Below are positions 1 through 64,000 of a stretch of 64,000 nucleotides of DNA, one piece after another. The DNA comes from Spraguea lophii. Its lineage: Eukaryota > Microsporidia > Spragueidae. Position 1 is the stretch's first letter, and each line of letters begins with the position of its first letter. The position numbers and the translations under genes were made by a program. The notes below the pieces were generated by a model. The model had not been told where the DNA came from, ran no database searches, and saw only the letters and a list, made by a program, of their open reading frames with translations. The stretch is taken from positions 1 to 64,000 of the forward strand of contig LDOQ01000225.1 in assembly GCA_001887945.1 (NCBI GenBank), read 5' to 3'.

Positions 1-427
1 TTTTATTATGATAAATAATTTTTATTAAAAATAATTGTTATGGAATAAGAAATAAAAAATTTAATAAAAAATATATTCAAATAAAAGTAAATATAGATTT
101 ACATAACAAAATAAACACATTATTTTTAAAAAGTTATAAAATTTTATTTGATTTATATGCTTATATTTATAGTATATATTATGATACATATAATATAATT
201 ATTTCAGTTAAAATACGAATTATTATAATAATACCATTGTTTATTATCAATATTATATAACAAAGAGTTAAAAGAGATTTAGAAAGGATATATATAAAAA
301 GTTGTTCGTGATTTAATATTGCACTTCCATCGATCAATGGTTTTAAAATTTTTTATTTTTAATATTTTCTCCTAATCTTATCGGTAACGACTAAAAAAAT
401 TTTTTCCTATTAATGTAAACATATCTT
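1..427. other. AT-rich intergenic, no gene seen
   Basis: No open frame with recognisable coding character on either strand. It is the 3' flank of the LRR gene that ends at 428. Confidence 0.5.
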
Positions 428-3100
428 TTAAAAATCACCTTGTTCAATTCGATCGTTATTGATTACTTTGTTGTTTTCTTCTTTATAAAGATAACCCATT
501 GATTTTAAAAGTTTATGAGCACCTTCATCGTTTATTTGAAAATAATCTTTATCATCAATGTATTCAAATACATTACTTATTTTAAACTTTTCTCCAAATT
601 TAATATTTAAATATTCTCTTAATTGATTGTATAAGGCTAAACTAGATTTTCTATCTTTTAAATATTTGTTGATTTCATCTTTTATTGATTGAAAAGTAAA
701 TTTACTAAAAAATTGTTCAACTATATATTTTTTATCGTGAAGTTCTGGTATCATAGACATATTACCATATAAGTTTGTCACTTTCTCAAATCCAAGTTCT
801 TCTGATAATATATTTCTCCAGTTTAAAAACACCTCGATTTCTTCCTTTTCGTTTTTTCCTGTAGTGATATCTTTAAGGATTTCAAATTTAAGATTCGCAA
901 GCATTTCAATTATCTTTTGTTCGGCAGAATTACAATCATTTCCTTGTTTCAGAAATGCATACGCCGCTATGAATGCTTCTTCTTGGCCATCTAAACAAGA
1001 AACATTATCTGTAGTCGTGTTATAGTTGAAATTTAATTGATCTAAAAGTCGAACAAATACCTCTTCTACGTTTCCTTGTTTTTCTGGAATCATTTCAGTC
1101 ATTGCTATAACAATAAATTCGAAATGATCGATAATTGAATTCCTTTTTTGATAATCAATAGACGAACCTTGAATTAATTCTGGTTTATCTTCATAATAAT
1201 AATATGTTTCTATTCTTCTCATTAAAAAAACTAATTTTTTTTCTCGTTTATATGTTATATAATTAAAAATATTTTGTAACATTTTTTCTATTTCTTTTCT
1301 TGTTTTTGTATGTTTTTGTGGTTTATCCGTTTTACATAATTTTATTTTTTTTAAATTTAATCTTTCATCAATAGGAATATCAAGCTCTTCATAAAATTTT
1401 TTAACATCTAGATCCAAGTTAATATTTTCTGGAATTCGAAATGTTCTTGTCCTATTATATCTGATATTTCTTAAAATATCCTGATTTACTCGTTCAATAG
1501 AGATTAATTCTGAATTCTGTGAATCCTCATCTATCTCTAAGCGCAAAGGATTCATACATAAATCAATTTGTAAAGTTCTGTTTCTCATATTATTAATATT
1601 CGAAGGAAGTAATTCTACACGATTAGAGAATAAATCCAATTTTTTAAGCGTGGTTATGTCGAATATATTTCCGTCGATATTTGTTATTCGGTTGAAAGAT
1701 AAGTTTAGACGTTTTAATGAAACCATACCTATAAAAACATTTTCTAATGTACTTATTTGATTAAACTCTGCTTTAAAAGTCTCTAAATTAATGAGTTTTG
1801 AAATACCACAGGATATACTTGTTAAGAAACAATTAGATAGATCTAAATATTTGATTTTAGAATTGATGGGTACATGCGCAAATATATCTATTTCATTGTC
1901 AATTTGTTCTTCACATTCTACAATTAATTCATTTAAACAATTAAACCAAAAAATATTTGATAATACATTTATGTCTTTAAGAGTTAAAGTAAGACTTATT
2001 AAATTATCACCTTCACAAATATATCTCTCAATTTCTGTAAAAACATTACCCGTAAATATACATTCTTTAAATCTTTTTACCGATTTTAAAATATTTCCAT
2101 CAAATTTTGATATATTATTATTAGATAAATTAAGTGTTCCCAAACTTCGTAACGCATTATCAGATATCGACAATTCGTTTATTCGGTTATATCCAAGATA
2201 TAACCCTAACAAATTATCAAACATATCGTTCGTAATAATTACTTTCTTAATATAATTGAAAGAAATATCTAATATCTTTAAATTAGAAAAAAAATATAAC
2301 TCATGAGGAACTTCTTCGAATAAATTATTGGAAATATATAGTTGTTCTAAATTTATAAAATTACTGAAAATTCTGGGGAACGTACTCAAATCATTACCGC
2401 TAATATTTAAGGATTCGTAAGACGCAAAATCTGTATAATTATTACTCTCATTTTCTGTTGAAATTTCATTATCTGAATAAACGGAATAGAAAATAAAATC
2501 ATTGTTTTTAAACAATAAGTAATTGAGTGATAAATTTAATTCTTTCAAATTTTTTAATTTAAATAAATTTGGACTGATGCTTATCAAATCAGAGCAATAC
2601 CCAATACCTAATGTCTCAAGATTGTTCATTTTAATTATATCAGAAGGTATTGTATCAAATTCATTGAGGTTTAAATTAAGAACTCTCAATTTTGGTAATG
2701 AAAATAGAACACGAGGAAATTCTTTAAATTCATTATCACTTAAATATAATTCTTCTAACTTTTCAAAATTTTCAAATTCATTCGGTAATTTAAACAATTT
2801 TAATCTAATAAGTGTTAAACGTTTAATATCACTGATTTCACAAAATATTGCAGGGAATATATTATTACTTGTTCCGGAGTCATGATTATGTAATTTTATA
2901 ATTTTAATTTCTTTATTATTGTCATATTCTTTATTTATTACAAAAGAACATAAAAAATCTGGATTGTTTATAATTTCAGTATATAAGCCAACTTCATGTG
3001 GTTTGGGTATTAACTCCTTAATACGATCGTAATCACTATGTGTTATTTTATATCTATTACAGTTTATCAATATCGGCAGAAATACTAATAAAAAATTCAT
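428..3100 (-). CDS. Secreted leucine-rich-repeat protein
   Basis: 890-residue protein of unknown exact role. Residues 1-14 form a signal peptide (MNFLLVFLPILINC), so it is expected to be secreted or surface-exposed. From about residue 90 to 550 there are repeated LRR units of the type LxxLxLxxNxL (for example LEELYLSDNEF, LRVLNLNLNEF, LKRLNLSFNRI). The last 340 residues have no LRRs and form a separate, mostly helical, charged domain that I do not recognise. The ATG is preceded by AAACCC about 10 bases upstream, the microsporidian start signal. Secreted LRR families are known to be expanded in some microsporidia and are candidate host-interaction proteins; that role here is inference. Confidence 0.85.
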   Translation of the reverse strand: MNFLLVFLPILINCNRYKITHSDYDRIKELIPKPHEVGLYTEIINNPDFLCSFVINKEYDNNKEIKIIKLHNHDSGTSNNIFPAIFCEISDIKRLTLIRLKLFKLPNEFENFEKLEELYLSDNEFKEFPRVLFSLPKLRVLNLNLNEFDTIPSDIIKMNNLETLGIGYCSDLISISPNLFKLKNLKELNLSLNYLLFKNNDFIFYSVYSDNEISTENESNNYTDFASYESLNISGNDLSTFPRIFSNFINLEQLYISNNLFEEVPHELYFFSNLKILDISFNYIKKVIITNDMFDNLLGLYLGYNRINELSISDNALRSLGTLNLSNNNISKFDGNILKSVKRFKECIFTGNVFTEIERYICEGDNLISLTLTLKDINVLSNIFWFNCLNELIVECEEQIDNEIDIFAHVPINSKIKYLDLSNCFLTSISCGISKLINLETFKAEFNQISTLENVFIGMVSLKRLNLSFNRITNIDGNIFDITTLKKLDLFSNRVELLPSNINNMRNRTLQIDLCMNPLRLEIDEDSQNSELISIERVNQDILRNIRYNRTRTFRIPENINLDLDVKKFYEELDIPIDERLNLKKIKLCKTDKPQKHTKTRKEIEKMLQNIFNYITYKREKKLVFLMRRIETYYYYEDKPELIQGSSIDYQKRNSIIDHFEFIVIAMTEMIPEKQGNVEEVFVRLLDQLNFNYNTTTDNVSCLDGQEEAFIAAYAFLKQGNDCNSAEQKIIEMLANLKFEILKDITTGKNEKEEIEVFLNWRNILSEELGFEKVTNLYGNMSMIPELHDKKYIVEQFFSKFTFQSIKDEINKYLKDRKSSLALYNQLREYLNIKFGEKFKISNVFEYIDDKDYFQINDEGAHKLLKSMGYLYKEENNKVINNDRIEQGDF

Positions 3101-4455
3101 AAAAACAAGGGTTTCTTTTTTTTATATGCCAATTAGATCATTTTTAAGATTTAATTTTAATTTTTTACGTGAAAAATGTATTTATTTAATTTTTCCAAAA
3201 TATTGTATATTACATATATATAGAAATCAAATAATGGTCTTGCAGGAAATTAATGATTATTGTATGTGGAGTTAAAAGAGATATACAAAAACAAATTGAA
3301 GATTAATATTATAGGAAATGGTTTGAAATTATTAAAAAGCGTATTTGAAATATTTGAAGAAGATCTTTTTAAATGAATAAGAATTAATAAATTTTAAGAT
3401 ATATTCTCCGATAATTAATAACATATATATGATTTGTATAAATAATAAAATGTTTAAAAGAAATATGATAAACATTTCAATTTGGGGAAATAATTTATTT
3501 TCCAATCATACAAGCGAAGTTTAGAAAAATATGAATTCATATCAATTTGAATTAAATAAGTTTTAGAATTATAACGTACAAATCCATTTTTAATTGTTAT
3601 TTATTAGTTTAAATTCGCGTGGGAAAGGAAAATATATCATTAGTTATTTAAGTAAAATAAAAAAGATTGTATAATTTAATTATGTATAAATTCTTATATA
3701 ATTTATGCTCTAATACGGTTTGATATTTATTTTTATTTATTTTTATATTTCTGATTAAATAATAAAACAAAATAAGACTTATGGTATATTTTACTAAAAG
3801 GAATATAAAACAAAACATAAAACCATTTATATAACAATAAAACAATATGGAAAAAATTATAATTGAAATAGCTAAATTTATATTTGTAAAGAAAACCAAA
3901 TAATATATTCGATTACTTTAAGAAATTATATATGTTTATAGCTTCATTTGTATGTACATTATATTAGTTATAATTTATATTTTAAAAATTTGAAAATATA
4001 AATACATATAAATAATATTGGGGTAATAAAACATACCAAAATAATAAAGATATAATAATTTATTTAGAAATATTCCTGTTATTAAAAATATTTATAATAT
4101 ACTTTGTAAATTAATTATAAGATATTTATATGTTTTATCTGGTTTTGAGCTGGTTTCACATAATACCTATTTCTCATCGTATATCTTGTTAAGGTTTATT
4201 TGTAAAAATAAAAAAGAATAATTGTTTTCAGAAATAGAAGACATCATATTTATCAAGATTATCATTCTAGAATCATTAAACACGTTTTTGCGGTTTTTTG
4301 TATATCTTTATATAAACATACTTTAAATATTGTCCATAAGAATTAATTTGATTGATTCTTCTTTTTAACATTAAAGTATGTAAAGAATGAATTTAAAAGA
4401 AATATGAGTTTTAAAAGAAATAATTTTTATATATAAAAAATATATAAATAGTAAT
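3101..4455. other. Gene-poor AT-rich stretch
   Basis: About 1.35 kb of very AT-rich DNA. An 83-codon open frame on the minus strand (3648-3899) is hydrophobic, has no start signal and looks like chance. I see no RNA gene or repeat I can support. Confidence 0.4.
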
Positions 4456-4470
4456 AAAAACCCCATATTA

Positions 4471-4575
4471 ATCGATCTAACTATCAATTACAATAAAATC
4501 TATATTATGTTCATAGATAAAACAATTGTACTATAAAAAATATATTTTATTGTAAATGATAGTTAGAAGATTAAT
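4471..4575. repeat. Imperfect inverted repeat beside the RING pseudogene
   Basis: An arm at about 4471-4507 (CTAACTATCAATTACAATAA) is matched in inverted orientation at about 4546-4575 (TTATTGTAAATGATAGTTAG). A second short motif, CTATATTATG plus TCCATA/TTCATA, also occurs inverted at 4499-4516 and 4591-4608. The pieces are in a different order in the two arms, so this looks like a rearranged inverted duplication of the 3' end of the RING gene, not a simple terminator. Confidence 0.5.
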
Positions 4576-4860
4576 ACAAGTTTTTACAGTATGGACATAA
4601 TATAGATAAATGTATTGACCATGGATCAATACAATCTCGATGAAAGAAATGATCACACGGTAAAATTCTTATCAAATCTTTAGAATCAAACCTCTTAAAC
4701 AAATTGAACAATTAAGAGATTTGGGATCATTAATTCTCTGATATTCAACAATCTTAATTTCTTTAATTTTTTCTTCGTAATTTTCTTTTTAGGGTTATAA
4801 ATCCTAGATATCTTCTTCATCATCTGTATTAATATCATGATTATCGATCCTGTAACCATA
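4571..4860 (-). pseudogene. RING-H2 finger gene, frameshifted
   Basis: Minus-strand reading gives the first RING pair (NCSICLRG) in one frame and the rest ([19 protein letters not shown], then CPYCKNLY and a stop) in another. Together these supply C-x2-C, then C-x-H-x2-H-x2-C, then C-x2-C, the RING-H2 layout of E3 ubiquitin ligases. A frame change between the two pieces, and another upstream in the acidic leader (around 4795-4810), break the gene. No intact start is found. It could be a sequencing error, but two shifts plus the adjacent rearranged inverted repeat favour a true pseudogene. Confidence 0.7.
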
Positions 4861-4944
4861 ATATATCCTTATAAATTTAAATATACTTCAATGTATCAAA
4901 ACCTTTTTTTCTATTTTTCTTATATTTAAATCTTTTCTTTCTAT

Positions 4945-5440
4945 TTTTTTTTTTTTACGAATGAAACTTTTATTTATCAAAGCTTCCTGGCCGGTTGCGG
5001 CCTACCATGGTCTGAGACCTTCGGTTCCTCGAGCGAAATTAAACTTGTACTAACTGGTTTCGCTACAGATATGCATTAATCTCATCTTACCTTATGCTCC
5101 AGAGTGTTAGGATTTTGCGTCTGGTGCGCGTCGCCGCCACCACTTCCAGCTCTTAAGGAATTCCCAGCCTCTTTCGTTGCATAGTATTGGCCGAGTCACT
5201 AATCAATACAGGGATTGCAACTACATCAGCTAAACACTACTTTAATCTAGTAGCGGGGCCGTCATACAAGGCACAGCTATGCTGCGCTATCGAAACCTCA
5301 CCCACTCAACAACCTTTTTCTTCTCTTCTCCGTTTATTATTATTCTTTTTTTGTTTTGAAAATTTTTCTGGATGAGGGATTCGAACCCGCCAGGCTTGGG
5401 GTTTGGTTACCACCCCACGACCACTGGGCCAGGCGGGACT
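4945..5440 (-). mobile_element. SINE-like element, copy 1, full length
   Basis: In element orientation it starts AGTCCCGCC, has Pol III box A (TGGCCCAGTGG) and box B (GGTTCGAATCC), a roughly 380-bp body, then ATAAATAAAAGTTTCATTCG and a run of A. It is flanked by an exact 14-bp direct repeat TCTTTTCTTTCTAT at 4931-4944 and 5441-5454, the target-site duplication. Short open frames inside it are not genes. Body sequence groups with copy 2 (TCGGTTCCTCGAGCGAAATT). Confidence 0.9.
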
Positions 5441-5454
5441 TCTTTTCTTTCTAT

Positions 5455-6050
5455 ACATATATTATTCATTGATAGTCTATCAATAATTTTTTATTTTTTA
5501 ATCCAACCATTTCTTCCATGCGGTACAAATGCCAATATTGGCCTACATCTTTTATATCTAAGAATTTAAATTTTTTTATGATTTTTCTCGCTTGTTATCA
5601 TAATATCAAAATAATATTTTTTTGTTCTCAATATACTTTTTTAATATATTATAAAATAACGTGTGTTATTTTTGGGGGATAATACAATAACATTCTTTGT
5701 TTTGTATAAATCAAATATATTTATAAATTCCTTTATTCCGGAAATAAATAGTATAAAAAACATTATTCTATCTTTTTTATCTCTTTTTAAAATTTATATA
5801 TATTATCTCCTTTAAAAAAAATTTAATATGAAATGTATAATTCTTTTTATTTTTTTAATTTTTAAATAATTTATTCTTTTCAATTTTTTTTGATAAAGAA
5901 AAATATAAATGTCAACCAAATTTTATAATAAAATAAAAACAAATATAAATATTATAGAACATCATAACCAAATTTTATTGTTATCATAATATATATAAAT
6001 AAGTTGATTATCTTTGTAGTTCATATATATTATAATAAAAAAATACCCCA
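5455..6050. other. Intergenic with possible coding remnant
   Basis: On the minus strand a short stretch around 5460-5560 reads KFLDIKDVGQYWHLYRMEEM and on to a stop, which looks like former coding sequence but has no intact upstream frame. A TTGTATTATCCCCCAAA string near 5678-5694 (minus) resembles the start region of the YPI1 gene at 45.75 kb without its ATG. Otherwise AT-rich spacer. Confidence 0.35.
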
Positions 6051-7193
6051 ATGAACATTTTTTATATAATTGGTAATCTATTTTTCATAAATACGTTAGT
6101 ATTTTTCATAATATTTAACAATAATATAAGGGCAGATGGTGCTGACAGTCAAAATATATTAATAGATGATGTTTCTGAACGTGCATTATTATACATGCAT
6201 TTTCTTTCACATTTTGATTTAAAAAATGGAATAACTGATGACAAAGAAATAATTAATACTTTAAAAAATTTGGAATGCTATCAAAATCTTGAAAAGAGCA
6301 CTTTAAACAAATTCTTTACTACGTATAATTATCGTACAGAATATTTCATTGAAGATTATTCTATGATTGAAAAGATTATTAACTCTGCAAATTTATCTGA
6401 ACTTTTGAAGGAAAATGAAAGTTATCAACAACTAGTTAGTAATGTCGAAGGAAAAGTTTTTGAAAATTGTATGAAAAATGTTGGTGAAATGTATAAAAGT
6501 CTTTTTGAAGTTTTAACAACATGTATTGGAAATGAGAAATGTAAAACGTTTATTCAAGAAAGATACACAGAATGTGACAAAATATATTACATTTCCCATG
6601 AACAAAATTCAGAAGAAAAAAGAGTTATGCGCTATATCCAATCTGTTTTTACTTTATATAGACATATATTTATAGTATATTTATTTTTTGAAAAACAAGA
6701 TACATTTGATTATATGTTTGTATCTATATACAAAATTGCTTTGAATCTATTTCAAGAAAAAAAATGGGAAAAAACTTCTCCTGATTGGTATAAACAATCC
6801 CATCGTAACAATGATATTGTATCTAGGATTAAAGATATAATCAATGATATACAGGTTGGCTCTGTGATTACCAATGTCGATGTCTCGAAATTTGCTTTTA
6901 CACTTCCAAGATTAATAAAGACTATAAACAAAATTATGGAAAAAAAAATACCACTTTTAAATGATGACCATATAAAACCAACAAATATACAACAACAGGA
7001 TACAAAAATAAAGAATGATTCAAAAGATATTCAAAACAACCAAGATGAAAAAAATAATAATGAAGAAGTTATTCCCAAAACAAATAAATTATTAATAGTA
7101 TTATCAATCATTGGTTCATTACAAATATTGGCTATTATTATTTTTTTATGTGTGCCATCTTTGTTTACACCAATATTGAAACTATTTTATTAA
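6051..7193 (+). CDS. Secreted or type I membrane protein, unknown
   Basis: 380 residues. The N-terminus is hydrophobic with a likely cleavage after about residue 28 (signal peptide); the body is helical and charged with several cysteines (for example CIGNEKCKTF near residues 158-167); a lysine/asparagine/glutamine-rich linker at about 300-345 leads to a C-terminal membrane segment (LLIVLSIIGSLQILAIIIFL). Predicted to be anchored by the C-terminal segment with the body in the lumen or outside. ACCCCA lies directly before the ATG. I do not recognise the family. Confidence 0.8.
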   Translation: MNIFYIIGNLFFINTLVFFIIFNNNIRADGADSQNILIDDVSERALLYMHFLSHFDLKNGITDDKEIINTLKNLECYQNLEKSTLNKFFTTYNYRTEYFIEDYSMIEKIINSANLSELLKENESYQQLVSNVEGKVFENCMKNVGEMYKSLFEVLTTCIGNEKCKTFIQERYTECDKIYYISHEQNSEEKRVMRYIQSVFTLYRHIFIVYLFFEKQDTFDYMFVSIYKIALNLFQEKKWEKTSPDWYKQSHRNNDIVSRIKDIINDIQVGSVITNVDVSKFAFTLPRLIKTINKIMEKKIPLLNDDHIKPTNIQQQDTKIKNDSKDIQNNQDEKNNNEEVIPKTNKLLIVLSIIGSLQILAIIIFLCVPSLFTPILKLFY

Positions 7194-7847
7194 AAAATAT
7201 ATAGGATTATAATAAATTTTTATGAATGTGGAATCTTTTTTTATGCAAATGTATTTGAGGTTTTTTAAATAATTATATTTTATAAATTATCACTGAAATA
7301 TATATAAATAATAATCATTTGATATTTGATTTTATAGAAAGTTATATTTTTATATAATGTTAACAATGTTTTATTTTATAAAATATGTTGTATATTAAAT
7401 TATAAAGATGATTAGGAATTATGAGAATAAAAATAGTTGTGATAAAATAAAAATAATTGTGATAAAATACCAAGGAATAAGAAATCCAAATACTCATCTA
7501 TTATATATTTTTTAAATACAATATATTGGGATATGAATAAGAATGTAATCTTTAATAAGATTAAGTTAAATAAGAAATTTTCTAAAAATCTCACATACAT
7601 TTACGATTAAATAGAATTAATAAGAAATTAAAATATAATTGTAACATCTTGAAAGACTTTGATTGTTAAACATATTACATTTTATTTAAATTATAATACT
7701 TCAATAAAAAATCATTAACATAGAGATTTCTGTAACAAAATTAAAAAATAATAATTAAAGAGACAGATTTAATTAAAGAGACAGTAAAAAAATAAGAAAT
7801 ATATATTGATATAGACTATATAATCTTCCTAAAAAACGAATTAAAAG
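7194..7847. other. AT-rich intergenic
   Basis: No supported gene. A minus-strand open frame at 7412-7600 is low-complexity and lacks a start signal. A short direct repeat ATTAAAGAGACAG occurs twice near 7756-7787, just before the Merlin remnant. Confidence 0.4.
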
Positions 7848-8246
7848 TAGGTATCATATAGTTGAAATATATGAATTTTTTTGTTGTTGAGAGGAAAGAT
7901 AATAAGGGTAAAATAACAAAATAAATTTGGATTGTAGATGGTGTATGTAGGAAATGATGATGTACTACTTATAATGATAATAAAGAGAAGTTCTGATAAG
8001 CCCTTAAAAATCTTATATATAAATGTAAGATCAAAAACAATCTTAATTACGGATTATTGGAAAGGATATGGTTTTTTAAAAAATTTACTACACAAACGTT
8101 TAATTATCAATCGCAAAAGATTTTTTGTTGATCCGAATTACCGTGAAATGAATATTCGAAGCATTAAAAGCAAATGGAAACACCTAAAATCAAAAGAGAC
8201 AAACAAATATAAAAATATCAGAAATTTCATTAATATGAATTTTTAG
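7848..8246 (+). pseudogene. Merlin/IS1595-type transposase remnant
   Basis: The longest open piece (7938-8246) reads ITDYWKGYGFL, then RFFVDPNYREMNIRSIKSKWKHLK, matching the ISXO2-like DDE domain (ItDcWraY ... nFVdp...hTNtIEs.W...K). Upstream, in another frame with stops, are FVVERKDNKGKIT and IWIVDGVCR, corresponding to the E-S-x-F-x-x-R-K-x-N-K-G-R block and the W-V-x-G-G block. The parts are therefore in order but split by stops and frame changes. Merlin elements are known in microsporidia. Not functional. Confidence 0.75.
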
Positions 8247-8673
8247 ACTTTTAGAAAATAAAAGATGCTTTTTCAGATTTGTTAGTTTTATTTAAATTAA
8301 ATTAAAGTTTTTTTATTTTTCAATCTCTTTTAATAATATATCTTTTTCTTCCCATCCTATTAACCCTTTTATCAACCGTTTATATAAAATCATAAATTTT
8401 AGATTTCAAAACGATTTAACTTCATTTTACATAAAAATTATTTATCAAATAATAAATAATTGTTTTTAATTATTAAAGGTTATTCAACTTTTCCTACAGT
8501 AATAATTTCTCATCAAACAGTAATAAAAATATTTTAAAATGTTATAACCATCATAAAAAGATGTTCTCAAAATATTTTTATTAAATTATTTATTTATAAA
8601 TAAAAGTATTGTCAAATTCTCACCAATGTTGTAGACAAATAATATAACAACGTATATCTCCAAAATAAAAAAA
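8247..8673. other. AT-rich intergenic
   Basis: No gene or RNA seen between the Merlin remnant and the DAD4-like gene. Confidence 0.4.
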
Positions 8674-8847
8674 TTATATTTTTTTTATATAAATTTCATA
8701 TATTTCTGCCAATTCAACAATAGGTTCATTTATTTCTATTATTTCTTCCAATGTTTTATTTATATTGTACAGATGCTTATTTGTATCCTCAAGTGTATTT
8801 TCTAATCTTTTATAAACATATCTCTTTTGATCTTGCAAAGGATTCAT
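8674..8847 (-). CDS. DAD4: DASH/Dam1 complex subunit Dad4-like
   Basis: 57-residue protein, starting MNPLQDQKRYVYKRL. It is a single helix-forming chain with the pattern seen in fungal Dad4: NP near the start, an R/L-x-x-N turn, then LNxxLxxI-N-x-x-(I/V)-E-L-A-x-(I/L)-x-x-Y (here INKTLEEIIEINEPIVELAE). Dad4 is a subunit of the outer-kinetochore Dam1/DASH ring that couples chromosomes to microtubules. Length fits Dad4 (about 60-72 residues). The start is set by TACCCT directly before the ATG. It lies 54 bp downstream of TFIIB on the same strand. Confidence 0.68.
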   Translation of the reverse strand: MNPLQDQKRYVYKRLENTLEDTNKHLYNINKTLEEIIEINEPIVELAEIYEIYIKKI

Positions 8848-8901
8848 AGGGTAAAGAAATAAACAAAAAACATTATAAATTTTTTTTATTTAAGCGTAAA
8901 A

Positions 8902-9840
8902 TTAACTACTGGGCAACTTATCGATGATGGTCTTTGGAAATATATCGGGGGGTATTACATTATATCTTTCGTTCAGCAGGTCTTTGTACGTATTTTTTAT
9001 TGTTACTTCAGAAACATTAGTAACAAATGGAACATCCTTTTGTACACCCTTATTTTCGGGCATTAAATTTATAACAAGATATATTATAGCTGCTGCTACA
9101 GAATCAGGACTTTTTCCTGCCATACATCCATTTTCTTGTACTTTTTTTGCAATGGTAGATGCTAGCTTCTGAGCTTTTATTCCCATGGTCAAATCAGAAC
9201 AAAACCTTTCCACAATATCTTCAGTGGAAATCTGTGATATTTTATCTATGTGTGGAAACATTATTTTATAGCTTCTTCCTATTTCTCTTTTGGAAACAGA
9301 AGTTAAAACACTAATTTCTTTAAATGTACGAGGATGACCTTGTTGTCTACAAGCAATATAAATACAAGCAGCAACCACACCTTCAGTATTTTTTCCTCTA
9401 AGAATTTTTTTAGTCTCAACAGTTTTAAAAATAACTTTTGCTTTATCCATGATTGTTCTGGAAATATTACTACGTTCACAAAATGCTGTAATCAAATTAA
9501 ATCCATTTATTAATGCACGTTCTGGTCCACGCATGGAACTCCTCATTTGCGTTCTTGCTAATTTATGAGAAGCCGTACCAGGGGCTGGTCCGATTACTGT
9601 ATCCAACTGTTCCATATCCAACAAAGGATTACTCGGACCTCCTACACGCGATGGATCATCAGTATTAGAATCACCAAAAGATCTCCACTCTGATCTATCA
9701 TCGATAAGTCTTTCGCCCACAACACAGCCACAATTACCACAAACATTGTATCCATTTTTAAAATCTTCGATTATATTTGTTTTTTCACCACAATCCCCGC
9801 ATACAGGAACATATGGTCTTATTTTCAATTTGTATACCAT
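8902..9840 (-). CDS. SUA7: Transcription initiation factor TFIIB
   Basis: 312 residues, the normal TFIIB length. N-terminal zinc ribbon with C14-x2-C17 and C34-x2-C37 (VCGDCG, VCGNCG), followed by the B-reader/linker block DDRSEWRSFGDSNTDDPSRV, then two cyclin-like repeats (for example GVVAACIYIACRQQGHPRTFKEI and the second repeat VAAAIIYLVINLMPE). It bridges TBP and RNA polymerase II at promoters. The ATG follows TATACACCC, the same string found before two other genes in this window. Confidence 0.97.
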   Translation of the reverse strand: MVYKLKIRPYVPVCGDCGEKTNIIEDFKNGYNVCGNCGCVVGERLIDDRSEWRSFGDSNTDDPSRVGGPSNPLLDMEQLDTVIGPAPGTASHKLARTQMRSSMRGPERALINGFNLITAFCERSNISRTIMDKAKVIFKTVETKKILRGKNTEGVVAACIYIACRQQGHPRTFKEISVLTSVSKREIGRSYKIMFPHIDKISQISTEDIVERFCSDLTMGIKAQKLASTIAKKVQENGCMAGKSPDSVAAAIIYLVINLMPENKGVQKDVPFVTNVSEVTIKNTYKDLLNERYNVIPPDIFPKTIIDKLPSS

Positions 9841-10064
9841 GGGTGTATAAAATGTTATTTATAAAACAAAATATATCGTAAAAGGAGACCAATAAAAATA
9901 ATATAATTTTATTATTTTATTTTGAAGATCTATAAATTTAATCGTATAATCATTTATTTAAATTTAATATAAAATAAAAAAATAATTCTAAATTTAAATA
10001 TTTTGTGTTTTAAATTTCAAACATCAAATGATCTGAAACATTTGTATTTAAATTTTCCTATAAC

Positions 10065-10547
10065 ATGTTTATTATGAGAAAAGAAATATACTTAGAAAAA
10101 TTTGGTATTTTTGTTCTTTTGATGTTCTTCTTCATAATAATTTACTCTAAATTTTTTCTAAGCCAAAATTCCTCTATTAAATATAGAATTAATGATAATA
10201 TAGAATTTTCTAAAATAACCAGTGAGGAAAGAAGAGCAATACTTGGTAGATCATCATGGACATTGTTACATAGCATGGCTGCTGTATACCCTGCATATCC
10301 ATCAATCCAGATGAAAAAAAATACTTTGGAGTTTTTATATTTGTTTACTGAATTGTTTCCGTGTAAAAACTGTTCTAGAGATTTTAAAAAAATTATAAAA
10401 GATTCTCCACCTAAAGTAGCAACAAGAGATGAATTTGTTATGTGGATGTGTCATATTCATAACAAAGTCAATCATAAATTGAATAAACCGATTTTTAATT
10501 GTAAGAATATAGATGATAGATGGCAATGTGGGTGTAATGGTGATTAA
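10065..10547 (+). CDS. ERV2: Erv2-like sulfhydryl oxidase (ER type)
   Basis: 160 residues. A membrane segment at about 13-32 is followed by the ERV/ALR fold: W-x-x-LH near 65-69, redox pair C100-K-N-C103, HNKVN FAD-binding stretch at about 132-136, and the structural pair C129-x16-C146. The C-terminal C155-G-C157 matches the shuttle disulfide of yeast Erv2, and with the N-terminal anchor this favours the ER-type enzyme over mitosomal Erv1. Role: FAD-dependent formation of protein disulfides. ATG at 10065 is preceded by TTTCCTATAAC; a start four codons later is also possible. Confidence 0.88.
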   Translation: MFIMRKEIYLEKFGIFVLLMFFFIIIYSKFFLSQNSSIKYRINDNIEFSKITSEERRAILGRSSWTLLHSMAAVYPAYPSIQMKKNTLEFLYLFTELFPCKNCSRDFKKIIKDSPPKVATRDEFVMWMCHIHNKVNHKLNKPIFNCKNIDDRWQCGCNGD

Positions 10548-10719
10548 TACTTTGAAAAAATAAAAATTATTATTGAAATTATTTTTTTTTATTTTTCGAA
10601 AGCATTCAAAGAAATCTTTAAAGAAAAAAATATTATTTTTAAATTTTACTCAATCCAATGGCTACTTTTATTTTTTCTGTAAAATTTATTTTTAAAATTT
10701 TTATTTTTTTTATCCCTAA

Positions 10720-11226
10720 ATGAAATTACCAAGAGTAAAAGAATTATCTGCAGATATCTTGAAATGTGGTGTTAGACGCATATATCTTGATACTTTTGAA
10801 CCTTCTAAACTATCTGCTGCAACCAGTAGAGATGATATCAGAAAACTTATAAAAGATGGTCTGATAGTAAGAAAGGCACAAAAAATACACAGTAGATATC
10901 ATGCCAATAAATTAATGAGAGAGAAAGAAAAAGGTAGACATAGTGGTCCAGGTAAGGTTAAAGGGTCAAAAAATGCTAGAATGCCTGAAAAAGATAAATG
11001 GATAAAAAGAATAAGAGATTTAAGAAATACATTAAAAGAATTGAGAGATAAAGGAGAAATAACAAAGACCGAACATAAGATGTATTATCAGAAGACCAAG
11101 GGTAATGGATATAAAAATTCTGCTGCATTAATGGGAGCTATAAAACAGAAACATGATGATGAAAGAAGAATGAAAGAAATCGAAGAACAAGCAAAGGCAT
11201 TGAAGATAGCCGCAAGTGAGAAATAA
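10720..11226 (+). CDS. RPL19: Large ribosomal subunit protein eL19
   Basis: 168 residues with the family landmarks: VKELSADILKCGVRRIYLD at the start, then IRKLIKDGLI, the RNA-binding HSRYHANKLMREKEKGRHSG block, and YYQKTKGNGYKN, ending in the usual long charged helix. Short tail relative to animals. No intron. TATCCCTAA directly before the ATG fixes the start. Confidence 0.97.
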   Translation: MKLPRVKELSADILKCGVRRIYLDTFEPSKLSAATSRDDIRKLIKDGLIVRKAQKIHSRYHANKLMREKEKGRHSGPGKVKGSKNARMPEKDKWIKRIRDLRNTLKELRDKGEITKTEHKMYYQKTKGNGYKNSAALMGAIKQKHDDERRMKEIEEQAKALKIAASEK

Positions 11227-11264
11227 AATATTTTTTCTTTAGAATTAATAATTTAGATGTTTAT

Positions 11265-11693
11265 TTATTTTTTATTCAGTAAAATTTTATAAAGTTCATC
11301 TATTTTATCATCACTCCACATTTCATCTTCTTTTCTTTCTACAAAACCTTCTAATTTTTCTATTTCTCGATTTTTTTCTTTTTTTTTATTTTTATTATTT
11401 TTTTCTTTTGTTAAAATATAATAAATTTTATCATCAAATATTTTTTTATTTTTTATTATTTCTTCTATCCTTTTTTTAAGGTTTCCTTGTTGTACTATTT
11501 TTATTTTTTCTCTTACTTTCACTTTATAATTTTTGTTTACATTGAGTATTTCCAAACGGAGCATACATTTCTCCAATATTTGTTCTTGTGTTTTATTTTC
11601 TAAAAGATATGTATAATCCGTATCTAAATTATCATCCAATGCTTTTCGTAATGAAATTAAATCGTCTATTTTGTTTTGAATCGATTTTTTCAT
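11265..11693 (-). CDS. Small coiled-coil hypothetical protein
   Basis: 142 residues, lysine/glutamate/isoleucine-rich and probably helical throughout, with a basic low-complexity run (KNNKNKKKEKNREIEKLE) near residues 98-116. No membrane segment or signal peptide. Convergent with RPL19 and only 38 bp from its stop, typical of microsporidian packing. CCAGACC lies before the ATG. I do not recognise it. Confidence 0.6.
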   Translation of the reverse strand: MKKSIQNKIDDLISLRKALDDNLDTDYTYLLENKTQEQILEKCMLRLEILNVNKNYKVKVREKIKIVQQGNLKKRIEEIIKNKKIFDDKIYYILTKEKNNKNKKKEKNREIEKLEGFVERKEDEMWSDDKIDELYKILLNKK

Positions 11694-13278
11694 GGTCTGG
11701 AAAATTTTTAAAAATTAATAGATGAGAAAATTATTAAAGGGCTGATAAGTTATTCCATAGAAAAAAATATTATAATTATTATTTTATTTTATATTATTTA
11801 ATGATTTTAAATATCGTTTATTTCTAATTTAATAAAAAATGAATCTTTTCTATAAAACTCACCTAAATTTTTTTTCCATAAAATAATTTCTAAATAGCCA
11901 ATTTTTATGGAAGAGACTCTTAAAAATTATTACTAAATGAAGAAAAAAACTAAATAAGCATATAAATAAATATTTTTCTATTTTAATAGTGTCTGTCAAA
12001 CATTTATTCTTTATGTATTCGTTGATTCTCAGACATAATATAAAATATATTACAATACGTCGTTTAATTTCTATCTCACAAAACATAATTTTTTCAAAAA
12101 AAAATAAATATGCCAATAAAACAAGTGTAAATTATTAAATAATTAAAGAGAACATTAAAATGATATTTTTATAAAAATTATATGATGTAAATAGATTAAT
12201 ATATTTTATATAAAAAGTAATTTATTATAAATTATATGAAAAACAATTGGTTATAGAATATTATTTCACTATATAAAATACCTTTCTACTTTTGGACAAT
12301 TTTTCATTTAAATTTATAATCCTAGAAATGATGTTTTAAAGGCATAGTTGCTATAAATGAATAATAATCCCAGAAGAGTGTTTTAAAAATACAATAGATC
12401 ATCAGTCGTCTAATCTTAGAATGATTCTTCTTTTTTATAAAATGCGGTAATTACAATATCTTAGTAATAGGTTTTTTTATCTTCTAATGAAAAACAGAAA
12501 AAAAATACAATCATTAGATTTTTATCAACCATGTTTATCAGAAGCTATAGCGAAATAAATTTATTTTTATGTAAAAGATAAATCTATTTATTTTATTCGT
12601 TTAAATAATAAATATTTACTTTAGCAATCAAATATACATATATTATTCTAGCTAGTATTTGATATGGAACTGGTATTCTTATATTATATATCTTCTTATT
12701 ATATACTTACTGATTTATTTAAAGAACATACATATGTATCTTACATTAATAGTTTAATGAATCAACAGTTTTAGACCATAATCATTTATAAATATCCAAA
12801 CCACTTAGACTATAATTAAAATAATCCATAATTATACATTCGACGATTTAAGACTGAATCCATATCAAAATTTTTTATAAAAAGTTTAAGAAATTTATCT
12901 TCTGATAATTTGGATTCTCATTAACTGTTAATTATTTCTTGAAGACAAAAAGAATATAAAAACTTTTGTTATTGTAAAATACGATTAGTTTAATTTGTTT
13001 TTTATAAGTTGCTTTAAACAAGATCTATTGAACCAATCAAATGAGTTTTAATAATAAATTCAAAATCCAAAGTTCTATTAGAACAAGATATGATTAAGTT
13101 TTAATTGATTATTGAAAACATCAAAATTTTATAGATCGAAACATAGTTAGGGTTTAATTGATTATTAAAAACACCCGATTTTAAGCCATTTATAATAATA
13201 TATTTTATTTTATTATTATTTTATCATTTAAATATTTTATCGTAAAATCATTATATATTTTTTTATAAAAGCCAACCC
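11694..13278. other. Long gene-poor stretch
   Basis: About 1.6 kb without a supported gene. A minus-strand frame at 11859-12116 looks like chance. There are two short degenerate duplications: ATAATCC(T/C)AGAA with TGTTTTAAA near 12318 and 12364, and a TTTAATTGATTATT(G/A)AAAACA string near 13097 and 13152. Confidence 0.4.
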
Positions 13279-14250
13279 ATGATAAATAAATTATTTTCGA
13301 AATTATATCTTTCACGAATATTCTTATTGATAAATATTATGATTATTCCTTTATTACTCACATTTATAGTAAAAAAAGTAAAAATATTAAATAAAAATAA
13401 AGATATTTTCGAAGAGGCTGATTATTATAAAGATTTTATCAAATATTTTGAAAGAGGAGAAAATCTTTTTTCTGTGTATACGACTATTGATAGAGATTTT
13501 CCAGGATCTTTAAAAGAATTTTACGATCAATCTCTTATAATAGGTAAAGCGCATGTATACAAATCAGTAATTTTGGAAAAGAGGGTTTTTAGAGATATGT
13601 ATTTAGTAGTTTCTACTGTGAAAAAAACACAAAATAATATTGAAGTTCAAAAATTGTTAAATAGTAATAATTGTACTGGGTTATCAAATCTTTATTGTTA
13701 TTATACTAGAGGAGATAAATTATATCGTTGTCAAAGATATGCTTTAGGCAGAAAACTTGATATGGTTATAAAAAATTTATCAGTTAATATAAAATTATAC
13801 ATCTTAGGAAAAGTATTTGAAGCGATAAAATTCTTACACAAATTAGATATAGTTCATACTGCTTTAACACCGTTTTCTATCATTGTGTCTGGACATGAAC
13901 CAACAATAATAGATTTTACAAAGGCTAAATATCTACCATTAAAACCTATTGAAAAAATTAATCGACGAGGAAGAAAAATGTATTATGTTGCACCCGAATT
14001 AAAAAATGAAGGACGTGTTCATAAAGGAAATGATTGGTATTCATTTGCAATGTTATTTTATTATTTATTTGAAGAAAATGAAGATAATATTAGCGAAGGT
14101 CTAAATTTTGAGAATTTAAATGCTGATAACTTTAAAGCTGCAAGAGAGTTTATTAAGACTGTTTTAAATGAAGAAGATCCTGAAGAAAGAGAAGACTATG
14201 TTTTAAAGATGAATAACCAACACGAAGTATTCAATTTCCAATCAACATAA
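13279..14250 (+). CDS. Membrane-anchored protein pseudokinase
   Basis: 323 residues: an N-terminal membrane/signal-anchor segment at about 12-31, then a kinase-like domain. The HRDLKPxN catalytic loop is HTALTPFS (193-200), so the catalytic Asp, the Lys and the metal-binding Asn are all replaced; DFG is DFT (212-214); APE is kept (238-240), as is D-W-Y-S-F (252-256, the αF Asp). A lysine at 115/116 (VVSTVKK) may be the VAIK lysine. Predicted fold is kinase, activity very unlikely. It probably sits in the secretory membrane. ACCC directly precedes the ATG. Confidence 0.82.
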   Translation: MINKLFSKLYLSRIFLLINIMIIPLLLTFIVKKVKILNKNKDIFEEADYYKDFIKYFERGENLFSVYTTIDRDFPGSLKEFYDQSLIIGKAHVYKSVILEKRVFRDMYLVVSTVKKTQNNIEVQKLLNSNNCTGLSNLYCYYTRGDKLYRCQRYALGRKLDMVIKNLSVNIKLYILGKVFEAIKFLHKLDIVHTALTPFSIIVSGHEPTIIDFTKAKYLPLKPIEKINRRGRKMYYVAPELKNEGRVHKGNDWYSFAMLFYYLFEENEDNISEGLNFENLNADNFKAAREFIKTVLNEEDPEEREDYVLKMNNQHEVFNFQST

Positions 14251-14339
14251 AGTTTTGTTATCTTATTTACTCTAAAATCTAATATTTATTTTTTCACTTA
14301 ATACAAAATATTATTTTATTTATTATAAATTATTATAAT

Positions 14340-14465
14340 TAATAATATTGATATAGATAAAATAATATTTGAATAACTTTTTTATTTTTTTATTCTTGAT
14401 GAAAACAATAAAAATTTAAAATTTACATATTTTTAAAGTATATTTTATCTATATCAATATTATTA
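14340..14465. repeat. Perfect 25-bp inverted repeat, 126-bp hairpin unit
   Basis: 14340-14364 and 14441-14465 are exact reverse complements over 25 bases (core ATATTGATATAGATAAAATA against TATTTTATCTATATCAATAT), separated by 76 bases. It starts 90 bp after the pseudokinase stop. It could be a MITE-like foldback element or a strong hairpin at a transcript end. Confidence 0.75.
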
Positions 14466-15160
14466 AAATATATAATTTCTTCTGCCATTTTTATTTAAAT
14501 AAATTAAAATCATATATGAACAGTAAAAATACATTAAGATAGCCTTCTTATAAATATAGAAAATAGTTCTAATTATAAAAAAATATGATTAATTTGTTAA
14601 TACGAAATTGGATATATTACTAATTTGGGAAATATAAAGCTATGAAAGAATAATAATTAATTAATCAGAAGGTTTCATAAACTATGATAATCTGATGAAT
14701 ACAAATACAATAGAAAAATAATTATCAATAATATAAAAAAATTACATTTCAAATATACAAAAGTTATAATCCTAAGACATTCAAATTTGGTAATTATTAA
14801 AAAGAAATATATAAGAATCTCAGTTACAAGAAATAACATACAAACTCTTAAATAAAAAAAATTTTATAGTAAGGTTCATAATAATTTTATTTTTTTTTGG
14901 ATTAAGAATTCATAATAATTTAATAATTGTATAAAATATTTTTGTATGAAAAAATTTATAATAATTTAATATTAAATGTTTAAAAAACAATTATTAAAAA
15001 TTCATTAGAGTTGTAATAAGAAAATAACCATAAAATTATCACAACAATAAATATAAATAAAATTATAAAGATAATACATTTTATTATAAAACATTTTTAA
15101 AACTATTCTGATTTTCATGTTTTAAAAAATATCTAAAAAATAAATTTATTTTAGACCCCT
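14466..15160. other. AT-rich intergenic upstream of SAR1
   Basis: No gene or RNA seen. Confidence 0.4.
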
Positions 15161-15841
15161 ATGGCAGAATTTGTAGAATATATTTATGCTATTAAAGATA
15201 AAATACATGAAATATATGAGAAAACATTTGGTTCTCTTATACGTCAGTTATTTACAAAACCTGCATCTATATTATTTTTAGGAATAGATAATGCTGGTAA
15301 AACTACTTTGTTGAACAAATTAAGAGATAATACTACAAATACTTATGCTCCTACAAGACATCCTCAGAAGAATGAAGTGGAGATAGGAAATTTAAAGGCA
15401 AATGTTGTTGATTTGGGTGGGCACGAGGCTGCTAGATTGGCATGGGAACAGTATTATTATGATTGTAATGGTATCGTTTTTATTGTGGATGTTAATGATA
15501 AAGAAAGATTTCCTATCGTTAAAAAAGTATATGATGAACTTAGAAGTACTGTCGTTAATAAAAGACATTTGAAAGTACCAATTGTTGTTCTGATGAACAA
15601 AATAGATATTTTAGGGCATACAACAGAATCTGCAGAAGATGATCCTCAGTTTATAGATATGCTTACTGAAAATTTAGGAATAGAAAATGAAGGTGAGGAT
15701 TCTGGACAACCTGTGAGAATATTTTATCTTAGTATAAAAGAAGAATCTCCAAATAATATGAATGGTTCCTTAGTTCAAGCCTTTCAGTGGTTGAGTAAAA
15801 TGATTTCTTTAAAAGAAGCAAAAACAAATGCAGATTTATAA
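15161..15841 (+). CDS. SAR1: Small GTPase Sar1 (COPII)
   Basis: 226 residues. P-loop GIDNAGKTT (41-49), switch I threonine in PTRHP (T65), switch II DLGGHEAAR (84-92) and NKID (146-149). The N-terminal amphipathic leader before the P-loop, the absence of an N-myristoylation glycine at position 2 and the DLGGH-(x)-AR stretch separate it from Arf. It drives COPII coat assembly at ER exit sites. Longer than most Sar1 (about 190) because of an acidic insert near 155-185. GACCCCT directly precedes the ATG. Confidence 0.95.
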   Translation: MAEFVEYIYAIKDKIHEIYEKTFGSLIRQLFTKPASILFLGIDNAGKTTLLNKLRDNTTNTYAPTRHPQKNEVEIGNLKANVVDLGGHEAARLAWEQYYYDCNGIVFIVDVNDKERFPIVKKVYDELRSTVVNKRHLKVPIVVLMNKIDILGHTTESAEDDPQFIDMLTENLGIENEGEDSGQPVRIFYLSIKEESPNNMNGSLVQAFQWLSKMISLKEAKTNADL

Positions 15842-16215
15842 AAATAAATGTTTTATTCTTTTATATTTTTTTCTAAATATAGAAATATAATTTAAATATT
15901 CAAGTAAGACAACCAATTTTACGTATAATTATTTTATTAAACAATTAATATATCAAAGAGTATATAAGAGTATAAAACATTTTTATTCACTTATTACTAA
16001 CCTTACCTAACCATAATTTTACAACCACCACTCTCTATTGATAAAAGATTATTAAACCGTATTAGGTTAGAATATATCCAATAAATACAAATAAAATTTA
16101 TAATAACCTTATAAAATCATAAAAATCAATATTATTGAATATTTAATAATTTCAGATGAAAAACACTGATATTGTTTCAAAACATCTTTTTTATTTTTAA
16201 TCCAAACATTAATTC
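15842..16215. other. Intergenic with telomere-like motif
   Basis: Contains CTAACCTTACCTAACC at 15997-16012 and the reverse-sense ATTAGGTTAG at 16061-16070. No gene. Confidence 0.5.
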
Positions 16216-16374
16216 ATGATGTTTTATTTTCTTCTTTCCATTCTGTGTAAACCACCTAAAGAGATGAAAAACATAAGTAAAATACATGAATTAGAAGCAT
16301 TAAAAAACGAAGATGAATTTATGGCCGCCCACCTAATATCTGAAGGCTACAAAGTTACAAGACCAGAAAAATAA
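16216..16374 (+). CDS. Tiny putative secreted peptide
   Basis: 52 residues: a short hydrophobic leader MMFYFLLSILC then a charged tail ending in AHLISEGYKVTRPEK. Codons are balanced and include GCC, CCG-poor but non-AT-run usage, unlike spacer DNA, which supports coding. Tandem with the next small secreted gene 71 bp on. No family recognised. Confidence 0.5.
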   Translation: MMFYFLLSILCKPPKEMKNISKIHELEALKNEDEFMAAHLISEGYKVTRPEK

Positions 16375-16445
16375 ATATTTTTTACATCACAATCTGATAC
16401 TTCAGTCTCACAATTATTTTTTATTCTAACACATCATTTCTTAAT

Positions 16446-16691
16446 ATGAGAATTCTTATTTTTATTACATTTCTCGTCAACACATTCCAATTAATAGTAG
16501 ATGAGATTAATAGAGAGAGAAATGAACTTAGACACCATAATGAAATGAGAATAAAAAAAGCACTCTTCGAACAAAAGTTAATTGAGTTACGTCCCACAGC
16601 AGAAGAATATGCATTTGCAGATATGAATAAACCAGTAACCATAGAATATTTAGCAAGGCCTAAACAAATGTTGGTGCTTATGGAACATTGA
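16446..16691 (+). CDS. Small secreted protein, unknown
   Basis: 81 residues with signal peptide MRILIFITFLVNTFQLIVDE (cleavage about residue 18-20) and a helical, charged mature part (ERNELRHHNEMRIKKALFEQ). Ends ARPKQMLVLMEH. Downstream neighbour of a 52-residue secreted-type peptide on the same strand; the pair may be co-expressed. Function unknown. Confidence 0.62.
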   Translation: MRILIFITFLVNTFQLIVDEINRERNELRHHNEMRIKKALFEQKLIELRPTAEEYAFADMNKPVTIEYLARPKQMLVLMEH

Positions 16692-16704
16692 TATTTTCTA
16701 TAAT

Positions 16705-16960
16705 AAAATTTATTTAATTATTTATCAAATCTATATTATATTTATTTTATTGTATAAATATAAAAATGAATTAATTATTTCTCATGACAATTTAATTCTT
16801 ATTGTATAAATAAAGTAAATATTTATCATGATAATTAATTTTTATTGTAAATATAAAATAATAAAATAAGAACCTCATCTAAAAATAGCTTTTATTATAA
16901 AATAATTATTTATCATAACATTTAATTTTTATTATAAAAATAAAATATTGAAATATAAAA
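16705..16960. repeat. Degenerate tandem repeat, unit about 45-60 bp
   Basis: Four diverged copies of ATTATTTATCATGACAATTT-type sequence followed by AATTTTTATTGTATAAATA, beginning near 16715, 16775, 16820 and 16903. The rest of the gap to 17464 shows nothing further. Confidence 0.5.
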
Positions 16961-17464
16961 TAATAATTATACAGTAATAATAGCTACTTCACTGTTTTTA
17001 AACAGATAAAACAATTTCATATAATTTGTTTTATACATTCTTATTTTAATATGTAATACAATTATTTGATATTTTTTATCACAGATTTAATTCATAGTAA
17101 TGTTTCATTCTATTTTTACAATAAAAATTATATATAAGATTATATCAATTATTAAGATATAATAATTTTTTATAAAAAATAATATGTTCTATTTTTTTTA
17201 TAACACATACCAATCATTATAATATTACATTGTATTCTATTTGTTTCTAAATTACATCAATTACTATAATAGACCCTTTATATAAAAATATAAATTTTAT
17301 TCGATCAATAAATAATCATTAGGTATTTTATTTGCTAATTATTATTAATTTTACATGTAAAATAATACACTGGTTTACAAATTCAAAAAGTTTAATGGTC
17401 AATATTCAATATCAATTTGATATTTTATGAAACAGATTGTGTTGAATATTGTTATATAAAAAAT

Positions 17465-18361
17465 ATGATGTGGTCTACTATGCTTTTTACCTTCTTTTTG
17501 TTAAAAATGGTATATTTACCATATTTAGTTTGTGGAGAGATGTTTTATGACGATGTTAAACCAAATAACTATGGTGCAGGTATAGACAATCATCATAATG
17601 TGGCTATGGATAATCACCATGGTGAAGTTGTCCCTTTGCATGGTGGTGATACGGGACTGTCTGGTGTAATTTTAACTAGGGATGTTTTACACCATCCAGG
17701 GAAAGGTATATTTGTAGGAATGAAAGGAAAAACACCATTGCCTGTGGCAGAAGGTATGGGTTTGGATGATTTACATGAAAAAATAGCTGATAATAAAGAT
17801 GCTGCACATAAAGCATCCATAGCGCGAAAGATCGCAGAAATGAAAAAACATGAATTGGATGCTTCAATAGCCGCAGAGATGGAACAACAAAAGAAGGAAG
17901 AGATGGAAAGATTAAAAAACTTAGATTTGCAAATAGCAAAATCTGAGCACGTTAAACCTGAAACATTAGGTAAGCATGTTATTCCCGTTGCAGTTTTCAC
18001 CCAAGAATCTTTCCCATTGATACACCATCTTAGAGATGTTATGAAAAAAATAAAATCAATCCAAGCAGCCGAATATAAAGCAATTGAATCACAAGAACAC
18101 ATAGCGCGTCTTGACGACATAACCGATCAACTTCCGCCACCGAATCCCATTCTAGAAACCCCCGAATTTTACCAAAAATTCTTTAATGCGGCAAACCTTC
18201 CCGATGCTATCCCCTCCCATGTTCCCGTGTTTGGAACACCTGGTAACTTTTACATAGGAAATAATCCCGATCAAAATGCACATGCAGAGATTGCAGGCCC
18301 TGGAACAGGAGAATACGAATCACCAGAAGGCCATGGACATTATGTTGGTCATGGAAGTTAA
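17465..18361 (+). CDS. Histidine-rich secreted protein, spore coat candidate
   Basis: 298 residues from the first in-frame ATG. Signal peptide MMWSTMLFTFFLLKMVYLPY, cleavage near LVCG. The mature protein has histidine clusters (DNHHNVAMDNHHGEVV; C-terminal EGHGHYVGHGS), a central alanine/glutamate/lysine coiled coil (about residues 105-170) and a proline-rich C-terminal third (QLPPPNPILETPEF). Codon use is clearly less AT-biased than its neighbours, as expected of a highly expressed gene. These features suit a spore wall or polar tube protein, but I cannot match it to a named one. Confidence 0.78.
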   Translation: MMWSTMLFTFFLLKMVYLPYLVCGEMFYDDVKPNNYGAGIDNHHNVAMDNHHGEVVPLHGGDTGLSGVILTRDVLHHPGKGIFVGMKGKTPLPVAEGMGLDDLHEKIADNKDAAHKASIARKIAEMKKHELDASIAAEMEQQKKEEMERLKNLDLQIAKSEHVKPETLGKHVIPVAVFTQESFPLIHHLRDVMKKIKSIQAAEYKAIESQEHIARLDDITDQLPPPNPILETPEFYQKFFNAANLPDAIPSHVPVFGTPGNFYIGNNPDQNAHAEIAGPGTGEYESPEGHGHYVGHGS

Positions 18362-18869
18362 AAATATATAAGTTCATACATAGAAGAATCTATTATTCTT
18401 TTAATAAATATTATTTTAGATGTAAACTCTTTTTTTTTAAATATATGTAAAATGTAATAAGAATGATATGGTTGTGATAAAAATATGGTATGGATATAAA
18501 GGATAATAAAAATATGAACATAAATATAATAGATTGTTGATAACAAAAAATTTAATGATTAAAAGATATATTATTATTATTAAATTTCACTTTTATCTAC
18601 TTATTTATTTCTACTCACTCATTTACTCGCTCTTATTATAAATCACCAAATCTAAACTCTTATTATAAATCACTTAATTTAACATCACACTAAGATTATA
18701 ACATCTCTTACATATTTTTTCTAACACATATTTCACATCAAAAATATTTCTGTTAAAACTGAAACATATTTTACATCCTACTAATAAATCTTCACTATAT
18801 CTTACTTATCCAAATAAATCATAACAACGTATTAAGTTTTATTTAAATATATTTTTATAAAAACCACAT
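18362..18869. other. Intergenic with short direct repeats
   Basis: CTCTTATTATAAATCAC occurs twice (about 18629 and 18656) with pyrimidine-rich CACTCATTTACTCGCTC before it. A loosely complementary purine-rich run (GAGTGAGTGAATAAGAATAA) lies at about 19207, on the other side of the next gene. Confidence 0.4.
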
Positions 18870-19175
18870 ATGATAATTTCCTACACCATAAAAAATATTA
18901 TAAAAATCTTAGTAACACTAAACATACTACTGATAAATATAAATAATATAGAATGTAAAGGTTACATAGGAATTCCCTCTAAACAAATGAACCATAATAT
19001 TTATAATAAAGGGTTTTCACATATCCAAGACAGCATAGGATCATCACCGCCAAAAGCAGGTACAATATTAACACAAAAGGTAGAAAGTAACTTAGCATTT
19101 GATCCAGAGTTAGTAGAAGATGCATCTACATCGTCTATAGATACAAGTAGTTCTGGATACAGTTCAACGATGTAA
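18870..19175 (+). CDS. Small secreted protein, unknown
   Basis: 101 residues. Signal peptide through about residue 29 (IKILVTLNILLININNIECK). The mature part is about 72 residues, ends in a serine/threonine-rich tail (DASTSSIDTSSSGYSSTM) and has one glycine/proline stretch. It follows the histidine-rich secreted gene on the same strand. No family recognised. Confidence 0.65.
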   Translation: MIISYTIKNIIKILVTLNILLININNIECKGYIGIPSKQMNHNIYNKGFSHIQDSIGSSPPKAGTILTQKVESNLAFDPELVEDASTSSIDTSSSGYSSTM

Positions 19176-19360
19176 GTAATAATAATAAATGAGTGTTAAT
19201 GAGAGAGAGTGAGTGAATAAGAATAAGTAGATGAGTGTGTGTACGTGATGATACTAATAATAATATAAATATAAACAGTATCAATAGATATAAATACTTA
19301 TAAATATAAATATAAAAGTATATTAATAAATATTTTATTTTCTAATAATTCTTTTTAATT

Positions 19361-19415
19361 TTATCATCTTTATAATAATATTTATATTTATAAGTTATTA
19401 TTATAAAGATGATAA
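19361..19415. repeat. Perfect 19-bp inverted repeat (hairpin)
   Basis: TTATCATCTTTATAATAAT (19361-19379) and ATTATTATAAAGATGATAA (19397-19415) are exact reverse complements with a 17-base loop. It lies between two co-oriented genes, 83 bp before the next ATG. A transcript-end hairpin or foldback relic are both possible. Confidence 0.7.
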
Positions 19416-19497
19416 TCTTACACACCTACTCACATCTATTACTATCACTCGTCTATTATTATAATAATATTTATAATATATTTTTATTATAATCCCT

Positions 19498-20856
19498 ATG
19501 TCTAATAATTCATATTTTGTTATATTTCATTCTATAACCAATAATACATCTTTACCACCAATATCCATATCTTCAACCATATCTCTTAATACAATTCTTA
19601 ATTCTATTCTCAATGATAATTCTACATATATATTTTTATATAAAAATAATATTATAAATAATCTTAACGATATTAAGATAGATAAGATTGATAAGATTGA
19701 TGATATAAATGGTATAGATAATAATACTATTATTAATATTAATATAAATATATTGAATATAGAAGAAAATATAATAATAGAATATAAAAAAGATATAGAA
19801 ATAATAATAGAAGTTAATGGTATAATAAAAGATATAATAATAGATAATAATATTATAGTAGCTATAGATGATAGTATATATATATTAGATAATGATATTA
19901 AGATAGATGATAATAATCATAATGATAATAATAGTAATCATAATAATCATAATGATAGTAATAGTATTATAAAAAATATTACTACCAACAATCATATTAA
20001 CAACAATAATCATACGAATATAAATAATAATATATTATATAGAATATATAAATTAAATAATAATATTATAAAAATAATAGATAGATATAATTATTATATA
20101 GATAATAATAGTATTATATCTTATAATAATAATATATGTGATAATAATAATAATACTATCACAGCTACTACTATTAATGATAATATAATTAAAATAAAGA
20201 AATATAATAATATTTATATTTCTACTAACAATGGTAATCTTTATAAATATCATAATAATAATATAAATAATATAAATATATTAGATAATAATGATATAAT
20301 AGAGATAATAGAGATAGATAATAATAATATAATAGGTGATAATACTGCTAACAGTATACCTGATACTGCAACTAACAGTATAACTAACACTATTAATAAT
20401 ATAATAATATTTACTCGTAAAGAAATAATATATAAGAATAAAATAAAAGAAATAAATAATATTTATATATCTACAGTAGAAATATTAAATAATTATATTT
20501 ATATTGGTACTATGGATGGTAGAATATTAAAATATATTATACATTATAATAATAATGATAATACTACAGATAATACTACTAATAACCATGTTACCAACCA
20601 TACCATCAGTTTAAATGATAATATAAATATATCTCTTATAAATGATATACAGAGTAATGAATATAAAATATTAAAGATTATACCTTTGGAAGAATATATT
20701 ATAGTACAAGATAGATATAATATAATATTATATAGAAATAATAAAGGGTTAGTAAAGGTTAATGAGTATAATTATAAAGAAGAAATAGTAAATATTATAT
20801 TTTATAATAAATTATATATAGCTTTTAGAGATAAGATAATTATAAAAGAAATATAA
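19498..20856 (+). CDS. Asn/Ile-rich protein, possible beta-propeller
   Basis: 452 residues, dominated by AAT/ATA codons. The N-terminal quarter reads as ordinary protein (MSNNSYFVIFHSITNNTSLP); later segments have repeated beta-strand patterns such as NIYISTNNGNLYKYH, NYIYIGTMDGRILKYI and KLYIAFRDKIIIKEI, as in WD/PQQ-like propeller blades, interrupted by long asparagine runs. The intact frame and CCCT directly before the ATG support a real gene. Function not assigned. Confidence 0.72.
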   Translation: MSNNSYFVIFHSITNNTSLPPISISSTISLNTILNSILNDNSTYIFLYKNNIINNLNDIKIDKIDKIDDINGIDNNTIINININILNIEENIIIEYKKDIEIIIEVNGIIKDIIIDNNIIVAIDDSIYILDNDIKIDDNNHNDNNSNHNNHNDSNSIIKNITTNNHINNNNHTNINNNILYRIYKLNNNIIKIIDRYNYYIDNNSIISYNNNICDNNNNTITATTINDNIIKIKKYNNIYISTNNGNLYKYHNNNINNINILDNNDIIEIIEIDNNNIIGDNTANSIPDTATNSITNTINNIIIFTRKEIIYKNKIKEINNIYISTVEILNNYIYIGTMDGRILKYIIHYNNNDNTTDNTTNNHVTNHTISLNDNINISLINDIQSNEYKILKIIPLEEYIIVQDRYNIILYRNNKGLVKVNEYNYKEEIVNIIFYNKLYIAFRDKIIIKEI

Positions 20857-21263
20857 TAGATTATAATGATAGGTTATAATGATAGATATAGTAGGTGATA
20901 ATAGATGATAATAATAATAGATGATGTGATAAGAGTAATGGTAATAATAATAAATAAATTATATTGATAACATAATTAAAAGTATTATATTTCTTTTATA
21001 ATTATATTTTTGATTACTTATATTCTTTATTTTGAATATAGGTTTTATTGTAATGATACTTTACTTTTAAATATGGTTTAGAATATCTATTTAATTTCAA
21101 ACTGATGTATAAATATGGATTATTGTTATTTTTAAGTTTATAATTTATAATTAAATAAAATATAGATTAAATAAATATGTTTTATGTAATATTAATAATA
21201 TTATTTATTAAATTTTAATAATTACCCTTAATAATTATTTCTTGATGGGATTTAAGTTATAAA
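20857..21263. other. AT-rich intergenic
   Basis: GATAATAGATGATAATAATA-type simple sequence just after the stop, then unremarkable AT-rich DNA up to a SINE copy. Confidence 0.4.
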
Positions 21264-21702
21264 GATATTGCTTGGTCCAGTGGTAGTAGGATGATAACCA
21301 AATCTTAAGTCTAACGGGTTTGAATCCTTTATTTGGGAGAATTTTCAAAAAAAAGAATAAATGATAGTTATGAAAGGTTAAATGGGTGAAGGTTCGATAA
21401 CGTAATATTGGTTATGGCTTATATAACAGCTCATCGCTAAATTAAAGTAATATTTAACTGGCGTAATTGCAATTCCTGTATTGGTTTATTAATCTATATT
21501 ATTATATTAAGAATCTCATTAAAAACGGTCGAATAATTATTATATCATACATAAAATTTCAACACTCTAGAACATAATATAAGATTAATGTATATCTGTA
21601 ATGAAACCAGTTAATACAAGTTTAAACATGTTTTCGAACTCAAAGGTCACATACCACAACTAATTAGAAAACTTCTATAAATAAAAGTTTCATTTAAAAA
21701 AA
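21264..21702 (+). mobile_element. SINE-like element, copy 6, diverged
   Basis: Box A is TTGGTCCAGTGG, box B is GGTTTGAATCC. Body landmarks ATTAATCTATATTATT and TATATCTGTAATGAAACCAG remain, and the 3' end is CTATAAATAAAAGTTTCATT plus A-run. Old copy; no clear target duplication. Confidence 0.78.
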
Positions 21703-21850
21703 ATATTAAGACCATATAAAAATTTAATATATAAAATTGATAAAAATACGAACATATTCTTATTAAATATAATAATATAATAATATATGATTAATAACAA
21801 TATTATTTACATCTTTATCAATATTATATCTTTTATAATTATCTTTACCC

Positions 21851-22189
21851 ATGCATAATATTAAATATGATATAAATAATAATAACAATAACAGTAATAA
21901 AGATATAAATAATAATAATAACCATAATAATCATACTATTACCACTAATACTAATACCACTAATAATAATATTAATAATAATAATGATATAGATATTAAG
22001 AAGTTATTAGAATATACTCTTACTCTTAGTTATAAAAGAAAAGAAAGTAATAATATTATAAAAAGAATAATAAAGAGAATGGATGGTATAATAGATAATA
22101 AAAATAAAGATAGTAAAGAATTAAAAGAAGAATATGAAAATATAAAGAAAGAATATTATGATATTAAATTTAATAAATATAAATTATAA
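21851..22189 (+). CDS. Small Asn-rich protein with helical C-terminus
   Basis: 112 residues: an asparagine/histidine/threonine low-complexity N-terminal half, then a well-behaved helical domain (about 48-112) starting IDIKKLLEYTLTLSYKRKES and ending EEYENIKKEYYDIKFNKYKL. TTTACCC directly before the ATG marks a real gene start. No family recognised. Confidence 0.68.
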   Translation: MHNIKYDINNNNNNSNKDINNNNNHNNHTITTNTNTTNNNINNNNDIDIKKLLEYTLTLSYKRKESNNIIKRIIKRMDGIIDNKNKDSKELKEEYENIKKEYYDIKFNKYKL

Positions 22190-22371
22190 AAAATAAATTA
22201 TAATATATGTGATATACGTAATAGAGTGTGATTGTTAATATAATTTATTATGATGATTAATATGATTGTTAGTATTATCTAACCTATAACTATTATCATA
22301 CACTATAATTATTATAATCTATTACAATACATTACTATTATCTAACCTATCCTAACCTAATACTATTATGA

Positions 22372-23280
22372 TTATAATCTATCATCATTGTTATAATATA
22401 TTTTATCTTTTACATTTTCTATATAAAATTCTATATCTCTTATATTTTTATTCTTTAGTATATCTTTTGTTATTTCTTTAGCTTCTTCTAATAAATTAAT
22501 ATTTCTATTATATTCTTCTTTCTCGTAGAGATAACATATTGATATTAATATAAGATTATTTATATTATTTTTATTGTATATTCTATCTTCTTTAATAGTA
22601 GTAGTAGTATTGTTAATGGTATTGTTGTTAGTGGTAATAGTATCGTTGTTAATGGTATGGTTAGTATCAGTGGTAATCTTGTTATTATTATTATAATTTA
22701 TTTTTTCTTTTAAAGGTATTCTTTTCTTATCATCTTTTATATTATTTACTTTCTTATTTATACCATCTATTTTCTTATAATCTTCTATACCATCTATTTT
22801 CTTATAATCCATCTTTATATTATATTCACTTATATCTACTTTATCATCATCTACGCTATGTCCTAGTATCTCTCTTTTCATTGTCTGTATTTCATATTCT
22901 GTTATCAAAGATACTGGTATTGTATTTAATGTGAATCCTATTACATTTACCATATCCTTTTCTCTTTTAACAATATCTTTTTTTGTGACTGACTCTTCTG
23001 TTACCATTGTATAATAGTGTATTTTCTTTGGATATTCCTCATCTATCTTTGCTGCTATGAACAATGCTGTGAGTCCTATTAATTGATAATTATTTAGATC
23101 CTCACCTCTATATGTTGTATATTTATCAAATATATATACAGCGTGTATATACGTGCGTATAGAATAATTAAAATCACTCGTTACTTCAAATAGCCAGTGT
23201 ATTAGTGTTTTACGGTGGTTGTTGTTTACAATTTTTACAATTATATTCGTATTAGAGACTTTTGTGATCTCTTTAAACAT
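22372..23280 (-). CDS. Cyclin (mitotic/G1 B-type fold)
   Basis: 302 residues. Cyclin box from about 20 to 130: HRKTLIHWLFEVTSDF, then AVYIFDKYTTYRG, NNYQLIGLTALFIAAKIDEE and VTKKDIVKREKDMVNVIGF. The R, D, L, K and E positions of the cyclin fold are in place, so it should bind and activate a CDK. The C-terminal half carries a threonine/asparagine-rich insert (about 205-235) before a shorter helical end. CCCTT precedes the ATG. Subclass not assigned. Confidence 0.88.
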   Translation of the reverse strand: MFKEITKVSNTNIIVKIVNNNHRKTLIHWLFEVTSDFNYSIRTYIHAVYIFDKYTTYRGEDLNNYQLIGLTALFIAAKIDEEYPKKIHYYTMVTEESVTKKDIVKREKDMVNVIGFTLNTIPVSLITEYEIQTMKREILGHSVDDDKVDISEYNIKMDYKKIDGIEDYKKIDGINKKVNNIKDDKKRIPLKEKINYNNNNKITTDTNHTINNDTITTNNNTINNTTTTIKEDRIYNKNNINNLILISICYLYEKEEYNRNINLLEEAKEITKDILKNKNIRDIEFYIENVKDKIYYNNDDRL

Positions 23281-23316
23281 AAGGGAAGGTATGGGTGTGT
23301 GGCAAATATATGCTTA

Positions 23317-23469
23317 AATGGAGGTAAAATAGAAATAGAATGGAGGTAAAATAAATATGTGAAAAATAAAATATTTAGAGTAATTGTGAAATGTTTAGGA
23401 TATGGTGATATTAAGAGAATTGTGTAATATAAAAAAATATAAAAATATTAAAAAATGGAGGTAAAATAT
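23317..23469 (-). promoter_or_regulatory. Three copies of TATTTTACCTCCATT upstream of the cyclin
   Basis: Read on the cyclin strand, TATTTTACCTCCATT occurs at 23353-23339, 23332-23317 (TATTTTACC with a C-change at the edge) and 23469-23454, that is about 37, 59 and 175 bp before the cyclin ATG. Candidate binding site; no factor known. Confidence 0.45.
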
Positions 23470-23669
23470 ATGAAAAAATCAAAAAGATGACATAATATTT
23501 AATTTAACTAAAAATAGGTATTAAAGTGAGGAGATATTATTTAGATATTATTAAAATAATAATGAGATAATAAGAGATAATAAGATGTTATTATTATAAT
23601 TACTATTATTATAATATTATTACTATAATTACAATAATTACTATATGAATAATATTTATTATAGAATAT
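23470..23669. other. Intergenic between cyclin and secreted peptides
   Basis: AT-rich, with an ATTATTATAATTACTATTATT simple-sequence patch. Nothing else seen. Confidence 0.4.
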
Positions 23670-23810
23670 TTAATAGTAATTTAAGAAATGTCCTCCTTTA
23701 GTATCATTACCATATACACCTCTGTGTACCATTAAACCATATCCATCATGTTTTTTTAATCTATTTTTAGGATTTTCATTCTTTATCAAACATAAAAAAA
23801 ATATAAACAT
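23670..23810 (-). CDS. Tiny secreted-type peptide (cluster member 1)
   Basis: 46 residues. Hydrophobic leader MFIFFLCLIK, then a basic, glycine-rich tail (KKHDGYGLMVHRGVYGNDTK). Same strand as two further small secreted proteins within 1.3 kb. Weakly supported because it is short and has no CCC signal, but the composition is unlike the flanking spacer. Confidence 0.45.
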   Translation of the reverse strand: MFIFFLCLIKNENPKNRLKKHDGYGLMVHRGVYGNDTKGGHFLNYY

Positions 23811-24106
23811 ATGAAACAGAAATAAAAATAATTATAAAATCAATGTGTTTCAGTTAAAATTATTTTATTATTTATATTTTATTTTATATTATATATTGTT
23901 ATATTATATTTACTTTATTTTTACTTTCGTTTTTACTTTCTTTTTACATCATTTCATAACCATATTACATTATAACTACATCACTTCATAATCATATTAT
24001 TTTATTATTTATTTTTTACACTCTTTTTACAACACTTCATAACCATATTACACTATAAACACATCATCACATTATAACCACATAACCATACTACTTATTA
24101 TATTTA

Positions 24107-24373
24107 TTATTCTTTCCATCTCTCATAATGATATGTATTATAATCTTTATCTTTCTTTACTTCATTATGTGCACCATGACAATAATGTGATTTCTTTAGA
24201 TGATGCATCAATGGTGACATTGGTCCTGCATACATACGGTATTTAGGTGTATCAACTAAGAATGTAGTAACATATGTTCCATTATGATCATCTAATGTAT
24301 TTATCTTTTCTTTAATAATAGTATTATTAATATATAAAATATTCATAATAAATACAATATAGAATACAAACAT
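24107..24373 (-). CDS. Small secreted protein with YERW tail
   Basis: 88 residues. Signal peptide to about residue 15-18 (MFVFYIVFIMNILYI). The mature part has MYAGPMSPLMHHLKKSHYCH and ends YNTYHYERWKE. The end is shared with the neighbouring 59-residue protein (YDSYGYERWRE), so the two are paralogues or share a C-terminal motif. Function unknown. Confidence 0.62.
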   Translation of the reverse strand: MFVFYIVFIMNILYINNTIIKEKINTLDDHNGTYVTTFLVDTPKYRMYAGPMSPLMHHLKKSHYCHGAHNEVKKDKDYNTYHYERWKE

Positions 24374-24814
24374 AATATAGCAGTCTGGTTATTTATTTTA
24401 TAATCAAATATATTATGAAACAATAATAGATTTATATTATTATTGGTTATACTGTGATTATTATTGTTGTTGCTTAGTAGTTATACTATGATTGATTGAT
24501 TATTAGTTATAATTATACTATGTTTTAAAGTTTATAAATTATTTTATCATATTTAATTATATTGTTACTGTTAATATTACTATTATTATTAATAGAATAT
24601 TTAACTATTACTACTAATATCATTTTATATTAAAATATTACATATATTTTATATTTATACATTTTATTTACTATTTAAAATTTATTTATTATCATTTATT
24701 GTTGTTAAAAAATTATATATTTTAATATTTATAGAATCTGCATTTCTAAGGAATATTTCTTTATTTTCAAAAATATAAAATATTTTATTATCCTCTATTA
24801 CATTTTATTATATT
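24374..24814. other. Intergenic within small secreted cluster
   Basis: AT-rich spacer; no gene or repeat supported. Confidence 0.4.
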
Positions 24815-24994
24815 TTATTCTCTCCATCTTTCATATCCATAACTATCATAATCTTTGTTTCTTTTATTACAAAAACATCCATCACTATGTCTTACACATT
24901 TACTTTCTACACCTGTATATATCATATCTACAGGATCCCTAATAACATAATCTCTTTCTACAGAACAAATAGCATATAAAATATATATAAACAT
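24815..24994 (-). CDS. Small secreted Cys-containing peptide with YERW tail
   Basis: 59 residues. Leader MFIYILYAICS, mature part with three cysteines (KCVRHSDGCFCN, about residues 32-43) and the ending DYDSYGYERWRE. Shares the Y-x-Y-E-R-W-(R/K)-E end with the 88-residue protein 440 bp downstream on the same strand. Too short for most gene finders. Confidence 0.58.
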   Translation of the reverse strand: MFIYILYAICSVERDYVIRDPVDMIYTGVESKCVRHSDGCFCNKRNKDYDSYGYERWRE

Positions 24995-25249
24995 AATAAT
25001 TTAAATGGTAAAGTTAAATTTAAAGATAATCAAAACAATTATGATTCATATTCAAGCAATAGAATAGAATAATTTAAAGGATAAAGATAATGATTGTAAC
25101 AATATAGAATATATTTATTGTAATGGATATTTGTAAAATATATCATTGTTAAACATGGATTAATATTTAATTAATAATTATATATATTTATAAATAACCC
25201 ATAAATTTTATATAAGAAATTAAGTGAAATGATGACGTATAACATATAC

Positions 25250-25411
25250 AGAATCCTAATGTTCTAAAATATAAGGTAAGATGAGATTAATGCATATCTG
25301 TAATAAAACCAGTTAATACAAATTTAAATATTCTTTAAATCCCAAAGATCATAAACCATAATAGACTACAACTATTTAGAAACTTTCTATAAATAAAAGT
25401 TTCATTAAAAA
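25250..25411 (+). mobile_element. SINE-like element, copy 7, 5'-truncated
   Basis: Only the 3' third remains: TAAGGTAAGATGAGATTAAT, GCATATCTGTAATAAAACCAG, then CTATAAATAAAAGTTTCATT and A-run. 5' truncation fits retroposition by target-primed reverse transcription. Confidence 0.8.
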
Positions 25412-25670
25412 TAACCTACAAATTTTAAAAGGATCTAAGTATTTTTTATCGGATTATTCATTTATGATTCAAGTGGATTATAAAAAAAAATAAAAATAAT
25501 TTAAAGATTATAATATACTAAAGTATATTCTCTAAAGAAATCTATGATGAATAATATTTTCAGAATAAGGGATATATCCATCACTTAAATATTATTATAA
25601 TATGTAATTATCATATCATCATTATAAAAAAATTATATAAAAATAAATATTATAATAATTACATAATTAT

Positions 25671-25982
25671 TTATTTTCTCTCTTTTATTATAAAACCATC
25701 AAATATCATTTCATCTGTACTAAGACTATTATATTCATTGTCTGAATATACTATCAGTTCATTAACATCTACACACTTATAAGTATCTATCTTACTATTA
25801 TTCATATTATAAGTATTTTTATTCGTTATTTCTTCTAACTTATTTTTCTTAATAATCTTATTATTCTTTACCTTCTTATCAATTATATTATTTTTTACTT
25901 TACTATCATTTATATTATTCATGTTCTCATCTATTATATTATCTTTAGAGATATTTGTTATTTCTTCTAATTTCTTTCTCAT
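25671..25982 (-). CDS. Small Lys/Asn-rich protein, unknown
   Basis: 103 residues. The N-terminal part contains a repeated KKLEEITN / NKLEEITN phrase 46 residues apart around asparagine/lysine runs; the last 35 residues are ordinary sequence (DVNELIVYSDNEYNSLSTDE, then MIFDGFIIKERK). TATACACCC lies directly before the ATG. Divergently transcribed from the next gene. Confidence 0.66.
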   Translation of the reverse strand: MRKKLEEITNISKDNIIDENMNNINDSKVKNNIIDKKVKNNKIIKKNKLEEITNKNTYNMNNSKIDTYKCVDVNELIVYSDNEYNSLSTDEMIFDGFIIKERK

Positions 25983-26141
25983 GGGTGTATAAATTATTAT
26001 TGTATTATAATAAAATAAATATTATTATGATAAACTAAATACTATAATTGTATACCAATCTTATTTTCTTATTATAATATAATCAATCCTACCATCATTT
26101 CATTATAACACACATGTTATAATACAATCTTTTATACACCC
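25983..26141. promoter_or_regulatory. Divergent promoter with mirrored TATACACCCATG signals
   Basis: The 159-bp spacer drives two genes and has TATACACCC directly before each ATG: minus strand 25991-25983 and plus strand 26133-26141. The T-A-T-A sits only 9 bp before the start codon, implying extremely short 5' UTRs. TFIIB (9840) has the same string. Confidence 0.6.
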
Positions 26142-26699
26142 ATGAAACATACTATACAAGTAGTATCTATATCTAATATACCGTCATCTATATTTCTATT
26201 TCATTACATTGAATTATTTTCTTCTATATCTGAAGTATTATGTTGTGGTGTTAGTTATACATCACCAGAATATTATTTAGTTTGTAAAGATAATAGAAAA
26301 TGTTTAATATTAAATAATTTTATTCTAAGAGATAAAAAATTAAATGTAAAAATAAAAAATATAAAAGAAATAATGTTACATTCAATAAAAGAGCCAACAA
26401 AGAATATAAAATTATATATTAATAATAATATGTATGATGATAATGGTGATAATGGTAATATAAGTGATGATAACAATAATACCAATAAGATAGATAATAT
26501 AACGAATATAAATAATATTTATAATGAATTGGAGATAGAAATATACAAATACGTAGATAATAATATTTCTTTTAAAAAATATAAAAAAAATAATAATATA
26601 TTTATAGAATGTAATAATATAGAAGATAGTATAGAAATATATAAATATTTATGTGGTAGATGGTATAATAAACAATTAATATGGTGTAGTTATATATAA
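26142..26699 (+). CDS. Putative RRM/UHM protein (CUS2/Tat-SF1-like)
   Basis: 185 residues. The N-terminal 75 residues could be a degenerate RRM (QVVSISNIPSS as RNP2-like). After an Asn/Asp-rich linker, the C-terminal segment NNIFIECNNIEDSIEIYKYL then CGRWYNKQLIWCSYI follows the RRM/UHM end pattern (vfVeF...eeA..a...LnGRwf.gr.i...y). That G-R-W-(Y/F) form is typical of U2AF-homology motifs such as CUS2/Tat-SF1, a U2 snRNP factor. A splicing role is inference and the call is tentative. TATACACCC precedes the ATG. Confidence 0.5.
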   Translation: MKHTIQVVSISNIPSSIFLFHYIELFSSISEVLCCGVSYTSPEYYLVCKDNRKCLILNNFILRDKKLNVKIKNIKEIMLHSIKEPTKNIKLYINNNMYDDNGDNGNISDDNNNTNKIDNITNINNIYNELEIEIYKYVDNNISFKKYKKNNNIFIECNNIEDSIEIYKYLCGRWYNKQLIWCSYI

Positions 26700-26790
26700 A
26701 TATACTATTATATTATTATTATAATGATAGTAATTAAATAATAATAGTAATTGAGTAAAAATAAAAATTATTATTACAAATATATTTTTA

Positions 26791-27710
26791 TTGATTATAA
26801 AAAGACTCTTTGAACAGGTAATGTGGGTTGTGGAGACAATAAATCTTAATAAACGTTCTGTTTACAAACTTTTAAAGTTTTTTGACCGGAATCTTTCGGA
26901 AGTCTTTAATGATTATAATGATATAAACGTAAAAACTAGAGGAGCTGAAGGTATGATAACATGTGGTATTTTGTGGATGACAACTTTTAAACACAGATAA
27001 TGTCGTGAAAAATATATAATAAAAGATGGTCGAGTATCACAATCAACGAAACATGAATTTGTCAAAGTTAATGATATTATTAGAAAAAGGTCTTTTATTA
27101 CATTTTCAAATGGATATTAAGGATAGATTGTTAGTTATTGCTCTACTCTGTTTGAAATGATGAACAAAATCATATTATTTCTAAACATGTGTTATCTCAA
27201 TTTCAATGTTAGTAACACATATGGTTATTATCTCATGAATTTATTGGTTGTCACACATGTCGCACCGGCAAGAGAACAAAATATTTTAATATGTAAAGTC
27301 GTTTTCTCCTTCCAAAATAATACACAATAAAATTTTATGATGCTAAAAGATTCTTTAAAGAATGTATTAACAAATATATTTTTAATGATAATATAATATT
27401 AATTTAGAATAATGTAAAATTCTATAGATCTAATCTTATAACATTGTGTTTATGTGAAAAAAAAAGTTCAATTACTATTTTTACCAATCATTTATCTGAA
27501 CTAAATCATATTGAAAACATATATCATTGATTAAACAATTATATAATAAATATGATGTTAAAGGTTATGATATGAGACACTATAAAGAAATATGTTATTA
27601 CATCAGTATATAATTTTAATAATAACATCGGATATCTTTTTAGAAGGTATTATGTTAAAACGTATGAAAATTCTTAACGGTTTTTAATAAGACATTTCAT
27701 ATTCAATAAA
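26791..27710 (+). pseudogene. Tc1/mariner-type transposase remnant
   Basis: Broken by many stops. The 3' half reads, across frames, NNVKFYRSNLI (DNaxxHxs block), KKSSITIFTNHLSELNHIEN (matching the sPdLNPIE block) and a trailing helix; the first piece (26815-26997) may be the N-terminal HTH/linker. The second catalytic Asp reads Asn and the LNPIE proline is His. Ends near 27710. Alternative: another DDE family. Not functional. Confidence 0.55.
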
Positions 27711-27839
27711 AAAATTAAAGAAAACTTATTGTCTTTTAACCGTTTTTTCAACCTTTTCTGAATTTTTTATCTTCCTGAATAACTTTATATTATTACAATT
27801 ACAATCATATCTTTATTTTCTATCATTATAATTACATAT

Positions 27840-28400
27840 TTAATTTTCTATAAAGAATCCTGTAGCCATTCCATCTCTAGACGTACATCTATTTACATAT
27901 CTACATAATTTATCATTTAACACATAATCCAATCCCATTATATTATCGCTTCTCAACAATAATTTCATTACTGCCTCCAACATATTATTATTTAAGAGTG
28001 TTTTATCATTGGTATAATTTACCCTTACTATGCCTGTACATTCATCTAATGGTAAAAATAATATTTTCTCTGTAATATTATTGTTATACGTATTACCTAT
28101 ATTATCCATAATAAATATCCTATTCTTATTATATTTATTTCTATGTCGTTTTAATATTTCATAATATTTATATACTATTGTATTATCTTTTTTATATAAT
28201 ATTTTTTTATTTCTTAATTCTGTTTTCGATCTTTCTTCAAAATTAATACGTATATCTAATTTGTTGAAAAAACTGTTTATATAGATATTAGATTCATCTA
28301 GGTTATTGTTCGTATGTACTATAATATTTATATCGTATACACCATTCGGATTACAACGGTAAATACTCTGCAAAATAATAGTATGGTGAAGTAATAACAT
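27840..28400 (-). CDS. Secreted protein, unknown
   Basis: 186 residues from the first in-frame ATG, starting MLLLHHTIILQSIYRC, a short signal peptide. The mature protein alternates strands and helices (YDINIIVHTNNNLDESNIYI; KILFLPLDECTGIVRVNYTN) and has cysteines near the end (KLCRYVNRCTSRDGMATGFF). I looked for protease or lipase motifs and found none. The open frame extends 25 codons further upstream but without an ATG. Confidence 0.62.
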   Translation of the reverse strand: MLLLHHTIILQSIYRCNPNGVYDINIIVHTNNNLDESNIYINSFFNKLDIRINFEERSKTELRNKKILYKKDNTIVYKYYEILKRHRNKYNKNRIFIMDNIGNTYNNNITEKILFLPLDECTGIVRVNYTNDKTLLNNNMLEAVMKLLLRSDNIMGLDYVLNDKLCRYVNRCTSRDGMATGFFIEN

Positions 28401-28928
28401 AATATGTAATGTATATAAACATAAGGTGTATATATAAGTATGATATCTCAAATCATGTAAGAGGTAATGAAACAATCAATAAACAATTATATTAAAAAAA
28501 AATAATATAAATGTAATATAGACGTGGTATAATGTTATGCATGGTAAAAACTTAGGTAATATAATAATATTTAAAATGCTATGATTATAATATTATGATT
28601 ACTGTATTATGATTGTAAATATGTATTAATTTTATTTTAATATTATTTTATTATTATGTTTTAAGATATTAGAATGTAATATTTAAATTTTGATAATGAT
28701 AAATATAATGATACTGATGACTATAATGATTAATAACAACATAAAGTAATATGAAATATAATGATAACATAAAGTAAATAATACATAACAATATATAATT
28801 ATAAGCTAGTATATTTTAATATATTCTAATATATTTTATTATAACACAATATAAATATAATTCTAATATATTATAACCCTAATTACAATATATAGTATAA
28901 TCTTTAAATTTATCTTTTTTTCTCCCCT
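28401..28928. other. AT-rich intergenic
   Basis: Simple AT-rich spacer; nothing supported. Confidence 0.4.
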
Positions 28929-29297
28929 ATGATTAATCTGTTTTGTATTGTTACTTTTTCTTTTCTTTTATTCTCTTTCTTTAAAAAACACACTGATAAT
29001 ATTATTATTTTTATTGTTAACAATACATTGAAAATGGGTAAAGGGAAAGCTATGGCCCAAGTATGTCATGCTGCTGTTAATATTAAAAGAGAAAATACAC
29101 CTAAGTTGGTATTGAAAGCAGAGGAATATCAATTAAGAGATATTGTTGTGAAAGCTAAACAAATGAAAATACCTGTATATCGTGTATATGATGCGGGAAG
29201 AACACAGGTGCCAGCAGGATCAAATACTATAGTAGCTTTAGGACCTGATGACCGAAGTAAGATAAATATATTAACAAATGAATTGAAATTATATTAA
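28929..29297 (+). CDS. PTH2: Peptidyl-tRNA hydrolase 2
   Basis: 122 residues. Core motifs: IIIFIVNNTLKMGKGKAMAQ then VCHAAV (the KMGKGKxAAQxxHA signature), ending with the conserved AGRTQVPAGSNTIVALGPDD block. It recycles peptidyl-tRNA stalled off ribosomes. The first 20 residues are hydrophobic (MINLFCIVTFSFLLFSFF), giving a membrane anchor as in eukaryotic Pth2. TCCCCT directly precedes the ATG. Confidence 0.95.
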   Translation: MINLFCIVTFSFLLFSFFKKHTDNIIIFIVNNTLKMGKGKAMAQVCHAAVNIKRENTPKLVLKAEEYQLRDIVVKAKQMKIPVYRVYDAGRTQVPAGSNTIVALGPDDRSKINILTNELKLY

Positions 29298-29463
29298 ATA
29301 AAAGTTTAATATAATTTTATTATATTTTATTTTCTACCAGAGGAAAAAACTTTTCATTCATTTATTATTAAAATAGTAGATTTTTATTTTATAATAAAAA
29401 TTTATGAAGAATGTTAAATATTTAATCTCTATTATTATCTTTATTTTTATTTCTATATTTTTT

Positions 29464-30498
29464 TTAAAAATTATTGTATAATTCATTTTTCTCTTTTGAA
29501 TAGAAATCCATTTTATATTCATCATTTTCCCAAAATACTTCAAATGGATTTATCATTGGTTTAGAAAACGATGTACCCCAATCCACACTTAACCTTGTAC
29601 ACGATATTTGTACGAATGCATCTATATACGGTAAACTGGTTATATCACTTTTTATTTCATATAAATAAAATTTATATATATTTTTATCTTGTAATTTATT
29701 TACTATATTTTTCAATATTTTAGGATTACCTTGTTTTCCTAATATAGAATATATTATGCCTATATTTTTACTATCATAAAATTCTTTTATTTGCCCTTTT
29801 CTATTGTTCACCATTTTTTTATAATCGTATTCTTCTTTATATATTTTTTTATTGAATGGACAATATCTATAAAATATTTTATCTGGATTATTTATCATTA
29901 AACTTTCTAAATGAAATCTACCGTCAGCTATAAAAAATATTATATCTGCATTAACTTTAGGTGATGTACATCCAAGTACTTCACTGGCTGATAGTGGATC
30001 GATTTTGTATATGGGATTATTTAATCTTTTATTTATTTCTTGAACGGATCCATTGTATTGTATTGTTCCCAATACTGCAATATTTGTTACATTTTCTTTT
30101 TCCATAACTTTTTTTATCATTTTTATTGAATGTTCAATATCAAATATAATTTCTATAAAAATATACACTACTTTTACTTTCATAAAATTTACGGGTATAA
30201 GACAAGAATGTCCAAAATGTATTAATATATCACAATTTAATTGTTCGCATATATCATCATCTATACAACATGCACCATATACTACGTCAGATAATACTAT
30301 AACATCAATATCGAAATTACTTTCTATTATTCCGGTAATTACTATAGCGTATTGAAGAATACCATCGGGCATTTGCAATGCTACCCTTTTATATCCTTTA
30401 GATAGAATTCTGAGAAGTTTTGGTATTTCAAAATTATAATTTGGTGGGAGAAGTGTGGAGTATGAGTTGAAAGAAGATGGGTGAATAAGTTTTACCAT
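29464..30498 (-). CDS. DPH1: Diphthamide synthase subunit Dph1
   Basis: 344 residues. Motifs: LQMPDGILQYA (42-52), SDVVYGACCIDD with the first cluster cysteine (77/78), HFGHSC (C99), and the third cysteine in QISCTRLSVDWG (about 300). These three cysteines hold the [4Fe-4S] cluster of the radical enzyme that makes the first step of diphthamide on EF2. The QISC-x-R-LS-x-DWG end favours Dph1 over Dph2. ATCCC lies about 15 bases before the ATG. Confidence 0.94.
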   Translation of the reverse strand: MVKLIHPSSFNSYSTLLPPNYNFEIPKLLRILSKGYKRVALQMPDGILQYAIVITGIIESNFDIDVIVLSDVVYGACCIDDDICEQLNCDILIHFGHSCLIPVNFMKVKVVYIFIEIIFDIEHSIKMIKKVMEKENVTNIAVLGTIQYNGSVQEINKRLNNPIYKIDPLSASEVLGCTSPKVNADIIFFIADGRFHLESLMINNPDKIFYRYCPFNKKIYKEEYDYKKMVNNRKGQIKEFYDSKNIGIIYSILGKQGNPKILKNIVNKLQDKNIYKFYLYEIKSDITSLPYIDAFVQISCTRLSVDWGTSFSKPMINPFEVFWENDEYKMDFYSKEKNELYNNF

Positions 30499-30994
30499 GG
30501 TGATTGAAGGGATAAAATAAAAAAAATAAAATTAATGGTAATTTAAAAATTTTTATGTTGTAGAAAGTTTTTTAAAGAATTTTGAAAATATAAAACTTTG
30601 ATGTTGTAAAAAGTTTTTTAAACGTGCTTTTCCGCCAATAAAAATAAAAATATTAAAATAATTGTCAAAATAATATGTAGACTGATTTTATTGGCTATTT
30701 AACTTCTTTTAAAAAAATAAATGTTGTTTTATATTTGAATGTGTAATAATAATATATCACATTAAAGTTATATTGATTATTTTATAATTATTTAAAATAT
30801 ATATAAAATTATTATAGATGTTTAAAAAAGATATAATTTTATAAAATTATAAGAAATACAATAATGAATATATTAAGTTAAATGTTCTATTAAATAATAA
30901 AAAATTTATACAAAGAAATTGTTAATCTTTATTTTTTCTTAACATATTTGTTTATATCTTTGTATATTTTATTTTAATCAATGAATCCCAATTT
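30499..30994. other. Intergenic with a short tandem duplication
   Basis: ATGTTGTA(G/A)AAAGTTTTTTAAA occurs at about 30554 and again at about 30602, 50-110 bp before the DPH1 start. The rest is AT-rich spacer. Confidence 0.45.
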
Positions 30995-31207
30995 CTATTT
31001 ATCGCCTATGTTATCTTTTATAATACGTTCACAAATACATTTAGTTACTTTGCAATTATCACTAATTTCATCCAATATTTCTTTTTTTTCTGCACTTAAA
31101 TTCGGATTATTTGTTGGCACTTTAGATTTATGTAATATACATAATGCACAATATTCATTATATTCATCATTATTGATATTTTCATTTATATTTGATGTTT
31201 TCTTCAT
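30995..31207 (-). CDS. Small Cys-containing protein, unknown
   Basis: 70 residues with C-x2-C (YCALC) and a second cluster CKVTKCIC about 30 residues later, separated by NPNLSAEKKEILDEISDN, a helix. Could be a small zinc or disulfide protein. No CCC signal, so only moderately supported. The overlapping plus-strand frame is a shadow. Confidence 0.45.
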   Translation of the reverse strand: MKKTSNINENINNDEYNEYCALCILHKSKVPTNNPNLSAEKKEILDEISDNCKVTKCICERIIKDNIGDK

Positions 31208-31767
31208 GGTATTATTATTTAGCTTCTTTTTATAGAGAATAAAAAAAGGAGAAGATAATCTTAGAATAATATTTTTAGAAGATATAACAAAATTACTGTA
31301 AAAGAACGTTAAAAAAATATATTTTGAAAGGGGTATGATTGGAATATACGATAATATATTTTATAATATTTAGAAAAGTTAAAATAAGAGATATTTAATT
31401 TCTACATTAAATTATTGTATGTCATAAAATAAGGAGTTTATTGATGAATAAAATAATAAATATTTATAATTTGTTAATAGCTAACAGTTGAATAAATCAT
31501 ATAAATAAGATAATTATATCAACTTATATCTTACAAGTAAATACTATTTTAAGAATATTATTAATTTATTTAATTTACCAATTTCCACCTTTTTATATTC
31601 TTATTACTATTTAATCTTATTTATGAATAAAAAAAAAGAATATCTTTCATTTATTAGTCAAACGAAGATTATATCAAAAGCGATATTATTTTAAATACTT
31701 ATTAAAGAAAATAAATTAAAAGATGGTAAATGAAAATAAAAACTATTTTGTTAACTTTATACTTTTT
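31208..31767. other. AT-rich intergenic
   Basis: No gene or RNA supported. Confidence 0.4.
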
Positions 31768-32415
31768 TTATTTTACTTTTTCTTCATGCTGTTTATTTTC
31801 TTGTGATACCTTTTCTTCATGTTGTTTATTTTCTTGTGATACTTTTTCTTTAGCTGTTTTCTTTTTTGAATTTTTATCTGTATTGCTTGTATCTTTTAAA
31901 ACATTTCTTTTTTCGCTACTTGCCTCTTCATCTTTTGTTTTATTCTCTCCTTCATACTCTATTGACAACTCTTTTGGTTTATAATCCAAATTTTCACCAC
32001 GTTGAAAAGAAAGCATCAACTCCCCATTTTTGATTTTAGCTTTTGGATTGCGTATTTCATATGGCAACTCTTTTACTACACATCCCTGCACTTCAGAATA
32101 TGTTGCAAGTCCTTCTTCATTGTGTTTATTGCTTTGATTGTAACATATTGTATAAGAATTTTTATCATATTTTATTTTTATACTTTCCGGTTTTATATTC
32201 GTTGGAACGGGTATTGTGATCAATGTTCTATCATTTTCTTCTTTTTCTATAACATCAAACATTTGAGGATTCGTAATTGTAGCGTTTATATAGTTTAAAA
32301 GGAGCATTATACATATATTTGACATATAATGGAGATTGTAATGTGATTTATACATAATAGCAGATATAAAAATACATATGTTATATAATTTAAAGGAAAA
32401 GGAGAATGATATCAT
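31768..32415 (-). CDS. Secreted HSP20-like protein with repeated tail
   Basis: Up to 215 residues. The start is uncertain: a start at residue 31 (MSNICIMLLLNYINATIT) gives a cleaner signal peptide than the first ATG. A central domain (about 58-145) has the alpha-crystallin strand pattern (RTLITIPVPTNIKPESIKIK, YEIRNPKAKIKNGELMLSF), so it may be a p23/HSP20-type fold in the secretory route. The C-terminus is lysine/glutamate-rich with the phrase EEKVSQENKQH tandemly repeated. Function unknown; spore-coat association is only a possibility. Confidence 0.6.
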   Translation of the reverse strand: MISFSFSFKLYNICIFISAIMYKSHYNLHYMSNICIMLLLNYINATITNPQMFDVIEKEENDRTLITIPVPTNIKPESIKIKYDKNSYTICYNQSNKHNEEGLATYSEVQGCVVKELPYEIRNPKAKIKNGELMLSFQRGENLDYKPKELSIEYEGENKTKDEEASSEKRNVLKDTSNTDKNSKKKTAKEKVSQENKQHEEKVSQENKQHEEKVK

Positions 32416-33760
32416 AGTAATATCATAATAAGATAAGATATTAGAGGAGAAATATCATATATAACATTAAGCATGAAAAATATCATATATGTATATTTCT
32501 ATTATAAATATAAATTTTAATAATTAAATCTCTTTTTCTATAAGAAAATAATTAAAAAAGGAGATATTACTTAATGACATTTACATATTCGTATTAATAT
32601 TATATATAATCAATTAAAACCATATTTGATTAAGTGATAATCATATTATATATAATATTAATACGATTTACATTCTCTTATAAATATAATATCTATTTTA
32701 AAATTAAAAAAATTATATATTTAAAACTTTTTAAAAAATATTAAAATATTTGAAAACCCCATATATTATATTATAATAGAATATCTATACAATATATCTT
32801 AGAATAAAGATTTAATAACAAGTGAATGAAATATTCTCATCTTCAGATAAAAAACAAAAAAAAATATACACCCAAGATATTAGACCACGATAGGCCCGAA
32901 GAAAGTTTAATTTATAGATATTCTCTAAAAAACTGATTTATCAGACTGTGAATTAAGTTGAAGGATAAAAAAGTATAAAATAATTCTGTTGCAATAACAA
33001 AAATGTATCTTAAATAAATTTTCTTATATTAAAAAAAACAAAAATAAATCTTTTAGATAACGCGATAAACCATTATCCTAATGGTATTAAAAATCCATTA
33101 TTCTAATAGTGTTAAAGAATATATTGAAATATAAAAGTGATTAAAAACTATTATATTTAAGAAACACTTATTAATTATTTATCTTATTAGTAAGAATATA
33201 TTTTTATAACTTTTATACAATATTATAACGAATAATCTTATATTCATAACAAATTAATAATATAATAGTTATAACAAACTAATGTATTATAACAATAATA
33301 TAATAATTATAAAATAAAATATAACGTCATAACAAATACAATAAATTAAAATGATAAACTACCAACAAATATATTATATTTTTATAATTTACCTTATGAT
33401 ATCAATATATGATAAAATAGAAATTGTAAGTGGTAATGTAAAATGATAATAAAATATATAATAATAGAGTGATATATAGTGATATAGTGATAATGATAGA
33501 ATAATACAGTATGATAATACCATATACTTACTATAACATACTTCATATTATAACTATAACAATATTTTACTATAACAATCATATATATTATATATTTTAT
33601 TATCAAATATAATTTATAGTTCTTAGTATTATCATCAAATACAATATCTGCTATTCTATCTTTTTTTATTATAAATCAAATAATATTATTTATAATAAAT
33701 ATAATTGTTATAATTATTATTATATTGAAATATTGTAATATAATAATAAAAGATAGAATA
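32416..33760. other. Gene-poor stretch with hairpin
   Basis: About 1.3 kb of AT-rich DNA. It holds the perfect inverted repeat described separately (32590-32665) and a minus-strand low-complexity Tyr/Ile frame (33394-33606) that I do not accept as a gene. Confidence 0.45.
32590..32665. repeat. Perfect 21-bp inverted repeat
   Basis: Arms 32590-32610 and 32645-32665 are exact reverse complements (core GTATTAATATTATATATAAT), 34-base loop. Not close to a gene end: 175 bp before the HSP20-like start. Confidence 0.7.
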
Positions 33761-34160
33761 ATGAATAATAATGATAGATCTAATATATCTAATATAGATA
33801 GATCTAACAATAATAATAATAACACTATACATAATAATAATAATAATAATAATAATAGAAATTATAATAGATATTATGGTAATAAGATATTTTTTATTAC
33901 AAACTGTAAGTTTATATATTTGATATATTTGATATATGATATTAATTTTAGTATTGGTATTTGTGGTTTCTATATTTTATTTACTTTCTGTTCTTATTGT
34001 GGGTGTTAATGTATTTTCTAGTAAAATAGGATTTAGAAATTGTAAAAGTTGTGTACAGATGAATAGTGGGTGGATATTAATAGGAATAATATATTTTATA
34101 TATTATACTATATCAGTAATGTATTATATTCTAAAAATGTATTTGCAGAGTATAAAATAG
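33761..34160 (+). CDS. Two-segment membrane protein, candidate spliced gene
   Basis: Exon 1 33761-33905 and exon 2 33952-34160 join to give 117 residues. The proposed 46-bp intron (33906-33951) begins GTAAGT and ends TTAATTTTAG, with the branch-like TTAAT next to the 3' AG as in microsporidian introns, and its removal keeps the frame exactly. The protein has an Asn-rich N-terminus, then two membrane segments (LLVFVVSIFYLLSVLIVGV; ILIGIIYFIYYTISVMYYIL) with RNCKSC between them. Alternative: an unspliced 74-residue protein starting at 33936. Family unknown. Confidence 0.5.
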
Positions 34161-34407
34161 TAATATAATATAATAATAGTATAATAATAATAAATTATAT
34201 TGTTATATATTAGTATTTATAAATATTATTTTATATTATAACCTAACCTAACCCTTTGAACGATTATAAAACAAATATTATATATCAATTATACTATATA
34301 TCACAGAAAATATAATTATATATTATAATCTTATAATAATTATTAAAAAAGATTTAAATTTATTGCAATTATCATTTTATTTAATAAACTAAATTTCTCA
34401 TTTTATT

Positions 34408-36912
34408 TTATTTCATTATAACTACACCTTCTATTACATTAGTATATGTTTTATCTTTGTCATTTAATTCCCCATTCTCTCCTACTTGTAATACCACTGG
34501 TGATGCATTGCTTTGTATTGAAGATAATTTTTTAGGATTACCCGCCATTCCAACTATATCTATAGGATTTCCAACAGATATTACCGTATTCGTATATTCT
34601 ATATTTTCTATATCTTCGTTTATTTTTATAGTCGTTATACTCTTATTCGTTAATGTTCCCGCTAGAAGATAATTCATAAAATAATATTTTTGAAAGTTTA
34701 TACTATTGTCACCATCTAATATTAAAAATAGTGCAGTCGATAAATGTACAAGCGTTTTTATATCAATATTGTTATACGGGAAGATGTTTATTCCATAAAT
34801 ACCTCTACCTGCATTAATAAGACCTTTTGCCATTCGCATCATAGAAAATACTTTCGTGTTTTTTTGATAAAAACTATAATTATCCTCTAACAGTTTTATT
34901 ATATTTTTATTATTGGTACCACAACCTATTATTCCAAGCGTAAAGATTGTGGGAAGTGTATTCGTATTTATTTTTTTACTGAGAAATTCTATTATTTCTG
35001 GTAAAGGATTGCTTGCATAAAGAAGTCCTATTGCTGCTATTCTTCCATTTTCTGATCCTAAAAGTCTCATACACATTCTACTACTCGTATTATCACCAAT
35101 AGATATTAATGCTACCATTAAATATCCTACATCTCTAAGAGTTGTAATAGATGTAATTATAGAAAGTATTTCTTCTATAATATATGTATTACTCGTTGCT
35201 GCATAACTATATCCCATAATTACCACATAAATGTAATTAGAAATATAATCATCAAATGCATCATTTTCTAAAAAATCTAATATCGAGAAAGATTGATCTT
35301 GTTTAAATTCACCTTTAGTATTTATGTATAACAATCCTAATGATAAAATCATAATTTTATAGAAAATATTATCAGATTCATCTGAATATTCTAAAAGCTT
35401 CGAAACAATTCTACTACTAATTGAAATATCTCCTGTACCAGCATATATACTACTTAGAGTTAATAATGTCATAGATATTTCTTCTAAATTTTTTTCTGTA
35501 AAAGATAATAATTTCTTAATTTCTTCGATTTTATCATAATCACAAGCTTTTCTTTTATTTTTTATTTCTTCATTGTCACCTTTAAAATTATTCTCATTTT
35601 TATTTTGATTTCCTAATTTTGCATTACAATTTAATTTTGTTGGAAATGATTTATCAACAGAATAATACAAAGATGTTGAATATGTAAGATTTATAGCTAA
35701 CATTGCAGATATTTTTTGATATGTATCATCCATAAAAGAATCTGATATTAAAGCCAATAATGTATGGTTTGTATCTACTGTTCTACAACCTGCTATAGCT
35801 AATGCTAATAATGAACCACTCTTTCTATAATTATTTTCTGCAAAAATAAATTCTGATAATGCATCACATAGTTTATCAGGGTTATAAAAATCTATAAATC
35901 CTAAAGATGCAAATATTCCTATAGATTCTACTTTATCATTCTTTTCTATTAATTTTTTATTTTCATAAAGAAGTAAATCTTTACCAGTTCCCATATGATA
36001 TATACCGTTAGCAAAGGATATATATTGAAATTGTCTTGTTGATATTTCTCTATTTCTGTATATTCCTTTAAGAATTTCATCTATTTTTTTAGGATTTTCT
36101 ATTTCAAAATCTTTATTAATATATTGGATTAATTTCTTGTTGTATTGATTGTTTATGATAAATTCTAATTCTTTATTTTCTATTCTTATATTTAATTTTG
36201 ATAAAATATATGCAATCTGACATCTTTGATGAAAATCTACTCTGTTGATTATTTCTTCTATTTTTCCTATATTTCTTAATTTTACATACAATAATACTTC
36301 ATCTATCAATTTATTCATTTTCTTATAGATTTCTAACATAACATAATTTATTTCATTATCAAATGATGATAATCCTTTAAGATATTGCATAACCCTTTCA
36401 TAATTATATTCATCTACTTTATCTATTATTCTATTCATTTCTTTTATTTCATATAAAAAATCTATACAATCTATTTCTGCATTATGATCAATTAGAAATT
36501 CTATACACTCAGTATTCACAATTTCTAATTCTTCTTTTTTAATATCGCTTCCTTTAAAAAGTTCTAATGAATTATTATCATTTTCTCTATTATATTCTAT
36601 TATCAGGTTAACCAACTTTTTAACATATTGTATACCAAATATTTTAAGATCTGTTACTCCTCCTTTTATCCTGTATGTTAGTGTTTGTATATCATCACTT
36701 GTTAATGCTATGAAGGATAGAATATCTGCAAGCTTCTGTTTTGGTGTAGATTTCAAACTTTTATAAAGTAAAATCAATTCTTCAACTATTTCAACAGTAA
36801 TTATACTTGGATCCTTTTTTATATGATCAATAAGCATAGATAGTGCCATATTCCTTATGTCTTCCTCGTTTTCATGAAGACGTGACATAATAAGTGTAAT
36901 AGGTTCTTCCAT
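34408..36912 (-). CDS. RPN1: 26S proteasome base subunit Rpn1
   Basis: 834 residues, slightly shorter than yeast Rpn1. The recognisable core is the PC-repeat region: SIGIFASLGFIDFYNPDKL, NYRKSGSLLALAIAGCRTVD, GRIAAIGLLYASNPLP and TLPTIFTLGIIGCGTNNKN. The C-terminal end (NPIDIVGMAGNPKKLSSIQS and on) also fits. It is the scaffold of the proteasome base that receives ubiquitin receptors and substrates. ACCCCA directly precedes the ATG. A 40-residue hydrophilic insert (NQNKNENNFKGDNEEIKNKR) lies mid-protein. Confidence 0.9.
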   Translation of the reverse strand: MEEPITLIMSRLHENEEDIRNMALSMLIDHIKKDPSIITVEIVEELILLYKSLKSTPKQKLADILSFIALTSDDIQTLTYRIKGGVTDLKIFGIQYVKKLVNLIIEYNRENDNNSLELFKGSDIKKEELEIVNTECIEFLIDHNAEIDCIDFLYEIKEMNRIIDKVDEYNYERVMQYLKGLSSFDNEINYVMLEIYKKMNKLIDEVLLYVKLRNIGKIEEIINRVDFHQRCQIAYILSKLNIRIENKELEFIINNQYNKKLIQYINKDFEIENPKKIDEILKGIYRNREISTRQFQYISFANGIYHMGTGKDLLLYENKKLIEKNDKVESIGIFASLGFIDFYNPDKLCDALSEFIFAENNYRKSGSLLALAIAGCRTVDTNHTLLALISDSFMDDTYQKISAMLAINLTYSTSLYYSVDKSFPTKLNCNAKLGNQNKNENNFKGDNEEIKNKRKACDYDKIEEIKKLLSFTEKNLEEISMTLLTLSSIYAGTGDISISSRIVSKLLEYSDESDNIFYKIMILSLGLLYINTKGEFKQDQSFSILDFLENDAFDDYISNYIYVVIMGYSYAATSNTYIIEEILSIITSITTLRDVGYLMVALISIGDNTSSRMCMRLLGSENGRIAAIGLLYASNPLPEIIEFLSKKINTNTLPTIFTLGIIGCGTNNKNIIKLLEDNYSFYQKNTKVFSMMRMAKGLINAGRGIYGINIFPYNNIDIKTLVHLSTALFLILDGDNSINFQKYYFMNYLLAGTLTNKSITTIKINEDIENIEYTNTVISVGNPIDIVGMAGNPKKLSSIQSNASPVVLQVGENGELNDKDKTYTNVIEGVVIMK

Positions 36913-36933
36913 TGGGGTAAGAAAAAATTGTTT

Positions 36934-37150
36934 GTATATGCATGAATTAAATTAAAAATAAATAAAACATTTAAATTGAAGATAATGAATATGTATAAAT
37001 CTGCATGTGTGTTTTATTCAGGTTTTAATTTAATTTATGCATACGCATTAAAATACTTATAGATTGTTACCTAATAAAAATATATAAGATTAACATTTAG
37101 GCATAAACAAAAAAATTTAAGATATACATATTCATTATCTTCGATTTAAA
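36934..37150. repeat. Nested foldback structure upstream of RPN1
   Basis: Two motifs each recur inverted: GCATGAATTAAATTAAAA (about 36940) against TTTTAATTTAATTTATGC (about 37023), and AAATTGAAGATAATGAATAT (about 36975) against ATATTCATTATCTTCGATTT (about 37127), the latter 28 of 29 matched when extended. The order is 1-2-1'-2', so the arms interlock instead of forming one simple hairpin. Confidence 0.6.
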
Positions 37151-37584
37151 TCTCAATAATTCTTTATGTATATTACTTTATTTTTCTTTAACAAAAGTTT
37201 GATATGGATAAAACATAATATACCTATATTACAAATTTATTACATGTATGCACTAATCTCAGCTTATGTTTTAGAATATTATAACTTTGTATATGCTATA
37301 ACACTCTATATTATCTTAGCAAAGTTTTATTATTTTTCTAAGTATAATATTACATAGGTCATAAATGAATATAAGGATTGCAATTACACCAACTAAACAC
37401 TACTTTAATCTAACAGTAAGACCGTTATGGAAAATGTAACCAATATTACACTAACGAACTCTCACCCGTTTAATGATATTTAAACTATTCTTTTCTACTT
37501 TTTAAAAATTTTTCTAGAGAAAGGCTCGAACTTGTTAAGCTTAGATTTGATTATCACTCCGTGACCGTTCAGCTAAACGTATTT
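37151..37584 (-). mobile_element. SINE-like element, copy 11, old
   Basis: Minus-strand copy, heavily decayed. Landmarks: TATGCACTAATCTCAGCTTA (body), AAGGATTGCAATTACACC and AACTAAACACTACTTTAATC (well preserved), box B degenerate (GGCTCGAACTTG in plus reading), A-rich spacer. The short plus-strand frame 37166-37357 lies inside it and is not a gene. Confidence 0.65.
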
Positions 37585-38315
37585 AAACATATTTAAATCA
37601 AAAAAAAACAGTTTTATCGTTTTTTTTATTTTTTTATTGTTCCAAACATAAAAAAAGACACTTAGAACACAATAAAATAATACAATAAAATAACAGAATA
37701 AAATAATTTATTCTTCTTAATATCATTCTTAATATTTCTAAATATTATTAAAATTATTCTATTCATTTCTAAATCTATTAACAAAACTTTCACTTATCCA
37801 TTACTTCAAAATCGTAATAGCAAATTATGTTATTCTTTATCAAAAAATTTATTCTATTTAAATTGTATAATAAATACTACTTATTAGATCACTTATAAAA
37901 CATATTACAATTTAAAAAACCATATTACAATTTAAAAGATCATATTACTGTTTTAAAAGATCATATTACTGTTTAAAATATATTCTCTCTATAAATATTA
38001 TTTTATAATATTTTTTTTGATAGCTGTCATTCGACAAAAAAAAGAGAAAGAAAAAAAGTATTAATATATTTATTTTTTCTCCAAAAACATTTTATTTCCA
38101 TGAAAAATATCTTATTTTTTTACAATAAAAAAGTGATCTTTTTATACGATAATTTACTTTTTTTCACAACAAAAAAATAAACACAACACTTTAAAACCCA
38201 CAAACACTTATAATAGTAAAGCAGGTAATCTAAATGATAATGTTTCTAATGCTATTTTCCATTTATAAAAAAAATTAATCATTCACTATAAAAAGGATTA
38301 TTTATCCACCCCTTA
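37585..38315. repeat. Intergenic with four-copy 20-bp tandem repeat
   Basis: CATATTACAATTTAAAAAAC and close variants repeat at 37901-37920, 37921-37940, 37941-37961 and 37962-37979. The rest is AT-rich, with homopolymer runs towards the next gene. Confidence 0.6.
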
Positions 38316-39794
38316 ATGTTAACAGTAAATCAGCGTTTTCCATCACTTGACCAGTTAAAAAAAACCATACATGATTTTTGTGAGAAAAACAATTTCTGTT
38401 TTGATGAAGTAGTAGATCATAATAGTTATGTTGTAGTATGTAAACGTAAGAGAGAATTTGGATGTAAAGCACAGATACAAACAATATTGAAGAAAAGAGA
38501 AAGACAGTATGTAATAAAGAGAATTAAGTTGAAACATAAATGTCCGCCTCTTAAAGAGAGTACGTCGGAATTTATAAAAAATGAGTTGCAAGCAATGAAT
38601 ATCAATCAAAATAATAGTAGGATAGGAGAATTGGTGGAACTGTTGGCTAAGAAAAATGTAAGATTTGGATATCATCAGATTTATAAGGCATTGACAAATG
38701 ATAATGAAGATGGTTATGAGAATTGCAATAAAAAATGGGTAGAAGAATTTTTACAGATCAATCCGAATTGTAATGCATTTTCAAATCAATATTCTATTTT
38801 TGTAACCTTTCCGTATATTTTATCTTTAACGAGAAAAGTAATAGAAATAAAAATAAAAGAAAATAAAAATCATACGTTGATTTATGCTATAGCTTACGAT
38901 CCTGCGGATAATCCTGTAATATACTCATTTTCTATAAATGCGACCACATTAGAAAATTCACTTCAATTTTTCTTTGATTCCATGAGAGAAAATAATAATT
39001 TATACAATGAAGTAACATTCATCGTAGAATATGAAGATACATTAATTTCTCTTCTTGAAAAGATGAAGATTAATTATTTTATAAAAATTCGATCAATTTG
39101 TAAAAAACTATTTAATGGAAGTAAAGAAGAGGTAGAGAGAATATGGAATTATTGTAATTTGGATGTAGAATATAATATGGATCTTAAAGTACCTGCAATT
39201 CGGTGTAGAATACCCGTAATAGGAGATACTCTCTTTAATATTCAAAATTTCTCAGAAATAGATTTAGATCTACTTTACCATACCACCAATGGGTATGAAT
39301 ATTATGATTGCATAAATGCGATCATAAAAATTATAAGCGATACGATAAAAAAGCAAATAACAAATTTAGAAGATAATCAAGGGAATAAAAATAGATATTC
39401 AGAGAATGTTACTTATAGATTAGAGAAAAATATATCGTTATCTAAAAATGCTACAAATATAACAAATACGGAAGTAATTATGGATAATGAGAAATATTCT
39501 GTAGATTTTAATAATGGTAGTTGTTCTTGTGGGATGTATCAATATTTAAAGATACCGTGTTATCATGCATGTGCTATTATAATGAATAAAAATAATATAA
39601 AAGATATAAAGAAAAATAAAAATGATTGTATTTCTAATGATCCTTCTGATTATGTTGATCCTATTTATTCTAATAATTTATTATTGGAAATTTATAAGGA
39701 AATTAAACCAGTCGTTAATGAACAGATCAAAATAACGGATAGAGCATTCATAAAGAAGGGTCCAGGCAGGCCCAAAAAAATAGATCTAAATTAA
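38316..39794 (+). CDS. Domesticated Mutator (MULE)-type transposase
   Basis: 492 residues, intact. N-terminal zinc/FLYWCH-MuDR-like part (residues 1-75: CKRKREFGCKAQIQTI ... KHKCPP), then an RNase-H-like MULE domain (LIYAIAYDPADNPVIYSFSI ... FFFDSMRENN), a SWIM zinc finger C403-x-C405-x10-C416-x-H418, and a C-terminal AT-hook (KKGPGRPKK). The catalytic Asp positions read Lys/Glu-type residues (VIEIKIKENKNHT; FIVEYEDTLIS), so cutting activity is probably lost. CACCCCTTA before the ATG shows host-type expression signals. Best seen as a DNA-binding regulator of FAR1/MUSTANG kind, by inference. Confidence 0.75.
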   Translation: MLTVNQRFPSLDQLKKTIHDFCEKNNFCFDEVVDHNSYVVVCKRKREFGCKAQIQTILKKRERQYVIKRIKLKHKCPPLKESTSEFIKNELQAMNINQNNSRIGELVELLAKKNVRFGYHQIYKALTNDNEDGYENCNKKWVEEFLQINPNCNAFSNQYSIFVTFPYILSLTRKVIEIKIKENKNHTLIYAIAYDPADNPVIYSFSINATTLENSLQFFFDSMRENNNLYNEVTFIVEYEDTLISLLEKMKINYFIKIRSICKKLFNGSKEEVERIWNYCNLDVEYNMDLKVPAIRCRIPVIGDTLFNIQNFSEIDLDLLYHTTNGYEYYDCINAIIKIISDTIKKQITNLEDNQGNKNRYSENVTYRLEKNISLSKNATNITNTEVIMDNEKYSVDFNNGSCSCGMYQYLKIPCYHACAIIMNKNNIKDIKKNKNDCISNDPSDYVDPIYSNNLLLEIYKEIKPVVNEQIKITDRAFIKKGPGRPKKIDLN

Positions 39795-40097
39795 AAATAA
39801 TATTTAATTTAAAATAAAGTTTCAGAAAAAGTCGAAAATATTTTTTATAAAATATAAATACATTTTCTTTATTAAATGAAATTGTAATTTATATTTTAAT
39901 TTATTTTAAATTAAATATTTATTCTCTTTGATTGTATTTCTTATTGTCAAGGAATAAATTTATAAAGTTCTCAGTTTTCTTTGAGAGCTATCAAAAAAGA
40001 TTATTTTAGACCAAAAATATTTAGAAAAAATTATAATTTAATATTTAATAGGTTGAGTTTACGTAGGTAGAATATTTTCATTTATTTTATGCTAAAT
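39795..40097. other. AT-rich intergenic
   Basis: 3' flank of the MULE-derived gene; nothing supported. Confidence 0.4.
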
Positions 40098-40487
40098 ATC
40101 ATTTTGGTATAATGGCCATGAAATAATAACAAAATCTTAAGACTCATGAATTTGAATATCTTATCTGAAAATCTTTCAAAACAAAAAAGATAGAAAAATA
40201 AGAAAAGAATGTATTTGAAATAATGTTTAATTGGTGTAATTACAATCTCGGTATTGATTAATAGAATATTATGTCAAAAAGGAAATTAAAATTGCTTTTA
40301 TCCGATAAAATAATGAATACATCAAATGTAAAACTCTAACACTCTAAATCATAATATAATATGTGAATAATGTATATATATAACAAAATTAATTAGTACA
40401 AATTACTCGTGCTCTACAGAATCAACGGTTTCAAACCATAGTAGACTATAATAATATACAGAAATGTTTTGATTATAATTAAAAAAT
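40098..40487 (+). mobile_element. SINE-like element, copy 8, old
   Basis: Remnant with TTTGGTATAATGGCCATG at the 5' end, GTTTAATTGGTGTAATTACAATC in the body, AACTCTAACACTCTAAATCA, and AATCAACGGTTTCAAACCAT near the 3' end. A-rich spacer after the tRNA-like head is kept. Confidence 0.6.
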
Positions 40488-40596
40488 TATTTAAAAATTT
40501 AATTAACCATTATATAATTATTTATGTTATATCATTCACTATCATCCACGTATAAAAATAATATATTTTATTTATCAAAGGGTTAATATATTATTT

Positions 40597-41526
40597 TTAA
40601 TATTGATAAAAATTTATACTTGGCGTCGAAGTTACAAATTGTTCATACACAGGATTAAATTTTATATTATTAGTATTTTTAGTTACTTTTATATCCTTTT
40701 CCACTTTCCTCTCAATAAGATTTAACATCTCTACTTTTGAATATTTAGAAGATAAAACATAATTACCATCTGACGATAATTCTACTGCAGTAACATCATA
40801 TGTATCAATATTTATTTTATCTCCTACTGCTACAATAGAATTATTATCTTTATTATCTAAATCTAATATATTATAATTATCGTTTACTGCTAATATTTTA
40901 TTTCTTCTACTCGTAAGATATTTAGTATTTTTTATATTATATTTATATAATGGTCTATCGTAATATCTACTATCTATGATATTTATTATATTGGGTGTAG
41001 ATATTACAATATTGTTATTTTCTAACATTTTTACTTTACTGTTATTAATTTTTGTATTTGATATAAAATCTTTTGATCTGAGATCAGATAAAAAGATATT
41101 TGTGTTGGTAGATGCTATGAATATATCTGTTAAATAGTTATTATGTGTTGTATTGGTTTGTATGTCTTTTTTTATGTTATTGTAATTAAAATAACTATTT
41201 GCTGTATCTATTGATGTTATATTTTTTATGTTGAATTTTCTTATGATTGTATTATCGTAATATGATAAATATTTTAAATCTGTGGAGGTGTTGTAGAGGA
41301 TGCAATTTTTATGAAGTGTGCAAATATTATGGGCGGTGGTATTTATAGAATTTAATAAGTCTGCTGTTGTTGAGGATAAAATTTTTATGTGTGTTTTTGT
41401 GCTGTATAATAATAATTCTCCACAACGAGAATATGCGATATCAAGTACTGAGGATTGTTCAGTGTGTGTATAATTGAAAGTATATGATAAAATATTTTTA
41501 TAATTGGTAGAATCGTAGAATGTCAT
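40597..41526 (-). CDS. SWD2: WD-repeat protein, Swd2/WDR82-like
   Basis: 309 residues from the ATG that directly follows ATCCCC. Weak WD repeats; the closest match is Swd2: CILYNTSTDLKYLSYYDN for the Swd2 block with KxxDIKYLxL, SSDGNYVLSSKYSKVEML, and the ending IKFNPVYEQFVTSTPSINFY, which resembles the (I)AFNPKYSMFVTAD end of Swd2. Swd2 serves the Set1 methyltransferase complex and, with PP1 and a PNUTS/Ref2-type subunit, the 3'-end/termination machinery. Rapidly evolved; low-complexity inserts of N and T. Confidence 0.62.
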   Translation of the reverse strand: MTFYDSTNYKNILSYTFNYTHTEQSSVLDIAYSRCGELLLYSTKTHIKILSSTTADLLNSINTTAHNICTLHKNCILYNTSTDLKYLSYYDNTIIRKFNIKNITSIDTANSYFNYNNIKKDIQTNTTHNNYLTDIFIASTNTNIFLSDLRSKDFISNTKINNSKVKMLENNNIVISTPNIINIIDSRYYDRPLYKYNIKNTKYLTSRRNKILAVNDNYNILDLDNKDNNSIVAVGDKINIDTYDVTAVELSSDGNYVLSSKYSKVEMLNLIERKVEKDIKVTKNTNNIKFNPVYEQFVTSTPSINFYQY

Positions 41527-41723
41527 GGGGATAAATATTGTTTTTTTCAAAAAAATGTTCTTAAGAGGAATTAAGCGTTTGGATTTTATTATTTTAAAAA
41601 AAATATTATATTAAAAATATATTCAGTGGCTTTGTGTAATTTATAAGAAATATTATAAGTATTTAGTTTTTGCAACTTTTAATTTTTTATTTTACTTTTT
41701 TTGTTACATTTCATAGAATTTAA

Positions 41724-42159
41724 AGTTTGTTCGGAACTGTGGTCGTGAGGATGATAAATCTCAAGTTTAATGGATCCAAATTTCTCACCCAGAAGAAATT
41801 TCGAAAAGAATAGAATATAGAAGACAACAATAAAAAGGTTGTTGGTAAAGAAGGTTTGATGATCGGGATTTGAATATGACTTATATAATGCCGTTACTAG
41901 ATTAAAATAATATTTAGTTGGTGTAGTTACAATCCTTGTATAGATTTGTGATTTAACTAGCACTATGTCAAGAAGAAAGTTGGAGTCGGTGAGATATGCA
42001 TTATACGAAAAATCCAATTATTTATAACGCAATGTAATGTAAGATTAACTCATATCTGTAACAAGTCAATTTATATAAGTTTAAATACGTTTTAGGAACC
42101 AAGGGTCGTAAATTATAATCGGCACAAGATTTTTATAAATAAAAGCTCCATTAAAAAAT
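41724..42159 (+). mobile_element. SINE-like element, copy 9, old
   Basis: CTGTGGTCGTGAGGATGATAA marks the tRNA-like head; body landmarks TTACTAGATTAAAATAATAT and TTGGTGTAGTTACAATCCTT; end TTTATAAATAAAAGCTCCATT plus A-run. The minus-strand frame 41679-42017 is inside it and rejected. Confidence 0.72.
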
Positions 42160-42898
42160 ATATATAAAAATGATAAAACAGCTATTTCATAATATATTCG
42201 ATATTTATTTTTGAAATAATTATAAAGGCAATAGGTTGTGAGTCTTATTACCAATGAAATGAAATCCCCTAGACATGAATTAATTTTATTTATTTATATA
42301 GACTAGAAATCAACCAATTATACATTTTAATGATATAATTTGCTATTATGTGTATAACATCTCAATTATTTGGTTATATTATATATTTTTAAAACCATCA
42401 TATCCAACAATAGTATCTAATATAACATGTGAAACAACCATAATTTAAATTTTAAAATCTTTTTGGATTCAGATTATTTGATAAAATAATATTTTAAATA
42501 TTTGTTAAATACGATATTTTTGAAATTATAAATATCTATTACAATAAAATTATTTATACAAGAATATTACAATATAATATATTGAATATTTTCTAAAAAA
42601 AATGATATTTCTTTTATATTAATTTATATTCTACGTCTAAAAATAAAGTTTAATTAAAAATGATAGTTATTATTCTTATTACATAACATTGTAATATTTT
42701 TATTTTATTGAATATAATATCAACGTAAATTTTAAAGAATCAATAGTACTTTTTAGAAGAACATGATTTACGAAAAAATATTTTTATTTTTTTCTTTTGA
42801 CTTTCAAAACATTTACAACACATCATTTATCACAACTGATTTTTGTTTCAGGTAAAAAAATTTGTATTTTTCTATGTTACTTCTCCATTTATTTAAGA
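42160..42898. other. Intergenic upstream of zinc-ribbon gene A
   Basis: AT-rich. The last 80-100 bp are conserved upstream of the inverted paralogue A' (ending at about 48650), including TTATCACAACTGATTTTTGT. No gene. Confidence 0.5.
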
Positions 42899-43240
42899 AT
42901 GTGTAGAATATTTATATGCGGAACATATAAAACTCAACAAATATACAAATCTGAAGAGAATACTATTCTGACAGATGTAATTTGTCCATTTTGTTTTTAT
43001 CGTGGAGATACAATATATAGAAGAAATGTAAAATATTTTACATTTTGTTTTATTCCGTTATGTAAGCTAACAAAAACAGAACCATATCTTAGTTGTTTTA
43101 GTTGTAATAGAGTATTCGGATATAATAATACACAGGTTTGTAGTACGTGTAGAACTGTATTGCCCAATGGATATAATTATTGTACCAATTGTGGGAAAAA
43201 AGGAGATATTCTGCAAATTAGCGAAGGTGGTAGAAATTAA
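42899..43240 (+). CDS. Zinc-ribbon protein A (expanded family)
   Basis: 113 residues starting MCRIFICGTYKTQQ, the start chosen because it aligns with the MCDCLIIG start of paralogue B and because upstream codons are noncoding-like. First zinc module: ICPFCFYRGDTIYRRN, KYFTFCFIPLCKL, YLSCFSCNRVFG, similar to small zinc-ribbon proteins with a CPxC...FxxxFIP...C-x2-C core. Second module: VCSTCRTVLPNGYNYCTNCG (C-x2-C, C-x2-C). Unknown function. Inverted near-copy A' at 48248-48571, more diverged paralogues B and B'. Confidence 0.78.
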   Translation: MCRIFICGTYKTQQIYKSEENTILTDVICPFCFYRGDTIYRRNVKYFTFCFIPLCKLTKTEPYLSCFSCNRVFGYNNTQVCSTCRTVLPNGYNYCTNCGKKGDILQISEGGRN

Positions 43241-43375
43241 AAATCAATAAATTTTATGTGAAAGTTATATATATTTTAATTAACAACAATTTAAATTAAT
43301 ATTCATCTTTATTTTATCTAAAATTATAATATTCATCTTATTATTATATCCATTTATGAAATATTATTATTATCC

Positions 43376-43862
43376 TTTTTTTAACTAATGAAACTTTTAT
43401 TTATCAAAGTTCCCTGGCCAGTTGCAGCCTACCATGGTCTGTGACCTTCGGTTCCTCGAGCGAAATTAAACTTGTACTAACTGGTTTCGCTACAGATACG
43501 CATTAATCTCATCTTACCTTATACTCCAGAGTGTTAGGATTTTGCGTCTGGTGCGCGTCGCCTCCCCCACTTCCAGCTCTTAAGGAATTCTCAGCCTCTT
43601 TCGTTGCATAGTATTGACCGAGTCACAAATCAATACAGGGATTGCAACTACATCAGTTAAACACTACTTTAATCTAGTACCGGGGCCGTCATACAAGACA
43701 CAGATATGCTGCGCTATCGAAACCTCACCCACTCAACGACCTTTTTCTTCTCTTCTGCATTTATTATTATTTTTTTGTTTTGAAAATTTTTCTGGATGAA
43801 GGATTCGATCCCGCCAGGCTTGGGGGTGGTTACCACCCCACGACCACTGGGCCAAGCGGGAC
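43376..43862 (-). mobile_element. SINE-like element, copy 2, near full length
   Basis: Complete from the tRNA-like head to the tail TTTCATTAGTTAAAAAAA. Box A reads TTGGCCCAGTGG; box B is GGGATCGAATCC. Body groups with copy 1, tail groups with copy 4. No target duplication is found: its left flank belongs to the A locus and its right flank (from 43868, ATAATGTATAATAAC) is homologous to the upstream region of B'. This is one of two proposed inversion breakpoints. Confidence 0.88.
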
Positions 43863-44181
43863 CTCTCATAATGTATAATAACAAATTGAATCTCAAATAA
43901 AAATAAAATACGATTGAGATACAATATTATAAATATCTTAAAATTTATAATATAATACGCACAAAAACAATATTAAATAAAAAAAGAGAATGAATTACTT
44001 TCTAATCTCAGGAAAACAAATAATCAATTGATTAAAAGATATTTTATAAATATGAATATTCATCAGTTTATTGGTGGAATATGTTACAATGCAATACCTG
44101 TCACTTTTTTTAAGCATGTTTATTATTTACAAATGTTTGATATTTTAAAATTATAAATTTATAAAAATATGCCCATAAAAT

Positions 44182-44499
44182 ATGTGTGATTGTTTAATAA
44201 TCGGATGTACTGACAATGACACAGTTCTTTCTGGACCACTACCTAGATGTTCCATACCAGGTCATATTCTTTGTGTCTATTGTGGTTACAGAACAGAGGC
44301 TGTGTATAAAAGAAATGATAGATATCTTTCTGTATGTTTTATTCCGTGTTGTGTTGTTAGGGAAGGTCCAACATCTTTATGTTGTATATTTTGTAAAAAT
44401 GATTTAGGGATAGGAATAGATCCTTGTAATAAATGTGGTACTGCATCATCTATAAGTTTTAATTATTGTCCGCAATGTGGAAATACTAAAGATAGATAG
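44182..44499 (+). CDS. Zinc-ribbon protein B, truncated by frameshift
   Basis: 105 residues, MCDCLIIGCTDND..., with CVYCGYRTEAVYKRND, YLSVCFIPCCVV, LCCIFCKNDLG and the C-terminal CNKCGTASSISFNYCPQCGN module. Compared with B' (216 residues), the reading frame is cut after GNTKD by a 4-base GATA duplication in the AAAGAT tract. The former tail remains readable in another frame to about 44728 with a further stop, and has lost one of the two tail repeats. GCCC lies about 8 bases before the ATG. Both zinc modules are intact, so it may still work. Confidence 0.8.
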   Translation: MCDCLIIGCTDNDTVLSGPLPRCSIPGHILCVYCGYRTEAVYKRNDRYLSVCFIPCCVVREGPTSLCCIFCKNDLGIGIDPCNKCGTASSISFNYCPQCGNTKDR

Positions 44500-44790
44500 T
44501 GATGTTGGATATAGAAGAATAGCTCCCGAAAATAAAAATGTTGAAAAAGAAGGTAATATTAATAGTAACCATCAAAATAATAGTAATAGTAATTAACACA
44601 GAGATAATGATAATACGCAAAATGAACATTTTAAAGGAAAACCACGGATTTTAAATGAAGGAGAACAAGATTCAAAGATAGAAGATAAAAAAGAAGGAAA
44701 AGATACTAACAAAAATATCCACGATTAGAAAAAATAGCAATTTTACTCAATAAATAAAATTTAAGGTGTAAAATTTTTAATTTAATTTTC

Positions 44791-45253
44791 TAGCCCATTT
44801 AACTGAATGGTCATGGAGCGGTAACCAAATTCCAAGTCTAGAATGTTCGAATCCCTCAATCATAAGAACATTTAGATAAAAAAAAATAAAAGGATAGAAA
44901 AGAAAGATTATTAAATGAATGATTGTTCGCTAGCGTAACATTAGTTAGATCTTGTATCACGGTCTCACTACTAGATTAAAGTGGTATTTAACCGGTATAA
45001 TAACAATCCCTGTATTGATTTGTGATTCGATTAATACTATGTCAAGAAAGAGATTACGAATCTCTAAGAAACTGGGAGGGAGAAATACATTATATACAAG
45101 TTTCTAACGCTCTAAAATATAAGGTAAGATGAGATTAATGCATATCTGTAATGAAAAAATAAATAAAAATATGCTTTAAAAACCAAATGACATAGAACAT
45201 AATATCCCGTATCCAACCAGAAAACTTCTATAAATAAAAGTTTCATTAAAAGA
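44791..45253 (+). mobile_element. SINE-like element, copy 5, diverged
   Basis: Head TAGCCCATTTAACTGAATGG, box B TGTTCGAATCCC, body TACTAGATTAAAGTGGTATT and TGTATTGATTTGTGATTCG, 3' end CTATAAATAAAAGTTTCATT plus A-run. It is orthologous to copy 12 downstream of B': both share GAATGTTCGAATCCCTCAAT, so the insertion predates the B duplication. Confidence 0.82.
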
Positions 45254-45574
45254 AATATAAATATATATTCTTTATACAAAGCATTCCATGAACAACCAAT
45301 GAAATATTATTACAATAATAATAATTTTATTTATTAACATATTAATTAATTTTTAATTCACTCAATAATAACAAAATATTTGCACAATTATAAAATATAA
45401 AAGAATATATAAAATATATTATTTCATTATTTTTATATTAAAAATTAAAATAAAAAACATAATATTATATTATCGTATAATATATTTTATATATATCAGA
45501 TTATAAACAAATAAATAAAGAATACATATTTACCATAGATTATATTTATACATTATTAATTATATATTTTAAAT
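45254..45574. other. AT-rich intergenic
   Basis: No gene or repeat supported between the old SINE and YPI1. Confidence 0.4.
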
Positions 45575-45748
45575 TTAATTTCTTTCATATTTATTTTTCT
45601 TTTTATTTTTTTTCTTAGATTTATAAATACAACATATTTTACTTTTTTTAGATTTTGTATGTTCATTATCTACTGTATCTTCTGAGAATGTTACTCTCCT
45701 AACAATCCTACAACGTATTGTACGGGTAATAGTTTCTGTTTGTGTCAT
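45575..45748 (-). CDS. YPI1: PP1 inhibitor-3 / Ypi1
   Basis: 57 residues, starting MTQTETITRTIRC directly after TACCCCCAA. It holds the PP1-docking RVTF motif (18-21), followed by the family signature DTVDNEH (24-30), K-K-S-K-x-CC-x-Y (34-42) and a lysine-rich end. This matches inhibitor-3 (PPP1R11, yeast Ypi1), a regulator of the protein phosphatase 1 catalytic subunit, though it lacks the C-terminal acidic tail of larger homologues. A young SINE (copy 3) sits only about 52 bp upstream of its ATG. Confidence 0.9.
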   Translation of the reverse strand: MTQTETITRTIRCRIVRRVTFSEDTVDNEHTKSKKSKICCIYKSKKKNKKKNKYERN

Positions 45749-45799
45749 TTGGGGGTAATACAATGAAATTTTTTATACAGATCAAAGGAGCAGGATATA

Positions 45800-46250
45800 T
45801 TTTTTTTTACGAATGAAACTTTTATTTATCAAAGCTTCCTGGCCGGTTGCGGCCTACCATGGTCTGTGACCTTCAGTTCCTCGAGCGAATCTAAGCTTGT
45901 ACTAACGGGTTTCGCTACAGATATGCATTAATCTCATCTTACCCTATGCTCCAGAGTGTTAGGATTTTGCGTCTGGTGCGCGTCGCCACCCCCACTTCCA
46001 GCTCTAAGGAATTCCAAGCCTCTTTCGTTGCATAGTATTGGCCGAGTCACAAATCAATACAGGGATTGCAACTACATCAGCTAAACACTACTTTAATCTA
46101 GTAGCGGGGCCGTCGTACAAGGCACAGCTATGCTGCGCTATCGAAACCTCACTCACTCAACAACCTTTTTTTTCTCTTCTGCATTTATTATTATTATTTT
46201 TTTTGTTTTGAAAACTTTTTCTGGATGAGGGATTCGAACCCGCCAGGCTT
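45800..46250 (-). mobile_element. SINE-like element, copy 3, 5'-truncated with TSD
   Basis: Nearly identical in body to copy 4 (TTCAGTTCCTCGAGCGAATC and TAAGCTTGTACTAACGGGTT are shared), tail ATTCGT plus A-run. The 5' end is cut in the tRNA-like head just after GGCTT, losing box A and keeping box B. Exact 14-bp flanking repeat AGGAGCAGGATATA at 45786-45799 and 46251-46264. This is diagnostic of a truncated retroposition event. Confidence 0.93.
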
Positions 46251-46264
46251 AGGAGCAGGATATA

Positions 46265-46702
46265 AAAAATATATTTTATATTACCAACTTTTTCTTTTGT
46301 ATTAAATGTTATTATAATTATTATTCTTTTATTAAATAATATAGTTTTTAGTCTTATTATATATTTATATTCAATAAAAGAATTATTGTATAAAAATTAA
46401 AGTAATATATTTATATTAAAATATATTTTTAAGATAATTTTATATTTTATATATTATTTATTTATCTGATTTTTATAAATACATAATATCACAGAAATTT
46501 TATTCGGACGAAGAAATCTGTAATAAAATATTATTTTTATAACATTTATTACGTATAAAATATTTTAAAACGTTAATATAATAAATAATTATATAAGTAT
46601 AAACTGATATAACTATTATTATACTATTTAAAATAAGATGATAATACTTTTATTGATTTATACCATATTTATTCAAATAAAATATAAAATTGATTTTATT
46701 TT
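46265..46702. other. AT-rich intergenic
   Basis: Spacer; nothing supported. Confidence 0.4.
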
Positions 46703-46930
46703 ATGATTGATTATTTGATAATCTTTCTATTGAAATCAAATATCATTATAAGGGGTAAACAAATGTTATTACCAATCGATAAAGAAAAAGAATGGGAATT
46801 CTATGATTATGCATTATTTGTTGGTATATTGATTATTTTGTGTATAATTTTATTTTATGGAAGAAAATTATATCGTTTCTTAAAAAAAGTATTTAACAGA
46901 TATAAAAATAAAAATATAGAGGCTGTGTAG
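46703..46930 (+). CDS. Small membrane protein, unknown
   Basis: 75 residues: a short hydrophobic start (MIDYLIIFLLKS), a central polar stretch (IDKEKEWEFYDY), then a strong membrane helix (ALFVGILIILCIILFYG) followed by a basic cytosolic end (RKLYRFLKKVFNRYKNKN). The positive-inside pattern supports a real single-pass protein. No CCC signal. Unknown family. Confidence 0.52.
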   Translation: MIDYLIIFLLKSNIIIRGKQMLLPIDKEKEWEFYDYALFVGILIILCIILFYGRKLYRFLKKVFNRYKNKNIEAV

Positions 46931-47060
46931 ATGATAATTATATTTTAAATATAGTAAATATAATTATATTATAAAAAATATAAACAAGACACATTCTACA
47001 ATTTATTTTAACCGTAGTTCATAACAGCTTATAAATAAATATTTATTCCAAAAATATTTG

Positions 47061-47726
47061 TTAAGTCCATTCTTCGATTTTTCTTGTCATTTTCATTTCT
47101 TTGATTTTTGCTTTCAATTCTTTTACTTTTATTTTTGATAATAAATTTACATCTGTATTAAAATTGTCATCATATGCATATGTTGTATTTTCTTTTGAAA
47201 GATCAATACATGGTAGAGATACTGTATCAACACTAAAATAATTAACATTATTATATTTACTAGGCTCCTCTGCTAATTCCATAGGAATAAATATTTGTTT
47301 GTTTATTATATTTGTAACTTTCACAGTTTGTTTTTCTCGCTCTTCTTGTATTTGTGCTTCTTTACCGTATTCTTTAGGAACCGCATTATATTTTTTTATT
47401 GGCGAATTTAACTTACTTTTTATTTCCTCTTGCTGTTCTATTTGATAATGTTTAATACTTTTTATTTCACTTTTCCACGATACTCTTTTTCTTTTATTTT
47501 TATATTTTTTATTTATTTCCTCTATTCTATCCAATTGTTCTTTTATCTGCGGATTTTTTTTAAAATTATTTGTCACTATATTGATAAATTCTTTAAAAAT
47601 AAAATCTTCTTTGATAGAGCTATATATAGATTCTGAGATATATTGCAATATTTGAAGTGAGCGTGTATATAATTCATTTTCATCTTCTATAGATAGTATA
47701 TATTTTATATCATCTATTATTTTCAT
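47061..47726 (-). CDS. RVSW-motif protein, possible PP1 regulator
   Basis: 221 residues. A helical N-terminal part (1-65) is followed by KNKRKRVSWKSEIKSI; RVSW at 81-84 in a basic context is a PP1-docking motif of the RV-x-(F/W) class, as found in PNUTS/Ref2-type proteins (RK-x-V-x-W). The rest is charged with a helical end (KIKVKELKAKIKEMKM). TACCCCC lies just before the ATG. A PNUTS-like role is inference; the motif alone is short and could be chance. Confidence 0.6.
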   Translation of the reverse strand: MKIIDDIKYILSIEDENELYTRSLQILQYISESIYSSIKEDFIFKEFINIVTNNFKKNPQIKEQLDRIEEINKKYKNKRKRVSWKSEIKSIKHYQIEQQEEIKSKLNSPIKKYNAVPKEYGKEAQIQEEREKQTVKVTNIINKQIFIPMELAEEPSKYNNVNYFSVDTVSLPCIDLSKENTTYAYDDNFNTDVNLLSKIKVKELKAKIKEMKMTRKIEEWT

Positions 47727-48247
47727 AAGGGGGTAGAGTAATCTTTTAAGAATAAGTGAAAAAATATTTATATAAAAAAATAATAATATTCTAAATTTGA
47801 ATTTAAGATGCGTTAGAAATCTTAAATATAAAATATTATAGAAATTATAATTATAGATTTTTATATTAAAATTCCGATAAAAATTGATATTTTGAAATTT
47901 TTATTATTAAAAATATATATTTATAAAAATTTACTGTGAAAGATAATCTGTAATATTTAATTCTTAAAATATTAAGATAATAATAACAATTTTTATTTTT
48001 AATAATTTTATTATATTTATAAAATTATATACGGAATATCCATAAAGGGAATATGAATTTAATATCCAATTACAAATATAATAATATCTCCTAAATAGAT
48101 AATAATAAGATGAATGTTAATTTTAGATAATATATCTTATAAACGTTTTGTGTTTATATATTTAAAAGAATTTTCATTTAAATTGTTGTTAATTAAAATA
48201 TATAGTTTTCACAAAAATTTATTGATTTTTAATTTCTACCACCTTCG
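47727..48247. other. AT-rich intergenic, partly homologous to the A 3' flank
   Basis: The part from about 48060 to 48247 matches (inverted) the sequence downstream of gene A (TTTAAATTGTTGTTAATTAA and others), marking the end of the duplicated A unit. Confidence 0.5.
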
Positions 48248-48571
48248 CTAATTTGCAGAATATCTCCCTTTTTTCCCACAATTGGTACAATAATTATATC
48301 CATTGGGCAATACAGTTCTACACGTATTACAAGCCTGTGTATTATTATACCCGAATGCTCTATTACATCTAAAACAACTAAGATATGGTTCTTTTTTTTT
48401 TAGCTTACATAATGGAATAAAACAAAATGTAAAATATTTTACATTTCTTCTATATATTGTATCTCCACGATAAAAACAAAATGGACAAATTACATCTGTC
48501 AGAATAGTATTCTCTTCAGATTTGTATATTTGTTGAGTTTTATATGTTCCGCATATAAATATTCTACACAT
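48248..48571 (-). CDS. Zinc-ribbon protein A', inverted paralogue of A
   Basis: 107 residues from the MCRIFICGTYKTQQ start, almost the same as A through CTNCGKKG. An extra G in the G-run after GGAAAAAA shifts the frame, so A' ends GRYSAN where A ends GDILQISEGGRN. All zinc ligands are kept. A longer upstream open frame enters the neighbouring SINE and is not used as the start. Transcribed opposite to A. Confidence 0.75.
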   Translation of the reverse strand: MCRIFICGTYKTQQIYKSEENTILTDVICPFCFYRGDTIYRRNVKYFTFCFIPLCKLKKKEPYLSCFRCNRAFGYNNTQACNTCRTVLPNGYNYCTNCGKKGRYSAN

Positions 48572-48650
48572 TCTTAAATAAATGGAGAAGTAACATAGAA
48601 AAATACAAATTTTTTTACCTGAAACAAAAATCAGTTGTGATAAATAATGT

Positions 48651-49145
48651 AGTCCCGCTTGGCCCAGTGGTCGTGGGGTGGTAACCAAACCCCAAGCCTG
48701 GCGGGTTCGAATCCCTCATCCAGAAAAAGTTTTCAAAACAAAAAAAAAAAATAATAATAAATGCAGAAGAGAAGAAAAAGGTTGTTGAGTGAGTGAGGTT
48801 TCGATAGCGCAGCATAGCTGTGCCTTGTACGACGGCCCCGCTACTAGATTAAAGTAGTGTTTAGCTGATGTAGTTGCAATCCCTGTATTGATTTGTGACT
48901 CGGCCAATACTATGCAACGAAAGAGGCTTGGAATTCCTTAGAGCTGGAAGTGGGGGTGGCGACGCGCACCAGACGCAAAATCCTAACACTCTGGAGCATA
49001 GGGTAAGATGAGATTAATGCATATCTGTAGCGAAACCCGTTAGTACAAGCTTAGATTCGCTCGAGGAACTGAAGGTCACAGACCATGGTAGGCCGCAACC
49101 GGCCAGGAAGCTTTGATAAATAAAAGTTTCATTAGTTAAAAAAAA
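48651..49145 (+). mobile_element. SINE-like element, copy 4, full length
   Basis: The cleanest copy: AGTCCCGC head, TGGCCCAGTGG, GGTTCGAATCC, A-rich spacer, body, TTTGATAAATAAAAGTTTCA, then TTAGTT plus A-run. No target duplication is visible; its left flank belongs to A' and its right flank to the B' 3' region, the mirror image of copy 2. Body is closest to copy 3, tail closest to copy 2, so it is mosaic. Confidence 0.92.
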
Positions 49146-49149
49146 GTCA

Positions 49150-49360
49150 TTATACCGGCTAAGTACTACTTTAATCTAATGGTGGGACCATCATACAAGG
49201 TCGAACTGATGTAACGCTATCAAACCCTCATTCATTTAACAATCTTTCTCTTCCATATCTTTTATTTTTTTATTTAAATTTTCTTATGATTGAGGGATTC
49301 GAACATTCTAGATTTATGATTTGAACACCGCCCCCACGACCATTTAGTTAAATGGACTAG
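49150..49360 (-). mobile_element. SINE-like element, copy 12, 3'-truncated relic
   Basis: Only the tRNA-like head and first part of the body remain (in plus reading AAGTACTACTTTAATCTAAT ... GATTGAGGGATTCGAACATTC). Orthologous to copy 5; it has lost its 3' half where copy 4 now begins. Confidence 0.8.
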
Positions 49361-49427
49361 AAAATTAAATTAAAAATTAAAAATTTATACCTTAAATTTT
49401 ATTTATTGAGTAAAATTACTACTTTTT

Positions 49428-50078
49428 CTAATCATAGATATTTTTGTTAGTATCTTTTTTATCTTCTGCCTTTGAATCTTGTTCTCTTTCATTTAAAATC
49501 CGAGGTTTTCCTTTGAAATGTTCATTTTGCGTATTATCATTATCCCCGTGTTGGTTACTATTATCATTGTTTTGATGATTACCATTTACATTACCTTCTT
49601 TTTTATTTTCTGCCTTTAAATCTTGTTCTCCTTCATTTAACACCCGAGGTTTTCCTTTAAAATGCTCATCTTGCATATTATCATTGTTTTGATGATTACC
49701 ATTTACATTACCTTCTTTTTCAATATTTTTATCTTCTGGAGCTATTCTTCTATGTCCAACATCACCATCTTTAATATTTCCACATCGTGGACAATGGTTA
49801 AAACTTATAGATGATGCAGTACCACATCTATCACAAGGATCTATTCTTGTCCCTAAATCATTTTTACAAAATCTACAACATAAATATGTCGGACCTTCCC
49901 TAACAACACAACACGGAATAAAACATACAGAAAAATAACTATCATTTCTTTTATACACCGCATCTGTTCTAGAACCACAATAGACACAAAGAATCTGACC
50001 TGGCGTAGAACATCCAGGTGGTGGTCTCGAAAGAACTGTGTCATTGTCAGTACATCCAATTATTAAACAATCACACAT
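49428..50078 (-). CDS. Zinc-ribbon protein B' with repeated hydrophilic tail
   Basis: 216 residues. The zinc part (1-106) matches B: CVYCGSRTDAVYKRND, CFIPCCVV, YLCCRFCKND, CDRCGTASSISFNHCPRCGN. The tail (107-216) is Asn/Lys/Glu-rich with two tandem copies of EGNVNGNHQNNDN ... DEHFKGKP ... LNE-EQD-KAE units, about 45 residues each. No membrane segment. This is the complete member against which B is seen to be frameshifted. Unknown function. Confidence 0.8.
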   Translation of the reverse strand: MCDCLIIGCTDNDTVLSRPPPGCSTPGQILCVYCGSRTDAVYKRNDSYFSVCFIPCCVVREGPTYLCCRFCKNDLGTRIDPCDRCGTASSISFNHCPRCGNIKDGDVGHRRIAPEDKNIEKEGNVNGNHQNNDNMQDEHFKGKPRVLNEGEQDLKAENKKEGNVNGNHQNNDNSNQHGDNDNTQNEHFKGKPRILNEREQDSKAEDKKDTNKNIYD

Positions 50079-50853
50079 ATTTTATCGCCGTATTTTTCAT
50101 AAATTTATAGTTTTAAAATATCAAACACATGTAACTAATAAACATGCTTATAAAAAAGACAGGTATTGCATTGTAACATATTTTACCAATAAACTGATGA
50201 GTATTCATATTTCCAAAATATTTTTTAATCAATTAATTATTTGTTTTCCTGAGATTAGAAAGTGATTCATTCTCTTTTTTTATTTAATATTGTTTTTGTG
50301 CGTATTATATTATAAGTTTTAAGATATTTATAATATTGTATCTCAATCGTATTTTATTTTTATTTGAGATTTAATTTGTTATTATACATTATTTTTTTCA
50401 AATAAATATTATAAAATGGTCGTGTAATTTATAAAATAAATCCATTAAAATACTCTTTAATCCTAAACAAAACAATTCAATATAAATTTGAGTCTTTGTG
50501 TAAATATGTCTTTATGTCCTTATAAAGATATTATTATATTTATTTTCAAACAGAGAAAGAGAAGACTTTTCATTCAGATATCATAAAGAGGTTATTACTT
50601 TTTATTGGTAGAATATATACAATATAATACATTTTAACATTTGAAATCATATTGAAAACATTTGTATTATTTATGACATCTAAAACCTTAAAAATATTTG
50701 TCCAATAAAAAAACAAAAATATAAAATTTTAAAAGTATTTTCCTAGTATAATAACTTGTTTGTTTATTTCTCAGAAAGATTTAATACATATTTTATTTGA
50801 TATCATTTGATTTGTGTCATTGTCAATATAAAAAAATATATCATATCCCTATT
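50079..50853. other. Intergenic, first part shared with the B 5' flank
   Basis: About 50079-50396 is homologous (inverted) to 43868-44181 upstream of B, including the GAGATACAATATTATAAATA region. The rest is AT-rich spacer before PMM. Confidence 0.55.
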
Positions 50854-51627
50854 ATGACAACAAAAACCAACGAGAAAGATTTGTCCACAGTATTTTTATT
50901 TGATGTTGATGGCACGCTCACACCATCCAGAGGCAAGATAACACCCGATATGTTATCATTTCTTAAAAAATTACGTACACGAGCAATTGTAGCCTTTGTA
51001 GGTGGTAGTGATTTAGAAAAACAAAAGGAACAAATAGGTGAAGATTTATTAGATATTTTTGATTATTCATTTCCAGAAAATGGATTGAGTTTTTACAAAG
51101 GAAATCAACTTATTTCAAAAAGAAAAATTATCGACGAACTCGGAGAATCCAATTATTGCAAGTTTGTTAATTTTTCTTTAAATTATCTATCTAATATTGA
51201 TTTACCAATAAAACGTGGTACTTTTATAGAATATCGTGATTCTATGATTAATATATCACCCATTGGAAGAAATTGCAGTCAGGAAGAAAGAAAAGAATTT
51301 AAGGAATATGATAAAAAATACAGAATAAGAAATAATATGGTAGATATATTAAAAAAAGAATTCTCATCATCACTTAACTTACATTTTAGTATAGGAGGAG
51401 AAATATCTATTGATTGTTTTCCAAAAGGATGGGATAAAACATATTGTTTACAACATATAAAAAGTGAAGGAATAAAAAATATATATTTCTTTGGTGATAT
51501 GACACATGAAGGAGGAAATGATTATGAAATATTTATACATGATGATGTAAAAGGAGTGAATGTAGAAGGACCTGAGGATACAAAGAAAAAGATAGAAGAT
51601 ATACTTAAACAAATGGAAGAAAAATAA
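50854..51627 (+). CDS. SEC53: Phosphomannomutase
   Basis: 257 residues from the ATG that follows TATCCCTATT. HAD-type catalytic motif FDVDGT (D17, D19), then FVGGSDLEKQKEQIG, the sugar-binding ENGL ... RGTFIEYRDSMINISPIGR block, and ISIDCFPKGWDKTYCLQ with FFGDMTHEGGNDYEIF near the end. It converts mannose-6-P to mannose-1-P for GDP-mannose, protein mannosylation and GPI anchors. Length matches the family. Confidence 0.97.
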   Translation: MTTKTNEKDLSTVFLFDVDGTLTPSRGKITPDMLSFLKKLRTRAIVAFVGGSDLEKQKEQIGEDLLDIFDYSFPENGLSFYKGNQLISKRKIIDELGESNYCKFVNFSLNYLSNIDLPIKRGTFIEYRDSMINISPIGRNCSQEERKEFKEYDKKYRIRNNMVDILKKEFSSSLNLHFSIGGEISIDCFPKGWDKTYCLQHIKSEGIKNIYFFGDMTHEGGNDYEIFIHDDVKGVNVEGPEDTKKKIEDILKQMEEK

Positions 51628-52041
51628 AATTTAATTATCTTATTTAGATTTTTATAAAGAAAAAGATTTTAAAAACATAACACGATGAATAAAATATTAC
51701 AATGTATTTGTATATTATATTTTATAATTTCATATATTTAATTTCTGTTATGAAGAATAAAAATAAAAATATGTTTCTATTTTATTTACATTTCTAATAA
51801 TATTTATTTATATTTTAATAAGATAAATTTCTCTTTAAATATAAGATATTATTTTTCCTAACCTAATTCTTATATAAAATTTTATTTTATTTCTTAGTTA
51901 TATTCTATAGATGAAGAAAATATCTTTCATTCATTTGTTACCATATTATTTTTAAATCTAATTTTTATAATAATTTTTAAAAAAAAGAATATTTTATTTT
52001 TTTTATTTTTTTTAAAAATATTTTTTACGATTTACCCTTCA
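51628..52041. other. Intergenic with one telomere-like motif
   Basis: CCTAACCTAATT at 51857-51868; otherwise AT-rich, with T-runs just before RPS1. Confidence 0.45.
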
Positions 52042-52734
52042 ATGGCAATAAAAGCAGATAATCCCAAGATGCGTAAAGGTATGAAAAAAGGTGGTAAAAA
52101 GAAAGTAGAAAAAGATTCATTCTTAAAAAAAGAAAAATACAATCTTCGTATAGAAAATTTTCCAGTGCGTGAAGTTGGTGCAACCTTAGTAAACAAGCAA
52201 TCAACTGTTGCTGCATTAGAAAAAAAATTAGTTGGAAGAGTTTTTGAAGCTAACCAAGGTGATATTACTACGAGTGATAGTGCAAACTGCTATAGAAAAT
52301 TTTCTTTTAAAATCGATTCTTTGGCTGGAACTAATGCACACGCAATATTTAATGGAATGTGTTTAACCTCAGAAAAAATTAAAGGAATGGTAAAAAGAGG
52401 ATTAACTTTGATAGAAGGAGTAAAAGACGTAGTAACAAAAGAAGGAATTACATTAAGAATATTGACAATAGCACAATCTAAAAAAGAAAAAAATTCTACA
52501 AAGAAAACAGCATATGCAAAAACCTCCGTGGTAAAAGAAGTAAGAAAAAATATTTTTAGAATAGTAGATAATGAGCTTAATGGTAAAGACATAGAACAAA
52601 TAGTTAAGAAATTACAAATGGAAACAGTAGGCAAAGAAATAGAAAAAGAATGTCAGAAGATTATACCATTACAAAACTGTCATGTTCTGAAAGTAAAGGT
52701 TGTTAAAAGACCAGTAAAAGAAGAAGTGGAATAA
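52042..52734 (+). CDS. RPS1: Small ribosomal subunit protein eS1
   Basis: 230 residues, starting MAIKADNPKMRKGMKKGGKK. Family landmarks: VGATLVNKQSTVAALEKKLV, GRVFEANQGDI, YRKFSFKIDSLAGTNAHAIF, and the C-terminal ELNGKDIEQIVKKLQMETVG. Also called S3A. Structural protein of the 40S platform. TTTACCCTTCA directly before the ATG fixes the start. Confidence 0.95.
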   Translation: MAIKADNPKMRKGMKKGGKKKVEKDSFLKKEKYNLRIENFPVREVGATLVNKQSTVAALEKKLVGRVFEANQGDITTSDSANCYRKFSFKIDSLAGTNAHAIFNGMCLTSEKIKGMVKRGLTLIEGVKDVVTKEGITLRILTIAQSKKEKNSTKKTAYAKTSVVKEVRKNIFRIVDNELNGKDIEQIVKKLQMETVGKEIEKECQKIIPLQNCHVLKVKVVKRPVKEEVE

Positions 52735-52800
52735 GAAATAAAGAAAGGTTAATAAAATAATTTAGTAATCTTTATTTGTTTATCTTTACTTTACAGTAAT

Positions 52801-53050
52801 AATTATTATTTTATTTTTAGGTTGGGATAGGTTATTCGCTTAAAATTATTTTATAATAATAATTATTATTTTATTCTTAGGTTAGGATAGGTTATTCGTT
52901 TAAAATTATTTTATATTTATTTGCCCACCTTACCTATTATTATTATTTTGTTTCTTTTAACATAATAAAATTCAATTAAGATATATTATTATTATTAAAA
53001 CATTATTAATTTTATATTACCTATTATTAGGTTAGGATAGGTTATTTTTT
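52801..53050. repeat. 60-bp tandem repeat with TTAGG-like core
   Basis: 52801-52860 and 52861-52920 are two near-identical 60-bp units (AATTATTATTTTATT(T/C)TTAG then GTT(G/A)GGATAGGTTATTCG). A third partial copy lies at 53021-53050 (TTAGGTTAGGATAGGTTATT). The remainder of the spacer to 53200 is AT-rich. Confidence 0.75.
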
Positions 53051-53200
53051 AAAAAATAATTCTAATTAATAAATTACTAACATAACAAAAATAATTAATA
53101 AAAAACCAACGATAAATAATTACACATTAAATAAAACCTAAAAACAAATAAAATAATAAATAATAAATAAAGATAAGAATAAAATATTATTTCCACCCCT

Positions 53201-53704
53201 ATGTCTAATTATAAAATAATTATTTATGGTAACAGTATTTCTGCATATGTAGCTGGTATATACACCATAACAGCAAATATGCCCACACTTATAATACAAC
53301 CTAGAAACAAGAATATAAATCTAAAAAACACTGATAAGATTATAGGAACGAATCCTGATAATGAAAAAGATTATGATGTTATTAAATTTACTAAACAACA
53401 GTGTATTGATTTTAAAATAGATATGATAGAATGTGATGAAGAAATAAAATTAAATATAAACGATAAGGTTACGGTGAAAGTAGAAGATAAAGAATATGAA
53501 GTAGATTGTTTAATATCTGAATATGTTTTAAATGGAAATAATATAATCAATGGTTGTAATATTTCAAATAAAGATGGGAAATTAGTAGATAAAAAAATAT
53601 TTTATTGTGGTGAGGGTAAAGGTGTTATGTATGAAGGTATTGTTATGGCAGGTAGTGGATGTATGGCTGCATTGGAAGCTAAAGATTTTCTTCATTCAGA
53701 ATAA
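53201..53704 (+). CDS. Shrunken thioredoxin-reductase-like flavoprotein
   Basis: 167 residues, about half the usual length. The N-terminus YKIIIYGNSISAYVAGIYTI matches the FAD-binding GxGxxG...A..A start with the last glycine altered; the end CGEGKGVMYEGIVMAGSGCM-AALEA matches the C-terminal FAD block (GD...RQ...AAGSGC.AAL.A). The region between is short: the NADPH domain and the redox C-x2-C are missing. So it may bind FAD but cannot act as a normal thioredoxin reductase. CACCCCT directly precedes the ATG, arguing that it is expressed. Confidence 0.72.
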   Translation: MSNYKIIIYGNSISAYVAGIYTITANMPTLIIQPRNKNINLKNTDKIIGTNPDNEKDYDVIKFTKQQCIDFKIDMIECDEEIKLNINDKVTVKVEDKEYEVDCLISEYVLNGNNIINGCNISNKDGKLVDKKIFYCGEGKGVMYEGIVMAGSGCMAALEAKDFLHSE

Positions 53705-54067
53705 AATTAACATAATTAAAAATGTTATAATTATTTTTTTATAGAATTTATTTTAATAAGAATTTTTATTTTTCCTTTTATTTCCTCTGATGCTGATGGA
53801 AACTAAAAAAAATATTATAATTTTATCGTTTATTTTGGAATATAAAAGAGGAAATATTATAGAAATGAAGTCCTCGTGAGCTGAGAATGAAAATAATAAA
53901 GAATATAAAATTTTATTCAAAAAAAAATACTTATATAACATTTATAACTATTTTATTTGTTTTATTTGGAATATAAAATAGCATCAGGTTAAATCTCATT
54001 CACTGCTTAAAATCTCTTATGAAATATTTTATTAAAAAAATATAAATTAAAAAACAAATTACCCTTA
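53705..54067. other. AT-rich intergenic
   Basis: Nothing supported; the minus-strand frame at 53753-53941 has no coding character. Confidence 0.4.
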
Positions 54068-54862
54068 ATGCGTAGTTATTATACTTCCTCTACATTATTT
54101 GCTTTTAAATATTCTACTGGTATAATTATAGCAACGGATACACAGTTATCTTATGGTAGATTAAATAAGAATGAAGTAAATAAAATATTTATATTAGGTG
54201 ATGATATTTCTAAGAGTAGAAATACTGTTTCTGTAAAGAATGAAAGAATAATTAAAGAGAGTGGAAATATATGTAAAAATATAACAATGATATCATCTAC
54301 AGGAGAATATTCTGATACTCAATATTTGTTGAAAGAATTGAAAAAAGAAAATATAAATACAAATAATACACTTACACCTCAGGGATATCATAGATATCTT
54401 CAGAGGATAATGTATAGTAAGAGAAGTAATATGAAGAATATAAACAATAATATAATAGTAGCAGGCATAGAGGTGAATAAAAAAGAAGGAAGTAAAGAAA
54501 ATGTATTTGATCATAATAAAATAAATATTCATACTGTGGATAATACGGTAAATAGAAAAGATAATTTTAATGAGAGATTATTTTTGGGTGCAGTGGATTA
54601 TAGAGGTAATTTCTTTTATTCTGCTGTTTTATCTTTTGGAATAGGTGCTTATATTGTAACTCCTTATCTACGTTCATTGGATTTAGAAAATACAGATAAA
54701 GATAAAGCGTTGGATGCAGCAATAGAAGGTTTGAGATTGTTGTATTACAGGTGTACACAATCTTCTAATAAGGTTCAGATAGCAGTCATGGATGAGACTG
54801 GATATGAAATTATTGAAGAATTAATAGATGGACAATGGGAATTAGGAAGAAATGTGGTGTAA
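54068..54862 (+). CDS. PRE4: 20S proteasome beta-7 subunit (Pre4)
   Basis: 264 residues. Beta-subunit start STLFAFKYSTGIIIATDTQL then SYGRL, followed by MISSTGEYSDTQYLLKELKK. YLQRIMYSKRSNMKNI-NNNIIVAG and the ending NKVQIAVMDETGYEIIEE fit the inactive beta-7/Pre4 type (no N-terminal catalytic Thr after a cleavage site). A 35-residue insert (KEGSKENVFDHNKIN...) is unusual. TTACCCTTA precedes the ATG. With RPN1, two proteasome genes lie in the window. Confidence 0.9.
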   Translation: MRSYYTSSTLFAFKYSTGIIIATDTQLSYGRLNKNEVNKIFILGDDISKSRNTVSVKNERIIKESGNICKNITMISSTGEYSDTQYLLKELKKENINTNNTLTPQGYHRYLQRIMYSKRSNMKNINNNIIVAGIEVNKKEGSKENVFDHNKINIHTVDNTVNRKDNFNERLFLGAVDYRGNFFYSAVLSFGIGAYIVTPYLRSLDLENTDKDKALDAAIEGLRLLYYRCTQSSNKVQIAVMDETGYEIIEELIDGQWELGRNVV

Positions 54863-54955
54863 GAATGTCAATAGATGATGTTCAAATAAAAAGTATTTGT
54901 TCATAATTTTATTTATTTATGTTTTTTTTATTTGCGAGGATTTGTGTTGTAATAG

Positions 54956-55404
54956 TAATTTTTTTAATGAAACTTTTATTTATAGAGGGTTTTTACTGAC
55001 TGTGATCTATGTGCTTTAGTTCTTAAGATACATTTAAACTTGTATCAATTGGTTTGTTATAGATATATATTAACATCATTTTACATTATGCTCTAAAAGG
55101 CGTGTTTTTACATATGGTGCATATCGCTCCTTTCCTCGTGTATTAATAAAATTTTAATCTCCATTTTGGTATAGTATTGGCCAAATCACAAATCAGTACA
55201 ACGGGTATAAATATACCAGTTAAACACTGCTGTGATTTAATAATGTGGTCTTTATATATGGCATAATTAAACAAACCATTGAACCCGCCTACTCAATATA
55301 TCTTTTTCATTTCTACATTTTTTTGTGAAAACTTTTTTGGGCGAGGGATTCGAACCTACCGGACTTGGGATCACACCATGAACACGATATCTTTTAACAA
55401 TCGA
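54956..55404 (-). mobile_element. SINE-like element, copy 10, diverged
   Basis: Minus-strand copy: 3' end TTAATGAAACTTTTATTTAT, body GATATATATTAACATCATTT and AGTATTGGCCAAATCACAAA, box B region GAGGGATTCGAACCTACC, box A degenerate. Moderately old. Confidence 0.8.
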
Positions 55405-56057
55405 ACCATCGTTTCATCAGAATCTTCATATGTTTTTATAAATTAAATAAAATTTGATATAGGATTTTTTAATTTGGCTTTGTATTTATTTATTTAATTG
55501 ATTAGTATATTTTTCACACCTCGTTTTAATTTTTTTGATGTAAAAATCCTAATTTATGACTATTACATATGCTTTTTTTGTTTATCCGTCATTGTAAACA
55601 TTAGATATTTATTATATGAAGCTACCATGAATTGGAAATTAAATTTTATAATAAAATCGATATAACACACGTGTTTCTAAGTATCTTAAACAATTTATAA
55701 TTGATTTATTTAACCTTTTGTATAATAATTTCATCAATATTTTTTAATACCACAAAAAAATCTTTATAATTATTTTATTTTGGTTGTGGAAGATGAACTG
55801 TTGTTAATGGTACTTTAACCGTAAAATTACTAAATCACGGGGTTCCCCCGATGCAGTTAATAAATCGTACTTAGAAAATTTGTGATGAAAAACCAGTTTA
55901 TTTAATATTTAATTTCTTAACTAATTTAAATAGGAAAGCCATTTTTTGTAGATATTATATAATATATAAACCACTTACTTTTCATCAATCATCTTTTTTT
56001 ATTGTATATATCAAGTGTTTTTTAAAAACATGACTATGTGTTGAGGATAAAAAAGGT
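55405..56057. other. Gene-poor spacer with GC-rich hairpin
   Basis: CACGGGGTTCCCCCGATG at about 55837-55854 is a small GC-rich hairpin in very AT-rich DNA. I could not assign it to a known RNA. Nothing else seen. Confidence 0.4.
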
Positions 56058-56921
56058 TCATTCGAGTTTGTTACATCTTGTAGAAACGCTATTGCAAATA
56101 TCATTTATCCCACCATTTGGTTTTATACTCGTGGAAGATTGTTTATCTGAATCAAAAATTGATGTATGATCAACTTTTTTATTTTCTGTATTCTTTTTTC
56201 TAGGCTGATGAAATATTTCTTCTGAATTTGATACGGCATTGTTATTTTGGTCACAATGAAATTTAAATATATTTATCTTATTTGAATTTTAAGGAATATT
56301 TGTATTTACATTATTTAATAATTTATTAAGATGGGGATGTGTATCAGCAAGATTGGGTTTTATATAAATACCAGGAATTTGCTTACGTTTCGATAGCTGA
56401 TATTCTTTAACAGATGGGAAAATATTATTGTTGAAAGGATATGTTTTTGTAAAAGTTTTTCTATTTTGTAGATGAATTTGATATCTTTTCGAGATGGTTG
56501 GTTTTGTTATAGTTTTTATATTTTTGGAAGTTTGTTGGTTATCTGTATATTTTTTTTGAATAGAAATTGAACATTTTTTATCTTTATCTATGGTTATAGA
56601 TTCTTTTACAAGTATATAATCCTCATATTTCCGAGGGTGATCGTCATTAATTTGTTTTTCATTGTTTATTATATGTAAACCTCTATTTTCACGAACTGTA
56701 TCTGATATGAATTGATCAGAATTAATTGTTAAAAGTATATTATTAGGATCAAAACATGGATTATGTGGAAATATAATTTGGGATGTAGTTATAGTTTGAA
56801 AGGCATCGGTAATTATTATATGCTGTTCAATACTATCAGCGGTCGCTGTTATATATATATTATTCGTATCATTATAATTTCTAATATAACAAAATAAAAA
56901 CAAAGTATACAGAATATTCAT
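56058..56921 (-). pseudogene. Secreted HNPCFDPNN-family protein with one in-frame stop
   Basis: Start at 56921 (MNILYTLFLFCYIRN, a signal peptide) follows GACCCGT; an ATG three codons earlier is also possible. The frame contains HNPCFDPNN soon after the signal peptide and a basic central part (KPTISKRYQIHLQNRK). A single TAA at 56291-56289 ends it at about 210 residues, but the same frame then runs open for 76 more codons to a TGA at 56058. The total (about 287) equals the length of the intact paralogue at 58208-59068. So this is either a fresh nonsense mutant, a readthrough gene or a sequencing error. Confidence 0.65.
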
Positions 56922-56930
56922 ACGGGTCAT

Positions 56931-57276
56931 ATCAAATCCTAATATTATAAAATAAACTAGTTTAATTATAATTATCCTTGTTAATTATATTTTTTTGATT
57001 GTTAACATATAACATGTAAATTAAAATTTTTTTAAATTTACACGTTTTATATAAAATTACCCCGCATTTCAAAGGATGTAAAAAAATAAAATAAATATAG
57101 AAATAAATTAAAAATTTTATCTTTAAATCTGCTAATACACTTGATCAGCATTAATTTTTTTTTCTAAAAAAAGTATATTTTAATATGCTCTGTCTAAACT
57201 TTTCTGATTTTAAATGTTGTTCTCCTAGATATTTTTTAAACTAAGTCCTATTGATTCAATCTTTTATGTGTTAATA
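56931..57276. other. AT-rich intergenic
   Basis: Nothing supported. Confidence 0.4.
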
Positions 57277-57770
57277 TTATAATTTTTTCGGATCAACAAA
57301 ATGTTCGTATTTATCTTTATTTATATTATTATATTTTCTCCAATTATCTGTTACTATTATATTACCCTCGCTTACATGTTTTCAATAATTTTATTAATTT
57401 CTGTTGAATTCTTTATTCTGTTAACCTCGAAAAACGTATCCGAACTTTACTTACCAATATTACCTACAGGCCATATATTTTTTAAAACTTTACATTTATT
57501 ATAGCTCCTTTTTGAAATATATGATTCATTTATTTCTACCAAAATTTCATTATTTTCAATTTTTTTATTGTATTTACTATTGACTAAATTTTTAACGACT
57601 ATTCTAATTGATGAATGACCAATATTATATTCGTTTATTATATTCTTATATGAAGAAAAAAATACAAATTCATATATTATTTTTATGATTATTGTAAGAG
57701 CTGTTTTAATTTCTTCTGATAATGATTTATTTATATATCTATGTCTATAACATCTTCAAACATACCATAT
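57277..57770 (-). pseudogene. Merlin/IS1595-type transposase remnant, second copy
   Basis: Minus-strand reading gives KNIINEYNIGHSSIRIVVKN (HTH end), then NNEILVEINESYISKRSYNK then CKVLKNIWPVGNIG (the iVEiDEs.iskRKyNkGr....WvfG block, with the first catalytic Asp now Asn), and after frame changes EGNIIVTDNWRKYNNI and YEHFVDPKK. Three stops or shifts and a deletion before FVDP. A different copy from 7848-8246, of which it is less decayed. The plus-strand frame 57301-57504 is its shadow. Confidence 0.8.
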
Positions 57771-58207
57771 AAACAATCTTTTGGCTTCAAAACAATAATT
57801 ATATTTTGACTAGCTAGCTTTATTTTTCAATATACCTATGATCATCAACTAATTAATAAATATAAAATTATTATCACATTTACAAATTAATTAGGTTTTT
57901 GTTATAACAATTATTTCATTTATAGGGGTTGTTTTTCATATATCTTAAATCGTCAAAATCCCGAAAATTGTTTTAATAAATATAAAAACATAATTGGAAG
58001 GATGGTAATGAATAAACAAGAAGGACTATTTGAGCATATTAATAAAAAGCTTTAATTATATAACATCATACGGGTTGGTAATATTTTTTAGAAAAATATT
58101 GAGATGTTTATTAAGATCCAGGAATAGTGAAATTAAACTTGAATAAATTATTTATTTCAATAAAAAGATTCTTGACGTATATACTATTTTATAAAATACA
58201 TTTATTT
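57771..58207. other. AT-rich intergenic
   Basis: Nothing supported. Confidence 0.4.
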
Positions 58208-59068
58208 TTAACATAATTTATAATTTTTAGGCCGTGCGACTCGTTTGGAACATTTTGTAGGTAGAACCAGTATTTGTTGGAGTTTTGCGATCTCTTGATC
58301 TATCTGAGCTGATTTCAAATCATATTCAAGTTTTTTGTTTTTCAAGGCAACTAATTTGGAGATTTTGACCCTTTTACATATGGGAGGACGCATGCCTGAA
58401 GATGAAGTGGTTGGTATATTATTGTGACTTATTTTTATATGACTATCTACCGTATTAACGGGATTTTCAATTGTTGATTTTTTTCTGTTTGCATCAAGTA
58501 AAATCGGATGTGTTTCTTCATCTTTTTTTAATCTTCTTGTTATGACTTTATCTGTAACCGATTCTTTTATTGTGCTGGTTTCTTCCTCATTTAATAAATA
58601 AAAAAAGAGTGATTTTTTTTTACTTTTTGATCTTATAATTATATGATTTTTTGGTGTTTTCTTATGACAATTATTCTTTTTACATTTATGCGATATTCCG
58701 GTTTGTTTCAAATGCGAGTTTTTATGTCGGTTTATAACTGACCGAGATGTTTTGGATTTTGATGGTGTAATAATAATTTGGGAATCATTCGTCCCACATG
58801 TTTTCTCTTCCATTAAACCAGGAAACATATGCTTATCATCTGCATCTAAAATAACATTATCAAAACTTTTCGATATAAGTAAGTTATTTGGATCAAAACA
58901 CGGGTTATGAAAAGAAGTATAACATTTTGTATTTATAAACGGCGGCAATTGATATGTAGATGAGATCGTGTTACCAGAATCACATAATGGAACCTCTGTA
59001 TATACTTTATTCAAAATACTGCGTTTTTTTGTTGAGAAAATAAGTGGTATAATAATAACGAAAATCAT
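58208..59068 (-). CDS. Secreted basic protein, HNPCFDPNN family
   Basis: 286 residues. Signal peptide MIFVIIIPLIFSTKK, then HNPCFDPNN at 54-62, followed by serine/lysine-rich basic segments (RHKNSHLKQTGISHKCKKNN; RSKSKKKS) and a helical C-terminus (DLKSAQIDQEIAKLQQIL) ending in CSKRVARPKNYKLC. Intact relative of the interrupted gene at 56.06-56.92 kb. The basic clusters resemble nuclear localisation signals, so a host-directed effector is conceivable; that is inference. No known family. Confidence 0.72.
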   Translation of the reverse strand: MIFVIIIPLIFSTKKRSILNKVYTEVPLCDSGNTISSTYQLPPFINTKCYTSFHNPCFDPNNLLISKSFDNVILDADDKHMFPGLMEEKTCGTNDSQIIITPSKSKTSRSVINRHKNSHLKQTGISHKCKKNNCHKKTPKNHIIIRSKSKKKSLFFYLLNEEETSTIKESVTDKVITRRLKKDEETHPILLDANRKKSTIENPVNTVDSHIKISHNNIPTTSSSGMRPPICKRVKISKLVALKNKKLEYDLKSAQIDQEIAKLQQILVLPTKCSKRVARPKNYKLC

Positions 59069-59201
59069 AAGCTAAGACAAAATAATATATATTATATAAG
59101 AAGCTTTTTGTTAAATTATAATTAACCATATATATAAATTTATGGGTTTTTAAAGACAATAATTGAAATTTAAATTCATATAATATTTTGTATAGAACAA
59201 C

Positions 59202-59393
59202 ATGAATAAACAAAATATCCATCCATTAAAAATATTATTATTTTTTACATATATTAATTTACTAAATTTGTTAATTATAACGATATTATATTGCACCAAT
59301 CGTCTAATTGGTAAAATATTATTAATTACAACTATTGATATAGAACAGCTTAAAAATAAATTAAGAGGAGATAAACCAATGATGGACAATTAA
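59202..59393 (+). CDS. Small membrane peptide in duplicated segment (doubtful)
   Basis: 63 residues with a long hydrophobic stretch (ILLFFTYINLLNLLIITILY) and a charged end. The homologous place in the second repeat copy (about 62550-62760) is broken by stops and indels, so either this is a gene that died in the other copy or it is chance. No start signal. Confidence 0.3.
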   Translation: MNKQNIHPLKILLFFTYINLLNLLIITILYCTNRLIGKILLITTIDIEQLKNKLRGDKPMMDN

Positions 59394-60061
59394 GAATATT
59401 TATATAATATTAATAAAAAGGATAGGCAATAATAATGAAAGAGGGATAGAAGATAAAAAAGTAAACGTTGTTATAAATTATCTGACTATATTATGAATTC
59501 AACTTTATCAACTTATAATCCTAATTTAGTTAAAACAAATTTAATCTTGTATTTTAAATTGAGATTATAATTCTCGAATAATTTTTTTTTGATTTATATT
59601 AAAACTTATTTTTAAATTTGGTATTTATTTTTATTCTTTTTAAGATAAAGATTATTTAATATTCTAAATTTTTATTGAAAAGTTAGAAAAGTAGATTAAT
59701 GAAGGAATAATAAAACCAACAACAATATATATTTCATTTCTTATGTCAAATTCAATTATTATTTCATAAAATATTTATAAGGTTTTATAATCATTAAATC
59801 CGATCATAATCTATATCCAAAAGACGATTAAAATTCCATTTAATTTGAAGATTTCAAAACGTGCATCATGTATAAATTATTAATGTTTTATAACATAACG
59901 TAAGATATGGTTAATATTAAACATAACACTGTACAAAATAAAAAGTATAACTTTTATAAATAAAAATTCTTATAATTTTTTTTATATTTTAAAAAAAGAT
60001 ATAATATCATTTTTAAAAATGTTTAAAAACTAATATTTTTCAATAAACCACCTTTTTATTT

Positions 60062-61258
60062 TTAACAAGTTAACATTTTCAATTCATTCTGTAATAAAAT
60101 TTTTTGAAAAACAGACAATGATGCAATAGGGGTCACCAAATCAAACATCTCCTTTCTACTTGACGTAACAATATTTTTTATTTTATCAGATTTAAATAAA
60201 TGAAACTTTTGATTATTTGGTTGTTTTGATATAGATTTTTCAATATATATTACTTTTAAAGTAGATTTGACGTATATATTAGCCAAATCCAACCTAGTAA
60301 TATAGGAAAAAAGATAATCATATCTTCTGTTCTCGATTCCGTGATGCTTTAGATAATTAATAGCATCTGTAACATTAGATATATTTTCACCGTCAATAGT
60401 ACTATTAAAAGCATACCATGATAAATTAAGTTCATATATTATATATCGATATACGGTGCTGAAATAATGCAACAGAATAGTAAACACTAATTCATATTTT
60501 TCTTCTTTTAAACATTTTACACAAATTAAAACTGTTCTTTTAAGAACAATAAATATTTTTTCTGATACTTTAAATTTATTATTTATTGAACCAGTAAAAA
60601 ACACTCTTAAAATATTATTTTCAAGAAATAAATTACTAAGAACATCTATTTTAGGAAGAATAGTATATTGTATATCAATTATACACAACTGACGAAACGA
60701 CATGTTATATTGTATATTATTAAAATGACAAAATGTTCTATATGCAGAATTGTCTAAAACGCTCTCATAACAACCAGTGGACGACAATATTACAATGTTT
60801 CTATTTATTGCAAGATCAATATCAGCCATTTTTTTAAGAAGTTCTGGATCAGAAACAAAAATACAACTAAACATAGACATCTTTGCAAGTAGTATATGAT
60901 CAGATTCGGGTGTTGTTTGTTCTTCATTTGTATCCAATTGATTAATCAATTTCTTCTTCTTAGCAGACTTGTTTTTATTATAATCATCCAATAATTTTCT
61001 TTTTGGAGGATCAATCTTCGATATTTTTCTTCTCGATATTAAATAGCAACGTTTTTTTGGTTTAACATCTTCACAACGACTATCGTCTAAATACAAATCT
61101 TTACTACACCCTGCAACAGCCTTATCATCATCCTTATTACATTCATATATTTTCTTAGTTTCAGTAATTTTATTATCTTTTTCAACTGTTGCGCTATCAA
61201 TAATCAGCTCGGAAGTATCAATCGATGAATAAATACACTGAAGAAATATATATAACAT
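60062..61258 (-). CDS. Secreted protein with basic clusters, duplicated family
   Basis: 398 residues. A short signal peptide (MLYIFLQCIYSS), an acidic/cysteine-bearing stretch, then four basic clusters between 67 and 103 (KPKKR, SRRKISK, PPKRK, KSAKKKK) that look like nuclear localisation signals, then an all-helical domain of about 280 residues (for example NRNIVILSSTGCYESVLDN, NIYVKSTLKVIYIEKS). Partial paralogue at 63392-64000. Secretion plus NLS-like clusters suggest a host-nucleus effector, as inference only. No family recognised. Confidence 0.75.
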   Translation of the reverse strand: MLYIFLQCIYSSIDTSELIIDSATVEKDNKITETKKIYECNKDDDKAVAGCSKDLYLDDSRCEDVKPKKRCYLISRRKISKIDPPKRKLLDDYNKNKSAKKKKLINQLDTNEEQTTPESDHILLAKMSMFSCIFVSDPELLKKMADIDLAINRNIVILSSTGCYESVLDNSAYRTFCHFNNIQYNMSFRQLCIIDIQYTILPKIDVLSNLFLENNILRVFFTGSINNKFKVSEKIFIVLKRTVLICVKCLKEEKYELVFTILLHYFSTVYRYIIYELNLSWYAFNSTIDGENISNVTDAINYLKHHGIENRRYDYLFSYITRLDLANIYVKSTLKVIYIEKSISKQPNNQKFHLFKSDKIKNIVTSSRKEMFDLVTPIASLSVFQKILLQNELKMLTC

Positions 61259-61716
61259 TAATGATATAAAAAATTAAAATATTTAATAATAACAATTAGC
61301 CATTTACGGTTAGTATAACTATATTTAATATTCATGAATATTATACAAATTATTTATTATATCTGTCATAAAAGCTTAATATTAAAAGTGGACAAAACTT
61401 TTTTTAAAAGAATTTTTAAATTGCTTAATTAGACTTTTTTTATATGTGTTATTAGTATTAAGTTTTTTAAATTGATATTTTACTTTAATACTTATTTGAA
61501 CCAAACAATCTTTTAAAGAACAATTTTCTAATATAATTATTATCACACGCAGAAGCCATTACCCGCGCCCTGCTGCAAAACTCGGATTTTTTATTTTAAA
61601 TTATTATGTCAAAGAAATTCGACTTTGATAAGTTGAAATTTCCTGAGTTAAAAACATTAAAAATTTAATTTTTTCAGTTTATATTATAAAAAAGAATAAT
61701 TTTATATACATGCATA
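61259..61716. other. Spacer with small GC-richer patch
   Basis: CACGCAGAAGCCATTACCCG and the following CGCCCTGCTGCAAAACTCGG (about 61547-61590) stand out in AT-rich DNA just before the integrase remnant; possibly part of the same decayed retroelement. Confidence 0.4.
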
Positions 61717-62449
61717 AATGAGAAATATAAACGGATTTTACCAATTGTTAGTATTTGTATATAATTTACCTTTTGTTATCTATTAAAAAATAAAAAAACT
61801 GAATTTGTTGCTGAATCATTAGAAAATTTATTTTATTTAAATGGATCACCACAAATAATACGAAATGATAATGGCTTAGAATTTAAAAATCAACATATGA
61901 AGGAATTATATAAAAACTAAAAATTTCTGCACATATTTGGCAAATTAAGACATCCCCAATCACAAAAACAGGTTGGTGTTAATCAAACATTAACAAGAAT
62001 GGTAAATAAAAAAACATTGAAAGATAATAAAAATAATTGGTTTAAATATATTTCTAAAATTACATTTAATTATAACATAATTATTCATTCTGTAACATTA
62101 AAGAACCTGTTTGGAGTATTTTATAACAGACAAACAGAAAATAATATAATAACACAATGTAATGACGAAAACACAGAATCGTGTTCTAGCGAATTTCTTT
62201 TGTGAGAAACGAAATATATTAAACAAATAGATAGAAATTATAATCCACTAATATCACCATATGAAATAAAAATAGGAAATAAAATTTTAATATTAACAAA
62301 AATACCAAACAATAAAAATTAGACGTTTTTTATGAAGATGATATATATGAGTAAATAATTTTTTTGCAAACAGTTTTATTAAAATAAAAAATACTAAATC
62401 TCAAGAAGTTAAAAAGGTTCTAATGGATAGGGCAAAAATTGTTAAATAA
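61717..62449 (+). pseudogene. Retrotransposon integrase remnant (Ty3/gypsy-like)
   Basis: The plus-strand reading follows an rve integrase core: RILPIVSICI, stop, FTFCYLLKNKKTEFVAESLE, then QIIRNDNGLEFKNQHMKELY, HPQSQKQVGVNQTL, and a C-terminal part (KIGNKILI ... SQEVKKVLMDRAKIVK). At least four stops or shifts. The first catalytic Asp reads Ser and the Glu of QVE reads Gly; only the DNG Asp survives. No LTRs were found. Lies between the two units of the segmental duplication. Confidence 0.75.
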
Positions 62450-62474
62450 AATGCATTTCATATCTCGTAAAAAA

Positions 62475-62521
62475 TGGTTATACGTGGATTCGAACACGGC
62501 CGCGCGCTATGTGCGCGATGT
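62475..62521 (-). tRNA. 3' half of a tRNA-Met(CAT)-like gene, fragment
   Basis: Minus strand: a 4-5 bp stem around CACATAG (CAT in the anticodon place), GGCC, GTGTTCGAATCCACG (T-arm with one G missing), TATAACC acceptor strand and A73. No matching D-arm or GGTTATA acceptor strand is found on the 5' side. A pseudo-tRNA fragment, not a functional tRNA. Confidence 0.4.
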
Positions 62522-62539
62522 ATATTTTTTGTAATATAT

Positions 62540-64000
62540 CAATGTCGATAAATAAATAGCCATACATTAAAAATATTATGATTTTTCATATTCAGAATAT
62601 TATTATTCTTTACATATATTGATTTACTAAAAATTTTAAATTATTTATATTGATTTGATTATTATAACTGTAACGATATTATATTGCACCAATCGTCGAA
62701 TTGGTAAAATATTGTTAATTAAAGTTATTGATTTAAAACAATTTAAAGATAAATTTTAAATAGGATAAACTAATGGTTGAATAATTAAAAATATTTATAT
62801 AATATTAATAAGCAATAATGAGTGAAAAGGGGAATAGAAGAAAAAATAAACGTTGTTATAAACTATCTGGATATAATAACAATATTATGAACTCAGTTTT
62901 ATCAACTTATAATCCTAATTTAGTTAAAACAAATTTAATCTTGTATTTTAAATTGAGATTATAATTCTCGAATAATTTTTTTTTGATTTATATTAAAACT
63001 TATTATTTTATTTTTATTTTTCATAAGACAAAGATTATTTCGTATCCTAAATCTTTGATAAAAAAATTAGAAAAATAGATCAATGAAAGAATAATAAGAC
63101 CAACAACAATGTATATTTTATTTCTTATAGAAAGTTTAATTATTATCTCATAAAATGTTTGTAAAACTTTATATTCACTAAAATTCGATTAATTTATATC
63201 TAAAATTCGATTAAAATGCCATTTAATTTGAAGATTTCAAAACATGCATCATGTACAAATTATTAATATTTTATAACATAACACAATACAAAATAAATAA
63301 TAGAATTCGATGTATTAATATTACAGATAATTATGAATAATAACTTGTTATAAACTTTTATAAATAATTTTATAAATAATTTTTTTTATTTTTAACAAAC
63401 TAATATTTCCAATTCATGCTGCAATAAAGTTTTTTGGAAAACAGACAAAGATGCAATAGCGGTCACCAAATCAAACATCTCCTTTCTACTTGACGTAACA
63501 ATATTTTTTACTTTATAATATTTAAATAAATGATACTTTTGCTTACCTGCTTGACTTGCTACACATTTTTCAATATATACTACTTTTAAAGTAGCTTTGA
63601 CGTATATATTAGCTAAATCCAACCTAGTAATATATGAAAAAAGATATTCATGTCTTTTATCCTCGATATTATGATGTTTTAAGTGATTAATAGCATCTGT
63701 AACATTAGATATATCTTTACTGTTAATAGCATTATTAAAAGCATACCATGATAACTTAAGTTCATATGTTATATATCGATATATGATACTGAAGTAATGT
63801 AACAGAATAGTAAACAATAATTCATATTTTTCTTCTTTTAAACAACTTATACAAACTATCACTACTCTTCTAAGAATCGCAACTATTTTTTCTGATGCTC
63901 GAACTTTATTATTTATTGAACCACTATAAAATTCTTTTAAAATATTATTATTAACAAATAGACTACTAAGAACATCTATTTTAGAATGAACAGTATATTC
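62540..64000. repeat. Segmental duplication, unit 2 (continues past window)
   Basis: Second copy of 59190-61258, offset by about 3.3-3.4 kb. It keeps TATTGCACCAATCGTC and AATTGGTAAAATATT, the 108-bp identical block, and the 3' part of the secreted gene. Its small plus-strand frame is broken. Confidence 0.85.
63392..64000 (-). CDS. Secreted protein paralogue, 5' end outside window
   Basis: 203 codons, open in one frame to the window edge (EYTVHSKIDVLSSLF at the edge, ending QHELEILVC). Aligned throughout with residues about 196-398 of the 60062-61258 protein (SGSINNKV, RASEKIVAILRRV, ISCLKEEKYELLFTILLHYF). The GTG at 63862 is internal and is not the start. No stop or shift in the visible part, so both members of the pair seem to be kept under selection. 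Confidence 0.8.
   Translation of the reverse strand, partial: EYTVHSKIDVLSSLFVNNNILKEFYSGSINNKVRASEKIVAILRRVVIVCISCLKEEKYELLFTILLHYFSIIYRYITYELKLSWYAFNNAINSKDISNVTDAINHLKHHNIEDKRHEYLFSYITRLDLANIYVKATLKVVYIEKCVASQAGKQKYHLFKYYKVKNIVTSSRKEMFDLVTAIASLSVFQKTLLQHELEILVC

Follow-up and report, generated by a model that had tools for sequence, protein, structure and literature searches.

The microsporidian fish parasite Spraguea lophii carries well over a hundred copies of a SINE in its small genome, and the most likely arrangement is a SINE-LINE pair, in which a tRNA-type SINE would be copied, now or until recently, by a resident LINE that we call LINE A. One full-length copy lies at 4945..5440 of the window, the whole stretch of 64,000 nt that was analysed. 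The Pol III boxes, the body, the fixed 3′ end, the A-run and the exact 14-bp duplication that the preliminary description had claimed for this copy are all present:

4945..5440, minus strand (the RNA sense): full-length SINE copy, 496 nt
5441..5454, minus strand: target-site duplication on the 5′ side of the SINE, exact 14-nt match, TCTTTTCTTTCTAT
4931..4944, minus strand: target-site duplication on the 3′ side of the SINE, exact 14-nt match, TCTTTTCTTTCTAT
5421..5431, minus strand: Pol III box A, TGGCCCAGTGG, element positions 10-20
5377..5387, minus strand: Pol III box B, GGTTCGAATCC, element positions 54-64
4985..5033, minus strand: 3′ segment in common with the LINE A 3′ UTR, from alignment to LINE copies
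4960..4977, minus strand: fixed 3′ terminal motif ATAAATAAAAGTTTCATT, read from the sequence
4945..4956, minus strand: A-run (3′ tail), read from the sequence, with the tails of 92 copies compared

That this repeat is a SINE is close to certain, and a SINE reading with LINE-type copying is very probable. The family consensus, built from 73 full-length copies, is 495 nt long with a GC content of 45.5%, against about 23% for the window, and neither of its strands holds an ATG frame that reaches 28 codons, counting the stop. On this consensus the element is short, non-coding and non-autonomous.

The head of the element points to Pol III. Boxes A and B both match their full consensus and lie 44 nt apart from start to start, and when the first 120 nt were shuffled 20,000 times, the two boxes never occurred together at a fitting spacing; transcription of the SINE by Pol III would start from these internal boxes. 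When the head was aligned to tRNA genes of the same genome (40 of the 57 found were taken in), the best partner was tRNA-Trp with a score of 55, compared with a mean of 25.5 (sd 4.8, maximum 44, n=200) for shuffled heads. Several tRNAs give similar scores, so that tRNA-Trp is one candidate parent among others. The preliminary description had called the family tRNA-derived, and the evidence on this label is divided: the two boxes, the T-arm and the tRNA-gene alignment speak for it, but the head was not matched by the Rfam tRNA model even at an E-value of 10, so that it is on the first three that the label rests. Downstream of box B, 65 of the 73 full-length copies have a TTTT, at which Pol III could terminate early. 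The two tRNA genes whose flanks were examined have longer runs downstream, T5 and T7; T4 may thus be a weak stop, although a sample of two carries little weight.

Twelve copies of different age had been announced for the window, and a profile search recovers this number, four young-like and eight old. There were 13 matches at E ≤0.01, which make 12 copies because those at 40104-40200 and 40218-40446 belong to a single one, and together they cover 4,698 of the 64,000 bases (7.3%). The profile was built on copies outside the window, its seed profile having included window copies, and neither the reversed window nor any of five Markov windows gave a match. Identity to the reference is 94-100% in four copies and 64-86% over the aligned pieces of the other eight; in the window, old copies thus outnumber young ones by 8 to 4. 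Besides the copy described above, the window contains:

21270..21702, plus strand: old SINE copy, profile E 1.3e-65
25229..25406, plus strand: old SINE fragment, profile E 5.9e-29
37237..37579, minus strand: old SINE copy, profile E 3.5e-38
40104..40446, plus strand: old SINE copy, two profile matches, E 6.7e-5 and 4.7e-20
41736..42154, plus strand: old SINE copy, profile E 1.6e-47
43376..43862, minus strand: SINE copy, 94% identical; an exact duplication was looked for and not found
44794..45248, plus strand: old SINE copy, profile E 2.9e-82
45800..46253, minus strand: SINE copy, 95% identical, 5′-truncated at element position 41, with an 11-nt duplication, TATATCCTGCT
48651..49145, plus strand: SINE copy, 95% identical, adjoining an old copy; an exact duplication was looked for and not found
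49149..49353, minus strand: old SINE fragment, profile E 2.6e-31
54961..55385, minus strand: old SINE copy, profile E 2.5e-56
32930..33038, plus strand: old 5′-truncated LINE A 3′ end with A-tail, 74% identity, E 1.5e-10

The window also encodes, at 428-3100 on the minus strand, an 890-aa protein that looks leucine-rich-repeat-like by eye. An apparent relative, again judged by eye, lies beside a SINE on contig C11 (L042:1841-2200), and an expansion of an LRR family has been reported in S. lophii (PMC3749934). TFIIB, encoded in the window at 8902-9840, agrees at all 312 aa with the protein of S. lophii 42_110.

Genome-wide searches were run on the assembly version of 73 contigs and 5.27 Mb, in which microsporidian SSU rRNA found no match. 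A 22-nt pattern of the 3′ end, with up to two mismatches, occurs at 144 sites (70 + 74) and at none in the control. At least 40 near-full-length copies of 97-100% identity were present among the 45 matches listed; this search scored 40 of 446 candidates, so that its counts are a lower bound. For closer study we assembled a locus set from 80 of the 85 listed exact 3′-end sites and all 40 near-full-length sites, amounting to 88 sequences and 266,071 bases. In it, 92 copies of at least 90% identity extend to element position 485 or further, and 73 of them are full length. These loci were picked around young copies, and the small number of old matches among them is therefore uninformative on the mix of ages. 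Among singleton changes in the 73 copies, GC>AT is about twice as frequent per site as AT>GC (63 versus 35), and such singletons could possibly serve as a neutral gauge of the mutation bias of the genome. The exact 3′ segment was found in none of the viral contigs, and the SINE in none of the phage records.

The family also accounts for breaks in the assembly, six listed contigs (C15, C25, C54, C56, C58 and C60, at about contig position 102-124) beginning about 127 bases inside a SINE. Their common starting point in the element suggested telomere-directed insertion, but we rejected this candidate as the match ends about 127 bases in. Williams et al. 2016 (PMC4948709) made the ‘Celtic Deep’ S. 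lophii assembly with SPAdes, using k values of up to 127. Taken together, this value and the end of the match point to a graph overlap at a collapsed repeat, and the contig starts within the SINE look like k-mer overlap left there by the assembler.

The flanks of the copies bear on the insertion mechanism. An exact duplication of at least 9 nt borders 70 of 87 copies and was not found at the other 17, whereas mismatched flanks lead one to expect 2.7 per set; five of the 92 copies were left out, their flank being cut by a contig end (four) or by the edge of the stretch (one). The duplications range from 9 to 16 bp, with a mode of 13-14 bp and 58 of the 70 at 12-15 nt, lengths that may include A's in common with the tail. 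None of 1,740 mismatched flank pairs reached 14 nt. Moreover, 14 of the 87 copies are 5′-truncated, at differing points, and nine of these bear a duplication of at least 9 nt. Target-primed reverse transcription characteristically leaves such 5′ truncation, together with A-tails and duplications of variable length. Copies elsewhere lacking duplications and A-tails, which would have spoken against a SINE, are not what the genome holds, as both are present in other copies. One young copy (L076) lies in the A-rich linker of an older SINE and is bordered on both sides by the imperfect repeat AACAGACYG; this is a paralogous comparison of filled and empty sites, done by eye. A base bias at the edge of the duplications raised the question of a target preference of the endonuclease, but this was dropped, because choosing the longest match absorbs A's beside the A-tail.

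Two loci bear on rearrangement. In an inverted pair of SINEs on contig C1 (C1:142000-145200; L030:810-1303 and 1894-2275), duplications proper to each copy were not found. Instead, 14 nt match between the 5′ flank of one SINE and the 3′ flank of its partner, and in the reverse pairing TTCATTGATT is in common (by eye). This is the footprint that an inversion of about 590 bp by SINE-SINE recombination would be expected to leave. At C1:213343 (L031:344) and C52:213 (L067:213), two copies have the same 37-nt 5′ flank and different 3′ flanks, which may reflect either recombination between copies or misassembly.

A SINE needs the machinery of another element, and the preliminary description had held that a LINE-type reverse transcriptase must exist elsewhere in the genome. 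Indeed, endonuclease and reverse transcriptase (RT) sequence is there. The RT search of the genome gave nine matches, including gypsy-type LTR elements, TERT and LINE pieces; as a separate observation, an asparagine-rich telomerase reverse transcriptase gene with Telomerase_RBD and RVT_1 lies at C2:65028-68771 (L013, L016). The frame of interest is at C72:3-1439. It encodes 479 aa of endonuclease and RT, the RT being cut by the contig end, with an upstream part of the endonuclease in another frame. Both domains have Pfam matches with scores below the curated cut-offs. Against solved structures the frame gives five matches, four to LINE-1 ORF2 and one to an ‘RNA-directed DNA polymerase’, at E 0.9-2.5e-9. 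Basic frames with a leucine-rich stretch were noticed upstream of it and at L026:2670-3461; lying upstream of the LINE endonuclease-RT, they are perhaps ORF1.

The 3′ end of LINE A comprises a C-terminal C-x2-C-x8-H-x4-C motif, a stop, a 3′ UTR of about 220 nt and an A-tail. Its C-terminus scores 13.6 bits with Pfam zf-RVT, below the cut-off, and finds no match in the protein database at E 0.001. Many 5′-cut copies have this 3′ end in common, and two (C61, C27) stop earlier. A decayed copy on C1 carries a C72-type RT followed by pieces of the LINE A C-terminus and thereby joins the two halves; on the strength of this single link, the C72 frame and the LINE A 3′ end probably belong to the same element. 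When both flanks are present, LINE A copies show exact duplications of at least 10 nt in 4 of 11 cases, the other seven having none of that length found, as opposed to 1 of 110 mismatched pairs. On C48, a LINE seemed to terminate in the SINE tail; this candidate was rejected, because the tail belongs to a distinct full-length SINE that carries a duplication of its own.

Is the pair still active? In the fullest form of our interpretation, a microsporidian SINE-LINE pair is still jumping between and within Spraguea populations; a poly-A, LINE-1-like LINE would pick its RNA by a conserved two-hairpin segment of about 44 nt, and this segment and the tip would be all that the SINE has kept. We put this forward tentatively, as a possibility falling somewhat short of an even chance. 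Were it true, the SINE would be one of the main sources, overlooked until now, of intergenic DNA, of rearrangements and of insertion differences in this ‘streamlined’ genome. The family may instead be extinct, its young look being that of a recent burst with no source copy or LINE working today, an explanation we find rather unlikely. It draws on the LINE itself, as no intact LINE A was seen among the loci read and the C72 frame sits at a contig end with part of its endonuclease in another frame, and on the median divergence of the 73 full-length copies from their consensus, which is 1.25% and not zero (range 0.2-5.9%, gaps and tail excluded). However, two of these copies lie just 0.2% away from it (again without gaps and tail). 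Several LINE A copies stop at contig ends, so the assembly may have collapsed intact ones. S. lophii has, furthermore, been reported to transcribe four non-LTR retrotransposons (PMC3749934).

That LINE A is the partner of the SINE is likely, on sequence comparison, and this rating comes from the shared 3′ segment, the weaker similarity of the tip and the like outcome of the duplication test. The SINE 3′ segment matches the LINE copy in L026 at 85.7% over 49 bases (E 1.25e-9) and other LINE A copies at 83-90% (E 9e-6 to 2e-12). In the closest pair counted, LINE A in L105 and the SINE in L004, 40 of 44 nt are identical (about 90%); the LINE A 3′ UTR of L105 carries GAACCAAAGGTCCCAGACCATGGTGGGCCGCAACCGGCCAGGA, and the SINE carries GAACCGAAGGTCACAGACCATGGTAGGCCGCAACCGGCCAGGA directly before its tip. 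Old SINEs have the segment too, as do LINE A copies with an overall identity of 71-95%, so its presence in both elements does not go back to a recent event. Two LINE A copies have not kept it whole: in L109 part of it is deleted, and in L112 it has decayed.

The expectation that a LINE would end in the SINE 3′ motif holds in part. Among the loci read, no LINE with the exact ATAAATAAAAGTTTCATT turned up, but the stretch of about 44 nt upstream is in common, with weaker similarity at the tip. Compared with LINE A, the SINE tip (TAAATAAA..TTTC) goes beyond shuffles in four of six copies, where 3 to 31 of 2,000 shuffles do as well, and is no better than shuffles in the other two. Folding of the SINE and of three LINE A copies predicts the same pair of hairpins each time; out of 200 shuffles, 13-29 fold as well as the LINE A stretches and 3 as well as the SINE. 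Covariation gave the hairpins no support above shuffles (30 sequences, 91.5% of cells paired).

Another non-LTR element could move the SINE in place of LINE A, for instance LINE B or an unassembled LINE, the LINE A segment then being an old relic or a captured module. LINE B is a second LINE whose 3′ end, with its own A-run, was noticed at C21:956-1155 (L026); further matches share this end point, among them those on C20, C47, C34 and C42 and at C16:82950. The genome thus holds more than one LINE lineage, with further decayed RT pieces besides the LINE B ends, the exact SINE tip was not found on the LINE A copies read, and the reported transcripts belong to four non-LTR elements (PMC3749934). 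On the other hand, a profile search with the segment matched only SINEs and LINE A in the loci examined, and in both elements the segment lies near the 3′ end, where the signal of a partner belongs. Movement by another LINE is accordingly improbable, and we retain LINE A as the likely partner.

The duplications of MITEs and LTR elements are short and of fixed length, and a non-autonomous DNA transposon (MITE) or a short LTR-derived element, the counter-reading named in the preliminary description, was rejected with next to no probability left to it, as variable-length duplications, A-tails and 5′ truncation do not fit and inverted repeats at the element ends were not found in 4900-5500. In its favour count the presence of LTR elements in the genome and the report of Merlin and mariner DNA transposons in S. 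lophii (PMC4202319).

With a SINE paired to LINE A, the cycle would run as follows. Pol III would transcribe the element from its internal boxes A and B, giving an RNA whose 3′ part is the segment with the two predicted hairpins and a short A-tail. The LINE protein would then bind this RNA through the 3′ region in common with the LINE A 3′ UTR, nick AT-rich DNA and reverse transcribe from the tail. The products of such a cycle would be what the flanks display, that is duplications mostly of 12-15 bp and some 5′-truncated copies, both of which are observed.

Microsporidia serve as a standard example of reduced genomes, and a survey of their transposable elements gives only LINE, LTR and DNA elements for the group (PMC4202319). 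The published repeat content of the ‘Celtic Deep’ S. lophii assembly is 3.68% (PMC4948709), whereas the SINE family alone makes up 7.3% of our window, a single window that is possibly richer than average. If this proportion holds genome-wide, the repeat content of Spraguea and the origin of its intergenic DNA have been underestimated. The 70 copies with clean duplications are candidate presence/absence markers for Spraguea populations. Finally, the shared 3′ segment offers a direct test of how a LINE chooses its RNA in a reduced eukaryote.

Among tRNA-derived SINEs there are known ones with an A-tail and a 3′ end in common with a LINE. The Spraguea SINE resembles them in its Pol III boxes, its unique body, its LINE-shared 3′ segment, its variable duplications and its 5′-truncated copies, and differs in its host, a microsporidian. 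SINE and LINE A both end in a poly-A tail, but they differ beyond the shared segment, where about 12 nt and the short terminal motif follow in the SINE and about 130 nt in LINE A. In the L1-SINE pairs of plants and mammals, poly-A LINEs copy SINEs, and some plant L1s share SINE 3′ sequence. For the Spraguea pair a LINE-1 clade is tentative: against solved structures, the C72 frame has LINE-1 ORF2 matches. Recognition of a 3′ stem-loop by a LINE has been studied elsewhere (PMC4176376).

The AfuSINE families of the filamentous fungus Aspergillus fumigatus, which are tRNA-related and have duplications of 4-14 bp (PMC5063351), are alike by description; in comparison, the Spraguea SINE is about 500 nt long, with 45.5% GC in a window of about 23%. 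Within Microsporidia, the preliminary description knew of no described SINE of this kind, and no described SINE was found in the literature searched (main texts), bar one unexplained table line. The word SINE is absent from the main texts, in the portions covered, of the S. lophii genome papers (PMC3749934, PMC4948709) and the microsporidian TE survey (PMC4202319), as well as of the TE-transmission study and the T. hominis, N. ceranae, forty-genomes and MB telomere-to-telomere papers. In the covered main text of the Nosema bombycis paper it occurs once, in the repeat table, as ‘SINE, 28,669 bp, 0.18%’ (PMC3614468). That line puts the SINE label on a microsporidian repeat without sequence, promoter, duplication or partner, whereas the Spraguea family is apparently the first SINE to be characterised in Microsporidia, and comes with a likely LINE partner.
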